DNA of 64,000 nt from a bacterium (lineage in GTDB: Bacteria > Planctomycetota > Planctomycetia > Planctomycetales > Planctomycetaceae), in contig WGMU01000021.1 of assembly GCA_016124895.1 (NCBI GenBank), forward strand, positions 1 through 64,000, read 5' to 3'. Every line of letters begins with the position of its first letter. The stretch's first letter is position 1. The position numbers and the translations under genes are program-made. The notes under the pieces are model-generated. The model saw only the letters and a list, made by a program, of their open reading frames with translations. It ran no database searches and was not told the DNA's origin. This document shows positions 1-64,000 of this stretch, one piece after another.

Positions 1-1037
1 CCGAGATCACCGGTTGTTGTCTTTCCTGCGGCCAGGACTCGGCGGACGGCCTGCTCGATTATATCGCCGGCCAGAGTGGCCGTGGCGTCGCTGTGCCTTT
101 CGCCAAGCCAGTCAAACATCATTGCGGCGGAAAGAATCATCGCGAGCGGATTAGCGATACCGCGTCCGGCGATCTGCGGGGCTGTCCCATGTGAGGGCTG
201 AAAGAGCGCGTGTTCGTCACCGATCTCCGCTGACGGAGCCATGCCGAGGCCACCGACAAGCCCAGCGCCCAGGTCGGAGAGGATGTCTCCGAACTGGTTT
301 TCCATCACCAGGACGTCGCAGGCCGACGGATTCTGCACCATGTAAAGGCTCATTGCGTCAACGTAGGTGGCTTCGGCGGCAATCTGCGGATATTCCGCCG
401 CGACCTCGAAGAATACTTCGCGGAAGAAGGCCATACTGCGAAAGATATTTGCCTTGTCGACGCATGTGACAGCGCGGCGACCGTCAAGCGGCCGGCCCGT
501 GCGACGCTCTGCCAGCCGAAACGCATACTCGCAGACCTTGCGTGTGCCCTCGCGCGTGATGACGATCGTGTCCGTTGCGACGGAATTGCCGACTCGACAC
601 CCGCCACCGAACGATGCGAACAGGCCTTCGAGATTCTCACGGACAATGACGAAGTCGATCCCTGCGTCCGCGGTGTTCAGGCAGCTCTGCACGCCGGGAT
701 AAAGTTTGACCGGACGCACGGCAGAATGCAGATTCAGACCGCGTCGCAGACCGACCATCATGTCGGGCTGGACTTCGGTGCCGTCCGGCTTGCGAACGTC
801 AGGCAGGCCGATCGCCGCCAGCAGGACGGCATCCGCATCCAGACACGCCTGCAGTACGGGATCCGGAAGAGTGACGCCGGTCTCGCGATAGTGCGCAGCG
901 CCGGCAGCGTGTGAAGTCAGCTCGACGCTCAGTTCCGGGAAGCGGTTAACGACCGCTTCGATCACCTGAACCGTTGCCGCCATCACTTCAGGGCCGATGC
1001 CGTCACCGGGCAGAACTGCAATTCGGTAGTTGCTCAT
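1..1037 (-). CDS. isocitrate/isopropylmalate-family dehydrogenase, 3' end beyond window
   Basis: Predicted metal-dependent NAD(P) beta-decarboxylating dehydrogenase acting on an isopropylmalate-, isocitrate- or tartrate-like substrate in the cytoplasm. Translation from the ATG at 1035-1037 opens [18 protein letters not shown], the family N-terminus. A RENLEGLF loop follows, then [19 protein letters not shown] and NPLAM near the window edge, the C-terminal metal and cofactor signature. About 345 codons are present against a usual 340-360, so only the last few residues are missing. The RENxEG loop resembles isocitrate and tartrate enzymes more than the LeuB loop, so I leave the gene unnamed. 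It lies 74 bp upstream of the stop of the next minus-strand gene and may be cotranscribed with it. Confidence 0.88.
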
Positions 1038-1111
1038 CAAAGTCTCGCATCTCGCTGGAAGCGGAAGTCGCTACGGTGTTCGATCCGGGTCGCACGTTGC
1101 TGACGGGAACG

Positions 1112-2314
1112 CTACTCGCCAGGCGAGCAGAAAATCGAGGCTGCGGCAATCGTTCCGATCCGGCCGGCGAGGGCGTTGACTGCTCCCTTTCCCTCCGGAT
1201 GAACACGGTTGCTCAGAAATATGACGAACAGGTCAAGTTGTGGATCGATCCAGATCGCCGTACCGGTAAACCCGCCGTGTCCAAACGCCTGATCGGAGAA
1301 CAGATCGCCGCGGTTGCTGGAATAGCCGGTGCGAACGTCCCAGCCGAGCGCTCGCAGCCCGCTCGACACTTCAACCGGCGTTCGCATCAGAGCGACTGTT
1401 TCCTGACAGAGCACGCGCGCACCACCGAGCTGTCCGCCGTTGATCAGCATCTGAGCGTACTTTGCCAGGTCAGCAGCCGTCGAAAACAGTCCGGCATGAC
1501 CGGCGACGCCGCCGAGTTCAAACGATCGTGGATCATGAACCTCACCCTGCATCCAGCGCCCGTCGCGTTGTTGAGTCACTGCCGCTCGTACTCGCAGTGG
1601 CTCGGTTGGCAGAAACATGGTTTCGGTCATGCCCAGTGGTTCAAAGATCGTTGCCTGAGCGTACTTGTCGAGTGGTTGCCCGCTGACTCGCTCGACCAGT
1701 TCGCCGAGTACGAGAAATCCGACGTCGCTGTAAATGAATTTCGTGCCTGGTTCCGCTGTCAGCTTCAACTGGTGAATCCGTTCGAAGGCGAGCTGCGGAC
1801 CGTCCTGAAAATCGCGCAGCGGGTTGTCCGGAATCACCCCCCCCTGATGAGTCAGCAGTTGCCGCACGGTGATTGTGTCTTTGCCGTTTACGGCGAATTC
1901 CGGGATGTGTCGCGCGATCGGATCGTCAATTGGCAATCGCCCCTGTTCGATCAAAGTCATGACGCAGGTCGCCGTCGCAATTGGCTTCGTCAGTGACGCG
2001 AGATCAAACACGGTATCCGTCGACATCGGCGCCGGATCCGGTACGAGCCGTCGCGATCCGTATGCTTTCAACCATGCGATTCTGCCTCGCGCACCGACGA
2101 GAACGACGCAGCCAGGCATCTGTCCGCGCGAGATGCCTTCTGCGACGACGGCGTCGATATGTCCGAGTCGCTCGACGCTCAGTCCCGCAGCTTGCGGATC
2201 GACGACTTCAAGTGCTGGCGGAGCAGCTTCGGCGCGCGGCAGTCCAGGCCCGATCGCGATGACGCCTGCCGCAAGAACGCCGGGGATCACAAGATGAGAG
2301 AATCTGTTGACCAT
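1112..2314 (-). CDS. secreted serine hydrolase, beta-lactamase (class C/PBP4*) fold
   Basis: Member of the serine beta-lactamase-like superfamily (Pfam Beta-lactamase), which includes esterases, D-aminopeptidases and penicillin-binding-protein relatives. From the start chosen here (MVNRFSHLVIPG) there is a hydrophobic signal peptide ending near a PRAEA-A site, so the protein is probably exported. The nucleophile motif SLTK is at about residues 107-110, a YSD triad motif at about 195-197 and a C-terminal HGG-F-TGT strand replaces the KTG box. Length is about 400 residues, normal for the family. The frame is open to an ATG at 2401, and an ATG at 2326 is also possible; I chose 2314 because the signal peptide follows it directly. 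Substrate is unknown, and beta-lactam resistance should not be assumed. Confidence 0.85.
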   Translation of the reverse strand: MVNRFSHLVIPGVLAAGVIAIGPGLPRAEAAPPALEVVDPQAAGLSVERLGHIDAVVAEGISRGQMPGCVVLVGARGRIAWLKAYGSRRLVPDPAPMSTDTVFDLASLTKPIATATCVMTLIEQGRLPIDDPIARHIPEFAVNGKDTITVRQLLTHQGGVIPDNPLRDFQDGPQLAFERIHQLKLTAEPGTKFIYSDVGFLVLGELVERVSGQPLDKYAQATIFEPLGMTETMFLPTEPLRVRAAVTQQRDGRWMQGEVHDPRSFELGGVAGHAGLFSTAADLAKYAQMLINGGQLGGARVLCQETVALMRTPVEVSSGLRALGWDVRTGYSSNRGDLFSDQAFGHGGFTGTAIWIDPQLDLFVIFLSNRVHPEGKGAVNALAGRIGTIAAASIFCSPGE

Positions 2315-2457
2315 GACGTTCCACATGGAGGCCAGTGAATTGGGATGTTGCCGCGTTGAGCTGCGAATCCAGATTCGCCGGGCGAAATCGTCTCGGCCCA
2401 ACGGGCTGACTTCAATGTCGATGGGGCTGTATCGCGGTGTGAAGGGCGTCTGTGAAC

Positions 2458-2494
2458 AAAAAGCGGCCGGACTCCCGATGCGGGAATCCGGCCG
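2458..2494 (-). terminator. rho-independent terminator of the csrA operon
   Basis: Two 14-base arms, 2464-2477 (cggccggactcccg) and 2481-2494, pair with one mismatch around a 3-base loop. Read on the minus strand the stem is followed by a run of five T (2462-2458). It lies 57 bp past the stop of the small gene at 2551 and upstream of the serine hydrolase gene, so it separates the two transcription units. Confidence 0.8.
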
Positions 2495-2550
2495 TTGCTC
2501 TGTATTGATTCGTCGACCTCGCTGCTGCTGATCGGACAGGATACCTGGTG

Positions 2551-2787
2551 TCAGGCAACGACTGGCCGCTTGCGGAGCGATGGTGCAGACAGCCCGGCTG
2601 AACGATACGCCTCTACCAGAAGCAGCTTGACATCCTGCAGCCGCGCCGTGCGAGCTGCATCAGAGGCCGACTGCTGCAAAACGTCAAAGACGATCTGCGG
2701 AATCATTTCCGGCGAGACGGCCTGGGCAGCCTGCGCGCGTACCTGACTGATGACGTCGTCGTTTGATCGGGCAGCAGGCTGGATCAT
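2551..2787 (-). CDS. small protein translationally coupled to csrA, function unknown
   Basis: A 78-residue protein beginning MIQPAARSNDDVISQVRAQ, Ala- and Gln-rich in the first half, predicted mostly helical, and ending in a basic LRKRPVVA tail. I do not recognise a family. Its ATG overlaps the csrA stop in an ATGA junction (2784-2787), and a GAGAG-like ribosome site sits inside the csrA tail, so its translation should be coupled to csrA. A terminator follows 57 bp downstream, making this a two-gene operon. The tight coupling suggests a CsrA-related role such as a helper or antagonist, but nothing in the sequence proves that, and it does not look like FliW. Confidence 0.7.
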   Translation of the reverse strand: MIQPAARSNDDVISQVRAQAAQAVSPEMIPQIVFDVLQQSASDAARTARLQDVKLLLVEAYRSAGLSAPSLRKRPVVA

Positions 2788-3011
2788 GACTGAATTCTCT
2801 CTGCAGTGACGGCAGACGTTTCGTCCGTGTGATCCTCGCCATCTGCCTGCTTCCGTTTGATTGCTTCGTAGACTTCCCGCCGATGCACACTGATGTCGCG
2901 CGGAGCTTCGATGCCCAGCCGCACCTTGTCGCCGCGAATCTCGACAACCATGATCGAAATGTTGTCGCCGATAACGATCTTCTCGTCTTTTTTCCGACTG
3001 AGTACCAGCAT
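2784..3011 (-). CDS. csrA: carbon storage regulator CsrA (RNA-binding)
   Basis: CsrA/RsmA dimers bind GGA motifs in mRNA leaders and repress or stabilise target transcripts. The product starts MLVLSRKKDEKIVIGDNI and continues through VRLGIEAPRDISVHRREVYEAI, matching the whole CsrA core including the beta-1 (LVLSRK) and beta-5 (VHRREVYE) RNA-binding strands with the conserved Arg of VHR. Total length is 75 residues; the tail after EAIKRKQ is acidic and variable, as is usual. I chose the ATG at 3011 because the 16 upstream residues of the open frame do not belong to the family. It is first in a two-gene operon that ends at the terminator near 2464-2494. Confidence 0.95.
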   Translation of the reverse strand: MLVLSRKKDEKIVIGDNISIMVVEIRGDKVRLGIEAPRDISVHRREVYEAIKRKQADGEDHTDETSAVTAERIQS

Positions 3012-3560
3012 CGTCCTGCTCCAGGTCCATGTGACTCGTGGGCCCGCCCCGACGGCCACTGCACCGTGCAGCAGGTCCGCGTCAGGCTGAATTGAGTTTC
3101 CTGATGCCGAAACCTAAGTCAGCCGGTTGAGATGGCCGGACTTTTCCGGAACGATCAGGCAAGGTGTGCAGGACTCCGCCACATTGTACCGGGCGTTCGT
3201 TCTACACCGGCTGGAACGAAGAGGTTGACCGGTTGAGTGCCCTGACACCGTCATCTGCGCTCACCTCTGGTGTCGTTAACCAGCGGTAGGCGTCGTCATG
3301 AGTCACTGACACGGCATCGCGCTTACCGGATCGGTATGACCGCTTCCGACCGTTCATCGGCTGTCGTGAAATTCCGGTTTTGGATCATGTTCCAGAGACC
3401 GGGGGCATCCTGTCAGGCATGCTTGGGCATCTGTTGGCGACTGAAAGCTGGAAGCGATTCCGCGGTTGCCGACACTGCGTCCAGGAAAAGAGCCATCCAT
3501 TCGGACATCCGGTCAGGCTGGTTGTCCGACTCCACCGTGCCACTCTGGCGGAACCTGATC
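3012..3560. other. intergenic region, no gene seen
   Basis: This 549-bp gap separates csrA (leftward) from the LysM gene (rightward), so it should hold two divergent promoters. I saw only short inverted repeats, such as ccgga-cttt-tccgg near 3136, and no convincing -35/-10 pair. The open frame upstream of 3561 on the plus strand has no family resemblance. Confidence 0.5.
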
Positions 3561-4547
3561 ATGCACCCGGACAAGAAGGTCGGCCTTGCGCTGGGAATCC
3601 TTCTCATCGGAATCACTGCGGCGTTTTTCTTTCGGAACGACGCACCCTCCGATGAGTCTCCCGTCGGGCAATTGACAACGGCGGAATCGCTGGACCGCCG
3701 CATCGACCGCAGCGGATCTGCTCCGTATTCGGCTGCTGCCCCGTCTGAGGATCGTGATCGCACTTCGCTCCCGGATGTTCCGGAAGTGGCCGTGTCGGAC
3801 ATTGTTCCGGAGATTCCGGATCCCGACGCGTTCGACAGCGGCCAACCATTGCCTGAACCACTGCGTCCTGAATCGTCCGCCGACGTGCTGGCTCCATTGC
3901 CGAAACTCAATGAGCCGCGCGACGGCGCATTTGGTGATAAGTCTGGACGAAAGCCAGGTGCTGGCGTCCGTAGTCTCACTTCAGCAGCGCCGGAAACACG
4001 TGGAGAAGTTCCGCGACCGCCAGGTAGTCGGCCTGCAGAAAACGCTGCCGCTGAGACACCTGCGTCGAAACAGAACGCTTCGCAGTTGGCGGCACGGACT
4101 TCTCCACCGATTCGTATTCACGAGGTCGTTCCGGGGGACAATCTCTCGACGCTCGCGCAGCAGTACATGGGCAGCCAGTCGCACTATCTGAAGCTGTACG
4201 AAGCGAATCGCGACATTCTCAAGAGTCCGGACGACCTGCGCGTTGGAATGCGTCTGAAGATTCCTGTCACCGATGCGGAAACAACGCTGCCGACCGGTGT
4301 CGTCACACCAGCGTCAACGCCCGCTCGATCAGCCGCAGTGGAAACTGCTCCACGGATATCGAAGAAGCCAGCCGGTCCGACGTTCGTCAAGCCGGAGAAG
4401 TCTCCCGTCGTTCCACATGGACGGCAGACGAGTCAGGCTGCGAAATCCGTCGGTCAGTTGCCACCGCCCGATCTGCCCAGAGTTGAGGGCCTGCTGCCGG
4501 AAACGAAACCGGCCGTCATCGCGTCGCGTCCTGACGACGAAAACTGA
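3561..4547 (+). CDS. membrane-anchored LysM-domain protein
   Basis: A 328-residue protein with an N-terminal transmembrane anchor (VGLALGILLIGITAAFFF, about residues 7-24). A long Pro/Ser/Glu-rich low-complexity stretch follows, then one LysM domain at about residues 182-237 starting HEVVPGDNLSTLAQQYMG and ending LRVGMRLKIP. LysM binds N-acetylglucosamine glycans, usually peptidoglycan, so the protein probably tethers the inner membrane to the wall. No catalytic domain is visible. The ATG at 3561 was chosen because it directly precedes the anchor; the frame is open to 3270. It is a single-gene unit convergent with clpC. Confidence 0.8.
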   Translation: MHPDKKVGLALGILLIGITAAFFFRNDAPSDESPVGQLTTAESLDRRIDRSGSAPYSAAAPSEDRDRTSLPDVPEVAVSDIVPEIPDPDAFDSGQPLPEPLRPESSADVLAPLPKLNEPRDGAFGDKSGRKPGAGVRSLTSAAPETRGEVPRPPGSRPAENAAAETPASKQNASQLAARTSPPIRIHEVVPGDNLSTLAQQYMGSQSHYLKLYEANRDILKSPDDLRVGMRLKIPVTDAETTLPTGVVTPASTPARSAAVETAPRISKKPAGPTFVKPEKSPVVPHGRQTSQAAKSVGQLPPPDLPRVEGLLPETKPAVIASRPDDEN

Positions 4548-4690
4548 TCGGCGCGATCAACCATTGGACGGAATCTGTTCGCTTCCGCAGTCGAACGTCC
4601 GTCAGGCGAACTGGCTGTGACGAAGCTGGCCGGAATATCCCGCGTTGCAGCTGACAGTTTCAGCCCCGGCGAACCTCGGCGTTCCAACAC

Positions 4691-4731
4691 AAAACGCCGC
4701 GGATCGCTGCTGGTGGCAGCCATTCGCGGCG
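4691..4731 (-). terminator. rho-independent terminator downstream of clpC
   Basis: A nested hairpin with outer arms cgccgcg (from 4695) and cgcggcg (ending 4731) and inner arms gctgc/gcagc lies 60 bp past the clpC stop. On the minus strand it is followed by TTTTGTGTT, a short U-rich tract. Confidence 0.7.
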
Positions 4732-4791
4732 TCCGTATTGTGTGCAGGCGACAAGCTTCGCTGAGCGGACCTGCCGATCGGTCGCAGTGGT

Positions 4792-7302
4792 TTACTCAGC
4801 CGCTGCTGCGACTTCTTCGGCTGGAGCTTCCGTCGATTCGAGCATCTGCCCCTCGAAGTCGAGTTGCTTCTGCTCGCCGACAGTCTTCACTTTGACGACG
4901 ATATGGTTCTTGCCCTCGAAGACGCCGCGGAGCAGTTCTTCCGCCAGCGGGTCTTCGATGCACTGGCCGACTGAGCGGCGCAGCGGCCGAGCACCGTAGT
5001 CCGTATCGTCGCCCTGATCGATGATGAACTGCTTCGCTTCCTCGGTGAGTTCGAGACCAAGACCGCGTTCAGCCAGACGCTCGCGAACTTTTGCCAGTTC
5101 GATCTCGACGATCTCCTTGAGATCCTCGTTGTTGAGCTTCTTGAAGATGACGACTTCGTCCAGGCGGCCGAGGAATTCCGGACGGAACTCCTGCTGCAGA
5201 ACGTGCATGACTTCCTGTTTCATCCCTTCGTAACTGGCTTCTTCGGTTTTCTTCTGGAAGCCGAAACTGGTGCCGTGCGAAATCGCCTGAGCACCGGCGT
5301 TCGTCGTTAGAATCAAGATGACGTTCTTAAAGTCGACCTTGCGACCGAAGCTGTCCGTCAAGTGTCCTTCTTCCATGATCTGCAGCATCATGTTGAAGAC
5401 ATCCGGGTGCGCTTTTTCGACTTCGTCCAGCAGCACGACGGCGTACGGGCGGCGGCGAATCTTCTCGGTAAGCTGACCGCCTTCTTCAAAGCCGACGTAT
5501 CCGGGAGGCGCACCAATCAGACGGCTGACGTTGTGCTTCTCCATGTATTCAGACATGTCGATCTGAATCAAAGCTTCCTCGTCGCCGAACATGAATTCGG
5601 CCAGCGTCTTGGCCAGCAGTGTCTTACCGACACCGGTTGGCCCGGCGAACAGGAAGCAACCGGTGGGACGCTTCGGATCCTTCAGGCCACTGCGGCTGCG
5701 GCGCACGGCTTTCGAGACCTGCTTGATCGCCTCGTCCTGACTGATCACGCGACGGTGCATTTCCTGCTCCATCTGCAACAGTCGCACCGTGTCTTCGCTC
5801 GACAGCCGCGTCAGCGGGATCCCAGTCATTTTGGCGACGACTTCGGCAATCACTTCGGCGTCGACGACGCCTTCGTTTTCTTCGGACTTCTCACGCCATT
5901 CCTGCGTGAGCTGTTCTTTTTTCTTCTTGAGCTTGTCGGCCTGGTCACGCAAGGAGGCCGCTTTCTCGAAGTCCTGATTCGCGACGGCTTCCTCTTTCTG
6001 CTGATTCAGCCGCTCAGCCTCTTCTTCGATCTCTTTCAGGTCCGGCGGACGGACCATCGATTTCAGTCGGATGCGGGCACCCGATTCGTCGATCACGTCA
6101 ATTGCCTTGTCCGGCAGACAGCGCCCCGTGATGTAACGTGACGACAGTTCGACCGCGGTGGTCAGAGCGTCGTCGGTGATCTGCACCTTGTGATGCTGTT
6201 CGTAGCGGTCGCGCAGGCCTTTGAGGATTTCAACGGTCTGTTCGTCAGTCGGCGGGTCGACCATAACGGTCTGGAAGCGACGTTCGAGTGCGCCGTCTTT
6301 TTCAATGTATTTACGGTACTCGTCGAGTGTCGTCGCTCCGATACACTGCAGTTCGCCGCGGCTGAGAGCCGGCTTCAACACGTTCGACGCATCAATTGCG
6401 CCTTCCGCTCCGCCGGCACCGACCAGTGTGTGTAACTCGTCGATGAACAGGATCGTGTTCTTGGCGCGGCGGACTTCGTTCATAACCGCCTTGATACGTT
6501 CTTCGAACTGACCGCGGTATTTCGTGCCGGCAACCATCATCGCGAGGTCGAGTACGACGATGCGACGATCACGAAGCAGTTCCGGGACGTTCCCGTCGAC
6601 GACCATCTGAGCGAAGCCTTCAACGATGGCTGTCTTGCCGACGCCGGCTTCACCGAGCAGTACCGGATTGTTCTTCTGCCGGCGGCAGAGGATTTGCGTG
6701 ACGCGTTCGATTTCGCGTTCGCGGCCGATGACCGGATCCAGCTTGCCCTGCTTGGCGAGTTCCGTCAGATCGCGGCCGAAACTGTCGAGTGCCGGCGTCT
6801 TGCTTTTTGAGGATTTGCCGCTCGAACCGGTCGCGGCCCGTTCGCCCGCTTCTCCGCCTTCAACTCCGTGGCCGAGCAGGTTGAGGACTTCCTCGCGGAC
6901 GTCTTCAAGCTTCAGCCCGAGGTTCATCAGCACCTGAGCCGCCACACCTTCCTGCTCACGCAGCAGGCCGAGCAGCAGATGCTCTGTCCCGACGTAGTTA
7001 TGGTTGAGGTTGCGGGCCTCTTCCATTGCGTACTCAATGACTTTTTTGGCACGCGGCGTCTGCGGCAGTTTGCCCATCGTGACCATGTCCGGTCCGGACT
7101 GGACGATCTTCTCAACTTCGTTACGAATGCGGCGCAGATCCACGTCCAGATTCTTGAGGACATTCGCGGCAACGCCAGATCCTTCTTTCACGAGCCCCAG
7201 CAGGACATGTTCGGTCCCGATGTATTCGTGATTGAATCGCTGCGCTTCCTGATTCGCGAGCTGCATCACTTTGCGGGCTCGATCGGTAAATCGCTCGTAC
7301 AT
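4792..7302 (-). CDS. clpC: ATP-dependent Clp protease ATP-binding subunit ClpC
   Basis: Full-length Hsp100 unfoldase of 836 residues that feeds substrates to ClpP and aids protein quality control. Domain order: double Clp N-domain (GTEHVLLGL repeated, residues 1-145), first AAA+ module with Walker A GEAGVGKT near 217, and a UVR/M-domain helix pair ([19 protein letters not shown]) near 430-460 that marks ClpC rather than ClpA or ClpB. The second AAA+ module has Walker A GPTGVGKT near 553 and Walker [10 protein letters not shown]. The C-terminal tail is Glu/Ala-rich. An AGGAG ribosome site sits 8 bases before the ATG. No CIRCE operator was seen in the first 150 bases upstream. It is monocistronic, ending at the hairpin at 4691-4731. 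Confidence 0.97.
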
Positions 7303-8429
7303 CAGGTTTCTCCTGTTTCGCGGGTCACCAGCCGGCTCTGACTGAAAAGTTCAGGCAGAGACACCGAACTACGACACGCCAGTCAGCTTCTCTGGTGCAA
7401 AATCCGGTTCGTTCACAACGGCTGATTGAAATCGAGCCGCAGGTTCTTCGAGTCAGTGCGGACAAAGAGCCCGCCTTAATTCAGTGTGTAAAAAAGCTTC
7501 CCGAAGATATGTCGCCTGACCGGGCATGATCAGACATTTCGGGACGTGAGGTGATTCCCGGTGTCCCCTGCCGTACGGAGGCCGATTGTGCCGGCCCGCT
7601 TCCGCGTTCCACCGTGGAACTGATTGCTGCCGTCCGGCCGGATCACTCAGCAATTGTCCAGTAACGGCAGCCCGAGCGTTCAAAATGGCAGGGTTTGGAG
7701 ACGAAGCGAGAATGAAGCACCTCCTGTGCCGTCAGGGCTCAGCCGGGAAAAACTGCCTATCCGGCACGTCCTGACAATCAGACCGATGATAGTTCGCGCC
7801 CGGATCTCCGACAAGCTCTGCCTGGGCCGCTGTCAAGCCGGGAGTTCGCGACTTCCTGCCTGCAGATTCCGGCCGCCCGATTCGAGAAATCGCGTTTGCG
7901 AACCGCGGCAGATGGCAGCGTATCTACTGAGTATTTTCCAGAGCGAGGTCTCGCCGAAAGAGCTTATTCCCGCAGTCAGTCTGGAAGGTCGTTTCATTGA
8001 TTTCAGCATCTTCTGCTGCTTGCCACGGTCGCATCGATCGCGGCCAGGATACCGAAATGTTCTCGTAAAGCTGTCACGTCAACCGGGCTGAGTCTGTCAG
8101 CCAGGAAAAAAAATGCGACAGGGAAGTCATTCCTTGTTGCCGTCGTTGCCCCGCTTACCGCAATTGTGGAGGCGACGATGCGGTGTTCCGCAGTCGTGCG
8201 ACTCCGCACGGAAAAAACGTCGATCCTGTCAGGGCCAGCGAGTCGATGGAAAGACTTACCACTTCCATAGTCACCTCCACAGGGGCATGAGGCCCGGAAG
8301 CCATCTTTCCTCATTTTCTGAGGTCCGGGTAAGGTCCCACGCCGAAACACTTCCGCAGAAGGATTCACCAGGGAAGCGCGCGTCGACAATCCGGAACTCG
8401 GAAAAACCCTCTTCGAGGTTTTCTGACGC
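7303..8429. other. 1.1-kb region without a convincing gene
   Basis: Between divergent clpC (leftward) and the DUF1571 gene (rightward). Open frames here are short, Arg/Ser/His-rich and have no recognisable family. One plus-strand frame (8113-8433) does have an aggaaaaaaa-atg start and a 4-bp overlap with the next gene, but its codon use is unlike the neighbours. A hairpin (gaaaaaccctc / gaggttttc, about 8400-8422) lies just before the ATG at 8430. The region must hold both promoters and may hold a non-coding RNA, but I cannot demonstrate one. Confidence 0.5.
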
Positions 8430-9452
8430 ATGATTCGCCCGAACTGGCATCGAGTGAAATCCGCCCTTCAATCCGCATTCCCGTGGCATCGCCGCCGGGA
8501 ATTGAAACAGCGGCCCGGCCATTTTTCTATCCGCCGTAAGCCCATTCTGGCTCGAATTCCCTGGCGAAAGCTTTGCTGTCAGAACCGCGCCGCAGTGGCA
8601 GTTTTCTGTGCCGCGGCTTTGCTCGGCTGGTCCATGATGGATTCCCGCACGGTGGGCGCTGACGCTGCGCAGATTGTTCGGGAAGTCGAACGCTCGCGCC
8701 CTGAGGCGCCGCCATTACCTGAGTCCGCGTCGATGCGCCTCGAAGGTCGTGTGGCCATGATGCTGCAGATCGCAATGCTGCAGGACGCCATCAAACGCCT
8801 CGACGAAGTTCACAGCTACACTGCGACGTGGGAAAAGCAGGAACGGATCGACGGGACGCTCTCTGACCTGCAGAAGATGAATCTGAAGATTCGGCATGAG
8901 CCGTTCAGTGTCTACTTCAAGGTCGAAGAGGGAGGTGAAGTCGGACGCGAAGTCCTCTTCCCGATCTCGGGCGATGATCCGCGGATGCTCGTTCAACTGA
9001 TGAAATTCGGCGGTCGACTGCCGGCGCTGAAGCTCGATCCGAATTCCTCGCTGGCGATGAGCGAAGCCCGCTATCCGATCACGATGGCCGGGATCAAAGA
9101 GATGACCGAAATGGCTCTCGAAATCCGGCAGCAGGATCTCAAACGTATCTCGAAGATCCGAACGTCGCTGCGAGACGACCGCACCTTCGCCGGCCGACCG
9201 GTTTACGCCTACACAATGGAGTATCCGTCGCAGCAGATTTCCGAAACCTACAGTCGCTGCGAGATCTACATCGACAAGGAACTGATGCTGCCCGTCTATG
9301 CGAAGAACTGGGGCTGGGTCACAGGATCGGCCGATTCCGGAATCAGCGAGGATTCGCTGATCGAGTATTACGCCTTCAAGGATGTCAAACTCGATGCTTC
9401 CCTGAACGCCGAGCATTTCGCCAGCAGCAACCCCGAGTACAAGTTCCGCTGA
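8430..9452 (+). CDS. DUF1571-family exported protein
   Basis: A 340-residue protein of the DUF1571 family, common in planctomycetes and of unknown function. After a basic N-terminus there is one hydrophobic segment (AAVAVFCAAALLGWSMM, about residues 53-69), so it is anchored in or exported across the membrane. The core starts near residue 105 with LDEVHSYTATWEKQERIDG and includes ISGDDPRMLVQLMK and the ending YEYYAFKDVKL-like strand SLIEYYAFKDVKLD. The fold is probably related to outer-membrane lipoprotein-sorting beta folds such as LolA, which is inference. It is a single-gene unit ending at the hairpin at 9487. Confidence 0.8.
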   Translation: MIRPNWHRVKSALQSAFPWHRRRELKQRPGHFSIRRKPILARIPWRKLCCQNRAAVAVFCAAALLGWSMMDSRTVGADAAQIVREVERSRPEAPPLPESASMRLEGRVAMMLQIAMLQDAIKRLDEVHSYTATWEKQERIDGTLSDLQKMNLKIRHEPFSVYFKVEEGGEVGREVLFPISGDDPRMLVQLMKFGGRLPALKLDPNSSLAMSEARYPITMAGIKEMTEMALEIRQQDLKRISKIRTSLRDDRTFAGRPVYAYTMEYPSQQISETYSRCEIYIDKELMLPVYAKNWGWVTGSADSGISEDSLIEYYAFKDVKLDASLNAEHFASSNPEYKFR

Positions 9453-9486
9453 GATTCTCCTGCGAGTTCACTGCAGAAAGCAGAAA

Positions 9487-9530
9487 CGCCGCGTTCAGAC
9501 TTGACAGTCTGGACGCGGCGTATTTGTTTT
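9487..9530 (+). terminator. strong hairpin terminator between convergent genes
   Basis: Arms at about 9488-9500 (gccgcgttcagac) and 9507-9520 pair almost perfectly around a short loop and are followed on the plus strand by tatttgtttt. It lies between the convergent DUF1571 and DUF1501 genes and could serve both. Confidence 0.8.
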
Positions 9531-9552
9531 GGGTGTCTGCAGTTGAGGAGCC

Positions 9553-11004
9553 TCAAACCAGCACATCTTTCAGGATGTGCGATTCTTCAACGCCAGTCAG
9601 TCGCATGTCGAGCCCCTGGAAGGGGACGGTGAACTTCTTTTCGTCGATACCCAGCAGGTGCAGCATGGTGGCGTGCAAATCGCGGATGTGGCAGATGTCG
9701 GTGACTGAGTTGTAGCCCAGTTCGTCCGTCGCTCCGTGGCTGGTGCCTCCTTTGACGCCGCCACCGGCCATCCACATTGAGTAGCCCTTGATGTGATGAT
9801 CGCGGCCGGCGCCGCCCTTACCCTGGAACATCGGCGTGCGGCCGAATTCACCACCCCAGATGATCAGCGTGTCTTTGAGCATGTCACGCTGCTTGAGGTC
9901 CTGGACCAGAGCCCAGGTCGCCTTGTCGGTCAGGCCGCAGCAGGTATTCATGTACTGAACCAGGCCACCGTGATGGTCCCAGCCGCGATGGTACAGATGG
10001 ATGAACCGCGTCCCGCGCTCGGCCAGACGTCGAGCCAGCAGGCAGTTGGATGCATACGAGCCATCGCCCGGCTTCGCTCCGTACATGTCGAGGATGTGCT
10101 GCGGTTCGTCTGAGAAGTCCATCAGTTCCGGCACCGACGTCTGCATCTGGAACGCCATTTCATAGGCGGCGATGCGCGTGTCGATCTCGTCGTTGTGGAC
10201 CGTCAGGTTTCGGTGCCGATCGAGTTGCTGGATCGAGCGGACAAGTCGTTCCTGCAGACCGGCAGAAACGCCCTCCGGCGAGCGAACGTAGTGAACCGGG
10301 TCGCCGCTTGAGTTGAACTCGACGCCCTGGAAACGGCTCGGCAGGAAACCGGCGCCCCACTGCCGCGAGGCAATCGGTTGAGGATTCCGGCCACCGACGC
10401 TCGTCAGCACGACAAAGCCCGGCAGGTCTTCGGCTTCGCTGCCGAGGCCGTACGTCACCCAGGCCCCCATCGACGGTCGGCCGTTGATCGCCGTGCCGGT
10501 GTTGAGAAACGTGTGTGCGGGATCGTGGTTAATCTGCTCGGTGACCATCGACCGGATGATGCACAGGTCGTCGGCCATCTTTCCGTGCCACGGCAGAAAG
10601 TCGCTGATGAGCTGCCCGCTCTCGCCGTACTTCTTGAACTTCGTCAGGTGGCCCTGCACCTTCAGTTGTTGTCCCTGAAGCTGCGCGATCGGTTGCCCCT
10701 TCGTGAACGATTCCGGCATCGGCTGACCGTTCAGGCGGTCGAGTTCCGGCTTGTAATCAAACGTCTCTAAATGCGATGGTCCCCCGGCCATGCAGAGGAA
10801 GATCACGCGTTTCGCTTTCGGCGCATGATGCGGCAGTCCCGGAAAGCCCGGCGGAATGCCAGCCGGCTTTTGAACGTCCGCCGTCGTCGTTTCTTTCGCG
10901 CCGAGCCCGCGTGGCAGCCCCATCGAAGCCAGCGCCGCCGCGCCAAGCCCGACGCCCGTGCTTGACAGAAATGCCCGCCGTTTCAGTTGCTGTGTGAGGT
11001 CCAT
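9553..11004 (-). CDS. DUF1501 protein with Tat-type signal (sulfatase-fold), unpaired
   Basis: A 483-residue exported protein of the DUF1501 family, distantly related to sulfatase/alkaline phosphatase folds. It starts MDLTQQLKRRAFLSSTGVGLG, a twin-arginine signal. Family blocks seen are FLCMAGGPSHLETFDYKP, SMGAWVTYGLGSE, LLARRLAERGTRFIHLYHRGWDHHGG, LIIWGGEFGRTP and GRDHHIKGYSMWMAGGGVKGG. A GGAG ribosome site 8 bases before the ATG at 11004 fixes the start. Such genes normally sit directly behind a PSCyt1/DUF1549/DUF1553 partner. Here the upstream neighbour is an IS110 remnant, so the partner appears to be lost or was never present. Confidence 0.88.
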   Translation of the reverse strand: MDLTQQLKRRAFLSSTGVGLGAAALASMGLPRGLGAKETTTADVQKPAGIPPGFPGLPHHAPKAKRVIFLCMAGGPSHLETFDYKPELDRLNGQPMPESFTKGQPIAQLQGQQLKVQGHLTKFKKYGESGQLISDFLPWHGKMADDLCIIRSMVTEQINHDPAHTFLNTGTAINGRPSMGAWVTYGLGSEAEDLPGFVVLTSVGGRNPQPIASRQWGAGFLPSRFQGVEFNSSGDPVHYVRSPEGVSAGLQERLVRSIQQLDRHRNLTVHNDEIDTRIAAYEMAFQMQTSVPELMDFSDEPQHILDMYGAKPGDGSYASNCLLARRLAERGTRFIHLYHRGWDHHGGLVQYMNTCCGLTDKATWALVQDLKQRDMLKDTLIIWGGEFGRTPMFQGKGGAGRDHHIKGYSMWMAGGGVKGGTSHGATDELGYNSVTDICHIRDLHATMLHLLGIDEKKFTVPFQGLDMRLTGVEESHILKDVLV

Positions 11005-11034
11005 TGTCTGTCTCCGAACGTAGATGGGGATGAA

Positions 11035-11231
11035 AGCCCGTTGCTCTGTCGGTAGAGATGTGGCTGTTGAATCAACTCTCACTTCAGGAGCACGAGCGAT
11101 GTTGGAGGTAACAGTTTTTGTCGGACTGGACTTTCATAAGGATTCGGTGCAGGTATGCGTGCCGGATGCTCAGGGAACGGTGCTGGGGAATCGGCGGTGC
11201 GTCAATGACGTAGTCGCGGTGATGCGGAGTG
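11035..11231 (+). mobile_element. IS110-family remnant: transposase 5' end only
   Basis: On the plus strand, after a good ribosome site (aggag at 11086-11090), an ATG at 11099 opens MLEVTVFVGLDFHKDSVQVC and continues VLGNRRCVNDV. This is the N-terminus of IS110-family DEDD transposases, including the first catalytic Asp in GLD. Resemblance stops after about 44 codons, near 11231, where the opposite strand becomes the CHAT gene. The rest of the transposase and the right end are missing. Boundaries are approximate because IS110 elements lack terminal inverted repeats. At most 94 bases lie between the DUF1501 start (11004) and this ATG. Confidence 0.75.
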
Positions 11232-12013
11232 CCGCCGGAGTGGGTCAGCTCGACGCAGTTGTGATTCCCGTGACCGCTCCAGTGAACGACGTGGTAACCG
11301 CCCGCCTGTTTGATCTGCCCGGCCAGCCGCTCGCACGTGACGCCGTGACACAGCACGTCGACCTGCACGTTGTTCTGCCGCAGCACGTGATCGAAGTACA
11401 GATCCCGCAGTTCGCGCCGCTCCTGCTGCATGGCCAGCGGGCGCGAACCGGGTGCCTCAGCAAACACCAGCAGCACCTTCAGCGGCTGTGTGCGCGGCAG
11501 GTCGGACACATCGAGCGGTTCGTCACGTTGCGGCATGTCGGCCGCGATGGCCCGCACGACGATGTTGCGGTCGAGCAGTGTCTGGCCACCAGCTTCCAGT
11601 CGAGCGATCTCCCAGGGCACGTTGGCAAACGCGGCGGTCAGCAGGTTATCGGCCTGGCCCGCCAGTTCGACGATCAGCGTCTGCCGCCCCTGCGTCGCGG
11701 CGGCATCCAGCAGCGGCTGAAGTAGATTGCGTCCCGCCTCGTCCTCCCCGCCCAGCACCTGTCGGCCCAGGAACAGACCGATCTGTTCGAGCAGTTCCGC
11801 GGCCGGACGAACTTCGGTTTCGGTCCCCTGCCGCAGCGCGCGTTCATAGTGCCGCACGTAGCGGCAAGCATCGAAGACGCCTTCCCAGTCAGCCGGGCTG
11901 TGATCGCCCAGCCGCACCTGCCGCGCAGCAAGTTGTCGATCGTGTTCGTCACGCAGTGTCAGTGCGACCAGTTTCTCACCAGGCCGCGGGTCGATGTGCA
12001 GATGGAATGTCAT
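11084..12013 (-). pseudogene. CHAT-domain (caspase-like) protein truncated by IS110 remnant
   Basis: Residues 1-262 resemble the CHAT protease family, which are caspase/separase-like peptidases often used in defence or programmed cell death. The segments LKVLLVFAEAPGSRPLAMQQ and HVVHWSGHGNHN give the core strand and the His-bearing motif at about residues 244-251. The catalytic Cys strand that should follow is absent. Instead the frame runs about 48 residues through the antisense of the IS110 transposase start and stops at 11084, so the product should be inactive. Upstream, PWEIARLEAGGQTLLDRN is typical of CHAT N-terminal halves. The start is uncertain (ATG at 12013, 12022 or 12028). Confidence 0.72.
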
Positions 12014-12192
12014 GGAGTTCATGCCCACAGACGCTCTGGTTTACACCTGGGCAGAGTATCGCAGGACAGGACGCATCGACAGCGACGCGCCGTGACCGAA
12101 ACAGACCTCAATTTCTGCAATGACAGATCCCGGCTACCGTGATCTGGCAGGCAGCCACAACGCATCGGTCTTGATACTGAATGACTTTGGTG

Positions 12193-12498
12193 TCAGCCGG
12201 CTCCCAGGTTGCTGGTTTGCTGTCGGGTTTCGGTTCGGCTGCTCGGCATAACACAGCAAACAGGCTGAGGCCTGACGACCGCGTCAGATGGACCTCGTCG
12301 CGGTCGGACGATCCCGCGATCGACCAGCCGCTGCAACCGATTCGACACCACCTGCGGCTTCACCTCAACGGCCGCCGCCAGATCGCCAACGCACAACTCG
12401 CCCTCACGAACCAGAGCGTGCAGCAATCGCAGCCGCGTCTCGTTCGCGAAGATCTTGAACAGCCGTGTCAGCCGTTCGACTTCTTCAGCCGAAATCAA
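12193..12498 (-). CDS. ArsR-family HTH regulator, C-terminus atypical
   Basis: A 101-residue protein whose first 65 residues are an ArsR/SmtB winged helix: FKIFANETRLRLLHALVREG, then ELCVGDLAAAVEVKPQVVSNRLQRLVDRGIV. The recognition helix reads KPQVVSNRLQRL. After RGIVRPRR the sequence (GPSDAVVRPQPVCCV) no longer looks like the usual wing and dimerisation helix. A plus-one frame from that point reads DRDEVHL and then SLFAVLCRAAE, somewhat more family-like, so a frameshift near 12310 is possible. No metal-binding CxC box is visible. It lies 179 bp upstream of the CHAT remnant on the same strand. Confidence 0.7.
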   Translation of the reverse strand: MISAEEVERLTRLFKIFANETRLRLLHALVREGELCVGDLAAAVEVKPQVVSNRLQRLVDRGIVRPRRGPSDAVVRPQPVCCVMPSSRTETRQQTSNLGAG

Positions 12499-12797
12499 CG
12501 ACCGACCGGCTCGGCTGTATCCGGAAAAATGGGATCGAAAACGGTCACGTAGCAGGCTCCACCTAATTACACAGAACTGTGCGATAGCGGAGAAACGAGC
12601 CCGACGTCACAAGACATCACGCGTCCACCGCGGAAGGTCGCAACCTTGCAGGTCTACGACGCCTGACTGGGCGGCCTGGAGTCGACCTGGGAATCATTGT
12701 CGCGAATGGCCGTCACCGCGTTCGCCAGGACGCGGGCATTCATCGCCTCCGCGCGTTCTGGCGAACGCAGCCTCGACCGTTAATTCCAGGACAGTCT
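12499..12797. other. intergenic region, nothing recognised
   Basis: A 299-bp gap between the ArsR gene and the end of the pyruvyl-transferase gene, holding the promoter of the former and the transcript end of the latter. I saw no strong hairpin with a T-tract and no coding frame with family resemblance. Confidence 0.45.
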
Positions 12798-14063
<1,266 letters not shown>

Positions 14064-14301
14064 GATGTCTCCGAGATGTGAGCCAGGAACTCGCCAGAGT
14101 CGGTTCCACAGGAGACAGGCATCCTGCCTGCCATCGACCTGCAGGTCCAACTGACGAACTGGCGGTGTCAAATTCAAACAACAGGGACCGAAGCTAACGG
14201 CGATTGCCGATCCGAAGGCTTTGTTGCCTTCGTTCTCTTCTGTTCCAGAAACAAGTCCCGCAGCTTGCGAGCAATTGTGAGGCAGGAGTCGATCCGACTT
14301 A

Positions 14302-15597
14302 TCAACCAAACAGCGCCGCGATCGGCTTCCCCATGTCGGTGATGGGAACCGGGCGGTCGCCGTCGTAAAGGTTCTTCGAGTAATCAACGCCGACTGCAGC
14401 GCAGATCGTCGCAAAGAAGTCGGGCACGGTGACGCGGTCGCGAACAATCTTTTTGGCAATCTCGTCCGTCTCTCCCCAGGCTCCGCAATGCGAGAGCCCG
14501 CCACCGGCGAGCACGCAACTGAATGCGCTGCCCTGGTGCCCGCGGCCCCCGCCGCTGTCGAATTCCGGCGGCCGACCGAACTCGGTGGTAATCACGATCA
14601 GCGTACGGTCGAGCAGCCTCTTCTCGTCCAGATCGAGCAACAGCGTCGAGACCGCCGTATCGAGTTCCTGAATCAGCCTGTGCTGCTGTAGAATGCCCGA
14701 GTTGTGAACATCCCAGCCGGCTCCGTTCAGGAAGTTCAGATTGTGCGACACCTCGATAAAGCGCACGCCACGTTCAACCAGTCGGCGGCTGAGCAGACAG
14801 CGCTGGCCGAATTCGCCGCCGTACCGGTTCCGCAGGTCCGCGGGTTCATGGTCAAGCTGAAACACGCGATTGAACTCCGGCCCACTCAGGCGCAGGCTCT
14901 GCTCAATCGCCGCGTCGTAATCGAGCAACCGCTGATCTGTCGTCGGCCCAGCATTCCGTTTCAGGACGGCCAGGAACTGTTCTCGCCGAGACTGCCGCTC
15001 GTGAGTGATCCCGTCCGGGCGTGACAGTCCAGCCGGTCCCTGACTGGTATCGGTCAGATACAGATAGCTGTCGCGAGCCCCCAGAAACCCCGGCCCCCGC
15101 GTGATATTGGGATAGCCAATCAGCACGTACGGCGGAGCCCCTTCTTCCGCCGCTCCGCGTTCGTGGGCGATGAGCGACCCCAGCGACGGATAAGTGATCG
15201 TTCCACTGACGGGGCGTCCGGTGTGCATTCGGTTGGTCGCCGCCGCGTGCTCGTCAATCACTTCATGATGCACGCTGCGCACCGCCGTCACACGGTCCAT
15301 CAGTGGAGCCAGCTTCGACAGATGCTCACACACCCGCACGTCCGGAACGGCAGTCTCGATGGACTCGTAATAAGACCCCGCCTGCTTCTTCGATGGATCG
15401 CCCTTCGTTTTTGGATCGAACGTGTCCACCTGGCCCATTCCTCCACCCAGCCAGATCGAGATCACGTGTTCGGCGCGTCCCGTGATGATCGAGCTTGAGC
15501 CCTCGGCTGCCACCATTTTCGGCAGCCAGGAACCGGCCGCCAGAGCCGTCCCAGCGGCGAGACAATCGCGGCGAGTGAATTGATTGTTCGTATTCAT
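14302..15597 (-). CDS. DUF1501 protein, partner of the LamG-PSD protein upstream
   Basis: A 431-residue DUF1501 protein starting [22 protein letters not shown] with a twin-arginine-like signal. Blocks seen are [84 protein letters not shown] and [19 protein letters not shown]. In place of the GGPSH motif of its paralogues it has GGGMGQVD. The start at 15597 follows the stop of the PSD gene by 50 bp, so the two are one transcription unit. Paired DUF1501/PSD proteins are abundant in planctomycetes and usually linked to polysaccharide use, but their biochemistry is not established. Confidence 0.88.
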
Positions 15598-15647
15598 GTC
15601 TTGTCTTCGGTGTTTCTGAAGTTGGAAAGCCTTGAGCTTCTTCCACG

Positions 15648-18600
15648 TCACGGCATCCATGCGAACTCGCGGTCGTTGATGAGGCTCCAGACAACATCTT
15701 CGTAGACCTCGCGCCAAGCCGCCTGAATCCGAGGATCAGCAGGCGGGCCGCGGCGGACGCGCTGTTCGATTTCGAGCTGAATCTCATTCGCGCGGGGCTG
15801 CAGATGATTGAACCAGGTGACCTGCGGCAGCGGCGGCAGTTCATCCGGCAGTGACACTTTGTCCGCAGGCACGAGTCGCTGATCGAAGCCACTCGCCAAA
15901 GCTGTTGTCAACTCCGAGCGCTCGTCCGGCCGCGGTCGTCGTCCCAGCGTTCGCAGGAACAGTTCTTCGACCAACCACTCCGCCGACGGAGCTTTGATCG
16001 CCAGGTCCGCCAGATCACTGTGCCACGATGCCCGGGTCAGGATGACGGACAGAACTCCGTTTGCCAGAACACCAGGTTGCAGGACGTTGGGTTCAGTCTC
16101 GCGCTCGGCGATCGGCTTCTGCCTGGCTCCCGTCCAGCCGAACGCTTCCAGCACGTCGGCGACAGCACGAGCCCGCGGCAGCGACAGGCTGGGCCGATCG
16201 CGTTCGTTCTTCAGGTCACCGAACATCCACGCACGGGTCGGCCTGCCAAGCGTCAACCGGCTGCCCAGCGGTCGGCGGCCGTCATGCACAAACGTCAGCT
16301 CCTCGACGTCGATCGGATGTCCGGTTGCGACGTGCAGCGAATCGACAATCTGCTCGGCCGTCAGCCGTCGACGCTCGGGCGCGTTGAAGAAACGCTGTTC
16401 CGCTGCTGCTTCAAGATTCCAACCACTCGCCTCGCGCTGATACATCTCCGAGGAAACGATCAGCCGCACGATGTGTCGCAGATCGTAATCGTGCGAAACG
16501 AGTTGGTGAGCCAGCCAGTCCAGCAGTTCCGGATGACTCGCCGCATTACCTTCCCAGTCGTGAACCGGTTCGACCAGACCCGCACCGATCAGTTGCTTCC
16601 ACACGCGATTCACGATGACGCGCGAAAATCGTTCGTTCTGCGGCGCCGTAATCAACGCCGCCAGCCGCTCGCGCGAGTCGTTGGGCTGAGCCATCAGTCG
16701 GTCGATTTCCGGTCCGTCGCTGGCTCCGGTGACATCAGCAAACGGCCACTCGGGCACGATCGGTTCATCCGGCGACAGAGTGGCCCGAATGAGCGATTCA
16801 CGCGTTTTGTTCTTCTCGAAAAACGCCGCTGGCACACGGCTCGTCACAGGAACGGTCACTGGCTTGCGATCAAACATGGCTGCCAGCGAATACAAATCTC
16901 GCTGCGTCGTGCTGTGGTACGGCGAATCGTGGCAGCGGGCACACTGCAGTTCGATGCCCAGAAACGCGGACGCGACGATGTGTCCTTTCGCGGCGAACGG
17001 CGAGTCATTTTCACCCGCCTGAGCAAAGCCAGCACTGCCACCTTCGGCCGCTCCACCGCGCATCAGCAGCAGTTCGGTGACCATCCGGTCGAGCGGTTTC
17101 TGATCCCGCAGTGCGTCGTAGATAAACCAGCGAAACGGTCCGGTACTGTTGAGGGATGCGTTCAGCAGCGATGGGTTTTCTGCCAGCAGATCGAGCCAGA
17201 ACGTCATCCACTGATCGGCAAATCGATCGTCATTCAGGAGCCGATCGATAATCTCATTTCTCGACGATCGATTACCGGACGGACCTGTGAAAGACCGAAT
17301 CTCCTCCGGCGTCGGCGGCACACCAACCGTGTCGAGATAAACCCGTCGCAGAAACGCTTCATCACTGACGACCCGTGAGAACGCGACATCTCCTGCGCTC
17401 AACGGTGGAGGCGGCCAGTACGCTCCAGCTTTCACCCAGGCTTCCAGCGTTTGCACCTGCTCGTCGCTGAGCCCTTCATCAGTCGGCGGCATCCGCAGGC
17501 CTTCTTCGTTTGTACGGATTCGAGCAATCAACTCACTCGCCATCACATCGCCTGGCACGACCGCGGGAATCTCCGAGTCGCCGCTCTTCAATGCAGCCTC
17601 GCGCGAGTTCAGCTTCAAGCCCCCCTTGTCCTTGTCGCCGTGACAGCGGAAGCAGTTCTCACGCAGGATGGGCAGCACCTTGCGGTGGAAGTGTGCGGCC
17701 TGCTCGGCGTTCTCACTGGAGGCCGCTGCCAGAGCACGGTCGATCTTCGTCATGATGAAGGCATCGACCGGGTGCTGTGTTGACGCAACTTGCGGAACGG
17801 CGGGCGCCGGATGCTGCTGAGCCCAGTTCCGAGCCACGTCATGACGCCGCTTCCAGAACTCATCCAGGGACGCCGCTGTTGCCCGTCGCGTTTCATCATC
17901 GTACCTCGACAGTGAGGCCTCGATTTCAGCCAGAGCCGATTCGATCGCAACATCGGTCAGCGGCAGTCGTTGATTGCTGCCGGCAGGAGTCAGCACGTTA
18001 TACGACCTGCCGTCAGGCGTCTGGACCGCGACACAGATCTCGCCGGTTTCCGTGCGGATGCCACTGCCGCCGACGACGACTTCAAAGACAACGCGCCGTC
18101 TGCCACTGTCGGAGGCCGACTTCAAACTGATCACGGCACTGACCTCCTGCTGGTGATAACCGTGACGCCTCAAGCCGGGCAGCGGTGGTTCCGGGACCGG
18201 CGTGATCGGCTCCTCGCCGTCTGGTGGACGCTGCATGTAAGGCTTCATCTCGGCGACGAGCTGACCGTCGATCCACAGGCGACCCAGCGATCGAGCCCGA
18301 ACCAGGAAGGTGTGCTCACCAGCCGGCAGTTCAACATCAGCCGCCATGCGCAGCAGCAGAGGCGCCGTCCAGCCCGTGCGGAGACCCCAGTCATCGAAAT
18401 GCAGCGGCAGCCGAGGCAGCAGGAATGAATCCCCAGTCCAGCGAGCAGACTCGGCCGGCCACATTTCGCCTTCGTACAGCCAGCGATCGTTCGTCGGCAG
18501 CCCTTCGCTGATCTGCACGACCACGCGGCCATCCATAACGTCGGGTACGTCGGGCATGACAGCCTTCTGCAGCACGGCAACACGCGGGCCACCGACGCGG

Positions 18601-19337
18601 TTAAAGCGAGCCGCCAGGACCTTGTCGTCCAGCGCCGCTCGGTGGACCGCTACGGCATCAAGCAGCCCTGCGTAGCTGTTGCCGATACGGACCTCATCGT
18701 CATCCACAACCGGCGGCTCGGTGGTCGCTCCGCCCATATCCCAGGTTCCGTCAGTCGCCACGCCGTCGATCCAGCCGCGGACCGACTTCGGATCGCCAAA
18801 GCGATAGCTCACCGCAATGTGATGCCAGCCGGTCGAAACCGGGAAGCCGGCCTTTGAGGTCCAGCGATGCCAGTGCCGGTCACCGGCGGACAGTCTGGTC
18901 GCGAAGAGAAAGCTCAGATGCACGTTGCTTTTCTGACCGACGATACGCAGCGCCCAGTTCTGATTATCGCGGCTGAACCTCGGCGATCCCGTACGGCCCT
19001 TGCCAATGATGTAGCGCGGCGAGGCGTCACGGATCGACGCCGGGTTCACCCACGCTTCGATGGTGATCGCGTCGCCGTTGGTGAAGTCGAAGTCGCTGTC
19101 CGGACCGGGATCGGACACAGCCAGATACGCGGACGAGTCGACTCGGATGGCCGTATTGCTGGCCGCCATGTCCGGAAACTCGGGTGGTCGAGGCCCGGCC
19201 TGATCCCGCTGGACGTTGCCATGAACCGTGACTGGCGTGGCTTCTTCCGTGCCGAAGTCCCAGCGAGTGACGAGAGCGTCACCAGCCGAGGCCAGCGAGA
19301 AGCTCAGCAGGAGAGCAGCGGAGGCAAATGGGGACAT
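15648..19337 (-). CDS. large PSD protein: LamG, PA14-like, cytochrome-c-type, DUF1549, DUF1553
   Basis: A 1229-residue exported protein. After a signal peptide ([19 protein letters not shown]) comes a LamG/concanavalin-like domain (about 25-230; [15 protein letters not shown] to [14 protein letters not shown]). A PA14-like carbohydrate region follows (about 255-370; [20 protein letters not shown]), then a single-haem PSCyt1 segment with CFRCH near 565 and [13 protein letters not shown] after it. DUF1549 (about 640-830; [21 protein letters not shown]) and DUF1553 (about 900-1220; [20 protein letters not shown], ending [10 protein letters not shown]) complete it. A GGAG site precedes the ATG at 19337. 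The LamG and PA14-like modules before the haem domain suggest a glycan-binding redox protein at the cell surface, which is inference. Confidence 0.88.
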
Positions 19338-19481
19338 GAAGGGTCTCCGGAAGGGGCCAGGCAGAATGTCTGTCAGACAGTCTGGACGGAGGGAACAAAA
19401 CACGCGGCGAGCGCGGCAGTGGCAACGTCAGACGCCACTGAGGCGGGAAGAACAGAAGGGGATCGTCGACAGACCGGATGC

Positions 19482-20898
19482 CTATCCCACGGAAAGAATG
19501 TCCTTGAAGACGCGGCCTTCGTTCTGATCGATGCGCTCCATCTGGCCCTTGTGGAGATAGACCAGTTTCTTATGGTCAACTCCCATCAGAGCCAGAATGG
19601 TCGAGTGAATATCGTGGACGTGCAGGCGATCCTCGACGGCGTGCAGGCCGACTTCGTCGGTCGATCCGTAGGCGTGCCCCGCGCGAACTCCGCCGCCGGC
19701 CATCCACATGGTGAAACCGGTCGGGTTGTGGTCCCGGCCGTCGCCCTTTTCGCTCATCGGAGTCCGGCCGAATTCACCGCCCCACACGACCAGCGTCGAG
19801 TCCAGCAGGCCGCGCTGTTTGAGGTCCGTCAGCAGAGCCGAAACCGGCTGGTCCATCGCACGGCACATGGTCGAATGGTTTGCTTCGATGCCCTTGTGAG
19901 CATCCCACTTGCTGCCGGCTCCGTGATAGCACTGCACGAAGCGGACACCACGTTCGACAAAGCGCCGCGCCAGCAGACAGTTGCGCCCATACGCCTCGGT
20001 GTCTTTGTTATCGAGCCCGTACAGTTTCTGCGTCTCGGCGGTTTCTTCGGACAGGTCAACGGCCTCGGGCGCGTGAGCCTGCATCTGATAAGCGAGTTCG
20101 TAGCTGCGAATCCGCGCGTCCAGTTCCGAGTTGTCCTGACGCGTCGCGGCGTGCCGTTTGTTGATCGTCGCCAGGAAGTCGAGTTCCAGCCGCTGCTGTC
20201 TCGCATCCACGGATCCCGGTCGACCGAGGTTGAGGAACGGTTCGCCTTCAACCTGCATCGCCGTGCCCTGATAGAGCGCGGGCATGAAGCCGGCTCCCCA
20301 GTTACGCGGCCCGTTGACGACCGTTCCCTTGCGATCCTGCATGACGACAAACGCCGGCAGGTTTTCGTTTGGAGTCCCCAGACCGTACGTCACCCACGCT
20401 CCGAGCGACGGCCGGCCGGCGAACTGCGTGCCCGTGTTCATCTGACAAACGCCGCCGGAATGGTTGATGCCGTTCGTCCAGCAGGACCGGATGACAGCGA
20501 TGTCGTCCGCGTGCGTGGCGATGTTCGGAATCCAGTCCGAAAACCACTGTCCGCTTTCTCCATGCTGCCGCCACTTGCGCTGATCAGCCAGGACCGGCGA
20601 GTCGAATTCCCCCATCGCCGTGATGACTCGCCCAAAGCTGTCCGGCAGTGGTTTTCCCTCGAGTTTCTTCAGCGCAGGCTTTGGATCTGTGAGGTCCAGG
20701 TGCGATGGTCCTCCTTCCATAAACAGGAAGATCACGCTCTTCGCACGCGCCATCCGGTTCATCATGCGCGCGGCAAGCGGTGACGGAGCGACAGTTGTTT
20801 CGCCGGCCGACAGGCTTTCGCTCAGCAACCCGGCCAGAACGAGCGCTCCGAATCCGCCCCCGGCCTGCAGCAGCATGTCCCGGCGTGAGATTTCGCGG

Positions 20899-20909
<11 letters not shown>
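19482..20909 (-). CDS. DUF1501 protein, translationally coupled to PSD protein
   Basis: A 475-residue DUF1501 protein with an N-terminal signal (SRRDMLLQAGGGFGALVLAG, Tat-like). Blocks seen are FLFMEGGPSHLDLTDPKP, SCWTNGINHSGGVCQMNTGT, SLGAWVTYGLGTPNENL, LLARRFVERGVRFVQCYHG, LVVWGGEFGRTPMSEKGDG and TGFTMWMAGGGVRAGHAYG. Its ATG lies 11 bases inside the end of the upstream PSD gene (20899-20909), so translation is coupled and the two proteins should be made in fixed ratio. It is close in motif content to the unpaired DUF1501 at 9553 and less like the one at 14302. Confidence 0.9.
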
Positions 20910-23997
<3,088 letters not shown>

Positions 23998-24043
23998 GGC
24001 GTGCTCCGCTTAAGTGCGCCGGGCAGGATACCTGGCTCACGAT

Positions 24044-25756
24044 TCACTTCTGTGCCGGAAAGCCACCGATAAAGACCGGGTCGATGAAGTGCTGATCGTC
24101 CAGGGCGTCCTGCAGGAACAGCTCCTCGACGTGATCGCCGATCGAGTAACCGAGGTCCGACAGATCGATGCCGACGGCCAGACCGCGGAACTTCACGACC
24201 TGACGCCGAGGTGTACAATCGACTGATTCCAGTTCAGTGATTGACCGAACCGGCTGGCCAAACATGAAGACGTCGAAGTCCGTCAGATCGAGAGCCGACG
24301 GGGATTCCATCGTGAGATCAAACACGCGGATCGTGTGAGAATGCAGACCCGGCCGAAACTTCAACGGGCTGATGTGAAACGCATCGCCATCCGGAGGGTT
24401 CGCAAAGGTCTGCAGATCGAACAGAACAAGGTCCGCTCCAGGGCCATTCATCACCGGAGACTGAAAACGGATGGCCATGCCTGGTGTCCCGGCCTCCGGA
24501 TCGAGGCTCGGATCAGCGGTCAACGGTTCTTCGCTGCCGCCGGGATTGATCACTCCTGTGACCAGGCTGCGGTCGGCAGTCAGATCACGACGCTGTGCCG
24601 GCAGCGTTCTGCCGCTGCAGAGGAACGCTCCGGACTCGCCGCGAAACCAGGTCACTTCAACCGGAATGAGTTCTTCCACGGGAATCTCACAGACCACTCC
24701 GTCGCGCTGCACCGTGACGCTGATCAGCTCTTCGGCGTCACCGTCACGTCCGGTCGTCGCTTTGTATGAAACGACTCGGTCGGGCAACCGACGCCGATAG
24801 CGGGCCACGTCAAACGGAATCGTATCCGCGGTAAATTCGCCGACGTGAGCAAACTTCTGAGCGTTGTTCGCCGTCAGCCGAACGGCCGACTCGTCGACGA
24901 CACCAGAGCCAGCACGACCGCGTGGACTTTCGCGTCGCTCATAAATGTCCGCCGCGCCTTCGACGACCTGGACTTCGGTCTCACTGGTTTCCGAGACGTT
25001 AACCGTGAACCGTGTGCCGCGATCAACGACGCGCGTGACGGGCGTCTCGATACGGAAACCTTCGGCGCCATCCGGTGCGTGGACTGAGCAGCGGCCGACA
25101 TCCAGTGCGAGACTCTCAGCCGAGGCAACACGAAAGACTGCCGGGCCTTCAATGATCGCGGAAGCTCCCTTCGGAAACGCCAGTTCGACCAGACCGCTCA
25201 TCAGCACATAGTCGCGCTGGCGCGAGAGCGACGACCCGACGGGCGGCGACAGTTCGCCGAAGAATTTCGCGTGCGACTGGCTGGCAAGGTGAACGGTTTC
25301 GTCAGCCGAAACATCGGACGTCGGCACCATCCAGAAGGGCCACGAGATCAGCAGAGCAAGAACAAGTCCGGCGACGGCGATCAGGCTGCGAATCACTGAC
25401 CGGCGACGGCGACCTGCGGGAATGCGAGCCTGGCGGTCACTGGAAGTTTTGACCGGCGCTTGATGACACACAGGATGCCGGTCCCACTTCTGCACTTGCC
25501 CCATTACACCGACGACGAAACTGTCACCGTCAGTTGGAAGCTGCGTCAGCGTCTTTGCGACGAACTGCTCGTGCCGGGCAACTTCTTCGGCGGCAACCAG
25601 GCCGAGCATCCGGTGTGTCTGGAACAGGTCGGCGGCCTGCTTCAGCAAGCCATCGTCGGACGCCAGCAGTTCCTGCAGTTCCGCCACACCGGCTTGGTCG
25701 AGTTCACCTTCGAGGTAATCGGTCCAGAGTTCTTCAAAGCGATCCTGCGGACTCAC
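24044..25756 (-). CDS. FecR-domain anti-sigma protein
   Basis: A 570-residue membrane protein. The N-terminal cytoplasmic part starts MSPQDRFEELWTDYLEGELD, the short helical form seen in planctomycete anti-sigma regulators. One transmembrane helix lies near 123-145 (SLIAVAGLVLALLISWPFWM). The FecR domain (about 185-275) contains LMSGLVELAFPKGASAIIEG and TPVTRVVDRGTRFTVNV. The last 250 residues are an outer beta-rich region without a clear family name. The start codon is GTG in a GTGA overlap with the sigma stop, with GGAGG 6 bases upstream. It should bind the ECF factor from the cytoplasmic side and sense an envelope signal, then release it. Cognate partner: the gene at 25753-26349. Confidence 0.88.
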   Translation of the reverse strand: MSPQDRFEELWTDYLEGELDQAGVAELQELLASDDGLLKQAADLFQTHRMLGLVAAEEVARHEQFVAKTLTQLPTDGDSFVVGVMGQVQKWDRHPVCHQAPVKTSSDRQARIPAGRRRRSVIRSLIAVAGLVLALLISWPFWMVPTSDVSADETVHLASQSHAKFFGELSPPVGSSLSRQRDYVLMSGLVELAFPKGASAIIEGPAVFRVASAESLALDVGRCSVHAPDGAEGFRIETPVTRVVDRGTRFTVNVSETSETEVQVVEGAADIYERRESPRGRAGSGVVDESAVRLTANNAQKFAHVGEFTADTIPFDVARYRRRLPDRVVSYKATTGRDGDAEELISVTVQRDGVVCEIPVEELIPVEVTWFRGESGAFLCSGRTLPAQRRDLTADRSLVTGVINPGGSEEPLTADPSLDPEAGTPGMAIRFQSPVMNGPGADLVLFDLQTFANPPDGDAFHISPLKFRPGLHSHTIRVFDLTMESPSALDLTDFDVFMFGQPVRSITELESVDCTPRRQVVKFRGLAVGIDLSDLGYSIGDHVEELFLQDALDDQHFIDPVFIGGFPAQK

Positions 25757-26349
25757 GACACACCTCCCTCAGCGGCTGCCATCTTCGTTTCGACGCACTG
25801 CTGCAGTTTCTGTCTCAACTGCCAGAGCTGTTTCTTGACCGCCGCTACTGAGCGACCGCTGCGAGCCGCCATTTCGTCCAAAGGAATCTCCTCGTCGTAC
25901 CGCCAGGTAATGAACCGCCGCAGATGCTCACCGAACTGCCCGAGACACTGCTCCAGATAATCGAGCTTCCTCGTCCACAGTTCCGGCGGTTCCGAGGCCC
26001 GGCGGTCCAGTTCTCTCTGCAGCAGATCCGGCGCATACCGAGCGTGATAATCCGCAACGCGACGCAGCCGGGTCGTCTCTGTCTTCAACTGATAGCGCGC
26101 GATCGTGAACAGCCACGCGGAAAAATTCGTCCCGATTTCAAATTCGCTCAACCGCATGTAGGCAGCCACAAACGTCCGCTGCGCAATTTCGTCGACGTCG
26201 ACTCCCGGCGGAGCCTGCGCCGCCAGCCACGCCCGCAAAGGGCGTTCAAACTGCCGCACGATGCGTTCAAATGCGGCCACCTCACCGTGCTGCACGCGGT
26301 GTAATGACTCGTCAAGCAGGTCGTCGGACGTCGTCTCGGAATTGCTCAT
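25753..26349 (-). CDS. ECF-type RNA polymerase sigma factor
   Basis: A 198-residue sigma-70 family factor. Region 2 is clear (VAAFERIVRQFERPLRAWLA, then VDEIAQRTFVAAY and NFSAWLFTIARYQLKTE). Region 4 has the HTH (RFITWRYDEEIPLDEMAARSGRSVAAVKKQLWQLRQKL). It resembles the Rhodopirellula/Verrucomicrobium family of ECF factors, which are often coupled to FecR proteins. The ATG at 26349 was chosen because region 2 follows it with a normal-length lead; the frame is open to 26400. It overlaps the FecR gene by 4 bp and heads the minus-strand cluster down to 12.8 kb, which it presumably controls. Confidence 0.92.
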   Translation of the reverse strand: MSNSETTSDDLLDESLHRVQHGEVAAFERIVRQFERPLRAWLAAQAPPGVDVDEIAQRTFVAAYMRLSEFEIGTNFSAWLFTIARYQLKTETTRLRRVADYHARYAPDLLQRELDRRASEPPELWTRKLDYLEQCLGQFGEHLRRFITWRYDEEIPLDEMAARSGRSVAAVKKQLWQLRQKLQQCVETKMAAAEGGVS

Positions 26350-26419
26350 GCCATTGACTATGGCAGATGGGGTCCTGCGGTTACCCCTGACGGAACACAT
26401 TTTCCGAATTTGTTTCCGG

Positions 26420-27280
26420 TCACTTCCCGATCAGCCTGCGGTCCTCAGTGCGATCGAGGATCCCCTCCAGAAACATCGCCACCTGCTGACCGAGGAATTC
26501 GTTCCCCGGACCGCTGAAGTGGACGTCATTGGGATTCTGCAGCTCGGCAAGCCGTGGCCTGACCGCCGTAAACAGATCATCGATCGCGATCTGATGCTTC
26601 GCCATCAACTCGGCAGCCGCGGCATTACGCTCGACAATCGAAGCCGCCACGTACTTCCTGTCGGAAACGTCCGGGATCGGCGTCGTACTCGCCCAGACCA
26701 GAGTGGCGCCCGTTCTGCTCATCCGATCAATGAGCTGTTCAAGACGCTGCGTGTAGTCAGCAAGCGGCGTCGCGCGATCGTGGATCCCGAAGTTGAAGTG
26801 AATGACGTCCCACTTGCCGTCCCCGAGCCAGACATCAATCTTTCTGACTCCGGTCGCTGTCGGACCACAATTGGCCGGAGCCCGATGCACGTTGGCCTTG
26901 CCGGTCAGTTCACGGCGAACCGTCTGTGTATACGCGCGTGAGACCGAATCGCCGATCAGCAGAACTCGCGGCAGCGCGGGATCGTCCTCAACGAAATCCC
27001 AGGCATTCGATCGTCCAGCAACTTTTTCGCGTTTATGAATCGGCAGATAGAATCCGCCCAGCTCCGCCTGGAGAGTCTTCTCCCAGGCCTGCCGTTCGGG
27101 CGAAAGACCTGCAACCCACGTCTGATATTTCGCGTCGAGTTCTGCTTCTTCCCGAGCCTTTCGGGCCTCCGCTTCCGTTGCGCTGGTCGGCTCGGTCCTG
27201 CTGGACTGAGCACTGCTTCGCACGGGCAGACACGACGCTGCCAGCAGAACCATCACAAGCGATCGAAGTCTCTGGTTCAT
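26420..27280 (-). CDS. secreted SGNH/GDSL hydrolase
   Basis: A 286-residue SGNH-fold esterase or lipase. Signal peptide MNQRLRSLVMVLLAASCLP is followed by a Glu/Arg-rich helix. Block I is GDSVS (110-114, Ser112 nucleophile), block II Gly is near 142, block III reads NFGIHD (163-168, Asn oxyanion residue), and block V is NPNDVHF (Asp252, His254). The full set of four residues is therefore present. Planctomycete members often lie near polysaccharide loci and may remove acyl groups from glycans, which is inference. AGGAAG precedes the ATG by 8 bases. It is 70 bp upstream of the sigma gene on the same strand, so read-through into the sigma operon is possible. Confidence 0.85.
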   Translation of the reverse strand: MNQRLRSLVMVLLAASCLPVRSSAQSSRTEPTSATEAEARKAREEAELDAKYQTWVAGLSPERQAWEKTLQAELGGFYLPIHKREKVAGRSNAWDFVEDDPALPRVLLIGDSVSRAYTQTVRRELTGKANVHRAPANCGPTATGVRKIDVWLGDGKWDVIHFNFGIHDRATPLADYTQRLEQLIDRMSRTGATLVWASTTPIPDVSDRKYVAASIVERNAAAAELMAKHQIAIDDLFTAVRPRLAELQNPNDVHFSGPGNEFLGQQVAMFLEGILDRTEDRRLIGK

Positions 27281-27407
27281 CAGGATACTTCCTTTTGTTT
27301 GTCTTCAGTGATCTCAGGCAACTCAAGTGACTCGCATTGAACGGCCGGCTGCGATGAGAATGAATCATCGTCTGCAGTCAACATCGTCCAGGAAAGGACT
27401 CAGCCGA

Positions 27408-29711
27408 ATGCTTGTTTCCAGTGTTGCTCCGTCCGGCCGTGCCGGGATTCTGCATCATTTCGACCTGTCTGACGAGGAGCGGCTGCGGAAGCACGGAACG
27501 GGAACGCACACGCCGATTGACAGCCTGACCGTCAGCGAAGCGACGACCGTCGACTTCGAGTGGCAGATTGGTGAAGAGCCTGTACGGACCGGCGGAGATC
27601 TGCTGGTTGTCTGGCGCTGGCCGTTTGACTGGAGCAATCTGCAGCCGGACGATCCAACCAGCGACGGCTTCATGCGGCTGGAGTTTCTGCCCGCTGGCGA
27701 CGCGATAGCAGAAGCCGACGGTGACTCGCAGGAAGCTGGCAACGTCGAACTGAGTCTTCGCTACAACTGGATTGCCGGCATCGAGCCGTGGCACCACCAG
27801 ATTCGTATCAACGTGGCGAGTGGCGAATTGCGTCGCGGCGACCGGGTCCGACTGACGTGCGGCGACCGCTCTCAAGGCGGCGGAGGCTGGCGGGCTCCGA
27901 CCTGCGTCGACGATGAGTGCCGCTTTCTGATGCTCATTGACCACCTCGGAGATCAGCGTCGGCATCGCCTGGTCCAGCAGCCAGCGTTCCGCATCACGCC
28001 GGAGCCAGCCGTTCAACTTCGTGCGGTCATCGTTGAGTGCGACGTCGCCATCGGTCAGCCGGTGACGCTGATCGTTCGTGGCGAAGACCGCTGGGGAAAC
28101 GCGACCGCGGTGCTCTCTCCGCCACACATTGCGGCGTCTGATGGCAGCACAGGCGCAACGATCACACCATGCGAAACAGAAATGGTGCGACCGGCGAATC
28201 ACTTCGCGGTGACGTTTCTGAAACCAGGCGATCACCAACTGACCGTTGCAGCGGGCGGCTTGTCGACCACTACGAATCGCGTCTGCGTCCGTGCCGCTCT
28301 GCCGGAGCTGCAGCTCTTCTGGGGCGATCTGCATTCCGGCCAGACGCAGACCGGCTGCGGTTCCGGATCTCTGGCTCAGTCGTACGCCTTCGGTCGCGAC
28401 GTTTCAGGACTGCAGTTCATGACCCACCAGGCCAACGATCATTACGTCACGCTCGATGACTGGCAGCACACCCGCGAGGTCACCAGGCAATACAACGAAT
28501 CGGGCCGCTTCGTGCCGATCCTCGGCTGTGAATGGAGCGCGCTGACCAAAGACGGCGGCGACCGCAACGTATTCTACTTCGACGACGAACCGCAACTGCG
28601 GCGCAGCGACCGCTTCTTCCGCGAGGCCGATCCCGACCCGACTCCAGACGCACGCACGGCACCCGAGTTTCACACGGCGTTTCGTGATCTGAACGTGCTG
28701 GTCAATCTGCACGTCGGCGGGCGCATGACGAATCTCGACTGGTACGAGCCGAAAATCGAGCGGCTGTGCGAGACACATTCGACCCACGGCACCGTCGAGT
28801 GGTTCTTCATGGACGCTCTGGCACGCGGTTACCGAGTCGGACTGACGGCGGGAACCGACGGTGTAATGGGGCGTCCCGGAGCCGACCATCCGGGCCGACG
28901 GCTGATCCGCAACCTGCGTAATGGCCTGACCGCCGTTTACGCGCGCGAGCTGACCCGCGAAGCGCTGTGGGAAGCGCTGCAGCAGCGCCGCTGTTACGCG
29001 ACAACCGGCGAGCGCATCCGACTGTGGTTTGAAGTCGACGGCGAGTTAATGGGCTCAGAACTGCAGACCGCGAACTCCCCGACGATCAGGTTTTGCGTTG
29101 ACGGAACGCAGCCGATCGAACGTGTCGATCTGTTTCGGGGCGTTGAGGTCATCCAGTCGTGGACGGTCTCTCCGCCAGTTGTGTCGCCAGGCAACGAGTC
29201 CGTCGAACTGCGGATTCTCTGGGGCGGCACGGAGCGCAAAGGGACTGCGCGGCTGCAGCGAGTCGACTGGGACGGAAGTCTGACCCTCTCAAGCCACACG
29301 GTCGAATTGATCGAATCGATCAACTTTCAATCGACGGAAGACCGCGCGACGGCGACCTCGCCCACGCAGATTGACTGGACCAGCCAGACGGCCGGTAACG
29401 CCGCCGGGATTCTGATCCGCGTACGCAGCAATGACTCAACCGAACTGACCTTCGCCACGGGACCGGCGACATTCACAGTGAAACTCGCCGACGTCCGCAG
29501 CGACACACATCGAGTCGACGCGGGCGGCGTCAACCGGTTCATCCAGATCGGACCGCCGCCAAACGCCAGTGGCGCGCAGTCGTTTGAGCAGGAATTCGTC
29601 GACACCGAACCATTCGACGGCGAATTTCCATACTGGATTCGAGTGACGCAGATCGATCAGTCGCTTGCCTGGAGCAGTCCGGTCTACGTGACGCGATTGC
29701 CGCAAGGTTAG
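27408..29711 (+). CDS. DUF3604-family protein (PHP-like), no signal peptide seen
   Basis: About 767 residues. The first 300 are beta-rich and resemble the domain that precedes DUF3604 (VDFEWQIGEEPVRTGGD, WNWR-like WRWPFDW). From about residue 303 the DUF3604 core begins LFWGDLHSGQTQTGCGSGS, followed by FMTHQANDHYVTLDDW, ILGCEWSALTKDGGDRNVFY, LVNLHVGGRMTN and GLTAGTDGVMGRPG. The DLH, HQAND and TAGTD motifs match metal ligands of the PHP phosphoesterase-like fold. Substrate is unknown. I chose the ATG at 27408 because AGGAAAGG lies 10 bases upstream; the frame is open to 27327. Its TAG stop shares bases with the TAA of the convergent gene (29708-29711). Confidence 0.78.
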   Translation: MLVSSVAPSGRAGILHHFDLSDEERLRKHGTGTHTPIDSLTVSEATTVDFEWQIGEEPVRTGGDLLVVWRWPFDWSNLQPDDPTSDGFMRLEFLPAGDAIAEADGDSQEAGNVELSLRYNWIAGIEPWHHQIRINVASGELRRGDRVRLTCGDRSQGGGGWRAPTCVDDECRFLMLIDHLGDQRRHRLVQQPAFRITPEPAVQLRAVIVECDVAIGQPVTLIVRGEDRWGNATAVLSPPHIAASDGSTGATITPCETEMVRPANHFAVTFLKPGDHQLTVAAGGLSTTTNRVCVRAALPELQLFWGDLHSGQTQTGCGSGSLAQSYAFGRDVSGLQFMTHQANDHYVTLDDWQHTREVTRQYNESGRFVPILGCEWSALTKDGGDRNVFYFDDEPQLRRSDRFFREADPDPTPDARTAPEFHTAFRDLNVLVNLHVGGRMTNLDWYEPKIERLCETHSTHGTVEWFFMDALARGYRVGLTAGTDGVMGRPGADHPGRRLIRNLRNGLTAVYARELTREALWEALQQRRCYATTGERIRLWFEVDGELMGSELQTANSPTIRFCVDGTQPIERVDLFRGVEVIQSWTVSPPVVSPGNESVELRILWGGTERKGTARLQRVDWDGSLTLSSHTVELIESINFQSTEDRATATSPTQIDWTSQTAGNAAGILIRVRSNDSTELTFATGPATFTVKLADVRSDTHRVDAGGVNRFIQIGPPPNASGAQSFEQEFVDTEPFDGEFPYWIRVTQIDQSLAWSSPVYVTRLPQG

Positions 29712-31696
29712 CTCGCCTGGCCGTTCTCCCGCGAGGGCGGCCGGTACAGCAACGCCAGTCGGCCGGACTTCGCATCGAAGAGGTAAATCGCTCGGTCTCG
29801 GAAGGCCCGGCGGGCGGCTTTGACGGTGTCTTCTTCCGAAGTCTGGCGATCCATTGGCAGGCGGCCGATGAGGATGTCTGCTGTCAGTGACGGGTGATTG
29901 CTGACGTAGTCGAGGTGCCGGTCGTCGGGATCGTGCCGGACGAAAACGAGTGCCGGCCGTTCGGTGACACGGCGGGCCAGCAACTGCCGGAAGAACTCGT
30001 ACCGGCTGCGGGGAAACGCAAACTGGTTGATGCCGACCGTCAGTCGGGACGCCCCCCAGAACGGCGGCACGGCGATCTGATTCAGCGTGATCGACGTCGC
30101 CAGCAGCAGGATCCACCAGACGGCCAGCCAGCGACGCTCGGCGATGCGTGAATACCGGACGATCAGCAGCGTCGCAGCAGCAGCCAGCAGGCACCACAGT
30201 ACGCCAGACTCAAACACGTAGTGCCAGTGCAGAATGCCGTCGTACCAGTACGGAATATGCACGGCGTGCAGCGACAGAATGCCGGCCGGGACCAGCCACC
30301 AGCGCGCGTCCAGCAGGCGACGACCGCTCGCCAGAAAAATCATCAGGGACAGGACCAGAGCAACAATGCTGAGCGTCCACTGCCAGCTTGCCAGTAGGCG
30401 GTGCCAGACGTTGGTGGCGGCCAGGTTCGCGTCGAGATTCTGCGCCCAGCGATCGTAATTCTCGAGCACGCGGTCAGTCAGCAACGGCTGCGCACGTTCG
30501 ACGTTATGGAAGCCGAACATGTGCCGCGGGGTGAAGAGTTCCGTGTAAAGCTGGTAAGGCGTTTTCGTCACGCTGCCGGTGATTGCCAGATTCGCGGCGC
30601 CGAGCAATCCGAACGCAATCATCAGCGGCACCGCCATGCTGACCGCCACGGTGAGAACAATCTGGAGCTGCGTCCGTAACTGCCGCACACCCCAGACAAC
30701 GACCCACAGTCCGCAGGGCAGAGCGAACCCAGCAGCAGTCATCGGGCGACAGAGCGCCGCGAAGCCGAGGCCGGCTCCGGCGAGAACTGCTGGCACGACG
30801 ACCGCTATCGGCTGAGTCGTCCGCAGTCGACGCAGCAGCTTCAGGAACTGCCACAGGAACAGGCCGAGGCCGACCAGCGTGGGCTGGTGAGCCAGCAGCG
30901 TGTTGCCGAACAGATCGATGCCCGGCGACAGGGCGACCAGCAGCCCGGCGATGAGGCCGACGCCGTTGCACGCGAGTTCGCGCCCGCACAGAAACACGAA
31001 GACGCACGTCAGTACGGTCGCCGCCCACGCTCCGGCGTAGACATTACCCGCCGCGAGAAACGGAGCGAACCAGGCTCCCGTACCAGGAAAGTAGCGGCTG
31101 GCAAACCGGCCCTCATTGAGCACGTGCATCTGATCAAACAGCCGCGGCACGTCCGGGTGACTCGGGAACGAGAAACGCCCCGCGAGATACGTCTCCGCCT
31201 GAAACAGGTAACTGAACTCGTCGTGAAACCCCGGCGGCAGTTCAGCGAACGTTTTCTCTGTGCCATTGATTTCGGTCGACGCGACGCGCAGGCAGGCTGC
31301 AGCCGAAACCGCAGCAACGATCAGCACTCCGATCAGAGTTCGGAACCGGCGACTCCAGCGGCTTCTGCGATCTTCGCCCGCTGAGAAATCAATTGGACCC
31401 TCGGCCAGCCAGCCCTCGATCGCCCGCAGCCAGGCAGGCGAGTGCGCGAGGATCGGCGAACGCAGCAACCAGAACAGCGGCAGCAGCAGAAACAGAATCG
31501 CGAAGGGTGAGCTGTCGACGTTCATATCGAACAGCCAGTCGACGGCACCACCTTCAAGCTGCTGCCAGCGCTGCGACTCCGCCCAGAGGATCAGACCGCA
31601 GCAGAGAATCAGCCCAATCAACAGCCCCAGACCGACGCGTCTTCGCAGCCGCCGATCCTGATCAGGCAAGGTTTCCTGGTCGACATCCGCCGTCAC
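29708..31696 (-). CDS. GT-C fold multi-membrane-span protein (PMT/ArnT-like)
   Basis: About 662 residues with some ten to twelve hydrophobic segments, for example VGLGLLIGLILCCGLILWA, FAILFLLLPLFWLL and TVLTCVFVFLCG. The first external loop carries PPGFHDEFSYLFQAETYLAG, the DE-containing loop typical of GT-C lipid-linked-sugar transferases; a long soluble tail follows the last span. The likely role is transfer of a sugar from a polyprenyl carrier to a glycan or protein. The start is a GTG at 31696 in a GTGA overlap with the sulfatase stop; the ATG at 31762 would overlap that gene by 70 bp and adds residues without a family match. Coupling to a sulfatase suggests a shared glycan, which is inference. 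Confidence 0.75.
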   Translation of the reverse strand: MTADVDQETLPDQDRRLRRRVGLGLLIGLILCCGLILWAESQRWQQLEGGAVDWLFDMNVDSSPFAILFLLLPLFWLLRSPILAHSPAWLRAIEGWLAEGPIDFSAGEDRRSRWSRRFRTLIGVLIVAAVSAAACLRVASTEINGTEKTFAELPPGFHDEFSYLFQAETYLAGRFSFPSHPDVPRLFDQMHVLNEGRFASRYFPGTGAWFAPFLAAGNVYAGAWAATVLTCVFVFLCGRELACNGVGLIAGLLVALSPGIDLFGNTLLAHQPTLVGLGLFLWQFLKLLRRLRTTQPIAVVVPAVLAGAGLGFAALCRPMTAAGFALPCGLWVVVWGVRQLRTQLQIVLTVAVSMAVPLMIAFGLLGAANLAITGSVTKTPYQLYTELFTPRHMFGFHNVERAQPLLTDRVLENYDRWAQNLDANLAATNVWHRLLASWQWTLSIVALVLSLMIFLASGRRLLDARWWLVPAGILSLHAVHIPYWYDGILHWHYVFESGVLWCLLAAAATLLIVRYSRIAERRWLAVWWILLLATSITLNQIAVPPFWGASRLTVGINQFAFPRSRYEFFRQLLARRVTERPALVFVRHDPDDRHLDYVSNHPSLTADILIGRLPMDRQTSEEDTVKAARRAFRDRAIYLFDAKSGRLALLYRPPSRENGQAS

Positions 31697-33177
31697 GATT
31701 TCGCTGCTCCGACTGCTCGACGCTTTTGCGGAGCACGCTGTTGTCGTGGCCGCTGCTTCCACTGCGACGCCTTTTCGGGATCGTAATCCCGGTTCGGCGT
31801 CGGCATGTTTGCTCCGACTCGATCTCGCCAGGCAGCGAGTTCCTGCTGCAGCGCTTTGGCAACTTCCGGTCGCTCGGCCGCGAGATTGTGCTTCTCGCTC
31901 AGGTCGCGCTTCAGGTCGTAAAGCTCGACGTGGCCGTCGTCGAAGTACTCGATCAGCTTCAGATCGCCCTTGCGGATCGCACCGGCCGGCGTGGTGTGGT
32001 GATAGTGCGGGTAGTGCCAGAACAGCGACCGGGCCGACAACTCACCACGTTGAGTCAGCAGCGGCACAAGGCTCACGCCGTCGAGCCGGTTCGTCAGAGC
32101 GGACTTTGTCTCCGGCCCGGCGAGTTCGACGAATGTCGGCAGCAGATCAACGCTCGACACCGGAACGTGACATTCGGCGCCGGCCGGAACGTGCCCCGGC
32201 CAGCGGACAATCAGCGGCTCACGAATGCCGCCTTCGTGCAGCGAACCTTTCTCGTCCCGCAGCGGCATGTTGACCATCACTGGCCCGCCCTGCTTATCGA
32301 ACCGCTGATACAGCCCGCCGTTATCCGAAAAGAAAACGAGCAGCGTGTCGTCGGCAAGCTGCAGTTCGTCGAGCTTCGCCATAATGCGGCCGAGGCTCTG
32401 ATCGATGTGCTCGACCATCGCTGCATAAACGGGATTGTTGACTCGGCCCGGCGGTTTCGGCTGCTTCTGCTCGTACTTCGTGATCAGTTCCTGCTTCGCT
32501 TCCAGCGGGATATGCACAGCGTAATGTGGCAGGTAGAGCAGGAACGGTTCGTCGCGGTGTTTCTCGATAAACTTTTCCGCATGATCAGTCAGCACGTCGG
32601 CGAGGTACGCGCCGTCTTCGATCTCTTCCGGCGGCGTCGTCCGGAAGTTCGGGAAAAAGTGTCGGCCGCCAGTGACCAGCATCTCATCGAAACCCTGACT
32701 GTCCGGGTTGTGCGTCGCTCCGCCGAGGTGCCACTTGCCGAACGCCGCCGACACGTAACCGGCCGGTTTGAGTGCTTCCGCGATCGTCACTTCCGAGTAC
32801 GGCAGTTCCTGGTTGAACTTCGGTACGGCGAGCTTCTCCCACGGACGCCAGTGGCCGGGAATAAAGTCGGTCAGGTTCACTGTCGCCGGGTACCGCCCCG
32901 TCATGATGCTGGCTCGAGTCGGCGAGCAGACCGGGCAGGCGGCGTACGCGTCGGTGAACCTCATCCCCTGTCGAGCCAGCCGGTCGATGTTCGGCGTTTC
33001 GTGAAACGGGTTGCCGTAACAGGCCGGATCGATCCAGCCCATATCGTCGACAAGAAACAGCACGATGTTCGGTGACCGGTTCAATCGAGTCGCCGGCTCG
33101 GCGCAGCTCGCTGCGATAGCACCGGGGCCGCTCAGAATGGAAACGAGTAGAAGTGTTTTGACAAGGTTGCGAGTCAT
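31693..33177 (-). CDS. secreted Cys-type sulfatase
   Basis: A 494-residue arylsulfatase-family enzyme that hydrolyses sulfate esters, probably of polysaccharides. After a signal peptide (MTRNLVKTLLLVSILSG...) the metal-site motif NIVLFLVDDMGW is at 37-48. The formylglycine motif is Cys84 in CPVCSPTRASIMTGRYP, so it needs a sulfatase-maturing enzyme not seen in this window. AAFGKWHLGG carries the conserved Lys-His pair, and LVFFSDNGG the later Asp-Asn metal ligands. A basic RPRQQRAPQKRRA tail ends the protein. Marine planctomycetes carry many such genes. It is translationally coupled to the GT-C gene. Confidence 0.94.
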   Translation of the reverse strand: MTRNLVKTLLLVSILSGPGAIAASCAEPATRLNRSPNIVLFLVDDMGWIDPACYGNPFHETPNIDRLARQGMRFTDAYAACPVCSPTRASIMTGRYPATVNLTDFIPGHWRPWEKLAVPKFNQELPYSEVTIAEALKPAGYVSAAFGKWHLGGATHNPDSQGFDEMLVTGGRHFFPNFRTTPPEEIEDGAYLADVLTDHAEKFIEKHRDEPFLLYLPHYAVHIPLEAKQELITKYEQKQPKPPGRVNNPVYAAMVEHIDQSLGRIMAKLDELQLADDTLLVFFSDNGGLYQRFDKQGGPVMVNMPLRDEKGSLHEGGIREPLIVRWPGHVPAGAECHVPVSSVDLLPTFVELAGPETKSALTNRLDGVSLVPLLTQRGELSARSLFWHYPHYHHTTPAGAIRKGDLKLIEYFDDGHVELYDLKRDLSEKHNLAAERPEVAKALQQELAAWRDRVGANMPTPNRDYDPEKASQWKQRPRQQRAPQKRRAVGAAKS

Positions 33178-33431
33178 CAGGGAGTCCGGCAGAAGTGAAT
33201 CGGCAGTTGACTGGAGCAGGTAACGGTTTCCGCTCGGAGAACTCGACTCAGAGAATAGGGCACGTCGACGAGTCTGAGTACCCGGCTGAAGACCTCAAAA
33301 AAGGGAACCTTCGCAGTCTACTTCGACTCTAAGCCGCGTTAGCATGGCCGTCCATTTCCGAGCCGCTGTTCAGGCGGTGCCGAATCACGAAGTCTTGCCG
33401 ACTGTTTTTCTTCTGCAAATGGAGCTGCACG

Positions 33432-36400
33432 ATGTCTCACGATCGTCGACCGTCTGAGGTGCCGGACGAAAATCACGACGGACGGACGCTCGTCCTGCTG
33501 GGAGCCGCCGGGGTGACAGGTCTCAGCGTTTTGATCGCTGGTGTGTACGGTCTGCTGGTGCTGCTCGGAGGGAATTCGAACTCCAAACTCAAACCTGCAC
33601 CACCCACGCTGGCCAGTGTCGATTCTGCTGCGTCGAGCGACTCGGACGTCGCCGTTGCCGAGTCGGCGGCCGCGCAGGATTCGCCGCGCCAGCCCGTTGA
33701 TGATCGGGAGATTGCTGCTGCAGAAAAATCCATCGCCGTGCCAGTCGTCACGAAGCCGGCTCCGGCCCAGCCAGCAGGTGCTATTGCTTCTGAGGCAACT
33801 CGTTCTGCTGAGTCGACGCGGCCAGCAGAAACTGCTGGTGCGAGTGAAACGGCGATCCCTGTCGAGACCGCTGCTGCCACCGCTGCTGATTCCAGAGAAG
33901 TCGCTGTGGCAGCGACCACTGCTCGCCCGAAAGCCGGTTCTGTCGCCGACCGCAGCTCGGTCCAGGCAACGGCAGACGTCGCGAGCTTCGAACCGACGCG
34001 CAAAGGCGAGCCGCTCGTTTATCACTGGGTGCCCGGCGAAATTCACGGTTACTCGATCAAGCTGACGGCGGAGCAGAATGGGCAGAAGCAGACGACGACA
34101 GGGAATGTCGAGCTGACCGTCAACTCGGGAAAGAAGACGACAGGCGACGATCAGAAGCCCGAAGACTCGAAGCCGGAAACGGGTACCGGTACTGCCTTCG
34201 TTGTTCGCTCGGATGGCTGGCTGGTGACCTGTGCTCACGTCGTACAGGGAGCGAGCAACATCGCCGTCATACTTGGCGGAACGGAATACGAAGCCGAAGT
34301 GGCAGCGAAGGATCCCGACAATGATCTCGCTCTGCTGCGTGTCAGGGCGAACGGGCTCTTGCCGGTCCCGCTGGCGGATGGCAACGCGGTTAAGCTCGGG
34401 CAGGATGTTCGCGCGGTCGGCTTTCCACTGACGACTGTGCTGGGAGAAGGCGTCAAAGTGACGCGAGGTTCGCTGTCCGGCATCCTGCAGGTTGACGCCG
34501 GCAAGCGATATCAGATCGACGCGGCGATCAATCCGGGCAACAGTGGCGGTCCGGTCGTCGACGAACGCGGCGCCGTCGTCGGCGTTGCCAGTTCGCGACT
34601 GGTCGGGCTCGAACTGACCCGGCTGGGCTTCTGCGTCCCCTGCGAACTGGTCAGCGAGTTTCTGAAGCAGCACAACGTGACTCCGGAAGGAACGCCGGCC
34701 GCGGCGCCGCTCGACGGCCCGGCACTCGCAGAAACGGTGTCGCGTGGTGTCGGCCTCGTCCGCGTCACCATCAATCCTTTGAAAGCGAGTGGCGAACTGT
34801 TCGCGCTCTCGACCAGTGGCAGTTTCCGAACCGAGCGACCGCGCAACGCCGGCGGCTTTATGCTGCCGATGATTCCCGACTCCAGCTTCGACCGCGGGGC
34901 AGTCACCGTCGACGCGAACGGACATCGTGAATCGTTCGAGGCTCCGGAGCAGCTTCCGTTTCTGGCCGGACCGATGGCACTGCTGACGGTTCATCCGCTC
35001 GATCAGTCCGGCCGGGATGCCTGGACCGTGCGTGAACGGATCAAAGTTGTCGTGCAGAAACGCAACAATGGTCCGGGCGGCTTCCCGATTCCGCGTATTC
35101 CGCGGCCGAGGATGCCGCGTCCATTTGGCGGACCGCGTGTCGGCAGCCCGTTTGATCCACAGGTCGTTAAGGAACTCGACGCCGTCGAAGTTCACCAGTA
35201 CCGGATCAAGTCGGATTCAGACGATCTGGTCGTGCTTGAGAAGACGTTCAGCCTGACGACGCTCGATGACGACAACCGGCCGTACTTCCGCATCTCCGGC
35301 ACCGGCGAGGTCACTTTCAGCCGCAAGAGTGGCCTGATCGAAAAATTTACGCTGGACCATCGCTTCGAGCAGAACAGCGAGAACGAACAGACGCGAATTC
35401 CCGTGCGGATCGAAGTTCAACACGAGGCGCCGGAAATTGTTGCTCAGATCAAACGCGAAGCCGCTGTCCGTCTGGCTGAGCTGCAGTTCAAACAGCAGCA
35501 GGACGCCGCCGAGAAGGCCGCACAACCGGCTGGCGGGAAACTCGATGCACTGCTCGAAACAATTCGCAACCCGAAGGATCAGGTTCAGAAGATCCGATTG
35601 CCGCAGACAATTGCGGAGCTTGAAAAGATCGCCGTCGAGCCAGACCGACAGGCAGAAATCGAAGCCGTCCTGCTCGAACAACTGGCCGATTCCAATCAGC
35701 AGGTGGCCGGAGCGGCGGCGGCGGCGCTCAGAGTCTGGGGCTCGAAAGCTTCGGTCGAACCGCTGATCGCGCGACTCGGCGATGGCAACGAGTTTGCTGT
35801 TGTGCGCGGCGTTTGTGGCACTCTGGCAGTCCTCGGCGATCAGCAAGCCGCCGAACCACTCGTCAAACTGCTCAGCAATCTGTCCGCTCAGCTTGCGGCG
35901 AAAGACGCGCTGATCAAACTCGGGCCGCTGTCCGAGGATGCAACGCTCGAACTTCTGTCCGAAAACGACAACCGCAAAGTACAACTGGCCTGCGAGATCC
36001 TGCAGAAGGTCGGCGGATCGAAGTCCATCAAGCCGCTCGAACTGATCGCCAGCGGCGACGACTTCTTTCGCAAGACGTTCGCAAAGCGAGCGCTCGACGA
36101 CGTCCGCAATCGCGCCGCTGATGAACAGGCCGTTGCGGCCGCGCAGAACAATGCCGACGCCGCTGGTCTTACGCCGCAACACCTTGCCGTGCAGCGACTG
36201 CTTGAGTCACTCAGGACTGCAGACAATTCATTTACACGCCACCAGACGCTTTCGGAACTCGGCAAACTGCCGCGCATTGACGCGCTGCAGCCCGAAGTCG
36301 AAACACTGTTGCTCAGCCAGTTGGCTGGCGGCGAAAACTCACTGAAGCATCCGACTCTCGGAGCCTTGAGGAACTGGGCGTCTGAGAAGAGCATCGGCCC

Positions 36401-36773
36401 GGTGCTGGCGATCATCGTCGACCCCGCACAGGCAGGGCTGCAGCCGGTCGCTGTTGAAGCACTCAAGCCGCTCGCGACAAAAGCCGTCGGCGACCGGATT
36501 GTTGAACAGGCTGGCGAGCAGCCACCGAGCTACGCGCTGCGGCAACTCATCGAGCAGGCCGGACTGTCAGAAACCGGCGAGCTGGCACTCGGCCAACTGG
36601 CAACGCTCGACGACAACCTCGAACGCAACGCCCTGATCGACCTGCTCGGATCGATCGGCTCCCCGGCCAGCCTGCCACTGCTCGACAGCCTGTCACAATC
36701 GCCGAAACCGACGACAAGGCTCTACGCCGCCACAATTGCCGCCACGAAGATTCGACTGCGACACGGCCTGTAG
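33432..36773 (+). CDS. membrane-anchored trypsin-like protease with C-terminal HEAT repeats
   Basis: A 1113-residue protein. A short cytoplasmic head is followed by one transmembrane helix (VLLGAAGVTGLSVLIAGVYGL, about 19-43). An Ala/Glu/Thr-rich linker runs to about 190. The S1C/trypsin-2 protease domain (about 250-415) has the triad His in TCAHVV, Asp in DPDNDLALLRV and Ser in NPGNSGGPVV near 369. A mixed region of unknown fold spans about 440-680 and includes a Pro/Arg-rich patch (GFPIPRIPRPRMP). HEAT/Armadillo repeats fill about 740-1110, for example AAAAALRVWGSKASVEPLIA. No PDZ domain follows the protease, unlike HtrA. A quality-control or regulatory protease on the outer side of the membrane seems likely. 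Confidence 0.85.
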   Translation: MSHDRRPSEVPDENHDGRTLVLLGAAGVTGLSVLIAGVYGLLVLLGGNSNSKLKPAPPTLASVDSAASSDSDVAVAESAAAQDSPRQPVDDREIAAAEKSIAVPVVTKPAPAQPAGAIASEATRSAESTRPAETAGASETAIPVETAAATAADSREVAVAATTARPKAGSVADRSSVQATADVASFEPTRKGEPLVYHWVPGEIHGYSIKLTAEQNGQKQTTTGNVELTVNSGKKTTGDDQKPEDSKPETGTGTAFVVRSDGWLVTCAHVVQGASNIAVILGGTEYEAEVAAKDPDNDLALLRVRANGLLPVPLADGNAVKLGQDVRAVGFPLTTVLGEGVKVTRGSLSGILQVDAGKRYQIDAAINPGNSGGPVVDERGAVVGVASSRLVGLELTRLGFCVPCELVSEFLKQHNVTPEGTPAAAPLDGPALAETVSRGVGLVRVTINPLKASGELFALSTSGSFRTERPRNAGGFMLPMIPDSSFDRGAVTVDANGHRESFEAPEQLPFLAGPMALLTVHPLDQSGRDAWTVRERIKVVVQKRNNGPGGFPIPRIPRPRMPRPFGGPRVGSPFDPQVVKELDAVEVHQYRIKSDSDDLVVLEKTFSLTTLDDDNRPYFRISGTGEVTFSRKSGLIEKFTLDHRFEQNSENEQTRIPVRIEVQHEAPEIVAQIKREAAVRLAELQFKQQQDAAEKAAQPAGGKLDALLETIRNPKDQVQKIRLPQTIAELEKIAVEPDRQAEIEAVLLEQLADSNQQVAGAAAAALRVWGSKASVEPLIARLGDGNEFAVVRGVCGTLAVLGDQQAAEPLVKLLSNLSAQLAAKDALIKLGPLSEDATLELLSENDNRKVQLACEILQKVGGSKSIKPLELIASGDDFFRKTFAKRALDDVRNRAADEQAVAAAQNNADAAGLTPQHLAVQRLLESLRTADNSFTRHQTLSELGKLPRIDALQPEVETLLLSQLAGGENSLKHPTLGALRNWASEKSIGPVLAIIVDPAQAGLQPVAVEALKPLATKAVGDRIVEQAGEQPPSYALRQLIEQAGLSETGELALGQLATLDDNLERNALIDLLGSIGSPASLPLLDSLSQSPKPTTRLYAATIAATKIRLRHGL

Positions 36774-36899
36774 TGCCGTCAGCGGGTCGGAATTCGCAGT
36801 CAAACGTCGTGTCCAGTTCGACACTGGCACAGAAACGAAGTCACTGGCCAGGCCTGTGGCAAACGGCACACGGGACTCTGACGGCAGCCGGGATCGTCG

Positions 36900-37937
36900 T
36901 CATCGATCCTTGAAGCCAGTCCCGCGTGTCTTCGTCTGAATCCGACAGAGATACATATCGGATGTCAGATACAGCACCGAGCCGTCGTTGCCCCAGGCGA
37001 CGTTGGCGATTCGTTCGCCCGTGACAATGCGGCCCAGCAGTTCGCCCTTCGGCGAGAGCACCAGCACGCCGCCCGGCCCGGTGGCAAATACGTTTCCATG
37101 AACGTCGACCTTCAGCCCGTCGCCGCCGCCTTTCGGAATGCGATCGTCCTTTGAGGAATCGAAGAACGGTTTCGGTGTTCCGAGATTGCCCTCCGCATCA
37201 ACAGGAAAGGCTCGCCAGACAGGGTCGCTGCCGTCGCTGCTGGCGACGTACAGAATCGACTCGTCCGGAGAAAATCCGATGCCGTTTGGCCGGGAGATCT
37301 CGCGGCACTGCAGCGTGACGGTGCCATCCGGTTCGAGCCGAAAGACGCCGCAGAAGTCGATCTCGCGCTGCGGGTCGTTCTCGCGCTGTGGCAGACCGTA
37401 AATCGGATCGGTGAAGAAGATGTCGCCGTTGCTGCGAATCGCCAGATCGTTCGGACTATTGAGTCGCTTCCCGTTCCAGCGATCCGCAAGCGTCATCTTG
37501 CCTCCGCCCGCAGTCAGCACCGAGATGCGCCGGTCGCCATGCTCACACAGCACCAGCCGGCCCAGCCTGTCGAGTGCCAGTCCATTGCTGCCCGGTTCCC
37601 GGCCGTAGTCAGCGACACCGGTGTAGCCGGCCGGTTTCATAAAGACTGAAGCTCCAACGCCTTCCTGCCACTTCATCACGACGTTGTGCGGGATGTCCGA
37701 AAAGAGAACGAAGCCGCCGAACCGGTTCTCTTTTTCCGGAATCCAGACCGGGCCTTCCGACCAGTCGAAGCCGCCGCAAAGCACCTCGATGACGGCGTCT
37801 TTGCCGATCAGCCTGTCGAGTTCGGTACTGAATCGGTCAACGTGTCCGATGTGCGGAAAGTTGGTTGTGTTCTGCGCGATGGAAACGCGCGGCTGGATCG
37901 CGAGCAGCGTTGCAGTCAGAAGGACAACGATTCTCAT
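36900..37937 (-). CDS. exported SMP-30/gluconolactonase-type beta-propeller
   Basis: A 345-residue protein of the SMP-30/gluconolactonase/LRE family. MRIVVLLTATLLAIQPRVSIA is a signal peptide. Family marks are CGGFDWSEGPVWIPEKENRF (metal-ligand Glu in EGP), NGLALDRLGRLVLCEHGDRR, LNSPNDLAIRSNGDIFFTDPIYG (Asn and Asp ligands) and RPNGIGFSPDESILYVASSD. It probably opens sugar lactones in the periplasm. GGAGAA lies 7 bases upstream of the ATG at 37937, and the longer open frame to 38072 lacks family sequence. It is divergent from the PH-domain gene with a 101-bp shared promoter gap. Confidence 0.9.
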   Translation of the reverse strand: MRIVVLLTATLLAIQPRVSIAQNTTNFPHIGHVDRFSTELDRLIGKDAVIEVLCGGFDWSEGPVWIPEKENRFGGFVLFSDIPHNVVMKWQEGVGASVFMKPAGYTGVADYGREPGSNGLALDRLGRLVLCEHGDRRISVLTAGGGKMTLADRWNGKRLNSPNDLAIRSNGDIFFTDPIYGLPQRENDPQREIDFCGVFRLEPDGTVTLQCREISRPNGIGFSPDESILYVASSDGSDPVWRAFPVDAEGNLGTPKPFFDSSKDDRIPKGGGDGLKVDVHGNVFATGPGGVLVLSPKGELLGRIVTGERIANVAWGNDGSVLYLTSDMYLCRIQTKTRGTGFKDR

Positions 37938-38038
37938 GCGGGATTCTCCAGTGCGTCCGGAAGTCTGATACGATCTCTCGACGTTCGACGACTTCGTTGA
38001 ATAATCCATTTCGTGGACCGAAAGAAGGGATCGCCAGC

Positions 38039-38413
38039 ATGGGATTTCTGAACGGGATGCTCGGCCTCTCATCTGAAGCCGACGCTGAAAAAGTCGAGAC
38101 GCAACTGCAGAAGATTCTGGTCGCTGGCGAGCAAGTCGAACTCGCCTATCAGCTTGTCAGGGATCTGACCGTGCTCACGAACCGGCGCATCATCCTCGTC
38201 GATAAACAGGGGCTCACCGGCCGGAAGACGGAATACGTCTCAATTCCTTACCGCAGCATCGTCAAGTTCTCGGTCGAGACAGCCGGGCACTTCGATCTCG
38301 ACGCCGACGTCACGCTGTGGCTGTCCGGACACACGGATCCCGTCAAACTCGAACTGCGGCGCAGCGGTGACGTCTCGGAACTCGTACGGCTGATCGCCAG
38401 TCATGCGTGCTGA
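38039..38413 (+). CDS. bacterial PH-domain protein
   Basis: A 124-residue soluble protein with a pleckstrin-homology-like fold as in the bacterial PH (bPH, YvbH-like) families. After a short helix (MGFLNGMLGLSSEADAEKVE) comes AYQLVRDLTVLTNRRIILVD, the signature strand pair, then YVSIPYRSIVKFSVETAGHFD and a final helix VSELVRLIASHAC. Similar small proteins are widespread; their ligand is unknown. AAGAAGGGA precedes the ATG at the expected distance. The gene is short, monocistronic and convergent with ftsH (49-bp gap without a hairpin). Confidence 0.8.
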   Translation: MGFLNGMLGLSSEADAEKVETQLQKILVAGEQVELAYQLVRDLTVLTNRRIILVDKQGLTGRKTEYVSIPYRSIVKFSVETAGHFDLDADVTLWLSGHTDPVKLELRRSGDVSELVRLIASHAC

Positions 38414-38462
38414 CTGGCCGCACACATGAGTCACGGACACCTGCCGAGATGGTCTCCCAGGA

Positions 38463-40499
38463 TCAGTTCGCCTCTGCCGTGTCAGACGTCTCTGATGACT
38501 CAGACTCGTCAGGCAGTTCCGCGGCCGGAACATCTCCCTCTGCCTTGCCAGGCTTGGGATGAGTACCGGGCACGATCTGCGGACCGGGATGATGCTCGTC
38601 GAGGATCCGTTTCAGATGATCGGCATCCATCGTCTCGACCTCAAGCAACTCGCGCGTCATCTGTTCGAGAACAGCGCGACGGCGACGCAGGATATCGAGC
38701 ACCGTCGCATTGCACTCGTCGAGAATGCGTTTCACTTCGAGGTCGATCTCGCGGATCGTCTGCTCGGCATGGACCGGCTCGGCGGCAGTGGTCACTCCGA
38801 GAAACGGATTCGATCGCGACTCGCTGTAGTGAATGCGACCGAGCTTCGGACTCATGCCGAACTCCGTGACCATACGCCGCGCGATATCAGTCGCTCGCTG
38901 CAGATCGTTCTGCGCACCGACTGACGTCTCGTTGTAGACGACGTCTTCAGCCGCAATACCGCCCAGCAGGCAGCAGATCGAACTGACCAGCTCAGTCTGA
39001 GTCCGATTATGCCGTTCGCTGTCCGGCAGGTGCATCGTGTAGCCGAGTGCCTGACCTCGCGGAATGATGGAAATCTTGTGGACCGGGTCGGCATTCGGCA
39101 GGCTGCAGGCGATGAGCGCGTGCCCGCATTCGTGATACGCGGTGCGTTCTTTCTCTTCTTCGTCGAGCACTCGGCTCTGCTTTTCGAGGCCCGCGACAAC
39201 GCGTTCAAATCCCTCTTCAAATTCCTTCATCGTGACGCACTTCAGGCTCTTCCGAGCGGCCAGCAGCGCTGCCTCGTTCACCAGATTCGCGAGGTCCGCA
39301 CCGACAAAACCAGCGGTCAGCTTCGCAATCCGCGCCAGATCAACGGTCTCGTTGATTTTGACCTTCGTTGAGTGGACCTTGAGAATCCGCTCCCGACCTT
39401 TGATATCCGGCCGGTCGACGATGACGTGCCGGTCAAACCGCCCCGGACGCAGCAGCGCGGGGTCGAGCACGTCGATCCGGTTTGTTGCGGCCATCACAAT
39501 GACGCTCTGGTCGGAACCGAAACCGTCCATCTCGACCAGCAGTGCGTTGAGGGTCTGCTCGCGTTCGTCGTGACTGCCGGGCACTCCGGCGGAACGAGCC
39601 TTGCCGAGGGCGTCGAGTTCGTCGATGAAAATAATGCACGGCGATCGCTGAGCCGCCTGCTGGAACATATCACGCACGCGTGCCGCACCAACGCCGACGA
39701 ACATCTCGACGAAATCGGACCCCGACAGACTGACGAAGGGAACTCCCGCTTCACCGGCGACCGCTTTCGCCAGCAGCGTCTTACCGGTGCCTGGCGGGCC
39801 GACCAGCAGCACACCTTTCGGAATACGGCCACCGAGTGCCTGGTACTTGCCCGGAGACTTCAGAAACTCGACGACTTCCTTGAGTTCTTCAACGGCTTCG
39901 TCGATGCCTGCCACATCGTCAAACGTGATGCCCAGATCGTCCTGAGCGTAAACCTTGCCGCGACTCCGCCCGAATGCGAGCGCCGATCCGGCGCCCCCCA
40001 TGCGGCGCAGCATCAGGATGAACAGCAGCACGAACGGGGCGGCAATCAGCAGCAGCAGGATGTAGGCATCCCAGTTGGAGGGTCCGGCTTCAAACTCGAA
40101 GCCGATGCCTTTCTTCTCCAGCAGTTCGCAGAGAGATTCGCGCGCTTCGGAGTGCATTGAACCAGCGGGGATCTGAAATGTCTGCGGCTTGATCTTCGGT
40201 TCGGAACCGTCCTCAGGCACCGGCTGGTCCTGCCAAGTGATCGAGTTCAGCCGGAACAGCAGTTCGTGGACGTTGGTCGGATTGAGTTCGCCCGACTCGA
40301 CCTGTTTCTTGAACTCGCTGTAGCTGACGACTTTCGCGCTGCTGCGACCCGAGATCAGCGGGTAGAAGACCAGCAGAATTGTCGCGACGATCAGCAGGAT
40401 CAGAATGATCCGATTCGACGCTGGCGACTCCGGCTTGCCCGGCGGCTTGCCCTTCTTCGGTTCTCCTGACTCCGGCGGAACCTGCTGCGAATCTGACAT
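38463..40499 (-). CDS. ftsH: ATP-dependent zinc metalloprotease FtsH
   Basis: A 678-residue inner-membrane AAA+ protease that degrades misfolded membrane and regulatory proteins. It has two transmembrane helices ([16 protein letters not shown] near 30-45 and [19 protein letters not shown] near 145-163) around a periplasmic segment. The AAA+ module has Walker A GPPGTGKT, Walker [10 protein letters not shown] and the [21 protein letters not shown]. The M41 zinc site reads HECGH (HEXXH) with the third ligand in the [13 protein letters not shown] region. The Met at 40499 ([10 protein letters not shown]) is preferred over the one at 40523. The promoter should lie in the 200-bp gap after the phosphofructokinase gene. 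Confidence 0.97.
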
Positions 40500-40700
40500 G
40501 CGGCGCTCATTCTGCAAAATCAATAGCGGACGTCTGTCCCGCGGGTTCTTTGAGCAAACTACCGGGACGCCTCTCGGCGAACTCTACGACAAGGCAGTTC
40601 CCGACCGACAGGCAAATTCTGGATTTCCGGGATTGGACAGTCGCCGTATCGTCGAGGTCGGCCTGCGCAGATTTGTGTCGGCCTGAACAAGACCGGCAGC

Positions 40701-42017
40701 TTATTGCACATAGGTTTCGAGGAATCGGGCGAGCTGATGGAAATCGCAGCCCGGCTCGATGTATCGCACGACGGTGACCAGGTCCTGCGGATTGACCAGT
40801 TCCTCGAACGGCACAAACCGCAGGTCGAGCTGGCCGACGATCGAGACCATTACTCCGTTCAACTTGTTCTCAACAATGGCCCGATAGGCACCGACTCCAA
40901 GCTGACTGCCGAGCATGACGTCAAACGCGGTGGGCGGAGCACAGCGAGATTCGTAGCCGAGTTGCAGTCCGGTGACTTTACGTGACTTACCGGTCTGCTC
41001 TCTGTACTCAGCCGCGACCAGTTTCGCAAACTGCTTGCCGAGGTCGACGTGTGCGACCGAAATGTGACCGTGGTCGTCGCGAGGAATCCCTTCGAGCTGG
41101 CTGGATGGCATCATTTCGGCGAGTCCTTCGGCCAGAATGATCGTGCCATATCGCTTATTGTACTTGTCCTCACGGACGCGCATCGTCTTGACAATGCGCT
41201 TCACGACACCGTCAATCCTCATGATCTTGCGGCTTTCTGTCGCTCCCGTCTTCGGGTTCGTCCACGATTCCTCGTCAGCCAGCTCGCCGGTGATATCTTC
41301 CACGCTGATCACGAGACTCGCTTCACTGGCGATCGCCGCCCCGTATGCCAGCCAACCGGCACTGCGGCCCATTGACTCAGCGACGAAGTAACTTTCGCTG
41401 GCTTCGGCGTCAGCCAGCAGGTTGCGCAGTTCGCCGGCCAGAACCTCGACGGCGGTAAAATACCCGAATGTAAAATCGATCCCGTTGTAATCGTTGTCGA
41501 TCGTTTTCGGGATGTGGACGACCGGCAGCTTCTTACTGCCTGCGGGCAGCGTCTCCTGGTAAAGCTTGAACTTGTTGGCGGTTTTCAGCGTGTCATCACC
41601 GCCAATCGAGACAAGCGCGTCGACGCCCAGAGACAGCAGGGCTTCGTAGGTCGTCTTCATGGGAGCCGTCTTTTCGGCGTCCTGCATATCAGCCATCGAC
41701 TGGATCAGCTTGCCGGGGTTGGCTCGCGCAGTGCCGATGATGATGCCTCGCTGGTTGCGCGTCCGCTTCAGCTTGTGGCCATCGAGAATGACGTAATCGC
41801 GACCTTCCTGCAGCGGGTTGTCCGGACCGAACTCCATCAGGTGACGATAACCATGCAGGACGCCAACGGCTTCGATGCCACTCTTCTCGAACGATGAGGC
41901 GCAGGTTGAAATGACGGCGTTGGCGGCAGGAGCCGGGCCTCCGGAGAAGAGAATCGCAACGCGTTTGAAACTGTGCTCGACTTTTTCGGGATGCGCGAGC
42001 GGACGGGCCTGGGCCAT
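40701..42017 (-). CDS. pfp: 6-phosphofructokinase, probably PPi-dependent type
   Basis: A 438-residue glycolytic enzyme phosphorylating fructose 6-phosphate. VAILFSGGPAPAANAVIST is the phosphate-donor loop, SIGGDDTLKTANKF the second donor motif (about 134-147), and VHIPKTIDNDYNG the substrate motif. In this family Asp at the second D of GGDD together with Lys in PKTIDND is the accepted mark of pyrophosphate rather than ATP use, so I infer a reversible PPi enzyme. An AMGRSAGWLAYGAA-like motif (ESMGRSAGWLAYG) contacts the sugar phosphate. An AGGAG site 8 bases before the ATG at 42017 fixes the start. It sits between accC and ftsH, with gaps over 100 bp on both sides. Confidence 0.9.
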   Translation of the reverse strand: MAQARPLAHPEKVEHSFKRVAILFSGGPAPAANAVISTCASSFEKSGIEAVGVLHGYRHLMEFGPDNPLQEGRDYVILDGHKLKRTRNQRGIIIGTARANPGKLIQSMADMQDAEKTAPMKTTYEALLSLGVDALVSIGGDDTLKTANKFKLYQETLPAGSKKLPVVHIPKTIDNDYNGIDFTFGYFTAVEVLAGELRNLLADAEASESYFVAESMGRSAGWLAYGAAIASEASLVISVEDITGELADEESWTNPKTGATESRKIMRIDGVVKRIVKTMRVREDKYNKRYGTIILAEGLAEMMPSSQLEGIPRDDHGHISVAHVDLGKQFAKLVAAEYREQTGKSRKVTGLQLGYESRCAPPTAFDVMLGSQLGVGAYRAIVENKLNGVMVSIVGQLDLRFVPFEELVNPQDLVTVVRYIEPGCDFHQLARFLETYVQ

Positions 42018-42117
42018 CGAACTAACTCCTGAGTCTCTCAGCTTGTCGTGTGATTGAGGTTTCTGCCTGTGGCGCCAAACTGCTCTGACTGCCACTGAAA
42101 AACGGTGGATGCCTGGC

Positions 42118-43476
42118 TCACTCGGCTGGAATGAACTGATCGATCGTCCGTTCCAGCCAGCGAGTGTCAACTTCGCCATTGGCAAAGGCCGGGTCACGCA
42201 GAATCTGCTTGAGCAGCGGAATCGTTGTGGCGACGCCTTCGATGACAAATTCATCCAGCGCCCGCAACATGCACGCAATCGCCTGTTCGCGGGTCGGACG
42301 ATGCACGATCAGCTTGCCAACCATCGAATCGTAATAGGGGCTGATGCGATAGCCCTCGTGAACGTGCGAATCAAACCGCACGCCGCGGCCACCGGGCACT
42401 CGCAGTTTTGTGATCGTTCCGGGACTGCCCCGGAAATCATGATTCGGGTCTTCTGCGTTAATGCGAACTTCGATCGCTGAACCGTTGCGAGGGATGTCAT
42501 CCTGCGTGAAGCTCAGTTTTTCACCTGCCGCCACGCGGATCTGTTCTTCGATCAGGTCGATTCCGGAAACCTGCTCCGAAACCGGATGTTCAACCTGAAT
42601 CCGCGCATTAACTTCGATGAAGTAGAAATTGAAATCCCTGTCAACGATGAACTCGACGGTGCCGGCATTGTCGTAATCCGCTGACCTGATGAGCCGGCAC
42701 GCCGATTCGCAGATCGACTGCCGCACGGCTTCGGGAAGATTCGGCGCTGGCGATTCCTCAATCAGCTTCTGGTGCTTACGCTGCGTTGAGCAGTCACGTT
42801 CCCACAGATGGAGAACGTGACCGTGCCGGTCGGCCAGGATCTGCACCTCAATATGCCGCGGGTTCTCAACGTACTTTTCGAGATAGACTCCGGCGTTCTT
42901 GAACGCCTTCTCGGCTTCCTGAGCGGCGTTTTTCAGGCCGCTTTTGAGGTCGTCAACATTGCGGGCAACCCGCATCCCCTTACCGCCGCCGCCAGCCGTT
43001 GCCTTGATTAGAACGGGATAGCCGATTTCCTCGGCAATGCGGACAGCTTCAGCTTCGCTGGTGATGAGGCCGTCGCTGCCTGGCACAACCGGAACATCGG
43101 CGGCCATCGCCATCTGACGGGCGGCGACCTTGTCGCCCAGCTTGTTCATCGCTTCGTGCGGAGGGCCGATGAACTCGATATCACACTCGCGACAGATGCG
43201 GGCAAATTCGGCGTTCTCCGCCAGAAAGCCGTATCCGGGATGAATTGCCTGCGCGTTCCCGATCTCGGCAGCAGCGATGATATTGTTGAAAAAGAGATAG
43301 CTGTTCGTCGAAGGCGCAGGTCCGATGCAGTACTTCTCGTCAGCCAGTTCGAGATAGTGCGCTCCGCGGTCGGCCTCACTGAAAACCGCCACGGATTCAA
43401 TCCCGAGTTCCCGACAGGCACGGATCACGCGCAGAGCGATTTCACCACGATTCGCGACAAGGATGCGCTGAAACAT
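42118..43476 (-). CDS. accC: biotin carboxylase subunit of acetyl-CoA carboxylase
   Basis: A 452-residue enzyme that carboxylates biotin on BCCP using ATP and bicarbonate, the first step of fatty-acid synthesis. The N-terminal [20 protein letters not shown] is diagnostic. The ATP-grasp Gly loop is [13 protein letters not shown], the biotin/bicarbonate region includes HIEVQILAD and [16 protein letters not shown], and the C-terminal domain has RINAEDP. Length is normal (E. coli 449). It follows accB on the same strand, but 241 bp and a hairpin terminator lie between them, so expression may be partly independent. Confidence 0.96.
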
Positions 43477-43610
43477 AGGCGTCCAACGAATTCGGTTTGA
43501 GGAGTGTCTGCTCGACCCGTTCCGACTGAGAACCGGGCTTCAGCCAAACTGGACAGCGACGTGTGAACTGTCAGCGGCCCGGATCAGTCGTGAGACGGAG
43601 TCGTTCTGAA

Positions 43611-43648
43611 AAAAGAGCCTGTCCGACGGCAATTTCGGTCGAACAGGC
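43611..43648 (-). terminator. hairpin terminator between accB and accC
   Basis: Arms 43617-43627 (gcctgtccgac) and 43638-43648 pair with one mismatch. On the minus strand the stem is followed by a T-rich run (complement of the a-run ending at 43614). It lies 72 bp past the accB stop, so part of the accB transcripts should end here before accC. Confidence 0.72.
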
Positions 43649-43719
43649 ACGGCATCATTCCATCACATCCTGGTTGTGAGCGGCGGCTGGCCGGTCCGTT
43701 CACCTGTCGATTCCCGTCG

Positions 43720-44205
43720 TCAGTTGGGGCGGACTCGAAACAGCGGCTGGCCGGACTCAACCGGATCACCATTATTGACAAGGATTTCTTCAATCGTGCC
43801 GCTGACGTCCGCTGTGATCTGATTGAAGACTTTCATCGCCTCAACGATACAGACAACAGTGTCCGGTCCAACTTTCGACCCCTTCTGCACAAACACCGGG
43901 TCTTCCGGGCTGGGTGACGAATAAAACGTTCCGACAATCGGGCTCTTGATTGCGGGCAGGTCGCTGGCAGGGGCAGGCGTCGGTGCTGCGTGAGCTGCCG
44001 GTGCCGCTGCAACTGCCACAGGTGCGGGAGCCGGAGCGGCTGGAACGTACTGGACAGTCTCCTGACCACCGCGTCGCAACCGCCACTGCTCGGAGCCATG
44101 ACGAAGATGAACTTCGCTCAGCCCGTGCTTTTCCATCAGCTCAATCAGTTCCTTGAGCTTTTCGAGATTGAAGGACTCGCTCGCAGTTCCAGCATTCTCA
44201 GCCAT
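43720..44205 (-). CDS. accB: biotin carboxyl carrier protein of acetyl-CoA carboxylase
   Basis: A 161-residue carrier that shuttles carboxybiotin between AccC and the carboxyltransferase. An N-terminal helix-rich part ([21 protein letters not shown]) is joined by an Ala/Pro linker (about 50-85) to the biotinyl domain, which begins [15 protein letters not shown]. The biotin-accepting Lys is about residue 125 in EAMKV, 36 residues from the C-terminus as usual. AAGGG precedes the ATG by 8 bases. It is the first gene of the accB-accC order and no other gene of the complex (accA, accD) is in the window. Confidence 0.95.
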
Positions 44206-44468
44206 ATGGCAAACCCTTTTCGGGGGAACGGGTTACGGAGTCGAGAAGAACCTGTCACGGTTTCAGTCACCAGACCGGCAGTTCTGAGAAAAGCGTCACT
44301 GGATGTCAGCATTTCCCTGGCACGCGCAAATCAGCGCGCGATGCTACTCGTGACCTGACGGTGTTTCAACTCAGCCGGATCGACTCAGTTTTCGGAACTC
44401 GCACGCCTATAACGCGTTACGAATCACTGATACGTCCATTGGACGAGTCATTGTCTCAGACGGTGAGA

Positions 44469-45053
44469 TCACCGCAGCCGGCCGTAGTAAAACTCGGCAA
44501 GATCAACAGCATTCAGAATCTGCCCTGTCCGGTCGATTTCGCGACCGTTCTCCAGCAGGACGATCGTCGGCAACGCCGTGATTCCATAGCGGGAAATCAG
44601 GTCCGGATGCTGATCCGAATCGACCAGTCGGAAGTGATCGGTGTTCTGCTCGCCAATCCGCCAGTTGACTTCACGCAGCTTCGGCCAGGCAGGATTCAAC
44701 AACTGGCAGGCGCCACACCAGGTCGCCTTGAAAACCAGGATCTGACGTTTGGGAACTCTGGGAGTCGCCGGCACGTCGGGAGCCTGGTCAGAATCCTGCA
44801 CAGCGGCGGCCTGGGCAGTTGCCTTTGCTGCTTCCTGAGCATCGAGTGCGAAACCTGTCAGATCAATCATCTGACCGCTGATCGTCGACGGCGCCGACGT
44901 CCCATCGGACGGGAGCGTCGGTGCGAGACTGGCTCGCGATTCGTTGACTGCTGTTTGAGCGGACGCTGCCGCAGTTGAACTCAAATCTGATTTCGAGGGG
45001 ACCATCGACACGCTCAGCAGTGTGCCGATCAGTAAACCGCTGATTGGATTCAT
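44469..45053 (-). CDS. exported thioredoxin-like protein
   Basis: A 194-residue protein. A hydrophobic N-terminus (MNPISGLLIGTLLSVSM) suggests export or anchoring, followed by a Ser/Thr/Ala-rich linker. The thioredoxin domain (about 102-190) has LVFKATWCGACQLLNPAWP, the redox CGAC site in a WCxxC context, the cis-Pro in ITALPTIVLLENG, and a closing helix. CGAC rather than CGPC fits thiol-disulfide proteins outside the cytoplasm. The Met at 45053 is preferred since AGGA lies about 9 bases upstream, too close to the ATG at 45062. The redox partner is not identifiable here. Confidence 0.85.
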   Translation of the reverse strand: MNPISGLLIGTLLSVSMVPSKSDLSSTAAASAQTAVNESRASLAPTLPSDGTSAPSTISGQMIDLTGFALDAQEAAKATAQAAAVQDSDQAPDVPATPRVPKRQILVFKATWCGACQLLNPAWPKLREVNWRIGEQNTDHFRLVDSDQHPDLISRYGITALPTIVLLENGREIDRTGQILNAVDLAEFYYGRLR

Positions 45054-45479
45054 GGATGCCATCCTGACATAAACATGTTTCGAGACGGTGCGAACGCGGA
45101 CCGTCCGCGGGATCTGTACCGAAGTGGCGCCGGTGATCGACAGACGCGACGTCAGCAGGACAGTCGCGCGAGCGATCAGGAACAGATCGCTCGTCAGGCA
45201 GAGGCCCGTTGGCAGCAGCCGGATTTCGGTCAGAATCCGACAGCGCCCACATCTCAGAGGTCAATCGGGGCGGGACATTGGCGAAATCCCCCGGCCGCTG
45301 CAATCGTTAATCTTCAACTTCTCCAACTTCTTTCACCCGGTCGTCTGAATCTGTCCGAGCTGCTCAGAATCTCCAGAAACCTGCGAACGCGGATTTTCCC
45401 ACCCCTGTCCCACCGCGACCGAAATTGAAGTCAAGGCGTTAACCCGAGGCTCCAGGAGCCAACTCCAGAAAGCACTGTA
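45054..45479. other. divergent intergenic region, no gene recognised
   Basis: A 426-bp gap between the leftward thioredoxin-like gene and rightward rtcB, presumably with both promoters. Frames in it are short and Arg-rich. Only a small palindrome (gcgga-ccg-tccgc near 45103) was seen. No RtcR regulator gene and no clear sigma-54 promoter were found next to rtcB. Confidence 0.45.
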
Positions 45480-46943
45480 ATGGGCAAGTCAGATTTCACC
45501 GGACCGCTTGAACGCGTCAACGAGTACCTGTGGCGGATTCCGCGATCCTATAAGCCGGAGATGCGCGTCGACGGTCTGATTTACGCCAGCGATGCACTGG
45601 TGGAACTGCTCCGTGGCGATCAGGCACCCGAGCAGGTGGCGAATGTCGCAACACTGCCTGGGATTCAGGTCGCAAGTCTCGCCATGCCGGACATTCACTG
45701 GGGTTACGGTTTCACCATCGGCGGCGTCTGCGCGACCGATCCAGATGAAGGCGGCGTCATCTCGCCGGGGGGCGTCGGTTACGACATCAACTGCGGCGTC
45801 CGACTGATTCGCTCGAACCTGTTCTACCAGGACGTCAAGCCGTTTCAGCAGCGGCTGGTCGACGAACTCTTCAAAGCCGTGCCGACGGGCACCGGCCGCA
45901 AGGGCAAGTACCGCTTCGAGCCCAACGAACTGCGGCGGCTGATGGGTGAGGGTGTTCCATTTCTCAAGGACCGCGGACTCGCCACTGACGCCGACATCGA
46001 ATTCACTGAGGCTCATGGCTGCCTGGACGGCGCCGATCCAGACCTCGTCAGTGATCGCGCTCTCGAACGCGGCGCCAGTCAGTGCGGAACGCTGGGGTCG
46101 GGAAACCACTTCCTCGAAGTGCAGATCGTCGACTCAATCTTCGATGCGCACGCTGCCGAAGTCATGGGCCTCGAAAAAGACATGGTCTGCGTGATGATCC
46201 ACTCCGGTTCACGCGGACTCGGTTATCAGGTCTGCGATGATGCACTGCGACTGCTCCGCGGAATCCCCGAGAAATATGGAATCGAACTGCCCGACAGGCA
46301 GCTTGCGTGTGCTCCGGTCAACAGCCCGGAAGGCAGCCATTACCTCGGAGCAATGCGGGCCGCAGCCAATTATGCGTGGTGTAACCGCCAGCTTCTGATG
46401 TGGCAGGCGCGCGAGGTCTTCGCGCGCGTCTTCGACGATTCCTGGCAGAGTCTGCAGATGGGTCTGGTCTACGACGTCGCGCACAACATCGCGAAGTTCG
46501 AGGAGCACTCAATCGAGGCGGCACGCAAGCGCGTCTGGGTCCATCGCAAAGGCGCGACGCGTGCATTTCCGCCCGGCCATCCCGAGATTCCCGATCGTTA
46601 TCGCGAGATCGGACAACCCGTCCTCATCCCCGGCGACATGGGCCGCGCGAGCTGGGTGCTTGTCGGACAGCCGGGCAGCATGGAGCAGACGTTTGGCACG
46701 ACCTGTCACGGCGCCGGCCGCGTGATGAGCCGCACAAAAGCCGTCCGCGAAGCCAAAGGCCGCCGCATTGACCAGGAGCTGAAGCAGCGCGGGGTGATCG
46801 CTCGCGCCCAGAGCTGGAAGGGCCTCGCCGAAGAACAGCCCGACGCCTACAAGGACGTCAACCTGGTCGTCGATGTCGTCCACTCCGCTGGCCTGTCAAA
46901 GAAGGTCGCCCGGATGCGCCCGATTGGAGTCATCAAGGGGTGA
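45480..46943 (+). CDS. rtcB: RNA-splicing ligase RtcB
   Basis: A 487-residue GTP- and Mn-dependent ligase joining RNA 2',3'-cyclic phosphate or 3'-phosphate ends to 5'-OH ends, used in RNA repair and tRNA maintenance. Signature blocks are MPDIHWGYGFTIGGV, GGVGYDINCGVRLIRS (Cys and Asp metal ligands), GTLGSGNHFLEVQ, VCVMIHSGSRGLGYQ and TTCHGAGRVMSRTKA, whose His accepts GMP. The C-terminus reads ARMRPIGVIKG, typical of the family, and length is normal for this subtype. It is monocistronic; the archease partner is not present. Confidence 0.96.
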   Translation: MGKSDFTGPLERVNEYLWRIPRSYKPEMRVDGLIYASDALVELLRGDQAPEQVANVATLPGIQVASLAMPDIHWGYGFTIGGVCATDPDEGGVISPGGVGYDINCGVRLIRSNLFYQDVKPFQQRLVDELFKAVPTGTGRKGKYRFEPNELRRLMGEGVPFLKDRGLATDADIEFTEAHGCLDGADPDLVSDRALERGASQCGTLGSGNHFLEVQIVDSIFDAHAAEVMGLEKDMVCVMIHSGSRGLGYQVCDDALRLLRGIPEKYGIELPDRQLACAPVNSPEGSHYLGAMRAAANYAWCNRQLLMWQAREVFARVFDDSWQSLQMGLVYDVAHNIAKFEEHSIEAARKRVWVHRKGATRAFPPGHPEIPDRYREIGQPVLIPGDMGRASWVLVGQPGSMEQTFGTTCHGAGRVMSRTKAVREAKGRRIDQELKQRGVIARAQSWKGLAEEQPDAYKDVNLVVDVVHSAGLSKKVARMRPIGVIKG

Positions 46944-47026
46944 TGCCTTCGTTTTGTCGTGAAGCTGTGGCTGAACCAGCGCGACGGGCCTGCCTCGCGG
47001 AACGAGGCGCCACTGTGCGTTCCAAC

Positions 47027-47887
47027 TTATCGCACCGCCGGCTCAGCGTCGAAAACGGCGTCCTCCACGTCGACGCCCGCGGCTTCCTGGATCAGCATCG
47101 AGAAATCGCGATTCGCCCGAGTCTCAGCGCCGATTACTCGCACGCGTGAGCTGCCGGCGACGGTCAGGCCGGCGCGACCGTTTTCCACCAGCGTGACGTT
47201 TCTCAGCGTCACGTTTGACGCGCGGTCATGGACATTGATCCCGTCGAGCCGGAAGTGCTGAATGGTGAGGTTCGAAATCACGACGTGCCGCACGTCGCAC
47301 AGCGTGATACCGCACTGCTTCTGAGCAATCCCGAACGACTGCTCGCGCGGATCGGCGTTGTGTTCCGCCTGAAAGTACATCACGCCGCGCCAGACACACC
47401 ACTGATTTTCATTCAGCTCCGGAAGTTCATGCCAGACGCCTCCCTCTGTCGCTCGCAGTTCGGAAACGGCCGCACCATCTTTCACCAGTTGATAGTGCCC
47501 CTTGCGGTACGGAGTCACCTTCCACAGGTCACTGCCGACCTCTTCCCAGGCTTCAAACGGCAGCGCCATTGCCCCGGACAAAACCGCTCCGTTGCCTTCG
47601 ACACGAAACGGCCGCGCTGCACTGCCACTCGCCCGCCGCCCGTCCAGCGTCACTTCATCGAAGTACGGTGCTCCGGTATTCGCCAGCACAATGACGTCCG
47701 ACTGTGACGCCAGCCGCAGCGCCCGCGAGATCGTCCGCACAGGCCCGGCAAATGTGCCGATCGTCTCGGACGCACTGCCGTCGTTGCGGTCCGCTCCAGT
47801 CTCGTTATTCACGAAGATGTTCTCTGCGAGCACGGAGCAGGGAGCAGCGAACAGAGCCAGCATCACAATCGCCAGAGTCAGTCTCAT
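47027..47887 (-). CDS. exported right-handed beta-helix protein
   Basis: A 286-residue secreted protein. MRLTLAIVMLALFAAPCSVLA is a signal peptide. IFVNNETGADRNDGSASETIGTF is the usual opening of pectate-lyase-like beta-helix proteins, and the second half shows regular coils (VVISNLTIQHFRLDGINVHDR, VTLRNVTLVENGRAGLTVAG). Members bind or cleave polysaccharides. It ends abruptly after DAEPAVR, shorter than most relatives (over 400 residues), so C-terminal coils may have been lost. It is convergent with rtcB. Confidence 0.75.
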   Translation of the reverse strand: MRLTLAIVMLALFAAPCSVLAENIFVNNETGADRNDGSASETIGTFAGPVRTISRALRLASQSDVIVLANTGAPYFDEVTLDGRRASGSAARPFRVEGNGAVLSGAMALPFEAWEEVGSDLWKVTPYRKGHYQLVKDGAAVSELRATEGGVWHELPELNENQWCVWRGVMYFQAEHNADPREQSFGIAQKQCGITLCDVRHVVISNLTIQHFRLDGINVHDRASNVTLRNVTLVENGRAGLTVAGSSRVRVIGAETRANRDFSMLIQEAAGVDVEDAVFDAEPAVR

Positions 47888-47913
47888 TGCGGCATTCTCG
47901 TGTCGAGGTCATT

Positions 47914-47970
47914 GCGTGTGCCACTGGCTCTGCAGTGTCTGAGCCCACTGGCAGAGCCGGTGGCACACGC
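47914..47970. repeat. long imperfect palindrome, core gtgccactg
   Basis: Arms 47914-47933 and 47951-47970 are 20 bases each with a single difference, around a 17-base loop. The arm contains gtgccactggctctgc. It lies between the beta-helix gene and the dehydrogenase gene, both on the minus strand. No T-run follows on either side. The core gtgccactg recurs in the palindrome at 62692-62752, so the two look like copies of a dispersed REP-like element. Confidence 0.7.
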
Positions 47971-48075
47971 CGGAACAGACTTGATGCGCCGGAACCTGAC
48001 GCGCACTCGCGGAAGCATCAGATCGAACATCGGCAAACGGCGGCTCCCCTGCCCCGACCGATCCGCGATGAAGCC

Positions 48076-49026
48076 TCACTTCACAACAACGCGGTACGGC
48101 AGTTCGGTCCCGGCAAGACCTGCCGCCAGGTTCTCAACCGTCATTTCCAGCATTCTTTGCCTGGTCCGGTGAGACGCGCTGCCCAGGTGCGGTGCGATGA
48201 CCAGGTTCTTCAGAGTCAGCAACGGATGATCGCGCGGCAGCGGTTCGGGATCCGTGACGTCCAGAGCAGCGCCGCGGATGCGCCCAGCTTTGAGGATTTC
48301 GTAAAGGTCGTCGGTTTTAACGACGGGGCCGCGGGCCATGTTGATCAGCGTCGCCGATGGTTTCATCAGTTCGAGCTGCTCGCGGCCGATCAGGCCCGAC
48401 GTCTCAGAAGTCAGCGGGCAGTTCAGTGCGACGAAGTCACTCTCGCGGAGCAGATCGTCGAGCGATCGATACTCGACTCCCAGTTCGGCCTCGGCCGCTT
48501 CGTCGCGCCGCCGGTTGTGGTAGAGGATCGGCATCTCAAACGCGCGCGCCCGCTTCGCGACTTCCTTACCAATCCGCCCCATCCCAACGATCCCCAGCGT
48601 GCTGCCGGTGACCTCGTGCCCGATCAGAATCGACGGGTCGTAATGTGTGAACTCGGGACCGCGCGCGAACTCGTCGCCAATCACGATGTTCCGCGCTGAG
48701 GCCATCAGCAGTGCGATCGTCATGTCGGCGGTTGCTGCGTCCAGACAACCCGGCGTATTGCCGACGGGGATGCCTCGCGCCGCGGCATCCGCGACGACGA
48801 TATGGTCAACGCCGACGCCGTGATTGCTGATGACCTTGAGATTCGGCATCCGGTCCATCAGCGCGCCGTCAACGCGCGGATGCCCGTACGTGATGACACC
48901 AACGCTGTTCACCAGCGCGGACGATCCCTCAGTCTCGTCCCACGGAAAAATCTGATAGCCATCTCCCAGCAGATCGAGCAGCGGTTGCGGAAGTCCGTCT
49001 CCCATGATCGGTATCAGTGCAGTCAT
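48076..49026 (-). CDS. D-2-hydroxyacid dehydrogenase (glyoxylate/hydroxypyruvate reductase-like)
   Basis: A 316-residue NAD(P)-dependent oxidoreductase of the D-isomer 2-hydroxyacid family. The substrate-side motif NHGVGVDHI is near 89, the Rossmann loop [13 protein letters not shown] lies near 145, and the following strand ends HNRRR, with Arg residues that favour NADPH. Catalytic residues are Arg in INMARGPVV, Glu in VTDPEPLP and His in APHLGSAS. Length is right for glyoxylate/hydroxypyruvate reductases and too short for SerA with ACT domain. Exact substrate is unresolved. It is divergent from the DUF1080 gene. Confidence 0.88.
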
Positions 49027-49074
49027 CGGATCACTTTCTGATTCGTAAGACAGCGTGGCGCGGAGACGCAGGGG

Positions 49075-49143
49075 GTCGGGAGTCTTTTTCGGTCAACGGC
49101 AATTGGCAGCAAGTGAAGCTGCACACCCAAAAAGACTCCCGAC
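49075..49143. repeat. perfect 15-bp inverted repeat in divergent gap
   Basis: Arms 49075-49089 (gtcgggagtcttttt) and 49129-49143 are perfectly complementary, spaced by 39 bases; weaker pairing continues outward (gcagg/cctgc). It lies upstream of both flanking genes, so it is unlikely to be their terminator. Confidence 0.75.
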
Positions 49144-49309
49144 TCCTGCACCATGCGCGACCCAGTCAGCACACGGCGGTCGCTCGACAGTCTGAAGTGA
49201 ACGACCTACGCTGGCAAACCTCTGGCAGCCGGCCTTCCTGACGAACGCCCGTGTCGCCCCGGCTGCCGGTACGCCCGCCTCATTCGCCTCACAATTCCGG
49301 GAGATCCAG

Positions 49310-50629
49310 ATGTCGCTCACAGTTCGCCTTGTTCTGCTGGCTCTGGCCGTTGCCGTTGCGCCGGTCACAGGCCTCGTTGCCGACGACGCAAAGCAGAACG
49401 TTCCGCCGGAAGGTTACACCGCTCTGTTCAACGGCAAAGACCTGTCCGGCTGGCGCGGCCTCAATATGAGCCCCTACAAGCTCGCGGACATGTCCGAAGC
49501 AGACCGCGATGCCATGTGGAAAAAGAACTGGGAAGATGTGACACAGCACTGGTCCGTCGATAACGGCGAACTCGTCAACGACGGCCACGGCGTCTATCTG
49601 ACGACGGCTGCTGACTACACGAACTACGACCTGTGGATTGATTACAAGACGGTCGCAAAGGCGGACTCAGGCATCTATCTGAAGGCGACTCCGCAGGTCC
49701 AGATCTGGGACTATACCGACGAAGGCAAGTTCAAGCTGGGTGCGGACAAAGGCTCCGGCGGACTGTGGAACAACAATCCAGGCAACCCCGGCAAGGATCC
49801 GCTGGTTCTCGCCGACAAGCCGTTTGGCGAGTGGAACCGGTTCCACATTCGTCAGATCGGTGCCCGTACCTGGGTCTGGCTGAATGGCAAACTCGTCGTC
49901 GACGGCGCGATCCATGACAACTACTGGGATCGTACGAAACCGCTGATCCCGTCCGGACCAATCCAGTTGCAGACGCATGGCGGCGAGATCCGGTGGCGAA
50001 ACATCTTCCTGCACGAGATCGGTGCTGAGGAAGCCGCCAGCCTGCTCGCCGGCAGCGACGACGGTTTCCAGTCAATCTTCAACGGTAAGGACTTTGAAGG
50101 CTGGGCCGGACCGACTGAGAACTACGAAGTCGTCGACGGCACCGTCCGCTGCAAGCAAGGCAAAGGCGGCACGATCTACTGGAACGAAACGCTGACCGAT
50201 TTCGTTGCCCGCCTCGAATTCAAAGTTCCGCCTGGCGGCAACAATGGTCTGGCGATCCGCTACCCTGGCAGTGGCGACACGGCGTACGTCGGCATGTGCG
50301 AACTGCAGGTGCTCGACAATACCGCTGATAAGTACGCGAAACTCGATCCGCGCCAGTATCACGGTTCGATTTACGGCGCCGTCGCCGCTCATCGTGGTTA
50401 TCAGCGCCCAGTCGGCGAGTGGAATTACCAGGAAGTCACTGTCAAAGGCTCACGCATCACTGTCGAGCTGAACGGAACAGTGATCACCGATGCCGACGTC
50501 AGCGAAGTCAAAGAATTCATGGGCAAGACGGCACATACCGGCATCAACCGGAAAGACGGCTTCTTCGGCTTCGCCGGCCACGGCGACGCAGTTCAGTTCC
50601 GCAATGTGCGGATTAAGAAGCTGCAGTAG
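49310..50629 (+). CDS. secreted protein with two DUF1080 (3-keto-disaccharide hydrolase-type) domains
   Basis: A 439-residue exported protein. Signal peptide MSLTVRLVLLALAVAVAPVTG is followed by two tandem concanavalin-like DUF1080 domains. The first (about 35-235) starts GYTALFNGKDLSGWRGLN and contains KADSGIYLKATPQVQIWD. The second (about 248-438) starts FQSIFNGKDFEGWAGPTENYEV and contains NNGLAIRYPGSGDTAY and CELQVLDN. The domain is named for 3-keto-glycoside hydrolysis. GGGAGA 6 bases upstream supports the start. Such proteins are numerous in planctomycetes and are linked to sugar breakdown. Confidence 0.9.
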   Translation: MSLTVRLVLLALAVAVAPVTGLVADDAKQNVPPEGYTALFNGKDLSGWRGLNMSPYKLADMSEADRDAMWKKNWEDVTQHWSVDNGELVNDGHGVYLTTAADYTNYDLWIDYKTVAKADSGIYLKATPQVQIWDYTDEGKFKLGADKGSGGLWNNNPGNPGKDPLVLADKPFGEWNRFHIRQIGARTWVWLNGKLVVDGAIHDNYWDRTKPLIPSGPIQLQTHGGEIRWRNIFLHEIGAEEAASLLAGSDDGFQSIFNGKDFEGWAGPTENYEVVDGTVRCKQGKGGTIYWNETLTDFVARLEFKVPPGGNNGLAIRYPGSGDTAYVGMCELQVLDNTADKYAKLDPRQYHGSIYGAVAAHRGYQRPVGEWNYQEVTVKGSRITVELNGTVITDADVSEVKEFMGKTAHTGINRKDGFFGFAGHGDAVQFRNVRIKKLQ

Positions 50630-50650
50630 GCAATCGGGAACAGCGCGTAG

Positions 50651-50671
50651 CCTCGGGCGTCTTGCCCGAGG
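50651..50671. repeat. short perfect hairpin, possible REP-like element
   Basis: cctcgggc and gcccgagg pair perfectly around a 5-base loop, 22 bp after the DUF1080 stop. No T-run follows, so it is not a standard terminator. Confidence 0.5.
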
Positions 50672-50755
50672 TACGTGTTGTCCGACAAGCAGCAATCCAC
50701 GAAAAGGCGACAGCAGGCTTGTGCCAGGCTGCTCCACATTCAGAAGAGCTTTCTG

Positions 50756-51514
50756 ATGGCGAAGAAGAAAGCCGCTGCCCGGTCAATGCCTCAGCAGATC
50801 AAATCGTTTGCCGGGCTGATTCGCGGCCACACGCCGAACGTGCAGTTGCTGGCAAAGGCGCTGCGGGCGTTTGTTCTTGATCAACTGCCGGACGCCGTCG
50901 AGAGCTTCCACACCGGGCGCGACGCCCTGGCGATTTATCGGACGGTTGGCGAAGTCTGCTGGATTCAACCGCTCAATGAGCGGTGCAACGTCTACTTCCC
51001 GCGAGGGACCGAGTTGACGGACGACGACGGACTGCTCGAAGGCACCAGCGACCGACAGCGGCACGTCAAAGTCTATTCGCTCGAACACTTTCTCGAACTG
51101 GAAGTGGCGCTGCAGGAGTGGATCCACGAATCGGTCGAACTCAATGCCACGGCGGTTGGTGACGGTCTGCCCTTTGATGAAGTGCTCGACCTGACGCGGC
51201 GCATCTGCCTGGCTCTGCCTCAGACCAAAGAAACAGTCACCTGGGGACGGCCGCATTTTCGCGTCGGCGAGAAGATTTTCTGCGGCTGCATGGCGATACA
51301 CGGCCGCGTCTGCCTGACGTTAAAGATGGAACCGCGTGAAGCGACGCTGATGCTCAAGGTTCCGGGCGTCGCCAAAGCAGCGTACAGTCGTCCGAACGAC
51401 GGCTGGGTCTCCGTCGATCCGGCAGTGTTTGACGACTGGGACGAAATCGCGCGACTGATTCTCGACAGCTTTCGGCTGATCGCTCCGAAGAAAATCGCGG
51501 CTCTGCTTGACTGA
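50756..51514 (+). CDS. DUF1801-like plus MmcQ/YjbR-like fusion protein
   Basis: A 252-residue cytoplasmic protein. The N-terminal half (about 10-120; LAKALRAFVLDQLPDAVESFHTG, IYRTVGEVCWIQPLNERCNVYF) resembles DUF1801. The C-terminal half (about 145-250; FDEVLDLTRRICLALPQTKETVTWG, KIFCGCMAIHGRVCLTLKM, WVSVDPAVFDDWDEIARLI) is an MmcQ/YjbR domain, a double-wing fold sometimes called DNA-binding. Both domains exist alone elsewhere; the role is unknown. The ATG at 50756 was chosen over that at 50675 because AGAAGAG precedes it and domain sequence follows. The aquaporin gene begins 20 bp after its stop, so they form an operon. Confidence 0.8.
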   Translation: MAKKKAAARSMPQQIKSFAGLIRGHTPNVQLLAKALRAFVLDQLPDAVESFHTGRDALAIYRTVGEVCWIQPLNERCNVYFPRGTELTDDDGLLEGTSDRQRHVKVYSLEHFLELEVALQEWIHESVELNATAVGDGLPFDEVLDLTRRICLALPQTKETVTWGRPHFRVGEKIFCGCMAIHGRVCLTLKMEPREATLMLKVPGVAKAAYSRPNDGWVSVDPAVFDDWDEIARLILDSFRLIAPKKIAALLD

Positions 51515-51534
51515 GGATTGACTGAGGACGAATC

Positions 51535-52218
51535 GTGAAAAAATACATCGCTGAAGCGCTCGGCACGTTCGCCCTGGTCGTTGCCGGCTGCGGAGCGATT
51601 GTCGTCGACGGAACAACGGGCGGAACGATCACGCATTCCGGCGTCGCATGGACGTTCGGGCTGATCGTCATGGCGATGATTTATGCGCTCGGCGACGTCT
51701 CGGGAGCGCACATCAATCCGGCGGCGACGATCAGTTTCTGGTGGGCCGGCCGTTTCGAGGGGCGGCATGTCCTGCCGTACGTTGCCGCGCAGTCTCTCGG
51801 AGCGCTCACCGCGGCGGCAATGCTGCGGCTGCTGTTTCCGGATCACGTCACGCTGGGAGCGACGTTGCCGTCCGGATCGTGGTGGCAGTCATTTGTCCTC
51901 GAAGTTCTGCTGACCTGGCTGTTGATGTTTGTCGTGCTCAACGTTTCGACCGGAGCCAAAGAGAAAGGCATCATGGCAGGTGCGGCGATTGGCGGCGTTG
52001 TTGCCCTTGAGGCAATGTTCGCCGGCCCGATCTGCGGCGCGTCGATGAATCCTGCGCGGTCGCTCGGCCCGGCGCTGATCAGCGGCCAGCTTCAGCACCT
52101 GTGGCTGTATCTGACGGCGCCGATTCTCGGCGCGATTCTCGCCGTCTTCTCCTGCTGCTCAGTTCAGGAAAAAGGCTGCTGTACTGTCCTGCCAGGACGA
52201 AGCTGCGTCTCCGACTGA
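51535..52218 (+). CDS. aquaporin/MIP-family channel with Cys-rich tail
   Basis: A 227-residue membrane channel for water or small neutral solutes. Six hydrophobic spans and both half-helices with NPA motifs are visible (GAHINPAATISFWW near 58-70 and GASMNPARSLGPAL near 165). The start is GTG at 51535, with GAGGA 6 bases upstream; no closer ATG fits. After the last helix the tail reads FSCCSVQEKGCCTVLPGRSC, five Cys in 20 residues, not typical of AqpZ. The pore may therefore be linked to metal or metalloid handling, but this is speculation. It is the second gene of the operon with the DUF1801-MmcQ fusion. Confidence 0.9.
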   Translation: MKKYIAEALGTFALVVAGCGAIVVDGTTGGTITHSGVAWTFGLIVMAMIYALGDVSGAHINPAATISFWWAGRFEGRHVLPYVAAQSLGALTAAAMLRLLFPDHVTLGATLPSGSWWQSFVLEVLLTWLLMFVVLNVSTGAKEKGIMAGAAIGGVVALEAMFAGPICGASMNPARSLGPALISGQLQHLWLYLTAPILGAILAVFSCCSVQEKGCCTVLPGRSCVSD

Positions 52219-52266
52219 GTCGCAGTGAGTCGTCGCGGCAGACACGGCGACGTTCCTGGGCGGGAA

Positions 52267-52297
52267 GCGGAAAACGTATCGGATACTGCGTTTCCGC
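52267..52297. other. hairpin in the aquaporin-metH gap
   Basis: gcggaaaacg (52267-52276) pairs with cgtttccgc (ending 52297) with one bulged base, and the inner tat/ata extends the stem. It is followed by aaagtccctt, not a T-run. It could end the aquaporin transcript or lie in the metH leader. The leader does not show the boxes of cobalamin or SAH riboswitches as far as I can judge. Confidence 0.4.
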
Positions 52298-52458
52298 AAA
52301 GTCCCTTGCCGCCTAAAGTGTGCCGCCGCGTGCTCGGAGCACCGCCAACTGCCGCATCGAAATTGACTGATCGCTGAGTGACCGAACGGGCTCCGCAACC
52401 GCGGTGTCCTGCTGCCGGCGCGAGTCCTCAGCCCCCATCTCCCGGCCCGAAGTCCAAC

Positions 52459-56160
<3,702 letters not shown>

Positions 56161-56199
56161 TCCAGCGACCAGCCTGCCAAGCGCGACGCCGCCTTCGGC

Positions 56200-57522
56200 T
56201 CACTTCGCCGCCAGTGAGACACACACAATCTCCTGATCATTGCGGGCGAAGACGCACTTGTCGGCGTAGGCGGGATGGCTCCAGACGACGCTGCGGCCCA
56301 GACCGACGCCCACCGGATCGAGCAGCTTTGTCCGGCTGACTTCCTCGTACTTCTCAGGCGACAGTCGAGCGATCACCAGGTCGCCGTTCTCGCCAAAGAT
56401 GAAGAACCGATCGCCGTTTCTCGTGACGAATGTCGCGCCTTCGTTCGGTCCGCGTTTCTCGTTGTCCTGCCCGTTGACCGGCTTCGACGTTCCCCACAGT
56501 CGCTCGCCTGTCGCGACGCGCATCGCGCGGAAAATGCCATTGCCGTCGATGCCGTAAGCCACGCCGTCCAGGACGAACGGCGTCCCGCTGACCGGAGCCA
56601 GACCGAGCGTTCGGGAACCCTGCCAGGCGTTCGTCACCGTTGGCTGCGACGCATCGAGTTTCAGTCCCAGCGACTTGCCGTTGTGGCCGCCTGCAAACAG
56701 AAAGTCGCCGCTCTTGCGAGGTGCCATGATCGCCATCGAAAACGCCGTCGCGAGCGGCTCGGACCAGTAGAGACTCCCGGTCTCGGGGTTCAGACTGTTA
56801 AGACTCTTTCCGTGAAAGATCAGCAGTTGCGTGACACCGCCGGCTTCAATCAGCGTCGGCGGACTGTAGCCGATTTCCGGGGTACTGAGTGTCTTCCAGA
56901 CTTCCCTGCCGGTTTCTTTGTCCAACGCCACGACGGCACTGTTCTCGCCGCCGGCCATGACAATCAGCAGGTTCTGATAGACCAGCGGATGCCCGGCATA
57001 GCCCCACAACGGCACCGGCGCGTTGTAAGTCTGCGGCAGATTCTTCGACCAGATGACGCGTCCTGTCGCCGCATCGAGACAATACAGATCGCCCATCGCG
57101 CCGAGCGTAAACACACGGCCGCCTTCCACCGTGGGCGTGCAGCGCGGTCCAGCCGGATAACTGATCGTGTAGTTGCAGGCGTACTCGTGCTTCCAGATTT
57201 CGTCGCCGGTCTGCGCGTCGAGACAATGGACTCGCTCGCGCCCCACCAGTTCGTTCCGCCGGGTCGGCGCCGGCTTATCATCGCCGGATGACTTCAGATA
57301 GTCAGTGACGAAAACCCGGCCTCCGACGACGGCCGGACCGGCAAAGCCGCCACTCACCGGCCTGCGCCACAGGACCTGCGGGCCAGCCTCTGGAAACGCG
57401 TCGATGATCCCCGTCTCGGTCCAGTCATCATCCCGGTTCGGCCCCATCCACTGCGGCCAGTCCGCAGCAAAGCCGGCGGTTGAGGTGAGGAACGCAGCGA
57501 CTGCGAAAACGGTACGTGTCAT
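56200..57522 (-). CDS. exported PQQ-repeat (BamB-like) beta-propeller protein
   Basis: A 440-residue secreted or periplasmic eight-bladed-propeller protein. MTRTVFAVAAFLTSTAGFAA is the signal peptide. DWPQWMGPNRDDDWTETGII is the typical planctomycete opening, and blades repeat forms such as RVFTLGAMGDLYCLDAATGRVIWS and VVALDKETGREVWKT. No catalytic residues of PQQ alcohol dehydrogenases are seen, so a binding or scaffold role is more likely. It is convergent with metH, with a 39-bp gap. Confidence 0.9.
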   Translation of the reverse strand: MTRTVFAVAAFLTSTAGFAADWPQWMGPNRDDDWTETGIIDAFPEAGPQVLWRRPVSGGFAGPAVVGGRVFVTDYLKSSGDDKPAPTRRNELVGRERVHCLDAQTGDEIWKHEYACNYTISYPAGPRCTPTVEGGRVFTLGAMGDLYCLDAATGRVIWSKNLPQTYNAPVPLWGYAGHPLVYQNLLIVMAGGENSAVVALDKETGREVWKTLSTPEIGYSPPTLIEAGGVTQLLIFHGKSLNSLNPETGSLYWSEPLATAFSMAIMAPRKSGDFLFAGGHNGKSLGLKLDASQPTVTNAWQGSRTLGLAPVSGTPFVLDGVAYGIDGNGIFRAMRVATGERLWGTSKPVNGQDNEKRGPNEGATFVTRNGDRFFIFGENGDLVIARLSPEKYEEVSRTKLLDPVGVGLGRSVVWSHPAYADKCVFARNDQEIVCVSLAAK

Positions 57523-57584
57523 GGTTCAGCCTGAATCTGGCACAGGAAGTTCTGGAATCAGGGAGCGAAAGTAAGTCACGCCCG

Positions 57585-58871
57585 TCACGGAGTCCTGTAA
57601 ACGGCGCCGTCTTTCATCACGAACACAACGTCGCGCGTCACACGGATATCGTCGATCGGATTGCCTTTCACCGCGACAACGTCAGCGATTTTGCCAGGTT
57701 CGAGCGTTCCCAGACGGTCGTCAATTTTCAGCAGCCGCGCCGCTTCCAGAGTGGCAGACTGAATTGCCTGCATGGGCGACAGGCCACCTTCAACCATCCA
57801 CTGAAACTCCTGAGCGTTCTCACCGTGCGGCGAGACTCCCGAGTCAGTCCCGAAAGCAATCTTCACACCCGCCTTCGCGGCGCGAGCAAACATCTGTCGC
57901 GCGACCGGACCAATCGCTGCCGCTTTGGGCCGCACAATCGCCGGGAAGTAGTCGTCTTCCTCGGCCTTCTGAGCGACCCAGATCCCGGCCGAAATTGTCG
58001 GCACCAGGTAAGTCCCGCGCTCTTTCATGAGCTGCATGACTTCGTCGGTCATGAACGTTCCGTGTTCGATCGAGTCCACTCCGGCCAGCACGGCCCGCTT
58101 CATCCCCTCGGTCCCGTGCGCGTGAACGGCGACCGTCATGCCGTAGTCCTTCGCTGTTTCAACAATCACGCGCAGTTCTTCCTCCGTGAACTGCGGGTTC
58201 TGGCCATTGGCTGCCAGGCTGAGCACACCGCCTGTCGCCGTCAGCTTGATCAGGTCAGCGCCGTCCTTATATCGCTGCCGGACAGCCTTCCGTGCGTCGT
58301 CGGGCCCGTTCACGACTCCATCGACAGGATCGGCATCACGGCGGAAATCGCCCTTCAGTCCGTTGGTCGGATCGGCGTGCCCTCCAGTCGTCGCCAGCGA
58401 CTTCCCCGAGGTAAAGATGCGCGGCCCAACGACCCAGCCCTCGTCGATCGCCTTCCGCAGCGACACTGAGTTCACTCCGTTATCGCCCAGATCGCGGACT
58501 GTCGTGAAGCCGGCCATCAGTGTCCGTTTCGCGTAGACCGTCGACCGCAGCGCGTAATCCGCCTGATTCATGAAGAACTTGTCTGAGTAGACCTTGCTGT
58601 GATGCTGCGACATTAAATGCGTGTGCATGTCCATCCAGCCGGGCGTCACCGTGTACGGCTTCAGGTCGATCAGCAAGTCATCGGGTTTCGGCTCGGCATA
58701 CCCCTTGTCGACGGAGACAATCCGGCCGTCGCCAACCACCAGTGTCATCTCGTGATGGACCTGTCCGTCGTAGCCGTTGATCAGCCGCCCGGCGTGAATG
58801 ATCGTCGCAGCGTGCGCCGCCACGGCGGTCATCAGGATGATCGACGCTGTCGCGATTGCTTTCCCCAGCAT
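57585..58871 (-). CDS. exported metal-dependent amidohydrolase
   Basis: A 428-residue amidohydrolase-superfamily enzyme close to the secreted prolidase/imidazolonepropionase-like group. A signal peptide ([21 protein letters not shown]) precedes a beta-sandwich ([13 protein letters not shown]). Metal ligands are HTH in [11 protein letters not shown], the likely carboxylated Lys in [10 protein letters not shown], His in [10 protein letters not shown], His in SIEHGTFM, and Asp in IAFGTDSGV. The C-terminus returns to the sandwich ([19 protein letters not shown]). GGAGCG 6 bases before the ATG at 58871 fixes the start; the longer frame to 59024 lacks family sequence. It probably acts on a dipeptide or related amide outside the cytoplasm. 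Confidence 0.9.
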
Positions 58872-59101
58872 ATGAACGCTCCGAATCCAGAGAATGACCC
58901 TACTTCGGCTGGCGACCTCCAGCCGGGCCGGAGTGTATCCGACTGGCTGCTGCCGCAAACAACTCGCCACCGTTTGCTTCGTCTGTCTGGGGCTCCATTC
59001 AGACCGCCGAGTTGATCTGGACATCAGACGTCAAAACCTGCGTCGTGACAACGCGGGGACAGAAAAGACTGTGAGCCCTGCCCTGCCAACCGCTGAAGCA
59101 C

Positions 59102-60091
59102 TCAGCCTCGCACGGGATCGGGCTGCCTCCACGGTGGCGGGTAAGTCTGATCGATCTGGTCGAAATGTGCGGCGGGAATCTCAACAGTCAGCGAATCAAT
59201 CGCGTCCTGAATCTGCTTCAGACTCTTCACACCAACCACCAGGGAACTCATCGCTGGCTGACGGAGAGCCCACGCGAGCGAATACTGAGCGGGCGGAACT
59301 CCGAGGTCCGAGGCGAGTGCGTCCACTTTCTCCAGCCGGTCGAACAGCGCGTCGTCGAAGTCCCACATCCATGCGGGCTTCTCCGCCGCGCGCGAATCAC
59401 CTGGGGGCTTCTGGCCTCGCGAGTACTTGCCCGTTAGCAGACCTCCCTGCAGCGGCTGATACGGAGTCACGCCGATCGAATGTCGCGCGCAGAATTCCAG
59501 ATCCTGCTGAAACTCACGACGCAGCAGACTGAACGGAATCTGCGACGAGACCACTCGCGGCCAGCCATGACGGTCGGCCAGCCAGAGCATTTCGCACAGT
59601 TGAGCCGCGTTGTGGTTCGACGCGCCGAAGTACCGCACCTTGCCCTGCCGGACACACTGATCAATGGCGGCCAGCGTTGTCTCCAGCGGAACGTGCTTAT
59701 CGGGCCAGTGAATAATGTAGAGATCAATATAGTCCGTCTGCAGCCGCTTCAGACTGCGATCCACCTCGCGCAGAATGTGCGACGCCGAGAGCCCTCGATC
59801 CTGCGGCCCCGACCCAACCGGCGCACAGACCTTCGTGGCCACAACCGCCTGATCCCGCCGCCCGACGAGCGCCTTGCCGACAATCTCCTCAGCCGTCCCG
59901 CCAGGACTTCCCAGATAGCGGGCATAACCCTCGTAAACATTGGCTGTGTCGATGAAGTTGATCCCCAGATCCATTGCTCCATGGACCAGTCGAATCGCCT
60001 CAGCTTCCGTGACCGGCGTCCCGAACGTCATCGTCCCCAGACAGATCGGCGAGACCAGCAGCCCGCTTGCCCCAAGTTCGCGGTAGTTCAT
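59102..60091 (-). CDS. aldo/keto reductase
   Basis: A 329-residue NADPH-dependent TIM-barrel oxidoreductase. It starts MNYRELGASGLLVSPICLGT. The catalytic tetrad is visible: Asp in NFIDTANVY, Tyr in the same motif, Lys in VVATKV and His in YIIHWPD. Cofactor-site sequence includes RYFGASNHNA and a late VGVKSLKQIQDAI. GAGGAA precedes the ATG. It belongs to the YajO/Tas-like branch; the natural substrate cannot be told. It is transcribed alone, 230 bp upstream of the amidohydrolase gene. Confidence 0.93.
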   Translation of the reverse strand: MNYRELGASGLLVSPICLGTMTFGTPVTEAEAIRLVHGAMDLGINFIDTANVYEGYARYLGSPGGTAEEIVGKALVGRRDQAVVATKVCAPVGSGPQDRGLSASHILREVDRSLKRLQTDYIDLYIIHWPDKHVPLETTLAAIDQCVRQGKVRYFGASNHNAAQLCEMLWLADRHGWPRVVSSQIPFSLLRREFQQDLEFCARHSIGVTPYQPLQGGLLTGKYSRGQKPPGDSRAAEKPAWMWDFDDALFDRLEKVDALASDLGVPPAQYSLAWALRQPAMSSLVVGVKSLKQIQDAIDSLTVEIPAAHFDQIDQTYPPPWRQPDPVRG

Positions 60092-60655
60092 GGTGGTTCC
60101 TCAAGAGCATCAGAGAATCGCGGACGAGACCATCGGTCAGCGGCGCGCCGTGGTCAAGCATGGCCGTTTCTGGCGGTGAAGTTCAGCAGAATACGGTCGC
60201 TCTGATGCCAGACAAGCAACTGGAATTCTGGAATGCGTTCGATTGATCCTGGGGCGTCGGAACTGAGCATGACGCGACCCATGAAAACTGAGGAGTTACG
60301 AACTTTGGTGAATCTGCCCAGCATGACGGCTGCCTATGGCGCGCGGTTCACCCCGGAGCAATCGATCGTAAGTCGCCCGCGGTTCTGGATCGCGTTTCGC
60401 CCTGCGCTTCGAGGTTTTTTCTGCGCCGGTTGAGTCCCGGCCGGGTAACACGGAAGGCTCGTCAGAATCGATGCTGACGAGCCTGTTTTCGATGAAGCGA
60501 CGTAAACCTTCGAGACGTCTCTTCTCACCAGCTTTTTTCGAGATTGCGAACCTGGGTTCGGGGGCATTCTCTACCACATCCGCTATCACTACAGTTCCGG
60601 CCCGAATCACTCGGGCTCGTAGCTTTCGACCTGCCTTAGTCTGAGAGGTGCCGCG
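60092..60655. other. 564-bp intergenic region with an orphan plus-strand terminator
   Basis: Both flanking genes point away from this gap (aldo/keto reductase left, phosphoesterase right), so it should hold two promoters. It also contains a strong hairpin terminator on the plus strand at 60455-60489 with no recognised plus-strand gene before it. A frame at 60233-60433 (66 codons) has no family resemblance. Confidence 0.55.
60455..60489 (+). terminator. orphan rho-independent terminator
   Basis: aggctcgtcag (60455-60465) and ctgacgagcct (60474-60484) pair perfectly around an 8-base loop and are followed by gtttt. No gene ends upstream on this strand, so it may close a small RNA or a leader transcript of the phosphoesterase gene. 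Confidence 0.75.
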
Positions 60656-61510
60656 ATGCGATTGAGTCTGCTTCGAACTGTTCTGCTGACGGCAGTGATC
60701 ATCGCAGCCCGACCTGCCAACTCTCGTGCCGAGGAAGCAGACTCAGGGACCGTCACGTTCTATGCGATGGGAGACGTGCCCTACGCTCCGGAAGAGGACC
60801 GGCTGCTGCCTGAGCAGATTGCCGCAATCGCGGCAGACGCGGAATTCGTGATCCACGTTGGTGACATCAAGCGAGGGGCTCCACCATGCGACGAGGCCGT
60901 CTATCGGAAGGTTGCCGGCATGCTCCGCAAGTCGGTCGCTCCGGTCTTTATCATTCCCGGCGATAATGAATGGAACGACTGCACTTCGCCAGATGATGCC
61001 TGGAAGTTCTGGACACAACACTTCATGCGGTTCGACGAGCAATGGAATCACACTTTCAAAGTAGCACGTCAGCCAGAACGCAACGAGAACTTCGCCTTCG
61101 TTCGCAGACAGGTGCTGTTTATCGGCCTGAACATCGTTGGCGGCCGCGTTCATGACGCGGCTGAATGGAAAACGCGACTCACTGCCGATCTCGACTGGGT
61201 AAAACAGACCCTGAGCCGTCACGGAGCGGATGTCACCAGCCTGGTCATTTTCGGGCACGCGAATCCCGCCATGACTCATACGGCGTTCTTCGAGCCACTG
61301 AATGACGTTGCTCGGTCATTCCAGAAGCCGATTCTCTACCTGCACGGCGACGGTCATAAATGGATTCTCGACCGACCGTTTGCAGCCCGAAACATTCTGC
61401 GGGTGCAGGTCGATCAAGGTGGCATTGCCCCACCGGTAAAGGTGACAGTCAGGAACAGCGGGAATCAGCCGTTCGTCTTCGATCGTCGTAACGGCAAAGC
61501 CGCAGAATAG
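60656..61510 (+). CDS. exported metallophosphoesterase
   Basis: A 284-residue calcineurin-like phosphoesterase. Signal peptide MRLSLLRTVLLTAVIIAARPA. The metal-site blocks occur in order: FYAMGDVPYAPEE (GDxx with the usual His replaced), FVIHVGDIKRGAPP, FIIPGDNEWNDC (GNHD variant), LVIFGHANP and YLHGDGHKW. Such secreted relatives hydrolyse phosphodiesters or phosphomonoesters; the substrate is unknown. GAGAGGTG precedes the ATG at normal distance. It is monocistronic. Confidence 0.85.
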   Translation: MRLSLLRTVLLTAVIIAARPANSRAEEADSGTVTFYAMGDVPYAPEEDRLLPEQIAAIAADAEFVIHVGDIKRGAPPCDEAVYRKVAGMLRKSVAPVFIIPGDNEWNDCTSPDDAWKFWTQHFMRFDEQWNHTFKVARQPERNENFAFVRRQVLFIGLNIVGGRVHDAAEWKTRLTADLDWVKQTLSRHGADVTSLVIFGHANPAMTHTAFFEPLNDVARSFQKPILYLHGDGHKWILDRPFAARNILRVQVDQGGIAPPVKVTVRNSGNQPFVFDRRNGKAAE

Positions 61511-61775
61511 AAGAGTCATGCTCCCTGGCGGAGCAAGCCGGGACTGTCGGACCGGTCGTCAGCGGCCTGCCGAGCCGGCGATCTGGCCTCGGCTGCGGCA
61601 AAGGATTCTGCGGCGTTCCAGTCGCCCGATCGGATTTCTCCCCTGATTTCAATGGAGTTGCACACATCCATTCCTGCCCGGCGTGCGGACGAACTTCAGT
61701 GGCACGGATTCGGCTGCTACGATCTCTGGCTCTTCCGAACTCTTCTCACCGACACGCAGCGCAGGAGCACTCAGC

Positions 61776-62621
61776 ATGAGCCAGTGGCCGATTGGAGTTT
61801 TCACGTCCGTCGACGAAGGTCTCGGCGTCCATCTGGACGTCGCTCAGGAACTCGGCATCCCGACCGTTCATCTGCATGCCCCCAGCCTCGACAAGCGGAA
61901 CGAAGCCGGTGCGAAGGACTGGCTGGCGAAGTCGCAGGCGGCGGGCATCGAAGCGACGGTCGTCTTCAGCGGTTTCGCAGGCGAGACCTACGAGAGCATT
62001 CAGCGCACCGCCGAAACGGTCGGCCTGGTTCCCGAAGCTCTGCGTGATCAGCGGGCGGCGGAATATCGGACGGTGTCGGACTTCGCAAAGCTGATCGGCT
62101 GCCCTGTCGTCGCGCTGCATATCGGCTTTGTGCCCGAACACGGCTCGGACAGTTACAGAAACCTGATCGAAGTCACGCAGAGCCTGCTGGACTATGTCAA
62201 AGACAACGGCCAGAACCTGCATCTGGAAACCGGCCAGGAATCCGCCGACCACCTGCTGGAATTCATCGGCGACGTCAACCGCGACAACCTGTTCATCAAC
62301 TTCGATCCCGCCAACATGATCCTGTACGGGACCGGCGATCCGATTGAGGCGCTGAAGAAAGTCGGCCACCTGGTCCGCAGCATCCACTGCAAGGACGCGA
62401 CCTGGGCTCCGGAAGGCGTCCGCGGCAAGGAGTGGGGTGCTGAAGTGCCACTGGGCGATGGCGATGTCGGCATGGAGACGTACCTGAGAACTCTGAAAGA
62501 ACTCGGCTACGATGGCCCGCTGACGATCGAACGCGAAATCGCCCACGACCGCGAACGCCAGAAGGCCGACATCGGCAAAGCGGTCGACCTGCTGACGGAT
62601 CTGAGATCTCTGATCCTGTGA
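61776..62621 (+). CDS. sugar phosphate isomerase/epimerase (xylose isomerase-like TIM barrel)
   Basis: A 281-residue member of the AP-endonuclease-2/xylose-isomerase-like family. It opens MSQWPIGVFTSVDEGLGVHLD, with later VALHIGFVPEHGSD, NLHLETGQESADHLLEF (metal Glu), NFDPANMILYGTGDPIEAL (Asp ligand), RSIHCKDATW (His ligand) and PLGDGDVGMETYL, ending PLTIEREIAHD. These match the metal-binding ladder of the family. It probably interconverts a keto/aldo sugar in the cytoplasm. GCAGGAG precedes the ATG at 61776; the open frame back to 61683 is not needed. Confidence 0.9.
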   Translation: MSQWPIGVFTSVDEGLGVHLDVAQELGIPTVHLHAPSLDKRNEAGAKDWLAKSQAAGIEATVVFSGFAGETYESIQRTAETVGLVPEALRDQRAAEYRTVSDFAKLIGCPVVALHIGFVPEHGSDSYRNLIEVTQSLLDYVKDNGQNLHLETGQESADHLLEFIGDVNRDNLFINFDPANMILYGTGDPIEALKKVGHLVRSIHCKDATWAPEGVRGKEWGAEVPLGDGDVGMETYLRTLKELGYDGPLTIEREIAHDRERQKADIGKAVDLLTDLRSLIL

Positions 62622-62691
62622 TTCTCCGGTCTGAGTGCCGCCATCGCACCCGACAAAGCAACGATCCCGTCAGCCGCTGCGGGTCAAGAGA

Positions 62692-62752
62692 GGTGCCACT
62701 GCCGACCTGTCCGGCCTGCATGAAACACTGCTGGCAAGCCAGCAGTGGCACC
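62692..62752. repeat. nested palindromic repeat with core gtgccactg
   Basis: Outer arms 62692-62702 (ggtgccactgc) and 62742-62752 are perfectly complementary, and an inner hairpin cactgctggc/gccagcagtg (62726-62747) overlaps the right arm, giving alternative folds. It shares the gtgccactg core with 47914-47970. It marks the border between ordinary high-GC genes and the lower-GC toxin/immunity cassette. Confidence 0.7.
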
Positions 62753-62763
62753 AGGCGTGATCA

Positions 62764-63366
62764 ATGTTGAAGGGGAACAACTTGAAAAACGTCGCACTGA
62801 TTCTTCCAAAACGTGGCGCCCGCACCCCTGCACTGGACAACCGGAAGTCAGTTATCGATTGGGGGAAACTTCATATCGACTGTTGGCACTTCTCCTCGGG
62901 CGATGTCGACGCGGATATCCGTCCTCAGAAACTGGTCGTCGATCATCCCCAGGCTGCATCCTGGGATTACTATCCGAATGCCGGGACGTGGGGTGTAGTG
63001 TCGGAGCGCCTATGGGCGTGCCTGAAGAGATTCTCGTCGGGGTACTTTGACGGCTGGCCAGCTACACTTAATGGTACACAGTTCTATATTCTGCGAAGGA
63101 TTGGAAAGATTGATTGCCTGGACCACGCACGGTGCGGACAGCACCAAATGGGGAAAGGCATTTCTTATGACCCTTACGAGTTTAATGAGACAGAACTGCC
63201 AGACAGCGCCGTCTTCAGCATTCCTGAGAGTTCATTTCTCTTCGCAACGGAGGATGTTGCAAACTTAGTGATCCAGAAACACTTCAACGGTGTAAGAGTT
63301 CGCAACGCGAGAGGACATCGCGCGATGCTAAGAAACATGGATTGGCCACCGTCTCTCGAAAGTTAA
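62764..63366 (+). CDS. Imm11-like immunity protein
   Basis: Up to 200 residues, cytoplasmic, no signal. The middle reads SWDYYPNAGTWGVVSERL, then QFYILRRIGKIDCLDHA, then PYEFNETELPDSAVFSIPES and VANLVIQKHFNGVRV. This layout matches the Imm11 (formerly DUF1629) family of immunity proteins in polymorphic toxin systems as I know it. It should bind and block a toxin partner. The annotated ATG has a poor ribosome site; a TTG at 62782 has AAGGGG about 7 bases upstream and may be the true start (194 residues). The toxin-like gene follows after 3 bp. Base composition is visibly lower in GC than upstream genes, which suggests transfer. Confidence 0.72.
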   Translation: MLKGNNLKNVALILPKRGARTPALDNRKSVIDWGKLHIDCWHFSSGDVDADIRPQKLVVDHPQAASWDYYPNAGTWGVVSERLWACLKRFSSGYFDGWPATLNGTQFYILRRIGKIDCLDHARCGQHQMGKGISYDPYEFNETELPDSAVFSIPESSFLFATEDVANLVIQKHFNGVRVRNARGHRAMLRNMDWPPSLES

Positions 63367-63369
63367 GCG

Positions 63370-63993
63370 ATGAACTCGTGTCGCGAGTTGGAAATTCGCT
63401 ATCAATTGCAGGCAGCCGTCATTGGGCCGATCCGGAATGTTGCCGGAAGGAAAGCGTGGCTGGAGAATCTCACGGCAATCATCGCATTCGCTGCCGTGGT
63501 CCGTGATCTTGCCGGCAAGGCCGAGGATCCCAATGCCTGCCCCAACTGCGGCGGGGGGTGTGAGGGTGGAGAATGCCGGCCTGACGACGATACCGATTAC
63601 TGTGCAGATACAGAGTTCAGTTATGTAGAGAGGCCTCGTGGATACCCGAGCTGGACGGCGTACGTCGTTGATCGTTGTCATGGATCGACTGACGGAATAG
63701 AGAATCCTCACGGCCACCACATTGTGATGAATGGGGATGCTTTTCCCGAGAACGCCGAGGCTCGGCAGATTCTCTGCAAGTATGACATCGACCCGTATAC
63801 GGGCTGTGCGAACTTGACGATCTCACCGAACCGATGCCATTCCGGAGCGTATGCTCGACACGTCTTGAATGAATTACAGCGGGCAGACGAGACCGACGAC
63901 GAGGATGAGATCATCCGTACCCTCGGACGACTCGCCGAATGGCACCGAGGCTGTGGTGCTGGACCGGGCGTCTCAGAGGAGACCGACGAATGA
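63370..63993 (+). CDS. free-standing AHH-type nuclease toxin, Cys-rich
   Basis: A 207-residue protein. The C-terminal half resembles the AHH family of the HNH/Endo VII nuclease superfamily: GHHIVMNGDAFPENAEARQI with the His pair at 116-117, LCKYDIDPYTGCANLTISPN, then CHSGAYARHVLNEL (His157, His164). Gly replaces the first Ala of AHH. The N-terminal half has a helix and a Cys cluster (CPNCGGGCEGGEC, 57-69); 11 Cys occur in all. There is no signal peptide, Rhs repeat or secretion domain, so it is a toxin tip without its delivery part or a solo toxin. It starts 3 bp after the Imm11-like gene and overlaps the next frame by 4 bp. Nuclease activity is inferred. Confidence 0.68.
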   Translation: MNSCRELEIRYQLQAAVIGPIRNVAGRKAWLENLTAIIAFAAVVRDLAGKAEDPNACPNCGGGCEGGECRPDDDTDYCADTEFSYVERPRGYPSWTAYVVDRCHGSTDGIENPHGHHIVMNGDAFPENAEARQILCKYDIDPYTGCANLTISPNRCHSGAYARHVLNELQRADETDDEDEIIRTLGRLAEWHRGCGAGPGVSEETDE

Positions 63994-64000
63994 ATGACAC
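63990..64000 (+). CDS. start of a further gene, cut by window end
   Basis: An ATG at 63990 overlaps the toxin-gene stop in an ATGA junction, and a second ATG follows at 63994. Only the first residues (MND or MT) are visible. By position it is likely to be a further immunity protein, because such genes usually sit directly behind their toxin. That is inference from gene order alone. Confidence 0.35.

Follow-up and report, generated by a model that had tools for sequence, protein, structure and literature searches.

The gene analysed here lies in a window of 64,000 nucleotides (the whole stretch of DNA under study) and appears to encode an envelope protease that is tethered to the membrane and built from a circularly permuted S1C (HtrA-type) protease, set into a turn between two strands of an extracytoplasmic beta domain and controlled by this host domain, a reading to which we give a probability of roughly 60%. 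The architecture is well supported, and the mechanism of control is what we would deduce from it. The textbook case of PDZ-controlled quality control in the envelope is the HtrA family. If the reading is true, an active core has been kept whilst its chain was re-ordered inside another domain, which amounts to a natural experiment on control by loop LA and PDZ and points to a novel mode of control for a protease of the cell envelope. As Pfam shows a trypsin-like domain and HEAT repeats only, a domain annotation would overlook the permutation as well as the splitting of the beta domain.

Layout of the protein and its gene

The open reading frame begins with ATG and carries a GGAG motif 7 bases upstream, seen by eye; its features are collected in Table 1. 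The sequence observations of a preliminary description, made from the DNA letters alone, are confirmed, and its interpretation is partly supported. As it had described, a hydrophobic 19-mer, the putative membrane tether, is followed by an Ala-rich linker, and the S1C protease (Pfam Trypsin_2 at residues 253-385, E 3.8e-31) retains its whole triad and lies ahead of C-terminal HEAT repeats (HEAT_2 at residues 745-822, E 1.6e-14), whilst no PDZ family was matched in the protein by Pfam at E≤1; this domain order is indeed unlike that of HtrA/DegP. The HEAT units may be read as an alpha solenoid from the HEAT_2 match, which is over its cut-off, together with a run of predicted helices from about residue 700 on (a single-sequence prediction of low confidence, mean pLDDT 64). 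NCBIfam models for DegP, DegQ, DegS and HtrA match within residues 234-415, around the core only, and those for MamE (158-442) and MamO (251-424) also match, all of them far below their cut-offs.

With the S1C proteases (HtrA, DegP, DegQ, DegS, Deg1 and HtrA1) the protein shares a trypsin-like catalytic core, the His-Asp-Ser triad and the GNSGG motif, here GNSGGP. It differs from them in that the protease is placed inside another domain, with a core that begins at the strand which ranks second in ordinary HtrA, and in two features of the full-length HtrA/DegP protein: a C-terminal PDZ domain was not found in the window protein, and the N-terminal helix and first strand appear to lie behind the core and not ahead of it, as read from the family profile, the window sequence by itself being weak (rank 6). 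The plant HtrA protease Deg5 is likewise an S1C protease without PDZ, but the accessible part of its description (PMC3640471) reports trimers in whose interface the N-terminal helix lies, and mentions no host domain. Neither an account of the architecture, which would have told against the preliminary description had it been a wide one under a characterised name, nor one of a natural permuted trypsin-fold protease was found in the titles and abstract openings of open-access papers among the matches listed. The flanking genes, at 31693-33177, 36900-38072 and 38463-40523, are all on the (-) strand, so the protease gene appears to stand alone; by eye they look like a sulfatase, an SMP-30/gluconolactonase-like gene and an FtsH-type protease, respectively.

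Table 1. Positions of the features of the protease gene (window numbering) and of genes adjoining short protease genes in relatives (numbering of each locus)
Feature	Position	Strand	Remarks
Whole coding sequence	33432..36773	+	1113 aa; GGAG motif upstream
Transmembrane anchor, residues 20-38	33489..33545	+	Hydropathy maximum
Ala/Pro/Ser/Thr/Glu-rich linker, residues 43-193	33558..34010	+	25.2% Ala (12.9% in the whole 1113-aa protein)
Host beta domain, first part, residues 193-230	34008..34121	+	A2 model positions 3-48
S1C protease core, residues 250-416	34179..34679	+	Pfam Trypsin_2; VIA-align to HtrA-type chains
Catalytic His269	34236..34238	+	
Catalytic Asp298	34323..34325	+	
Catalytic Ser371 in GNSGGP	34542..34544	+	
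Putative permuted N-terminal helix and first strand of the protease, residues 427-448, behind the core	34710..34775	+	Profile scans; AlphaFold
Host beta domain, second part, residues 455-665 (the "middle region")	34794..35426	+	A2 model positions 48-231
HEAT-repeat alpha solenoid (predicted), residues about 700-1113	35529..36770	+	Pfam HEAT_2; low-confidence helical model
Secreted-looking SHD1 + WD40 gene directly adjoining short protease gene, same strand	L045:1863-3080	+	
Secreted-looking SHD1 + WD40 gene directly adjoining short protease gene, same strand	L081:5759-6988	-	
Secreted-looking SHD1 + WD40 gene directly adjoining short protease gene, same strand	L091:5598-6818	-	
Secreted-looking SHD1 + WD40 gene directly adjoining short protease gene, same strand	L093:5680-7008	-	

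A beta domain interrupted by the protease

A contig search with the single window protein gave two distant matches only, and relatives were therefore searched in whole genomes. In an alignment of the window protein with eight protease-bearing proteins from six relatives' genomes and the protease-free protein L048, the strands that flank the protease in the window protein are joined directly in L048. A profile of the joined beta domain (A2, built without L047 of genome G021, which ends at a contig edge) matched at least 62 of 297 genomes of the class, this and the other counts of the search being lower bounds because only the first few candidates per genome were scored (G288 and G281, for example, were not fetched). 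A script classed 72 distinct proteins as 33 inserted, 35 without protease and four with a protease elsewhere; one of these four, L100, whose first part was unmatched by the profile, looks inserted on visual inspection and brings the inserted set to 34 proteins.

One match spans nearly the whole A2 model in many of the unbroken copies, and a protease-free protein covers it end to end, whilst in broken copies the match falls into separate pieces: of the 33 inserted proteins, 30 have the end of the first match at model position 45-51 and three at 55-61, and matching resumes at 37-51 in 25 of them and at 62-87 in eight, which are the more distant ones. At this turn, four extra residues were counted in 27 of the 28 measurable protease-free proteins (of 35) and none in the other, and the three ordinary-order proteins described below have 4, 4 and 6, whereas 22 of the 26 measurable inserted proteins (of 34) have 211-228. 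The values of 0 or -1 in the remaining four (L045, L072, L076 and L083) are measuring artefacts: in each, a match runs across the turn, although more than 200 residues separate the two pieces. Since the beta domain is unbroken in protease-free relatives and the inserted proteins carry 211-228 extra residues at one turn, we take the beta domain to be the host and the protease the insert. At the level of sequence comparison, we thus show that other proteins carry the beta domain without a break and that the protease sits at one of its turns.

The region behind the protease, which the preliminary description had set apart as an unknown middle region, does exist in the sequence, but it makes up one half of this split beta domain and is not a free-standing unit. 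Structure prediction, which had been named as a way to look into it, gave pLDDT 78-85 for the last strands of the beta domain and values below 50 for many other parts. We consider it distinctly unlikely that the protein is a simple HtrA-like protease with an unrelated middle domain behind it and, after that, HEAT repeats that dock substrates in place of PDZ, as had first been suggested: HEAT repeats are present, no PDZ was found and HEAT solenoids often bind proteins, but the middle region belongs to a domain that protease-free relatives carry in one piece, and HEAT_2 occurs (E≤0.001) in 16/34 inserted and 16/35 protease-free proteins, so that HEAT is tied to the beta domain and not to the protease. 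HEAT is optional in the architecture.

As to the nature of the host domain in the inserted-protease reading that we prefer, the joined beta-domain profile gave nothing convincing against solved structures (two chains, E 0.49 and 0.63). DUF6263 (PF19777) gave two weak matches below its cut-off of 26.7 bits, in L115 (24.1 bits over residues 173-266) and L074 (10.6 bits); it is matched at E≤0.001 in one of the 35 protease-free proteins (L115), and Pfam gave no match to it in the window protein at E≤1. In L101, L102 and L106 an S1C protease of ordinary order lies ahead of an unbroken beta domain, with HEAT after it in L101, the one scanned; this order is a second, separate way of joining protease and beta domain.

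Chain order of the protease

Most of the ordinary S1C proteases that we collected have a segment of the helix-strand type ahead of the GxGxGF motif, whereas the inserted proteins have only a variable linker ahead of the core and a conserved stretch behind it, with the consensus LxGPxLAxxVxPxVALxxV. The same type of stretch occurs in three ordinary-order proteins, but ahead of the core: L101 has LTSAEIVARVEPSVAVVRG ahead of the core and L085 has LTGPEIARRVTPSVAYIRV behind it. For the ordinary N-terminal segment, a profile was built from 30 of 32 S1C ORFs (dropping L006, which has no motif, and L002, in which its score was too low). Its top match in the region from 5 residues before to 45 residues behind the core end was found in 24 of the 34 inserted proteins, whereas position-shuffled profiles averaged 3.7 and never exceeded 15 in 300 trials. 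Leave-one-out tests on the ordinary proteins placed the segment ahead of the core in 30/30 and behind it in 0/30, a control that is easier than it looks because the motif filter favours the expected pattern. With a profile of the three ordinary-order proteins of the same class, 26 of the 34 inserted proteins matched behind the core. We thus show by profile comparison that, across the family, the post-core segment matches the helix and first strand which precede the core in ordinary S1C proteases; the ordinary C-terminus would then be joined to the ordinary N-terminus by a linker of roughly 10-15 residues.

A first scan with a 25-residue profile gave no individually significant match. A nine-member joint scan ranked the post-core segment first of 196 windows (1.59 vs. 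-1.01). Among 200 column-permuted controls (mean -2.63), however, the highest score was 7.32, and we therefore put weight on the larger scan of 34 proteins. The segment of the window protein is itself among the weaker ones, with ranks 6 and 5 of 1127 positions in two profile scans, and the permutation in this protein therefore rests on its relatives and on the AlphaFold model.

That model covers residues 185-700 and used an alignment of 44 S1C cores, leaving out L001, which has the ordinary first strand. Within the core, ten-residue blocks have a mean pLDDT of 72-98, most above 85, and the linker ahead of it is mostly below 50. Behind the core a helix (429-437) and a strand (440-447) are predicted, the blocks of the helix and of most of the strand having pLDDT 87 and 85 and the last three residues of the strand falling in a block of mean 56; no row of the alignment has a letter at these positions, yet AlphaFold folds them with fair confidence. 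The model confidence and the sequence together suggest that strand 440-447 is the first strand of the protease barrel. VIA-align matched the model to HtrA-type chains with Z 20.8-23.1 and rmsd 1.8-4.1 Å over 152-174 residues (among the 50 matches listed), spanning model residues about 55-66 to 227-233 in all but one of these 50; Foldseek and VIA-align in effect probe the protease part only, and they align in sequence order and are thus blind to permutation.

An inserted but unpermuted protease, in which the post-core segment is a helix-strand linker or part of the beta domain, seems unlikely to us. Protease-free copies of the beta domain show 0-4 extra residues at this point (measured in 28 of 35); the larger set matches the ordinary N-terminal profile far above shuffled profiles, and a top match in the 60 residues ahead of the core was found in 0/34 inserted proteins. 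What such a reading has on its side is a short segment (about 20 residues) with weak single-sequence scores, only sixth in the window protein, and a nine-member scan that stays below its best control.

Partner domains, spread and a possible mode of control

Other partners matched at E≤0.001 are WD40 in 7/34 inserted proteins, and M56 in 7/35 and SHD1 in 6/35 protease-free ones. A kinase domain stands at the N-terminus of three inserted proteins (L097, L103 and L113), whose chains run from the protein kinase through a transmembrane segment to the beta domain with its inserted protease. L087, L092, L104, L107, L110, L111 and L112 are M56/BlaR1-type membrane peptidases whose C-terminal part is the beta domain, a fusion suggestive of a sensor role. 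BlaR1/M56 sensor peptidases and Ser/Thr kinases have the beta domain in common with the window protein but differ from it by another enzyme in the chain, and the seven M56 proteins are without an inserted protease. The beta domain would be a testable candidate for a sensor domain common to kinases and BlaR1-type peptidases.

A related gene is the neighbour of a short protease protein at five loci, which are spread over four genomes of one family. It holds SHD1 and WD40 in four of the five, these being the four examined (Table 1), and in L046 the neighbour is related by BLAST only. Amongst the 12 largest clusters of conserved neighbours, the next spans three loci and the rest two. Because the propeller is fused in some proteins and adjacent in others, it is likely a working partner of the protease. 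That the protease instead cuts its own chain, freeing the HEAT or WD40 part from the membrane, strikes us as very unlikely: a tether and a protease within one chain and the SHD1 + WD40-type gene beside the short form would be in keeping with it, but nothing noticed in the sequence points to self-cleavage, and no cleavage site or processing of the protein is known to us.

As for the suggestion that the protein is specific to planctomycetes, restriction to a lineage is likely from the searches within the phylum: besides the matches within the class, 18 of 392 genomes matched in a draw from the phylum, all 18 from the window's own class, with 354 of the non-matching genomes being of unread class. 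The genome of the window has 60 matches to PF07596, which we take to be a family typical of Planctomycetota, compared with none in 14 control genomes. In a protease tree made without two long outside rows, a branch with support 99/93 separates the 34 inserted cores from the 33 others (30 ordinary, 3 ordinary-order), and one change is needed; a quick tree that included the two rows needs two changes. In the beta-domain tree (3/72 rows left out for low coverage) the inserted group needs three changes, so this tree gives no demonstration of one origin. A single origin of the inserted protease fits the protease sequences, depending on the root and on the choice of rows. The triad is kept in 37/37 protease copies.

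In DegP, loop LA is located between the first and second strands. According to the accessible part of one account (PMC4339722), this loop (residues 38-79) shields the active centre in the resting state and is an inhibitory loop. The new chain ends of the permuted protease would lie at the site of LA, and from the opened loop both would run into neighbouring strands of the host beta domain; as the ends lie where LA would be, the beta domain would hold the protease at both ends of LA. It may have taken over as controller and may switch the protease on ligand binding or strain, whilst the C-terminal HEAT or WD40 part, or the neighbouring SHD1-WD40 protein, could bring in substrates or partners, and kinase-bearing relatives could signal the state of this module to the cytoplasm. 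PDZ is probably missing because the chain end on which it would sit runs on into the N-terminal helix and strand of the protease itself. A fuller picture, which we offer tentatively as one possibility, is that of a natural permuted chymotrypsin-fold protease that arose once in one class, was opened at LA and is clamped by a host sensor domain; its PDZ end would be closed and its control moved to the host domain, which in the kinase and M56 relatives would report to the cytoplasm.

By pattern match, a zinc-ribbon-like stretch with cysteine pairs lies ahead of the anchor in many relatives (L041-L044, L047 and others), whilst the window protein and L040 are without it.
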